From Spirogloea muscicola (Eukaryota > Streptophyta > Zygnematophyceae > Spirogloeales > Spirogloeaceae), in assembly GCA_009602725.1 (NCBI GenBank), contig WELB01000038.1:196425-217176 (forward strand): a stretch of DNA of 20,752 nt. The letters are read 5' to 3'. Each line of letters starts with the position of its first letter. The first letter of the stretch is position 1. A model generated the notes under the pieces. That model worked only from the letters and a program-made list of their open reading frames with translations, was not told the origin of the DNA and did not search any database. Both the position numbers and the translations under genes were made by a program. Shown here piece by piece: positions 1 through 20,752 of this stretch.

Positions 1-14
1 CGCTTCCCGGCCCC

Positions 15-485
15 ATGACGGCGCCCGCGCCGCGGCCGCTCTGGCACTGCCTCCTCGCGCTCGCTCTGCTCCTCGCCGACGCCCGCCGCGCCGCCTTCGC
101 CTACGGCCAGGGTGAGCCCCAGCTCCCCGTCGCGCCGTGGCGGCTGCCGCGGCCGCCGGCGGCGCTCAGGCAAGCGAGCTGTGCCGTGCTTCTACTGACG
201 GCAGCCAGCGCCTCCGCCGCTGCGCCTGCTTGGCTGTGGTGTCTCGCGACGACGAGGGCAGTTACGGCCGTACGCATAGACTGCGGCTCGACGGAGGTGC
301 GCACCATCAATGGCGTCCAGTGGGAGAGCGACCGCGGGTTCAAGGCCGGCACGCCGCGCACCGTGGCCAACGCCACCGGCCTCTCCGACATCGAAGCCAC
401 GTACCGCGCCTTCGCGCCCGGCGAGAACTCCTGCTACACGCTCCTCGTCGCCTCCGGCCGCTACTTCGTCCGCCTCGGGCTCCAT

Positions 486-522
<37 letters not shown>

Positions 523-1705
523 ACACCATCTTCAAGGTGTACATTGAGGGCGTGCTGCTCAAGATCGTAAACGTCAGCACGACGAGCAGCGCGGGCGGCG
601 ACGCCGACGACGCGCGCTGGACGGACTACGTGGTGTACGTCACGGACGGCGCCGCCGATATCTGCGTGCTGCCGGGCGTTGACGGCACCTCGGCCTACAT
701 TAGCAGCATCGAGGTGCTGGAGGTGTCGGAGGCCGCGTACGCCTCGGGCACGCTTGGCCTCGGCAAGGGCGACCTGCTCGCCAACTACGTGCGCATCAAC
801 AGCGGCGGCGGTTGGCTCGCGCCGGTGCACGACCCCCACGCCCGCCTCTGGCATGGCGACGTCAGCCCCACGGAGGGGCAGTACACGGTGCTGCAGACCA
901 ACCACTCCATCACCGGCGCCAGCGAGCCGCCCAACTACCTGCCGCTGGAGCTCTTCTCAGACGGCCGCCTCGCTGGTGCCAGCAACGTTACGTCGTACGT
1001 GTGGTCGCTTGATCCTGTGGACGCGTCCTACGATTGGCTCGCCATGCTCTACTTTGCCGAGGTCCAGCCCGAGGTGCGCCTTGGCAGCCGGCTGATCGAT
1101 GTCCACGTTAACGGCCACATGATTGCGACCATCGACATCCTGGAGCTCGCTGGTGGGCTGCATTTTGCAGCAGCATCCCTACCGATAGTCACGTCGCCGA
1201 CTCTTGCGACGGATGAGGACCCGTACAACATCATCATCCGGCTTTCACGCAACGCCCATACCACCCACAATCCCGTCATCCACGGCATTGAGTTGCTTGA
1301 GATCATTCCTGCCAGCAGCACACGTGAGGACGTAGAAGCAGGTCAGCCACCCGCCCCCCTCTCTTTCCCAATTGAAATCCTCCGTGCCCAGGCCAAGTTG
1401 AAGTGTCTGAAGCTACGACTTGCACAGTGAGCACCTATGAGTATAGTTCTTGCTTGTGCGTGCACCCAATGAGTGCTACTGAGCTGCGTCTGAGTTCCTT
1501 CGCAGAGCTCTTCACTCATCGGAAAAAGCGTCTCAGCCAAGGTGCTCTGACTGGTATTGTGGTGGCTTGCGCTGCGACCTTGACTGCCCTACTGATCAGT
1601 GGGGCTGTGGGGCTCGCCTGGTTGCGGCACCGGAGAGCGTCACGACTGCCGCTGGCTACCACAGACAGGCCTCATGACCCTCTCTCTGACAATCGTCCGC
1701 TTTGA
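15..1705 (+). CDS. malectin-like receptor-like protein, 3 exons, no kinase
   Basis: Exons read as 15-111, 262-1341 and 1506-1705, giving 458 residues. Both introns are GT-AG and both junctions are phase 1. Residues 1-30 form a signal peptide (hydrophobic LLALALLLA core). The ectodomain starts at about residue 37 with IDCG and continues through GVQWESD, YFVRLG, a second repeat with YVRINSGGG, LAMLYFAEVQP, and closes near HGIELLEI. This is the plant malectin-like fold (two tandem malectin-type halves), thought to bind carbohydrate or peptide at the cell wall. Several N-glycosylation sequons (NAT, NVS, NHS, NVT) fit an extracellular domain. Residues 405-432 are a transmembrane helix followed by a stop-transfer RHRR and a tail of about 26 residues. 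Malectin receptor kinases have an intracellular kinase after this point; here a TGA at 1703 ends the frame and I see no kinase motifs downstream. It may be a true receptor-like protein or a kinase-less derivative. The fold is well supported; the ligand is unknown. Confidence 0.8.
112..261 (+). other. intron 1 of the malectin-like gene, 150 nt, stop-free in frame
   Basis: Donor GTGAGC at 112 and acceptor GGGCAG ending at 261 separate the signal-peptide exon from the malectin exon. The intron is exactly 50 codons long and contains no stop in the reading frame, so the retained form would also be translatable, with a 50-residue Ala/Arg/Pro-rich insert between signal peptide and ectodomain. I prefer the spliced form because the insert resembles no part of the family and because signal-peptide introns are common in it. 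Confidence 0.6.
486..524 (+). repeat. (GGCGAC)6 hexanucleotide repeat coding for Gly-Asp
   Basis: Six perfect GGCGAC units (486-521) followed by one more GAC lie inside the malectin coding exon. They encode an alternating Gly-Asp run in a loop between two conserved strands. Such coding repeats tend to vary in length, and the acidic run is not a general feature of malectin domains. Confidence 0.9.
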
Positions 1706-2716
1706 AAGCCAGGTGACCACTCAAGCGAGGGATCCTTTATGCTGCCTTCCATGCCTTGAGAGGGTCCAACAACATAGTCGGTTGCTCTCTCGTCCATGAG
1801 TGGTGTGTTTTGGCGTCACCATCAAGTCTTCCTGCTTTGCTTGTGTCAGATGCAAGGTGCACTGACAGTATATCTACTCCATGTCCAATGTTGGGCTTCG
1901 TGTCAATGCAGGTGACTGTGAGGGTTTTGCGGTTGACTCAGATGCTCTGCCAGAGTGGGACTTCCTCAAGAGTTCACGTGACGGCTTCACCATTTTGAGG
2001 CCGGATGTGTGCGTAGTACCCGATTGCGCATCCAACAGGACATTTGAGGTGTCACTGCCTGGTCATAGTTGTGCGCACATGCGTGCGCGCGCGTGCCAAG
2101 ATGCTGTCTGGCTTTGCAAAGCCCAGCTGCCTCCTTCCTCTACTGCTGCCCAGCAAGTGGGAGACTTGGTTGCGGCTGTTGGCATGAGCATCTTGCCTGT
2201 AGACCCAGGGCTTGACAGACGGACTCTCTCGCCCCTGGTGGACAAGAGCGACCTGTCTGGTGGCTGAGATCCTCTCAGACATCTGACCTGGGAGCAATCG
2301 TACATGCATTCGCTGGGTGTGATTTGACCAGCGGGTTAGCATGCCTGACTTTGCCTGGTCAGCAGTGCTGCTCTCTCCTGCACACATTCATCCTGTTCAA
2401 GGCTCCGCCAAGACCGACTACTGGAATTGCCAGTTTATGTAGTGAAGGCAGCCTGCTGGTGGTAAGAAGGGCCTGTAGTGCAGACTTGGAACCACTCTGT
2501 ACAATGTGTACAACAAACCAAGGACTCTTGTTTGTTGTTTCCTTTAGCGGCGCAGCACAATTGCAAGATACAAGGCCGCCCAAGAGTGGCCTTGGATCTT
2601 CAATCTCAGTGCAGTGTGTGCCTCACAGCTTTGTCATGCAAATAGCACACAGTACGCTCCTTAAGGACAATGCTATGCTCCTGCACGGCGGGAAGGCAAT
2701 TCGCCTTCAAGCCCAG
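1706..2716. other. no gene recognised; likely 3' flank of the malectin-like gene
   Basis: About 1 kb with several short open frames, none with recognisable motifs. The longest (1881-2267 forward, 128 codons) starts from a possible acceptor at about 1910 but shows no family similarity and no kinase motif. I treat the stretch as 3' untranslated region plus spacer. Confidence 0.4.
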
Positions 2717-2754
2717 CGATGACACGTTTTGAAATTTTTCAAATCGTGTCATCG
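2717..2754. repeat. 38-bp near-perfect inverted repeat (hairpin)
   Basis: Arms 2717-2734 and 2737-2754 are 18 bp each with a single mismatch and a 2-bp spacer. The outer 10 bp (CGATGACACG / CGTGTCATCG) are perfect; the centre is A/T rich. It stands alone in non-coding DNA after the malectin-like gene. It could be a small foldback element, a transcript-end hairpin or a regulatory palindrome; the sequence does not decide. Confidence 0.85.
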
Positions 2755-3424
2755 TTCACAACCCCTTAGGCTGCATGATGATTGACCTTTCCACAGCATC
2801 AACAAGCTACTTCCTAAAGCAAGGTACTTTCAATCTCGTGCCCCTGCAGAGAAAGTCTTTTGGAAGAAGCTAGAGGAGCTACATGAGCTCCTTTCACAAT
2901 AGTGATTTGGCTGTGTAACAAGGCCAGCCCAACGACACGGGCACACTTTGTGTAAAGTCAGAAAAAGCAAACCACTCAGGAGAACAAGTAAACCTTAATG
3001 ATGGCTGCTGAAGAAGACCAAGTTCTATAGATGCAACCTGGCATGACGAGTAGCCTGAAGTAAGCCCTTCCAACGGGGCGAGGGCCGTCGAAGGCTAGCC
3101 CGAAATATATGGACGAAGTTTAAAGGGGCCCAAATGCTTTAAATTGCACGGCCTATGCAAGTACCACGAAGATGGTCGCTTGGTAAGCCCTGGTTAGCAG
3201 CCGCAAGTCACAAAGACTTGCAGCTGGAAAGCAGTTCCTTTGCTGATAGCCATAGGCGGCAGCTAGAGCTAGAGAACGGCGCCAGAAATACAGATAGTGC
3301 CCTTCCAGAAGAAGCGAGGGCTGCGAAGGCCAGCCAAGAGAAAGAAAGGATACAGCTTCACATATGCCACAGCAACTATTGGCAACTTCTGGCTTACTGT
3401 CTTAGTGCAGTCTTAGTGTCCATT

Positions 3425-4045
3425 CCTTTGGGCTGGCCTCTCCCAGCCACCAGTCAATCTGGCCGCGCTTGCTCTCTTAGTGCAGTTTCCGCGCACAGTT
3501 CTGCATGTCAATAAGCCCATGAAGACAACAGCTGAGACTCAACAGCTCCACGGCTGGAAGAAGAAAGTGCTCGCCCATTGAGGATAGGGGCTGGAAAAGC
3601 CAGCCCAAGAAAGAATAAACAGAGTACGAGAAGGGGGCCAGAGGAAGCGCTAAGAAAACAAAGCACACAAAGAAAGAAAGAGAGAAGGGCTCGCCCATTG
3701 AGGATAGGGGCTGGAAAAGCCAGCCCAAAAAAGAATGAAGAGGAACAGCAGCTACAAATCACTCAGTAACCCCTGCTAAGCAGCCGCAAATCAGAGAGGC
3801 TAGGGTCCTGAAAGTGGGTCCCCTGGCCAGAGCCAGAGGCAGCAGCAAGAGCCCGGCCGGCACGAAGGTGCAGCGCACGGGCCATCGACCGCTGCAGCGA
3901 GACGGCCAGGCGCATGCGATACAATTGCGCCAGCCGGAGGGCTCTCCTCCACTCTCCTTCATCGCCGGGCTGGTCGCGCCCTTGCAAAGAAGAAAAGCGC
4001 GGCCGATCTGACTGGTGGCTGGGAGAAGCCAGCCCAAAAGAGAGA
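3425..4045. repeat. inverted pair of about 50-bp repeats bounding 520 bp
   Basis: The minus strand of 3425-3475 and the plus strand of 3996-4045 share AGCGCGGCC, a GATCTGACTGGTGGCTGG-like stretch and the GAGAAGCCAGCCCAAA tail, with a few substitutions and a small indel. Together they could act as terminal inverted repeats of a foldback or MITE-like unit. A shorter piece (GCGCGGCCAGATTGACTGGT) also occurs at about 9102-9121. No target-site duplication was found by eye. Confidence 0.55.
3569..3736 (+). repeat. 48-bp direct repeat, 120 bp apart
   Basis: Copies at 3569-3616 and 3689-3736 differ at one base. Each begins GCTCGCCCATTG and ends with the CCAGCCC-A-rich-GAAT tail. The first twelve bases recur at about 4389. 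The DNA between the copies is purine rich (AGAAAGAAAG type). Confidence 0.9.
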
Positions 4046-4504
4046 GAAGGCGCGTGGGGCGCATGAAATGAAAGGGAGGCCAATTCAAGCCAGTACATTG
4101 TTCAGGCGAAGGCTAAAAAGGAATGGACAAGGTCAAGGGGAGCCGAATGGCGCAGAAAGCAGGGGACTAAGTGCTGAGACGACAAGGAGGCTCTCAGTAA
4201 CCTCTAGTCAGCAAGTGCAGGTCAGAATAGCTAGAGGGCGGGAAGACGTCGCCCTGACGAAACCCGGAGGCAGCCGCCAGGGCGCGGCCTGCACGTAGGT
4301 GGACGGCAAACGCAAGAGACCGCTGGAGGGAAACGGCAAGGCGCATCCTGTGCGAGGGACCCGGCGACGTTGAAGAAAAGAAGAAAGGGCTCGCCCATTG
4401 TTGAAGCCAGGCTGCTCGCCGGTCTTGCAGCAGCCTCTGGCTTGCGCAGCGGGGTTGCTCTTCCTCCCCTCAGCTCATCTGACTTCCTACTGCTGACACG
4501 GGGG

Positions 4505-4510
4505 TATATT
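4505..4510 (+). promoter_or_regulatory. TATA-like element of the plastidic glucose transporter gene
   Basis: TATATT lies in a GC-rich setting 125 bp before the chosen ATG at 4635. A start of transcription about 30 bp downstream would give a leader of roughly 100 nt. That leader would contain two upstream ATGs (4546, 4558) out of frame with the main start. Confidence 0.4.
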
Positions 4511-4634
4511 GAGGGCGCCCTGTCTGCCTAGCCTTTGGCTCCGTCATGAACACCTGTATGCATCTGGCTGGCATTTCACAGCCGATTCTTTCATATCAGC
4601 AGCCGCATTCATTCCACACTCATCCTCCGCCGAC

Positions 4635-7600
4635 ATGCAGCCCGTCGCGGCCGCGGCCGCCGCCGCCGCCCTCCCCGCCGTCGCCGCCGCCGCCGNGCGG
4701 CCGCTGCTACGCCAGGCCTCGGCGCGGAGGCGCCTGGCGGCGGCCGCGGCGCTCGCCGGTGACGGCGGCCAGGCCGCGCTGCCGCCTGACGGAGCTGCGA
4801 CGAGCTCGGCGTCCTTCCCCCGCGCGGTCGCGGTGGCCTGCCTCGGCGCCCTGCTCTTCGGCTACCACCTCGGGTGAGCAAGCTCAACAATTATCAAGCT
4901 CCGCATCCCGCCGTCTCCTTTCCCCGTAGGGGAGGGCCACTTTCGCTTCTCTCAGAGCATTGGAGCTCCAGGGCGTGGCCTCAAAGCAGTGTAAGTGGCA
5001 GGCGCTTGTCTGCCCCTTGTACTAGTCAGTTCGTATTACCACAGCACCAGCGTTGGAGAGTCTTCGTGAATGAGAAACGGATTGTTCAGCAGCAATGCCA
5101 GGGCGCTATCCTCTCCGCACGCTTGTGCTCATGAGCCGATTGTGTTGCGGTAACAATTACTGACCATCCAATACCTGTGCTCCAGTCTGGACGCAATGGA
5201 TGGGAGGTTTGGTATATGTCAATCTCCACGCATAGTGCATCACCTTGTCGCTGACCTCAGGCCCTCGCATCTGACAGGGTCGTCAATGGAGCCCTGGAGT
5301 ACATTGCCCGGGACCTGGGCTTCTTGCCAGAGGGCGTTACGGCAGGTACAAAGGCATGGGAAACCAGCCACCTTGTCCAGCACTGCGCTTGCACCCTCCA
5401 GTCTAAGTGGTCGTCTGAGCTTAACTCAACAACGCTCCTGCTACATTGCAGACTCCTTCTTCACCACACCTCCTCGAGGAGAGGTGTGCCATCATTTGAC
5501 CTTCAACTGTCAATTGACTGAGGGCAGGCGTTCTGATTGCTGGCAGGCTGGGTGGTCAGCATCACCCTAGTTGGGGCGGCCATTGGGTCGCTGACAGGCG
5601 GCGGGCTCGCCGACCAGCTGGGAAGGACAAGGACCTTCCAGCTTAACGCCATTCCACTTATAATTGGGACCCTCCTCAGGTGCTGCATTGTGTGCCAGCA
5701 AGCTCTGTGTCCTCCTAGCCAGGTGGCCATTCCATCTTAATGACATGCTGCAACTTGTGTGAACGTTCAGACAGAGGTTCTGTAAGCCTCTGGCTGCACA
5801 GAGAAGGGCCCTCGCTGTCACTCAAGGCTGCTCACATGATTCTGGCTCCACAATGGCTGCTCCTGATTTGCTCACACAGCATGCACTATTTACTACTTCT
5901 GACATGAACAACCACTGATCTGGAGTGCTATTCATTGTGGTCTGTCGAGAAGCGCTAGCGCAACTTCTTTGAGATTGATGCTGGTGGGTCGTGCACTTGT
6001 GGGCGTCGGAGTTGGCCTGATCTCTAGCGCTGTTCCTCTCTACATCTCTGAGGTGAAGGCGATAGCGAGGCATTGCACCCTTGCCTTAATCGCAGAGTGC
6101 CATTACCAAGGGCTTGTTCCTCGTCATACAAACTCAACTGTAACTCAGCAGAGGATTTGCTACTGTGGTTGCTCATTCCAGGTTGCTCCAACGGAGCTCC
6201 GGGGCAGGTTGGGATCCATGACGCAGCTTGCAATAAATATTGGGATACTGGGGGCACTCCTGGCTGGGCTTCCCCTTCCGAACAACCCCTCTTGGTAGGA
6301 CAATTGACAGCTGCAACCCACTGATGCAGAGGAGCTTGACACCTTGTTTGTCAAAGTACTTAGGTGAGGGCAGCCTTATTGGCAGGTGGCGGACCATGTT
6401 TGCAGTCGCCAGCATTCCTGCAGTGGCGCTTGCAGTGGGCATGGCGTTTTCACCTGAAAGCCCGCGCTGGCTGGAGAAGGTCCGTGCTTGGCCAATGCGG
6501 ACCACAATGTGTAACACCACCACAGCGATACTCCCCAAATGACAATGCTTTGGTTCCCCAAGTATGAGGATGATGAGGAAGCCAGGACCTGACCAGAAAG
6601 GAAGAATCACTGTCATTCATCATAAGCATCTCTGCCTGCACATCAGCAAGGGCGGCTGCAAGAGGCTGAAATTGTGGCGGAGCAGCTGTGGGGAGGCCGA
6701 CAACCTTCCAGAACAAACACACAGAGCAAGGATAAGGAGGAGGAACAAGCCAACATTTTGGACCTCTTTGGACCCCTATATAGGAAAGGTGAGTGATGGG
6801 AAAACTGTCGAAGGAGACAGCAGGCTTGCTCTGTAGTATTTCAGACCACTGAACTGGCCTGCTATTTAGCCAGTCAATTAGCTGCTCCTTGCAGCCCAAC
6901 TTCTCTTCTTGAAGCGAGTGTAGATGTTCCTGGTGCACTGGCGGCAAGAAGTAGCCATAGCAGCTGGCTTGGACAATTGCATCTTTGTCACAAGTGGAGT
7001 ACAGACTGATTGCTGTCAGAGCCTTCACTTGAGGTCCTTCAACATTCTATTGCTCAAGCTTAATATTGCTACTTTGGTTTGTTCTTGGACCTAGCACTGT
7101 GTCTCCAACCAAATGCAGTTGCTGCTCTTTGCACACGTGCAGTTGTGGCTGTTGGATGCGCTGTCTTTATCTTCCAACAGTTTGCTGGGATAAATGCTGT
7201 CATATATTTCTCGTCCAACGTGTTTCGTAAGGCCGGTGTCACATCTGATACTGCCGCATCAGCTCTTGTAGGTGCTGCAAACGTTGTAGGTAAGGAGTGC
7301 ATGGTCAAACCACCCGACTTCGTGCTTTTATCATGGAAGCAATTTAGTTTCACCAGCTGATGCAAAGGCAATTCTATCAAGCATGTCCTTTGAGCGATGA
7401 AAAGGGTATGCTGCTGCAGTAGTCAGCTCCTTTGATTGCAGGTTGCAAGGACTTTGAAGAACAACACCGAAGTTACTAGAGAGATGTACAAGGGCCCTTG
7501 TACATCTCTCTAGTAAGAGAGATGTACAAGGGCCCTTGTACATCTCTCTAGTAACTTCGGTGTTGTTCTTCATCACGTTATCAAATAAAAGAATTTAAGA

Positions 7601-8752
7601 GGGACAAGATCGATAGGAACAGAGCAGATGGCCTTTCTGTTTGTCCACCTAAAATGCAATCAGTGAAGATCAATGCTCTGCATGCCGTTGGCGTCCTTTT
7701 GCTGTTGTGGAAAAGTGTCTCCACATGTCGTTGATTGACTCATAGAAGCATTGATTGTAAGAACTGATCTCGTCAATGCAAGGTGTTGTTGTGTTGATTG
7801 TCCGGTTGTTTCCCTGACCTGCAGGCACTACTATTGCAGCTGTTCTGATTGATCGTTATGGGAGGAAGACATTGCTTTTTAACAGCTTTTTGGGCATGGT
7901 GAGCCCCAAGAATTCTGCAATGAATGTGGACTGCACTAATGGCAATATCATGCTTCAGAGTGGGGCCCTCTTGTCTACACTTCTAATTTACAGCCATCTT
8001 GTTGACCTGATCGATTGGCAGGGACTATCCATGGTCTTGCTTGCAGTGACCTTGTCCTGGAAGGTGCTGGAAACATCATCCAGCATTCTTGCTGTAGCAG
8101 GGACTATAGCGTGAGTCTCAGGGACGTGCCCACTTACGTTGTTGCTGTGGTGCTGGATGCAATGGGTGAAGTCGAGGAGGTTGGCCCTTGTCCAATGTAC
8201 AAGTGAGATTAGAGTTTTTATCGGCTGCTATTGTCCAGCATATGCTCGTCTTCTGAGCAAGCCAATGCTTGGTGGGGGCGCAGCTATGTTTTTGCTTTCT
8301 CCTTGGGCGTAGGGCCAATACCAGCGCTGCTCCTCCCTGAGCTTTTTCCCTCCCGCATTCGTGCCAAGGCGATGTCCTTTGCCCTGGGTGTGCATTGGGT
8401 AAAGGCCTTCACCATTATGTGCTGCTTGCTTGTCCTTCTTAGTAAATTGCTCTAACAGGACTCTGTTGTCTAGGAGTATAAGGTATTACACTTGTAGTGC
8501 GTGCACGCGTCTTATGACATGATGTCAGCCTACTATCGCTGACGAAGAGTGAAGCTGGTCATGGTGCAGGTTATCAACTTCGGGATCGGGCTCTCCTTCT
8601 TGAATGTAGTAAGGAGATATGGTGTCAGCAATGTCTACGTTTTCTTTGCTGCGGTCTCTTTTGCTGCCACTGTTTTCGTCTCTAACTACATTGTGGAGAC
8701 CAAGGGGAGGTCCTTGGAGGATATTGAGAAGTCATTTGAAATGACTAATTGA
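4635..8752 (+). CDS. pGlcT: plastidic glucose transporter, 12 exons, MFS sugar-porter family
   Basis: Exons: 4635-4873, 5278-5345, 5547-5679, 5959-6052, 6182-6294, 6386-6479, 6647-6788, 7119-7289, 7825-7898, 8022-8110, 8284-8398, 8570-8752. All introns are GT-AG, all phases match, and the product is 504 residues, close to the usual size. Residues 1 to about 58 are Ala/Arg/Ser-rich with few acids, as in a chloroplast transit peptide. The transporter part then follows plant pGlcT closely: VACLGALLFGYHLGVVNGALEY, the loop motif GGGLADQLGRTRTF (D125, GR 128-129), PLYISEVAPTELRG, the signature PESPRWL (239-245), QQFAGIN (314-320), GVGPIPALLLPE and the C-terminal ETKGRSLE (487-494). Expected in the chloroplast inner envelope, exporting glucose from starch breakdown. 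The ATG at 4635 is chosen because it is the only in-frame ATG upstream of the transporter domain. One base in exon 1 (4696) is an N, so residue 21 is undetermined. Confidence 0.93.
7455..7572. repeat. 118-bp nested perfect inverted repeat inside intron 8 of the transporter gene
   Basis: Arms 7455-7510 and 7517-7572 are perfect 56-bp reverse complements separated by TAGTAA. Each arm itself contains a 32-bp perfect palindrome (GAGAGATGTACAAGGG and its complement), so the same palindrome occurs twice in tandem. The structure can fold as one long hairpin or as two shorter ones (a cruciform pair). It lies well away from both splice sites of the 535-bp intron. No coding potential and no clear target duplication. 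Confidence 0.95.
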
Positions 8753-10500
8753 ATATCCGCATGCTCCAAGCTTGCATGATGCACACAGATTTGGTCAGTG
8801 ATTCTAAGTCCATCGTTAAGGGTTTTGTGAATCATATTGACGTGTTGCATGAACCTGCTGCCCAGCTTTGCTGATGGTCTCCCGGCTCGCAGCTGAGCAT
8901 TGGACTGGTGTGCTCATGATTGTGTAACATCATTGATTAGCATATCCTATGTAGCTCACGAAATAATCCTAGTGCGCTAGCTGCATCAAGGAGGAAGTTG
9001 CTCAATACAGGACTGTTTGCATCAGAATGATGCGCATGCAGAGGACAGCATGTTCTACTGACGGAGCTCAGAGCACGTCACAGCATGATGGTAGAAGGAA
9101 GCGCGGCCAGATTGACTGGTAGAACACCGCAGGATGCTGCAGAGGGACTGCAAGCCAACTTGTTGTCCATCTTGGAGTGGTGTTTTATTTATATATCAAC
9201 ACATAAGGGGCGTCTCAAAATGATGCTTCTTTAGTCCGGGAGTCTACCAACTGGAAAGAGAAGCAAAATCTAGCTCAGAGTACTTCCAAACGTTGATCAT
9301 GTTAACAATCTGAATGCAAAGAGCCTCTGCAGAGTGCGCCACTGTGCCCTTTCCCTTGATCTTCGCCACTTTGTCCAGCAGGGCTGTGAAGCAGGATTGT
9401 GCGCAAGCACAAGGTAGATCTCAGTGCATGTCTTACGCTCTGGTTCAGTTCAAGTTGCCAACTAATGTACAATGTTGACCAACTAAGTGATTCCTAGACC
9501 TGCTCCGCACTGTGATGACTGTGCTTCAAGTCGAATTCAACTGCCAAAGCTTTGGCTGTGAAGAAATTGATAGGTTTAATGGTTGTAACACACCTCAGCA
9601 GTATGAGAAGCAGGAGGTGGACGCGCTGTCTGAAGCATTGGGGCTTAGAAAGCCAGGCCCCCGTGTTCCATTAACACTAGCAACGTCTGTGGCCCCACAT
9701 GGCCCCCTCTTCTGTACCTCCTTGGACGCATGAGTGGGCGTCAATTTCCGCTCCACCATGTTGCACACTTGCCGTGCTGAAGCACTTACCATCTTCTGCA
9801 GCACCGAGTTGCCAGGAGAAGCCCTTGACTACTATGTACTGTGGCGTCTGCTCCAGTCTATAATTTTCTTACACGTGTGAACGCCTCTGACATTGCCTGC
9901 AATAGAGACCTTATGTGCTTGAACGCAGGGTCCAAGGCTAGATTCACAAGCAGTAGACTTAGAAATATCTACATCGTACAGGAATTGTGACAGTGGCTGC
10001 TGAACTTCCTTGCAGCATTGGCATGTGAATGCAAGAGGCTTGGAGAGAGATATAATTATGATATTGGGGAGCACAGCAGGTAGAATGGAGCCCTGGACAA
10101 TACATTTCACGACAGTATACTAAATTGAACCTTCTCGTAATCTTCAAGAGGTTGCCTTTGGCATCAAGGCGTCCGCATCACCAATTGGTGACTGCTGCAG
10201 CTATCTTGGCAGCATGCTCGTAACCGGGATGACCTGTTGCAATACTTGTCCATCAGGACAGTCACCTGTTGGCCTGCTGATATGAACCACGAAGCGCTGC
10301 TATGCAGACTGATTCCCTACAAGATTCCTCTGCATGATTACGTTCAGCGATGTTCTCTGCCGTCTACTTTTAACTACCAAGGATGGTGCCATCCGCTGAA
10401 GAAGGCCGGCAATTGGTCCCAGTTGGTGATTGTCGGAGCTGCAAGCGATTGCTTGCTTCAAAGTGAGGTGATACAGTTATTCTTTAGAAGTGCTGTTATT
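8753..10500. other. no gene recognised; 3' flank of the transporter gene and spacer
   Basis: Stop codons are frequent in all frames. The longest open frames (9512-9733 forward, 9832-10110 reverse) show no motif and no family resemblance. An A/T-rich patch (about 9183-9210, TTTATTTATATATCAAC) stands out. A fragment at about 9102-9121 matches the dispersed repeat seen at 3996 and 3425. Confidence 0.4.
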
Positions 10501-10502
10501 AT

Positions 10503-10632
10503 CCTGTCAAGCAGGCTGATCAGCAACTCAACTAGCTACTAGCTTGAACTTATTCGCTTGACAAGACATCGGCAAATTGCTGTCAACGTCCTGTTAAGCA
10601 GGCCAACAGCAACTTAACTAGCTACTGGCTTG
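10503..10632 (+). repeat. imperfect direct repeat of about 44 bp, period 87
   Basis: 10503-10546 and 10590-10632 share CCTGT(C/T)AAGCAGGC, CAGCAACT(C/T)AACTAGC and TACT(A/G)GCTTG with a few substitutions and one or two gaps. The two copies sit at the edge between A/T-rich spacer and the GC-rich part that follows. Confidence 0.8.
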
Positions 10633-11770
10633 GCAAAGCTAGCCTTGCTCTAGCACAAGAACGCCGGCGAGGCAAGCATTCGTCTGTTGGGCGGATCTCC
10701 CATCGACGACATATGGCATGCCCGAGAGCGGCCTTAAGAGCATGGCACACGACGGCCATCTCGGCGGCTGCCATGGCGACGCCTCAGAGGACAACTGTTT
10801 GCCACTTGAGGTGAAGCGGCTGTTGGCCCCAACTCGGCCGCCCCGAGCTTTCGGTGAGCACTGGGCTCACGGGGGAAGGCCCAGGTCCGGCTTGCTCGGC
10901 GGGACGCTGAGGCAGCACAGTTGTAGACAAAGCGCGCAAGCTGTGCCTAAATCCTAAACCCCCTAACCCAAAATCTCAACCCTGAAGCTAAATCAGGCAC
11001 GCTCCACGATAATTGCAGCGGGGGGAGTCGTTGCAGGCAAGCACCAGAGGCAGGCCGCCGTCGTGCACGAGCCTGCCAGAGCTCGTGCTGCGACGTGCCA
11101 CGTTTCCGCAGCGGGCCCCGCAGCGTCGGCGACCGCCGGTAGTCGTGTGTGCAGCCTCGGGGGGCTCTGGCCGTCGCAGCGCCTGCTTTGCCCCTTCCGG
11201 GCTAAACACTCCATTTCCGGGCCGCCAGGTCGAGCCGGGGCGGCGGCCGCTGGGCGCCGGGCTTGGGAGGTTGCCCGGCTTGGCGCGGCGCTCGGGGCGG
11301 CGACGTGGCGGCTGGCGCAGGGCGAGGCCCCGACGAGCAGCTTCTCCCGCAAGACGAGCAGCTTCTCCCGCAATTAGCTGCCTCGTCTCTTTCTGTGGGA
11401 CCCTGTCGTTGTCTTGTGGGCTGGCCATCCGTCTGCAGCCTTCGCCGCTTTTGGAAGTGGGCTTTTCCAAAAGAGGGCGACGGTTGTGAGAAGAAACTGC
11501 TCTTCCAATGTAAGCAAAGGCCAGCCCAAAAAAGATTGATGCTTGTCCTGGGGGGCCACGGCCGCCAGAGCCGGGAATAGGCGGCGGGGACGCGGGGCAG
11601 GGACCTGTCATGCGAGTAGGTGTCGGTGCGAAATGACGTCGATAGGTCTAGACGATAACAGACCTTGACCAGCTGACATGGAAAACAGTCTGATAAAGGT
11701 CAACAATTGTCGTCAGTTGTCAAAGAGCACAACAGATAAACAGCTCAAGACATGGTGAAATTTGACTATG
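10633..11770. other. GC-rich stretch without a supported gene
   Basis: Long overlapping open frames on both strands (for example 10988-11611 reverse and 11013-11489 forward) are explained by high GC and show Arg/Pro/Ala-rich, motif-free translations. It contains a degenerate telomere-like patch (10946-10970, CCTAAATCCTAAACCCCCTAACCC type), a 21-bp tandem duplication (11332-11373) and a partial copy of the CCAGCCCAAAAAAGA repeat tail (11520-11536). The last part, 11640-11770, adjoins the broken end of the retrotransposon. Confidence 0.4.
11332..11373 (+). repeat. 21-bp perfect tandem duplication
   Basis: GACGAGCAGCTTCTCCCGCAA occurs twice head to tail (11332-11352, 11353-11373). Confidence 0.9.
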
Positions 11771-12253
11771 TAGTATTGAGAAAACCTTTGCAGAACCGAC
11801 ACGGTTGAAGATTTCCTCGGGTGTTGGCATTGGATACCTATCCAATGGAGTATGAGCCTTCAGCAAACGATAATCACCGCACATTCGACGGTCAGTATAA
11901 TTCCCATTTTCGTCCTTCTTTGCCGGGAGAACAGTAGGTGCTGCAAATGAACTATTAGAAGGTTCAATCATGCCAAGAGCAAGCAATTCTTGGCACCTCT
12001 TTTCCACAAGCTCATCCTCAAAGGGAGACAATGTATACCTCTTACGATAGATAGGCTTGTCACTACTGAGAGTGATTTGGAATTCAGCACCTATATAAGT
12101 TCCCAAGTCGGCTGCTGAGAATGCAAAGCATACAATGTTCTCCTGCAGCATGTTTGTTAATGCGCGCTTTTGCTTATCACATAATTGAGGACCCAGCTGC
12201 CACTTGTACTCAATAATGTCTTTGTTAGCAGCATGGGCAACAACCTGTGGTTG
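11720..12253 (-). pseudogene. reverse transcriptase, 3'-truncated, in frame after a UAG
   Basis: The frame runs directly from the codon after the UAG at 12256-12254 (next codon CAA) to a stop at 11722-11720. Its first ATG is at 12151. It shows the early Ty3/gypsy RT motifs: YRKRYTLSPFEDELVEKRCQ, LLALGMIEPSNSSFAAPTVL, then CGDYRLLKAHTPLDRYPMPT and VGSAKVFS. In intact elements this is followed by a (L)DL(R)SGYHQI motif and later by YVDD; both are missing. Similarity ends near 11771, after which about 17 unrelated residues precede the stop. The upstream part (12253-12152) has no ATG, so the RT would be made only as a fusion to the methyltransferase polyprotein. No active RT can come from this copy. 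Confidence 0.85.
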
Positions 12254-12262
12254 CTACATGGC
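12248..12262 (-). promoter_or_regulatory. possible leaky UAG between methyltransferase and RT
   Basis: On the element strand the codons are GCC ATG TAG CAA CCA, with TAG at 12256-12254. The six bases after the stop, CAACCA, fit the CARYYA consensus of readthrough stops such as that of tobacco mosaic virus, and the RT frame continues without change. The alternative is a single C-to-T change of a CAG Gln codon. Confidence 0.5.
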
Positions 12263-15200
12263 TTCAGTGTCCTCTGCAGGATCTGCAAAGTCAAATAAAG
12301 CGAACAGTTTCTTGTCTATATCAGACAATCCTGGTGCACCTGGCTGGAGACTTTTCTCATAGGCATCCTGCAGTGCTGCGTATTGTGTCTGAATACGTCC
12401 CAAGACGCTAGTCAGCCAAGTGATGCTGTTCAGATCCAATGCTTGGCCTATCAAGCTATTCTTCTGGTCGAATGTAAAGTGTGCAGGCGTTATGTCACCT
12501 GGCCAGAAGCCCATTGCTTTCTCACGTTCCCGAGGAGTAGGAACACCAAATTGTCCGCGACGATGAGCAGCAGTAGGAGGTCCAGTCATCACCATCCCTT
12601 GGCCGATATCTCCATTTGGTTGGATGCTAAACGCATAAGAACGGGGCCGCGCCACAAATGTTGGGAAAGAACGTCGCTCCTGGTATGAGTCGTTGACGGG
12701 ATGATTCCTAACATAACCTGGAACTGGGAGTAGTTGTCTTCCGGTATCCAAGATGAGAGCGGCCTTGGCATCATTGTGCGGATACTGCTCGTCGATGCAC
12801 GCTTGGAGTAGAGGCACTGGAGCCAGATTGGTCCAGAACAGCCTTACCCTATCAGCTAAAGAGCTGACTCTGACTGCATCTAGTTCAACACATGGGCCCA
12901 TAATATGAAACAATCGCCTAAAGTCTCTCGCAGCGGGTGATCCCTCCGGCGGCTTCACATTCTCTACTACATACCCCATAGGAGCATCCTGTCTGCTGCG
13001 AATGTTCCTCATCATAGTTAACATCTTGAAGAAAAGCTTGGTCTCGGGGTGGTCGAAACCGTAACCCTGACCTGCACCGCTGAACCCGCCACACGGGAAC
13101 CCGGCTATGACGAGGTCCACCTGTGGAAGTAGCTTCAAGTATTTTGGCTTGCTGGCTTCGTTGATATCTCCTGGCAGTAAGGTGTCCCAGTCCTTGAATG
13201 TTTCTGGGGTCACCAAGTGGCTATAACGCTCCTGCAATATTGCAATGTGGTGTGCCGCCGCTTCCCTTGCAAACTTGTCGTTGTCCACATACAAGTATCG
13301 AGCAGCCTTAAAGCGGCTCCTGAGCAGACCTGCCAAGCCGGTTGCTACTCCACCAAATAACTCCAACACTACAAGGCCTTTCTCGCCAAAGTCGAAGGGA
13401 ATGACTCCTGCATAGAATCGCTTGTCTTCCTTCGGACCAAGGTTTGTGCCTGGATCAACAAACTCCAGTACTTCAAATGCCTTCTCACCCCAAGCGTCGG
13501 CCACTCTGATTGCCGCCGCTTTGGTCCATTCTGGTAACATAGCGAGGTACCTTCTGTACCGTTCTTCCACCTCCAGTTCGTCCAAGTCATGGTCGCTCAT
13601 ATCCTGTAGGGTCAAAGCTTTAAGCAACCTGGGTGGCTGCAAGATGTTCTGGAGTGCACCTGTGGACAAAACTCTCTTCAATCCACCAGGCACGATTGCC
13701 GATGAAGAAACTGCTGCATTGGGTGGTGGAGGTGGTACCTCCTCCTTGGGCTTCTCTGGTGCCTCCGCTTTGTCCTTCTTGGCTGCTGCTAGCTTTCTCT
13801 CCTTTGCTGCTGTTTCCTCTTCCTTAAGACGCAGCTCAGACTGTGCCTCGTCCTCTGGACGAGGCTTCTCCATCTCTTCCTTGTCTTCGGGCTCAGTCAC
13901 ACCCTCAAATCCGCCCCCTGGGTTTTCTGCCAAGTCCTTCTTCTCAGGAACTTCAGAGGTGGGTGCTGCGGTATTAACCTGAGCACCTGAATGACAATAC
14001 GATTTCAACAAAGGTAAATGAACTGTATGGACACCAGAGTTCCTCCAATCCGGCCTGTACCAGGCAATCTCAGAGTAAAAATCTAGACCAAAACCAATAG
14101 GTACTAGGAACTTGGTACCAAGCAGAATGTCATAAGTGTCTGCCTGGGTTATCATACAAGTCAGAGTAAGATGTGTCATCTTTCCCGGTACGTTAGCGTG
14201 TAACGTGATTCTCAACGGTTTCTTAGTCAGTCCCACAATACTCTCAGTACCGCCTGTGGCAGTTTTAATCTTGCTGAGTATGTCTTCAGGCTGCAAATTC
14301 AACTTCGCAATCATGTTACGACCTAGTAGTACAGGCTGTGCTCCTGTATCTAGTAGAACAACCGTAGGTCGGACTGCTGCAACCTCTAATATCCCTGTGG
14401 AATTATCAAGCAGAGTGACTGATGAGAACTGCTTCTTTCTTTCTTCATATGACCTGTAAGGCAAAACATCTCTACTGAAAAAAAGTGCCTTCTTCTCAGC
14501 ATATGCTACAACTTCCACAGGTGCTATCTGCAAATCCTGTACTTCTCCTACAGCGGTACCTGTGGCTAGCATACTGCTCAACTTTTCCTTAGACCATCCC
14601 AAATCACTAAAACTCAGGACAGGTGAAATGTGAGTCCTGTCCAACAGCTTGTCAGTAGAACACTTGTAATCAACACTAAGCTCAGTAGTGGCAGTAGCCT
14701 TCGGCTTAGTGGTCCTCAAGACAACCTGTGGCTCAGTTAGGAGAATGTCAGATTGAATTGGCTTCAACTTAAAACTGGTAGGAAACCTGGCATTTCCTGT
14801 CCTACCAAGCTGCTGTACAGCACTCTCTCCTCTCTTCAATGGGTTCCTGCTTGTAGTGCCAGACTCTGGAGCTGCAGCAACAATTGTGACAAGATGGGAC
14901 TGCTGATACTTCTGTGACGACCCTGCCTCATAATGAGTAGCGTACATACTTTCTAGTTCATCATCATTATCATCTGCATTCGACTGCACAAGAGCAACAG
15001 CGGCCGACTTGGCCCTAGCCTTAGACTCGCTAACAGCTAGCTGTTGAGTCAAGTGTTCTATCTGCTTCTGCATCTTCTGCAGTTGGTCACCATCAACACG
15101 GCTAACGTCAGCTGAAGAATGACCCTGTCCCAATGCATTCTTGCTACGAAACTGAGCAGGCATCTTCTCCGGATGCTTTCTCCAGCATTGAAACTCCTGA

Positions 15201-15628
15201 TGACCTGTCCTTGAGCAATGAGTACAAGTTGCCCCAGCAGTCTGATGACGTGACGAGCAATTCTTAGCAATGTGGCCTACCTTGCCACAATTGTGGCAGG
15301 TCACAGCAGGACGGGGAGTGTATTTACCCTGACAAACGTCCTGCACCTGAGCTGTATCTGGAATTGCTACATGTGCTTTAGAATGTCCTGTTGGAACCTT
15401 CCTGACATAAGGAATGACAGGAACAACTTTCTTATCTAGTCCCACAAAAGAACCTGATGCAATAGCAAAGCGATCATCTAGGCTCGATAGAGTAGCATCT
15501 GCAGACTCCTTCTGCAATGACACCTGATAAACATCTTCAAGATTGTATTGCAATTTACCATGTTCCTTCATGCGCATGGTTAACAGGTTCATCACCTGCC
15601 AGACTGCCTTTCCTGCAACAACCTTCAA
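12254..15628 (-). CDS. retrotransposon polyprotein: zinc knuckles, protease, DNMT3-like cytosine methyltransferase
   Basis: The open frame has 1,124 codons; its first codon is TTG at 15628, so it is probably reached from Gag rather than started there. Residues 1-60 continue the capsid. Two CCHC knuckles lie at 111-124 and 135-148, a predicted coiled coil at about 181-210, and an aspartic protease with DTGA at 427-430 and ILLG at 501-504. A Glu/Lys/Pro-rich linker covers 551-640. The methyltransferase covers about 750-1085: motif I VVLELFGGVATGL (753-765), motif IV GFPCGGFSG with catalytic Cys846, motif VI YVVENV (886-891), motif VIII DRVRLFWTN (926-934), a target-recognition stretch (about 935-1030), motif IX TPREREKAMGF (1031-1041), motif X LIGQALDLNSITWL (1059-1072). 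The linear motif order excludes plant DRM enzymes, which are permuted. LFGGVATGL, DAVRVSSLADRVRLFW and the short spacing resemble DNMT3. The expected reaction is transfer of methyl from SAM to cytosine C5. The residue after the catalytic Cys is Gly instead of the usual Gln or Asn. Active status is inferred only. Confidence 0.9.
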   Translation of the reverse strand: MKVVAGKAVWQVMNLLTMRMKEHGKLQYNLEDVYQVSLQKESADATLSSLDDRFAIASGSFVGLDKKVVPVIPYVRKVPTGHSKAHVAIPDTAQVQDVCQGKYTPRPAVTCHNCGKVGHIAKNCSSRHQTAGATCTHCSRTGHQEFQCWRKHPEKMPAQFRSKNALGQGHSSADVSRVDGDQLQKMQKQIEHLTQQLAVSESKARAKSAAVALVQSNADDNDDELESMYATHYEAGSSQKYQQSHLVTIVAAAPESGTTSRNPLKRGESAVQQLGRTGNARFPTSFKLKPIQSDILLTEPQVVLRTTKPKATATTELSVDYKCSTDKLLDRTHISPVLSFSDLGWSKEKLSSMLATGTAVGEVQDLQIAPVEVVAYAEKKALFFSRDVLPYRSYEERKKQFSSVTLLDNSTGILEVAAVRPTVVLLDTGAQPVLLGRNMIAKLNLQPEDILSKIKTATGGTESIVGLTKKPLRITLHANVPGKMTHLTLTCMITQADTYDILLGTKFLVPIGFGLDFYSEIAWYRPDWRNSGVHTVHLPLLKSYCHSGAQVNTAAPTSEVPEKKDLAENPGGGFEGVTEPEDKEEMEKPRPEDEAQSELRLKEEETAAKERKLAAAKKDKAEAPEKPKEEVPPPPPNAAVSSSAIVPGGLKRVLSTGALQNILQPPRLLKALTLQDMSDHDLDELEVEERYRRYLAMLPEWTKAAAIRVADAWGEKAFEVLEFVDPGTNLGPKEDKRFYAGVIPFDFGEKGLVVLELFGGVATGLAGLLRSRFKAARYLYVDNDKFAREAAAHHIAILQERYSHLVTPETFKDWDTLLPGDINEASKPKYLKLLPQVDLVIAGFPCGGFSGAGQGYGFDHPETKLFFKMLTMMRNIRSRQDAPMGYVVENVKPPEGSPAARDFRRLFHIMGPCVELDAVRVSSLADRVRLFWTNLAPVPLLQACIDEQYPHNDAKAALILDTGRQLLPVPGYVRNHPVNDSYQERRSFPTFVARPRSYAFSIQPNGDIGQGMVMTGPPTAAHRRGQFGVPTPREREKAMGFWPGDITPAHFTFDQKNSLIGQALDLNSITWLTSVLGRIQTQYAALQDAYEKSLQPGAPGLSDIDKKLFALFDFADPAEDTEAM

Positions 15629-15635
15629 AACTGTG
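15625..15635 (-). other. frame break between capsid and zinc knuckles (-1)
   Basis: Zero-frame codons are CAG TTT TGA; the continuing frame starts one base earlier at TTG AAG. The only slippery feature is a run of four T. A classical X-XXY-YYZ heptamer is absent, and an obvious downstream pseudoknot was not seen by eye. A simple one-base insertion, or an assembly indel in the homopolymer, is therefore at least as likely as programmed shifting. Confidence 0.6.
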
Positions 15636-16284
15636 CAGCAAGGTCTTGTGAGCCAAGAGAGACTTTTGACTTCTCAACCAATTCCTCATATCGAATATAA
15701 CATGCAGTAAGGGTCTCTCCAGACTCGCGACTGAACTTAAAGAGATCCTGCTTGTACTGACTTGAATTGTCAGGGAATTGCTTTGCCATCAGCTTAAACA
15801 TTTCCTCTACCGGATCCTTAAGCAGTTGAGGACCGGCTGACTTCTCAACTTCAGTGGCAGTGTCTGCAATTGGTACCGTTTTAGCCAGAACCTCCTGGTG
15901 GACCTTACGGAACATATTTCCTGCAGATCCCGTGAAATACTTGGAGAGCAGAGTCATTCTCTGCTCCCGGCCCACCTTAAACCCCTGTATGTCAAGTTCA
16001 CACATCTCTGCTACGAAAGCTTGTTTGACCTCAGCCAAAGAGTGCCCACCTTCAGTTCCTTGGAACTTAGGGCGCTCTCCAGATGCCATGATGCGTCTCC
16101 TTCGTACCCGAGAAGTTGAAGATGGTGGAGCTACTGCAGTCCCAACCGCTGATGGTATGCCTGTAGCAGCACCAGATTCGGGTGTAGATGATTCAGAGTT
16201 AAACAAATCAGCAATACTCTGATCGTCCAGCTCTGCAAGAGTTTGATCGTCCAGCGTGACGACTTTGCCAGACCTAAGTCGCAT
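15625..16284 (-). CDS. retrotransposon Gag, N-terminal and capsid part
   Basis: The first ATG of the open frame is at 16284 (MRLRSGKVV); the frame itself is open from 16296. The product is 219 residues. An Asp/Ser-rich N-terminus (about residues 10-50) precedes a basic RVRRRRIM patch. The capsid part that follows is typical of Ty3/gypsy Gag in its helix spacing: VKQAFVAEMCELDIQ, YFTGSAGNMFRKVHQEV, VEEMFKLMAKQFPD, QDLFKFSRESGETLTACYIRYEELV. It stops at TGA 15627-15625, immediately where the polyprotein frame opens one base back (TTG, 15628-15626). The zinc knuckles lie in that second frame, so the break falls inside Gag, between capsid and nucleocapsid. Either a single inserted base in the TTTT run (15627-15630) or a -1 frameshift explains it. 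Confidence 0.8.
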   Translation of the reverse strand: MRLRSGKVVTLDDQTLAELDDQSIADLFNSESSTPESGAATGIPSAVGTAVAPPSSTSRVRRRRIMASGERPKFQGTEGGHSLAEVKQAFVAEMCELDIQGFKVGREQRMTLLSKYFTGSAGNMFRKVHQEVLAKTVPIADTATEVEKSAGPQLLKDPVEEMFKLMAKQFPDNSSQYKQDLFKFSRESGETLTACYIRYEELVEKSKVSLGSQDLAAQF

Positions 16285-16760
16285 ACAATAGACCACAAAG
16301 GTAGGTCAATGTTCAACAACAACCGCTTTGAGAATACTGCACGAAACTCCTTGATACTAGCGGCAAATCCAAGCAACTGTCTCACTAGCAGCCTTGAGCA
16401 AGACGTCCAAGCAAAGTCCGAACAACTAACTCAAACACAAGAGAACAATGCCAGGATACCAAAGCTCAGAGAATCCGCTAGAGTCCGCTTGGCAATCGAT
16501 GGGAACGTGACAGTGCCCGGTAACCAGTATCAAGGGTCTCAAAGTATCCCTATCTACTTGTATGTTCCAATCCTCCCTCAAAGAAGCGGTCTCTATCTAC
16601 GAAGGACTATCGGTACAAGCCCCCACCTTTTCTGTGTTTGTGATTTAACAAGCAATGCAGCCAATGGATGCACGCAAACAATCGATTCGAAACGTGCACT
16701 CAAACAATGAGCGCAACTCTTCAGATGTAGAGACAGGCAAGAATAGCACAATGTAAATGC
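16285..16760 (-). other. probable 5' untranslated leader or LTR part of the retrotransposon
   Basis: This stretch upstream of Gag has moderate GC and no supported coding frame. Base composition changes sharply to GC-rich near 16780, which may mark the element edge. No convincing tRNA-complementary primer site next to a TG/CA border was recognised, and with the 3' end missing there is no second LTR to compare. Confidence 0.35.
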
Positions 16761-16876
16761 TGCTTACCACACAGACAGAACGACTTCTCGCCGTCGCAGC
16801 GGGTCCGCACGCAAGCTCGCTAGCGCGCACGCCGTATACGCCGGGCTCTGCCCTCTCGCGGACGCGGGCGCGAGTA

Positions 16877-16921
16877 GGCGCAGGCTTGGTCGGCGCAGGC
16901 GCGGTGGGCGCAGGCGCGGCA
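16877..16921 (+). repeat. 15-bp tandem repeat, three units
   Basis: Three units of the type GGCGCAGGCGCGGTG (16877-16891, 16892-16906, 16907-16921) with a few substitutions, inside a GC-rich block from 16780 to 17000. The block also holds AAACCCTAGC at about 16991, a telo-box-like sequence common in plant promoters. Confidence 0.8.
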
Positions 16922-17043
16922 GGAGGGTGAGGATTGCCAAGCGGACTGCCTGGCCTATAGCGTGCGCCTCCGCATGGGCCCGACGCGGCGAAACCCTAGC
17001 GCTACCTGATAGGCCAGATGCGGCCGTTGGCTACGCTGGTTGG

Positions 17044-17421
17044 CTAAGCTGAATTGCGGCCTGCGTGGGCCGTTTCCAACCATGGATGGACATATCCAAT
17101 GGTCTGCTGCCCGGTCGCCCCGCACACCGCTTCGGTAGCGCCCACCTTGACGGTCTTGTTGGTGGTTGAGGTACCTGTAGATGGGCATTCCTCGTTGCGC
17201 TTTGAACGGTCTTCGGCTTGTTGGCGTCGCGTGTGGGCTTGGGCCCTTGTAGTCACGCCGTTGTTGTGGTTGTCCGCACTTGATGAGCGGTCGATGTTGT
17301 TGTTGGTGTTGTCCGCTTCGGAAGAGCGGTCGATGTCGTTGTTGTCGCCGAAAGAGAAAGTCGGTGTCGCCGAAAGAGAAAGTCGATGTCGCCGAGAGTC
17401 AGAGGTGGGTGGAACCTCCAT
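17044..17421 (-). CDS. hypothetical Asn/Ser/Arg-rich ORF, possible Gag N-terminus fragment
   Basis: A 125-codon ATG-initiated frame. Residues 24-55 carry two repeats around (N)NIDRSS-ADN, then TTRAQAHTRRQQAEDRSKRNEE, then an unremarkable tail to the stop. N-terminal TTRAQ/TRSR-type sequences before a basic helix are frequent in plant retrotransposon Gag proteins, and it points in the same direction as the neighbouring retrotransposon. No capsid or zinc knuckle follows before the stop. The opposite strand is also open (17054-17536) because of the repeats, so coding status is uncertain. I do not recognise a family. Confidence 0.25.
   Translation of the reverse strand: MEVPPTSDSRRHRLSLSATPTFSFGDNNDIDRSSEADNTNNNIDRSSSADNHNNGVTTRAQAHTRRQQAEDRSKRNEECPSTGTSTTNKTVKVGATEAVCGATGQQTIGYVHPWLETAHAGRNSA
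17270..17398 (+). repeat. GTT/GTC-rich tandem repeats
   Basis: Two units around TTGTCCGC-GAGCGGTCGATGT-GTTGTTG (about 17270-17338) are followed by 22-bp units beginning GTCGCCGAAAGAGAAAGTCG (from about 17345; two full units and one partial). Confidence 0.75.
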
Positions 17422-17582
17422 TGTCAGCGTGAATCACACACAAAAGTGCATGACCCAGCCTAGGAGCCACATAGGGAGAAGAGTGGTCCTCCATCCTCAG
17501 CGTGAAACACCCACCGAAGTGAATGAGTCAGCCTAGTAAGGCCACGTGTGAAGCCCAGTCAGCCACGTGTGAAGCCCAGTCA
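17415..17582 (+). repeat. tandem duplicated promoter-like block with two G-box units
   Basis: A block of about 56-58 bp is duplicated (17415-17470 and 17488-17545; both contain CCTCCAT, TCAGCGTGAA, ACAC and CAGCCTAG). It is followed by a perfect 21-bp tandem duplication, GCCACGTGTGAAGCCCAGTCA (17541-17561, 17562-17582), each with CACGTG, the core of the plant G-box. Duplicated enhancer units just before a TATA-like motif are typical of LTR U3 regions and of some inducible promoters. Confidence 0.8.
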
Positions 17583-17603
17583 ACTGTCCTAGTCAGATCG
17601 ACA

Positions 17604-17611
17604 TAAATAGG
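17604..17611 (+). promoter_or_regulatory. TATA-like element after the G-box repeats
   Basis: ATAAATAG lies 22 bp after the second G-box unit. The reverse complement (CTATTTAT) is also TATA-like, so the direction is not certain; the position of the duplicated block argues for forward transcription. Confidence 0.35.
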
Positions 17612-17692
17612 CAGTCGACAGGATACAGCACGACAGACCCTTCAATGTGCTTACCTTTGTACTTTGGCCACACATGGCCCTCCATCTCTTAA

Positions 17693-17932
17693 TACACACT
17701 CCTTCAGCACACACACGACGTGGCAGATGTGTTTCCGGCTGAGATGGGCTTGCCAGCTGCATATCTGTCGTTCTTGCGACGACGAGTTTCGGCCTGTTTG
17801 CAGCGTGCTCAGGCTAATGCCTTGCACCAAAAAGCTGGGCGAGCTCTAGTTGGTGGCAGAAGGCCTTCGTATATGACATCTAGTATTCATGCATCGATTA
17901 GCGACCTTTATGTTTTGACCCGTGGGTACTGA
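17693..17932 (+). CDS. hypothetical small ORF or exon, unrecognised
   Basis: The frame is open from 17693 to a TGA at 17932, with its first ATG at 17744 (62 codons). A pyrimidine stretch ending CCTTCAG at 17707 could be a splice acceptor, so it may be an exon. The translation has protein-like composition, with MGLPAAYLSFLRRRVSACLQ as a possible basic amphipathic helix, then HQKAGRALVGGRRPSYMTSS. It lies downstream of the G-box/TATA block and may be transcribed from it. I do not recognise a family and cannot exclude chance. Confidence 0.25.
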   Translation, partial: YTLLQHTHDVADVFPAEMGLPAAYLSFLRRRVSACLQRAQANALHQKAGRALVGGRRPSYMTSSIHASISDLYVLTRGY

Positions 17933-18489
17933 GCGGGTCAATCTGCTGTAGGTTATGCAGATGTTTAGTTGTGCTTGCCTCGGCCATTTGGCCTACGTTT
18001 GTTTCGAATACACGAAATCCCTCCGGCAGAAGCAGCTCTTTCCAATAGAAGGAAGGCGCGCGGTGCGCATGATAATGAAAGGGAGGTCAACCTGAGCCTT
18101 GCAGAAGTCCTGGTAACGGGGCAATAAGCTGGCTAAGGGGGACACTAAAGGTGGACACCAAGGGGACACTAGTATCCACGAGTGAGCACATACATATCTT
18201 ACGAGCTAAGCTGAGGAGCCAGACCACCACCACAGAAGCCAGTAGCCTGGCCTAGTGCGCATCCAGCACGCTGGTGTATCTCGGGTGCCTGGGAGCGCTG
18301 CAGACTCAATGATAACCGTTTCTAGCAAGCAACAACACGCAAATAACAAGCAAAAGGGGGGCGATACCTGTAAAATGAATGTGGCGCTCCCCAAGGGGGC
18401 GAGGTCTGTGAACAGCCAGACCGAGGAATTTTTGACATGGTCAGAAGGGGCCGTAAAGCGCTGAACAAATTGCTAAGAAGGACCATCAC

Positions 18490-18641
18490 TTAGTAAAACC
18501 TATAGAAAGTAGCCGCAAGTCGGAAAGACTAGTCGCCAGGAAAGCCTTAGACCTCGCTGCGGCGTCTGGCTCTGGCCTGCGGGGACTCGCGACCAGGAGC
18601 CCAGTTTCTTCCACCTGCGGCTGCTTAGCAGGGGTTACTGA
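18490..18641. repeat. inverted copies of the dispersed CAGCCGCAAGTC repeat
   Basis: Forward 18490-18540 (AGTAA, AGTAGCCGCAAGTCGGAAAG, ACTAGTCGCCAGGAAAG) and reverse 18611-18641 (CTCAGTAACCCCTGCTAAGCAGCCGCAGG on the minus strand) are copies of the block seen at 3762-3800 and 3181-3230. Their head-to-head placement, about 70-100 bp apart, would let the transcript fold. Confidence 0.6.
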
Positions 18642-18650
18642 GTTTTCCTT

Positions 18651-20585
18651 GTTGCGTCGTCTTGTGTTTAGCTGTGTCATTTTTCTTTTCGACATCTTTT
18701 TGGCTCTTTGGATTTGTCCATTCTTTTCGGGCTGGCATCTGCCAGCCCCTCTCCTATATGGGCGCGCGCACTTCTTCGACGAAAACCAGAGGCTGCAGCT
18801 TGAGCACGCCAGCACGCAGATGCGAAGGCGTGGGCCATGGACCGCTAGAGGGATATGGGTTTAGTGAAGAAGGCGAGCCGAATGGGCCGGGGCCGCCAGG
18901 GAGGACGCGAAGCATATTCCCGGACGGGCCGTGGCGAAGCGATGGCGGGCCAGGCTCGGGGACTGGCGCCAGAGCTCCGGGAGGGCGGCGTCCGGCTGCC
19001 AGCGGACGCGGGCGTTCGGCTGGACCCTGCTGCAGCGGCTTCCACGGCGGGGCCATCAATCGTCGGCAAGGACAGCAAGGTGAGCTGCCCGCCTTGCCGC
19101 CGAGTCGCTTGCCAAGGTGTTCCGCATGCGGCTATCCATTTCCTTCCAACGGTCCCAGGCTCACGCAGTGCACTTGCTGGCAGGCCGCGCTTTGGCTGCT
19201 TCTTCTGGGTCTCGTCGCCGTGCCTCAGTTCCGGCTGCAATTTACTACCGCTTGGGGCTGCTTACTCGGAGGTGCTAAGCTCCCCTTCGCTGCAGTCTCT
19301 AGCATAGCTGTGTGGTATTGGCGCCATTCGGCCCTTTGGACCTTGTTAAACATTTCTGGGCTAGCTTTCACAGGCCCCGCCCCCCTTTGGATGAGCTCAC
19401 TTCTTCTAGCGAATGCAGCCGCCTTGACAAGAGCTAGCTTTCTCTGGCGGCAGGGCCGCGCTCTGCAGGTCGTCTGAGGCCCCGTGCCACGGTTGAGAGG
19501 AAGAGGGCGCGCGGTGCGCATGCACTCAAGGGGAGGCCAAGCCGACCAGATACACACAACGTTCACCCTTATGCAAAGGCCAGAAGGAGGCAATGGCTGT
19601 GAAGGCCAGCTCACAATGAATGGACAAGGTCCACAAGGGCCGGAAATGCGAACCACGCAGCTATCTGGCAACGCAGCTAAGTGGCTCCTACAAATGGTTG
19701 CTCAGTAAGCTTGAAGGGCGAAGGAAGTGCAAACAAGAGAGGGCTAAAGAGCACGCGGCACTGAGTGAGTGAGGGAGACGGGCAGTGTCTGCTGACAAGG
19801 GGTGGTCGATGGGGCTGGGCTGGGGACTGCAGCGCAGTCTCCAGATAAGCCTTAGTAGAAGGGCTGCCGCTTGGGTGCTTAAGCGGAGAGCAAGTATGCA
19901 CATCACCCTCACGCGACGAGTTTGTGGTGCTGGCATGGATTGTCCCTGGTCCAACTAGGAACTCGGTAGCTCAAACTCTCCAGTGGTCTACGTGGTGAGT
20001 GGTAACCCAAAATCAAAGGCAGCAGGGCGAGCAGCCCAGCCTTATTGCAGCCTGGTCGATTGCTCAAGCGTTTTCAGGTGTACTTTGATTGGCAGACCGC
20101 GCCTTGGCTGCCGTCTCTGGCAATTCGAAAGGGCAACTCTTTCTCAGTCACAAGATACTCTAAATTACGGTTGTGGACCGGGTATTATTGAGCATCATTC
20201 TGTATACAGCCACTCGGGTAGCTGAGTAATTTTTGCGCTTTCTGGCCGCTTCAGACGCTGACCAATCATTCCTCCATGGGTTGATCTGCCACCGCCACCG
20301 AGCCGTTTGAACGAGCTTCCCATCTCGCAGTCAAGCTGCCGGCCTGGGCGAAGTACGCCAAGTGGCCCACGTCAGCGAGCGGGTGGGCGGGCGTCCTCCG
20401 GAGGGGCCCCACGGTAGTCTGGTGCCCGACGATCCGGCCCCGCCGGGCCGGAACCCACAGGAATAGACGCCCAAAAGTACGAGGTTCTAAATTTCGGTTC
20501 TCCTTTATTGGGACCGTCGCCAACCTCCCCCGTTCCCCCGCCGCCGCCGTCGGGGACGTGCCGTGGGTAGTGGGTTGAGCGAGCC
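18651..20585. other. repeat-rich stretch without a supported gene
   Basis: This holds a minus-strand GGGCTGG-CCAGCCC hairpin (18729-18749), blocks similar to 4290-4350 (GGCCATGGACCGCTAGAGGG near 18833) and to 4050 (GCGCGCGGTGCGCATG near 19508). The longest frame (18662-19477, 271 codons) starts inside a repeat and shows no motif, so I do not call it. Nothing recognisable was seen at 19700-20280 in either strand. Confidence 0.4.
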
Positions 20586-20752
20586 ATGACGGCTCGTCGC
20601 AGGCTGGCCCCAAATTTAAGCGGCCCCCGAAATCGCCCAAATCCAACCCCCCGACAATGTGCCGCGTCGGGCGTCGCGACGCCGCGCCGCCGCCGCGGCA
20701 ACGCCTGCCGTCCGATCAGCCCGCGGCGCGCGATCTCGGCCGTCGCCGCGCC
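20586..20752 (+). CDS. possible first exon of an organelle-targeted protein, cut by the window end
   Basis: An ATG at 20586 opens a frame that runs to the window end (55 codons). The translation has no Asp or Glu at all and is rich in Arg, Pro, Ala and Ser; it starts MTARRRLAPNLSG and reaches PRRAISAVAA, which resembles a transit-peptide cleavage region. These are the marks of a plastid or mitochondrial targeting peptide. The mature protein lies outside the window, so no function can be given. GC-rich DNA without acidic codons can arise by chance, and the opposite strand is also open in part (20372-20701), so confidence is modest. Confidence 0.35.
   Translation, partial: MTARRRLAPNLSGPRNRPNPTPRQCAASGVATPRRRRGNACRPISPRRAISAVAA

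Follow-up and report, generated by a model that had tools for sequence, protein, structure and literature searches.

A methyltransferase-bearing Ty3/Gypsy-like retrotransposon family of Spirogloea muscicola with a seemingly leaky stop codon and DIRS-like split repeats

A Gypsy element carrying a Dnmt3-type cytosine methyltransferase (DNMT), KnitGypsy-Dnmt3, has been described in Klebsormidium nitens, and de novo CG methylation by retrotransposon DNMTs was observed in yeast, according to the sections available to us of de Mendoza et al. 2018 (PMC5890265). These sections describe KnitGypsy-Dnmt3 as an intronless element under purifying selection, with Gypsy domains and a Dnmt3-type DNMT in a polyprotein and, per a figure legend, a DIRS-like repeat layout; SymbioDIRS-Dnmt3 of Symbiodinium likewise has a Dnmt3-type DNMT in a retrotransposon polyprotein, together with A-coding-B-A-B repeats. 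The element analysed here resembles both in having a DNMT in a retrotransposon polyprotein and in its repeat layout, and KnitGypsy-Dnmt3 also in its Gypsy domains, lack of introns and purifying selection, its host being a zygnematophyte instead of Klebsormidium. The elements are compared by description only; the words readthrough, PHD and gag are absent from the main text of PMC5890265, which under these terms describes neither a leaky stop nor a PHD finger nor a Gag-side position. DNMT-bearing Gypsy elements are thus already known from Klebsormidium, and the present element is a variant of that kind, which extends them to Zygnematophyceae, the lineage sister to land plants, with 82 loci found.

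The window (the whole stretch of 20,752 nucleotides analysed, from contig WELB01000038.1) contains an integrated element copy of 6,030 bp (11606..17635), whose TGTC...GACA ends align with those of other copies and which is flanked by the same target-site duplication, GACC, on the left (11602..11605) and the right (17636..17639). The copy and all of its features given below lie on the minus strand. A gag-like N-terminal part (15628..16305, with an MRLRSG... start near 16284), for which a Pfam search gave no match, is followed in a different frame by a stop-to-stop open frame of 1139 codons (12254..15673). Pfam and motif coordinates bear out the original prediction that this single frame joins CCHC knuckles, a DTGA protease and DNMT motifs in order. 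The pair of CCHC zinc knuckles occupies 15185..15301 (15257-15301 and 15185-15226, the first detected through Pfam zf-CCHC at 3.5e-6 and the second by eye), the aspartic protease 14105..14371 (residues 435-523, DTGA within 14333-14356; Pfam gag-asp_protease at 7.3e-6 and 26.9 bits, slightly below the curated cut-off of 28.2), and the DNMT domain 12422..13495 (Pfam DNA_methylase at 5.5e-10; PCGGFS cysteine codon at 13091-13093). The frame closes with a TAG (12254-12256), part of a TAG-CAA-CCA element (12248..12256) between DNMT and reverse transcriptase (RT). As also predicted, the same frame resumes after the UAG, in 11720-12253, and begins the RT, of which the first part remains (11777..12250) since an internal deletion ends it at terminal repeat part B, at about 11777. 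Because the gag frame does not line up with the knuckles-protease-DNMT frame near 15.63-15.67 kb and the RT is cut off, the window copy is dead and internally deleted.

Within the DNMT domain, we take the following stretches, assigned by eye, to be motifs I (13334-13369), IV (PCGGFS, 13079-13102) and VI (ENV, 12947-12964) and the VIII-like (12827-12853), IX-like (12638-12673) and X-like (12425-12460) motifs; they stand in linear, unpermuted order. A profile search against the PDB placed DNMT3A/B at the top (9e-11), followed by HaeIII (1.5e-9), DRM2 (1e-3), the tRNA enzyme DNMT2 (0.2) and DNMT1 (0.3), with HhaI also among the nearest solved relatives and ranking first when the DNMT of the C2 copy was searched alone. 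The predicted DNMT3 likeness is suggested by the best profile rank (DNMT3A at 9e-11), with the bacterial enzyme HaeIII next in line. Single-sequence structure prediction was unusable (pLDDT 30). Viral contigs yielded two distant relatives (29-34%), and bacterial and archaeal genomes distant ones only (best 28%, 1e-15, among the best 80 of 91 matches); these comparisons give no sign of a recent donor.

A genome-wide search for other copies, as the original prediction had proposed, returned 115 DNMT matches in 82 loci of the 153-Mb genome, which indicates that the DNMT open frame is real and not a chance one. Most of these matches are broken or partial, and nine are stop-free open frames of 704-1411 aa. 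Judged by coordinates, a same-strand DNMT precedes the RT by 0-2.5 kb in 37 of the 56 best RT rows, and reading uncovered a DNMT C-terminal tail in seven more; beyond these best rows (94 rows), coordinates alone placed a DNMT upstream in one of 31 checked, on C26. In an RT tree that included ten far Gypsy RT rows, the 32 family rows separated from these ten. PCxGFS, ENV and DRxRxxWTNLAP are unchanged across eight aligned DNMT rows, which were picked for long open frames (C21 and the short C174 rows were left out and one other row was added); the C21 copy reads ECQGHS where the others read PCxGFS. The median dN/dS was 0.194 for the DNMT (18 pairs) and 0.179 for the RT (34 pairs), so that the DNMT is under purifying selection similar to that on the RT; among the printed DNMT pairs, five of the seven with dS of 0.1-0.8 gave 0.12-0.22, and five pairs including broken copies gave 0.43-0.83.

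Given the 82 loci, the adjacent RT, the open frames and the purifying selection, the prediction that the DNMT is cargo of the element, and neither a host gene disrupted by an insertion nor a single chimeric accident, is supported. A disrupted host gene or an assembly chimera, for which nothing speaks beyond the single window, is at odds with the shared gene order of many copies and with target duplications on both sides, and its probability is negligible; copy number rules out a chimeric host gene. The combination named beforehand as pointing to such an accident, DNMT-free copies together with an identical host DNMT, was not seen among the copies and places examined. No well-formed DNMT-free sister element occurred among the copies read; at C101 (278 kb) no DNMT could be read upstream, but the region is rearranged.

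The stop between DNMT and RT is conserved across the family. An in-frame stop is kept at 36 of 40 DNMT/RT junctions and CAR-YYA follows the stop position at 33; both together, as UAG/UGA-CAR-YYA, occur at 30, the window included, against a background of 79 among 21,566 stop triplets overall. The residue encoded after CAA varies between Leu, Ser and Pro while YYA persists, which argues that conservation acts on the nucleotides. Ten of the 40 junctions lack the stop or the hexamer: one subfamily (C341, C7 at 1055 kb and C115) has CAACGA, and the copies C7 (1055 kb), C115 and C326 carry frameshifts that leave stop and RT in different frames. According to the portion of PMC2754532 available to us, CAR YYA is essential for readthrough in tobacco mosaic virus, where it follows UAG, and UAG, UAA and UGA are all decoded in this context in plants; the element differs from the virus in that its stop lies at a DNMT/RT boundary and is UGA in some subfamilies. 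The stop thus looks built to leak, readthrough itself being what this context suggests. The alternative that the DNMT is a decaying passenger from a single capture, with the stop as a disabling mutation, would fit the broken or partial state of the majority of matches, the window copy among them. It would fit poorly with a stop and hexamer that persist across subfamilies despite TAG/TGA exchange, and with the low dN/dS of the five pairs above, and we regard it as very improbable.

A longer arrangement was read on C2, where long open frames encode gag, protease, DNMT, stop, RT, RNase H, integrase and a PHD finger in this order, with gag, knuckles, protease and DNMT in a single frame of 1411 codons. 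The RT extends further than in the window; the Gypsy order RT-RNase H-integrase (rve), of which the window copy retains the RT start only, is present, with H2C2 and the PHD finger, and searches of this copy gave no chromodomain and no tyrosine recombinase match. The leaky-stop context, gag, PHD finger, split repeats and self-priming are features added beyond the original prediction.

The conserved stop places the DNMT on the Gag side, and its position ahead of a leaky stop suggests co-production with particle proteins. We consider it rather probable that this is a self-primed, Ty3/Gypsy-like family in which a Gag-NC-PR-DNMT polyprotein ends at a leaky UAG/UGA, RT-RNase H-integrase-PHD is reached by readthrough, and the DNMT most likely methylates the element's own cDNA in the particle. 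The DNMT would be made at Gag level, in many copies per particle, with RT and integrase as a minor product; the protease would most likely free it inside the particle, where it would methylate cytosines of new double-stranded cDNA. The copy would then enter the genome pre-marked, host DNMT1 could maintain the mark, and the element would presumably benefit. The leaky stop accordingly makes a prediction, namely that the DNMT is a stoichiometric particle component acting on cDNA, and with it the question of why a retrotransposon carries a transposon-silencing enzyme becomes testable.

The same Gag-side position, beside the nucleocapsid knuckles where RNA is handled, would also suit a DNMT that targets element RNA (m5C), or binds nucleic acid as a domain of the particle, instead of methylating the DNA copies; in the available sections of PMC5890265, the Symbiodinium LINE DNMT that was tested left DNA unmethylated in yeast, and an RNA-methylating role was proposed. 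Yet the DNA-type catalytic motifs are invariant in the eight aligned rows and the closest relatives of solved structure, DNMT3A/B, HaeIII and HhaI, are DNA enzymes, with DNMT2 only at 0.2, and such roles appear unlikely. We likewise give a low probability to a DNMT that modifies the host, either by methylating its loci or promoters in trans or by restraining transposition and so sparing it: both ideas are raised in those sections and the high copy number (82 loci) would agree with them, but Klebsormidium, by the same account, has such elements and yet a land-plant-like methylome.

The preferred reading, methylation of the element's own cDNA, implies that the DNMT could mark the DNA copies of the element. 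CpG o/e is 0.51-0.60 in element coding sequence versus 0.98 in ten far-Gypsy RT fragments; part A, at about 1.0, shows no depletion, and the values for the C21 copy and for ten DNMT-clade RT fragments are 0.87 and 0.77, respectively. Host stretches of the window range from 0.53-0.62 (three) to 0.86 and 1.17 (two), so that most match the element in being CpG-poor. C256 carries an exon identified as host DNMT1, and two further places show its pattern. Ten of 71 PF00145 matches were fetched as possible host exons: six (L086-L089, L093, L094) match the element DNMT, L091 was identified as DNMT1, L090 and L095 resemble DNMT1 by eye, and L092 (C10) is the tenth; no host gene resembling the element DNMT was found in these places. 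Each of the 17 matches to a 120-aa human DNMT3A query for a host Dnmt3 gene fell at a place of the element DNMT family, and an ADD_DNMT3 search gave zero matches in this genome and likewise in control genomes, which makes it uninformative.

The element ends are TG...CA, and the layout is one of DIRS-like split repeats, A-coding-B(-A-B). In the window, part A (about 1.14 kb, 16495..17635, boundaries near q965 and q2106) and part B (about 172 bp, 11606..11776, boundaries q15 and q186) have boundaries that recur in other copies. Full-length copies with paired LTRs, which the original prediction had proposed to look for, did not emerge: no A or B repeat pair lies within the window, and the C2 copy at 499 kb, with one A and one B, has the same A-coding-B arrangement. 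Both thus depart from Ty3/Gypsy LTR elements, and the A/B layout accounts for the absence of paired LTRs in the window. DIRS elements, SymbioDIRS-Dnmt3 included, have a tyrosine recombinase, and DIRS elements lack target duplications, whereas the present family has an rve integrase with H2C2 and perfect 4-bp target duplications in six of the seven copies read at both ends. The family thus exemplifies an element that combines an rve integrase with DIRS-like repeats.

A putative primer-binding site, GATTGCCAAGCGGACT (16482..16497), lies directly after A at the A/leader boundary, and no tRNA primer fits there by eye. A perfect 16-nt complement was found instead inside A itself, the putative self-primer AGTCCGCTTGGCAATC (16932..16947). 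The pairing occurs in all five copies having both segments, with 16/16 in the window and in C2 (there with compensatory changes), 15/16 in C17 and 14/16 in C174 and C66; the element thus looks self-primed. In the part of PMC6317226 available to us, the primer site of the Tf1/sushi and Tcn1 chromoviruses similarly complements the element's own upstream stretch and not a tRNA; the family differs from them in its DNMT, its lack of paired LTRs and, on C2, a PHD finger without a chromodomain match.

A polypurine tract likely lies directly before B; with the primer site after A, the reverse-transcribed repeat would therefore be B-A, unlike the integrated ends, which are the start of A and the end of B. 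Tentatively, and with less confidence than we place in the cDNA reading, we propose a lineage in which the DNMT is fixed as a Gag-level particle protein by the leaky stop and integration of the cDNA proceeds from a circle instead of LTR ends, a DDE integrase that bears a PHD reader opening this circle at a palindrome (GACAG|CTGTC) within its repeat. A one-repeat circle would yield A-coding-B, as in C2 and the window, and a two-repeat circle A-coding-B-A-B, as in C17, whose left A starts in unread N and whose coding part is internally deleted. The C16 homeolog is without the insertion and also without about 500 bp beside it, and is not a clean empty site; the C14 stretch compared with C16 ends before the insertion site. 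The host genome looks triplicated. Near 710 kb on C2, a second B-A-B end was found, in which A measures 128 bp.

A search of the genome (153-Mb assembly, 471 contigs) was combined with frame and domain reading of the window (contig C38, bases 196425–217176). The window copy of the element contains a 1139-codon frame (12254–15673, minus strand) encoding zinc knuckles, an aspartic protease and a C5-cytosine methyltransferase (DNMT), which terminates at a TAG past which reverse transcriptase (RT) follows in the same frame. This is the arrangement that the original prediction had described. A gag-like start (15628–16305, minus strand) is situated upstream, in a different frame. From approximately position 11777 the RT is no longer RT, and the sequence enters the terminal repeat of the element; since three sister copies read at this junction (11774–11780, at the start of terminal part B) differ there, no clear microhomology accounts for it.

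The DNMT piece yielded at least 115 matches across the whole assembly, a lower bound with 114 of 266 first-look candidates scored, which were grouped into 82 loci (grouping step of 3 kb). The proposal that the methyltransferase is cargo of the element, for which a search for further copies had been suggested, is thus upheld: the gene is real, multicopy and element-borne. Stop-free open frames of 704–1411 aa surround the DNMT in 9 of the 115 matches. In the copy on contig C2, a single 1411-codon frame comprises gag, then knuckles and protease that both score below their Pfam cut-offs (18.3 bits against 20.8 and 21.9 bits against 28.2), and the DNMT domain (45.9 bits), and past its in-frame stop a 1037-codon frame encodes RT, RNase H, H2C2, rve integrase and a PHD finger (1e-9), all above their cut-offs. 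A query spanning the integrase C-terminus and PHD finger gave 150 genomic matches, many of them partial, and comparison of the tables located at least 12 about 2.3–2.7 kb downstream of an RT from the DNMT-bearing family.

The window RT also gave 150 matches, the best 56 of which were classed as near. A same-strand DNMT match lay 0–2.5 kb upstream of 37 of these 56, and reading the DNA revealed a DNMT tail in 7 of the other 19; among the remaining 94, DNMT was present within 10 kb in 1 of the 31 checked. When 42 RT fragments were placed in a tree, ten far Gypsy RTs were separated by a branch of 1.09 (support 1.0) from the other 32, which constitute the DNMT-bearing family; for some of these 32, such as C101 (278 kb) and C142 (374 kb), rearranged or unread DNA upstream left the DNMT unconfirmed. 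The small groups of a 19-row DNMT tree match, by eye, those of the RT tree. Separately, 11 of the 82 loci carry DNMT on both strands within 3 kb; four of five tested (L037, L029, L035, L056 and L016) are spacerless palindromes of about 1.0–2.2 kb in total, 91–95% self-complementary, and the fifth has a spacer. Such loci may have arisen by snap-back or self-integration, or may act as hairpin sources of small RNA.

Of the new findings, the strongest is that a putatively leaky stop following the DNMT is conserved. Forty DNMT/RT junctions were read, 22 from loci already in the sample and 18 of 20 added for this purpose (C17 and C101 among the added loci, and C142 at 374 kb among the earlier ones, had no readable junction); they are not independent, since the copies are related, and two rows (C39b and C39b_inv) come from the opposite arms of a single palindrome. 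Of the 40 junctions, 36 keep the stop (27 TAG, 9 TGA, no TAA), 33 the CAR-YYA hexamer, and 30 both. By comparison, CAR-YYA follows 79 of the 21,566 stop triplets counted over all frames of the loci sampled from this genome, overlapping loci and the junctions themselves being counted in, and 3 of 1428 within the window, whose own junction reads TAG-CAA-CCA. As TTA, TCA, CCA and CTA all occur after CAA where the hexamer is kept, the amino acid varies while the nucleotide pattern remains constant; furthermore, stop identity alternates between UAG and UGA among subfamilies. Deviant hexamers are CAACGA (C341, C7 at 1055 kb and C115), CAATCG (C246), AAACGA (C135) and CGATCA (C1), and the stop is absent from C134, C248, C269 and C365, three of which retain the hexamer. 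PMC2754532 describes CAR YYA as essential for TMV readthrough and also mentions readthrough among rice gypsy elements. Leakiness would yield Gag-NC-PR-DNMT as the major product and RT-integrase-PHD as the minor one.

When a profile of eight copies was compared with solved structures, DNMT3A ranked first (9e-11, spanning motif IV to the region past VIII), followed by HaeIII (1.5e-9), HhaI (4e-8), DRM2 (1e-3), DNMT2 (0.2) and DNMT1 (0.3). DNMT3A also ranked first for the window sequence alone, but the C2 sequence alone placed HhaI first and listed no DNMT3. The predicted DNMT3-like character stands as the best label for these sequences and not as proof of origin. Nei-Gojobori dN/dS (pairs with dS of 0.05–1.5 and at least 60 codons, broken copies included) had a median of 0.194 for DNMT (18 pairs, range 0.12–0.83) and 0.179 for RT (34 pairs, range 0.07–0.58); protease gave 0.15–0.79 from three pairs only. 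Long-term constraint on the DNMT is about as strict as on the polymerase. The youngest pairs (dS 0.08; C174, C39 and C66) reached 0.46–0.83, as expected from decay after insertion. Locus L064 on C21, of a GC-rich distant subfamily with the junction TAG-CAA-TCA, has ECQGHS as DNMT motif IV instead of PCxGFS, and its enzyme may be inactive.

Recurrent alignment edges delimited the terminal parts A (about 1.14 kb; 16495–17635 in the window) and B (172 bp; 11606–11776). Both ends were read for seven copies (window, C2, C19, C46, C3, C240 and C99). Each of these has TGTC...GACA termini, and six have perfect 4-bp target duplications, with 3 of 4 bases in C99. C2 and, with an internal deletion, the window are organized as A-coding-B; C19, C46, C3, C240 and C99 as A-B; and C17 as A-coding-B-A-B. 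In C17 the left end of the first A is unread; A1 and A2 agree at 99.5% over 933 bp, and B1 and B2 at 96.5%. In addition, C2 near 710 kb shows a B-A(128 bp)-B end, and in C66 a B without its last bases immediately precedes A. A run of about ten Gs immediately before B on C17 is likely a polypurine tract. The stretch immediately after A is complementary to one within A at 16 of 16 positions in the window and C2 (where these two copies differ, the differences compensate each other), at 15 of 16 in C17 and at 14 of 16 in C174 and C66; from this complementarity, the element looks self-primed. Together, the G run and the complementary site imply B-A as the reverse-transcribed repeat, with the ends of the integrated copy falling at the B|A junction GACAG|CTGTC, as though a circle had opened at that point.

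The Klebsormidium DNMT is placed in a Pol polyprotein ORF, and that element has DIRS-like repeats according to a figure legend (PMC5890265). The main text of that article does not contain the words readthrough, PHD or gag, and in the sections consulted no target duplications, TG...CA ends or self-priming were seen for the Klebsormidium element. Among the matches listed for open-licence papers (titles and abstract starts), none dealt with a leaky stop that follows a DNMT in a retrotransposon, or with DNMT-bearing retrotransposons in Zygnematophyceae. The present element is a variant of the DNMT-bearing Gypsy kind.

CpG observed/expected ratios were 0.51–0.60 for the coding parts of the window, C2, C134 and C351 copies, 0.87 in the C21 copy, 0.77 in ten DNMT-clade RT fragments (GC-rich ones included), 0.98 in ten far-Gypsy RT fragments, about 1.0 in part A, and 0.53–1.17 across five stretches of host DNA in the window, of which three fell at 0.53–0.62. 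CG methylation along the body of the element would fit these values, with age and composition as confounding factors.

Among algae, GRAS genes are not known outside Zygnematophyceae; here they gave 92 exon matches, many of which group by threes on inspection by eye. On C256 an exon of host DNMT1 was identified, and the pair of PF00145 matches seen there recurs on C168 and C234. Genome triplication has been reported for Spirogloea muscicola (PMC7994812, PMC11712027). Beside the element, the stretch at window 4480–7000 also exists as two other long copies, with 90% and 84% similarity. Taken together, these features make Spirogloea a likely host. The homeolog on C16 lacks the insertion, which is therefore younger than the split of the homeologous copies or was lost from C16, where about 500 further bp alongside are also missing. 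A repeat of about 307 bp adjoins the element (17711–18018; more than 15 genomic copies among the matches listed, about 84–93% identity), and a stretch of about 134 bp (4480–4614) recurs in at least 30 other places among the matches listed (94–99%). The window also contains a 57-nt perfect inverted repeat with a 4-nt loop (7455–7572), a 65-nt direct repeat, 89% alike and separated by 120 bases (3558–3742), and a reading frame with a Malectin-like domain (3–1430; 1.3e-30) that probably belongs to a host gene of receptor-kinase type.
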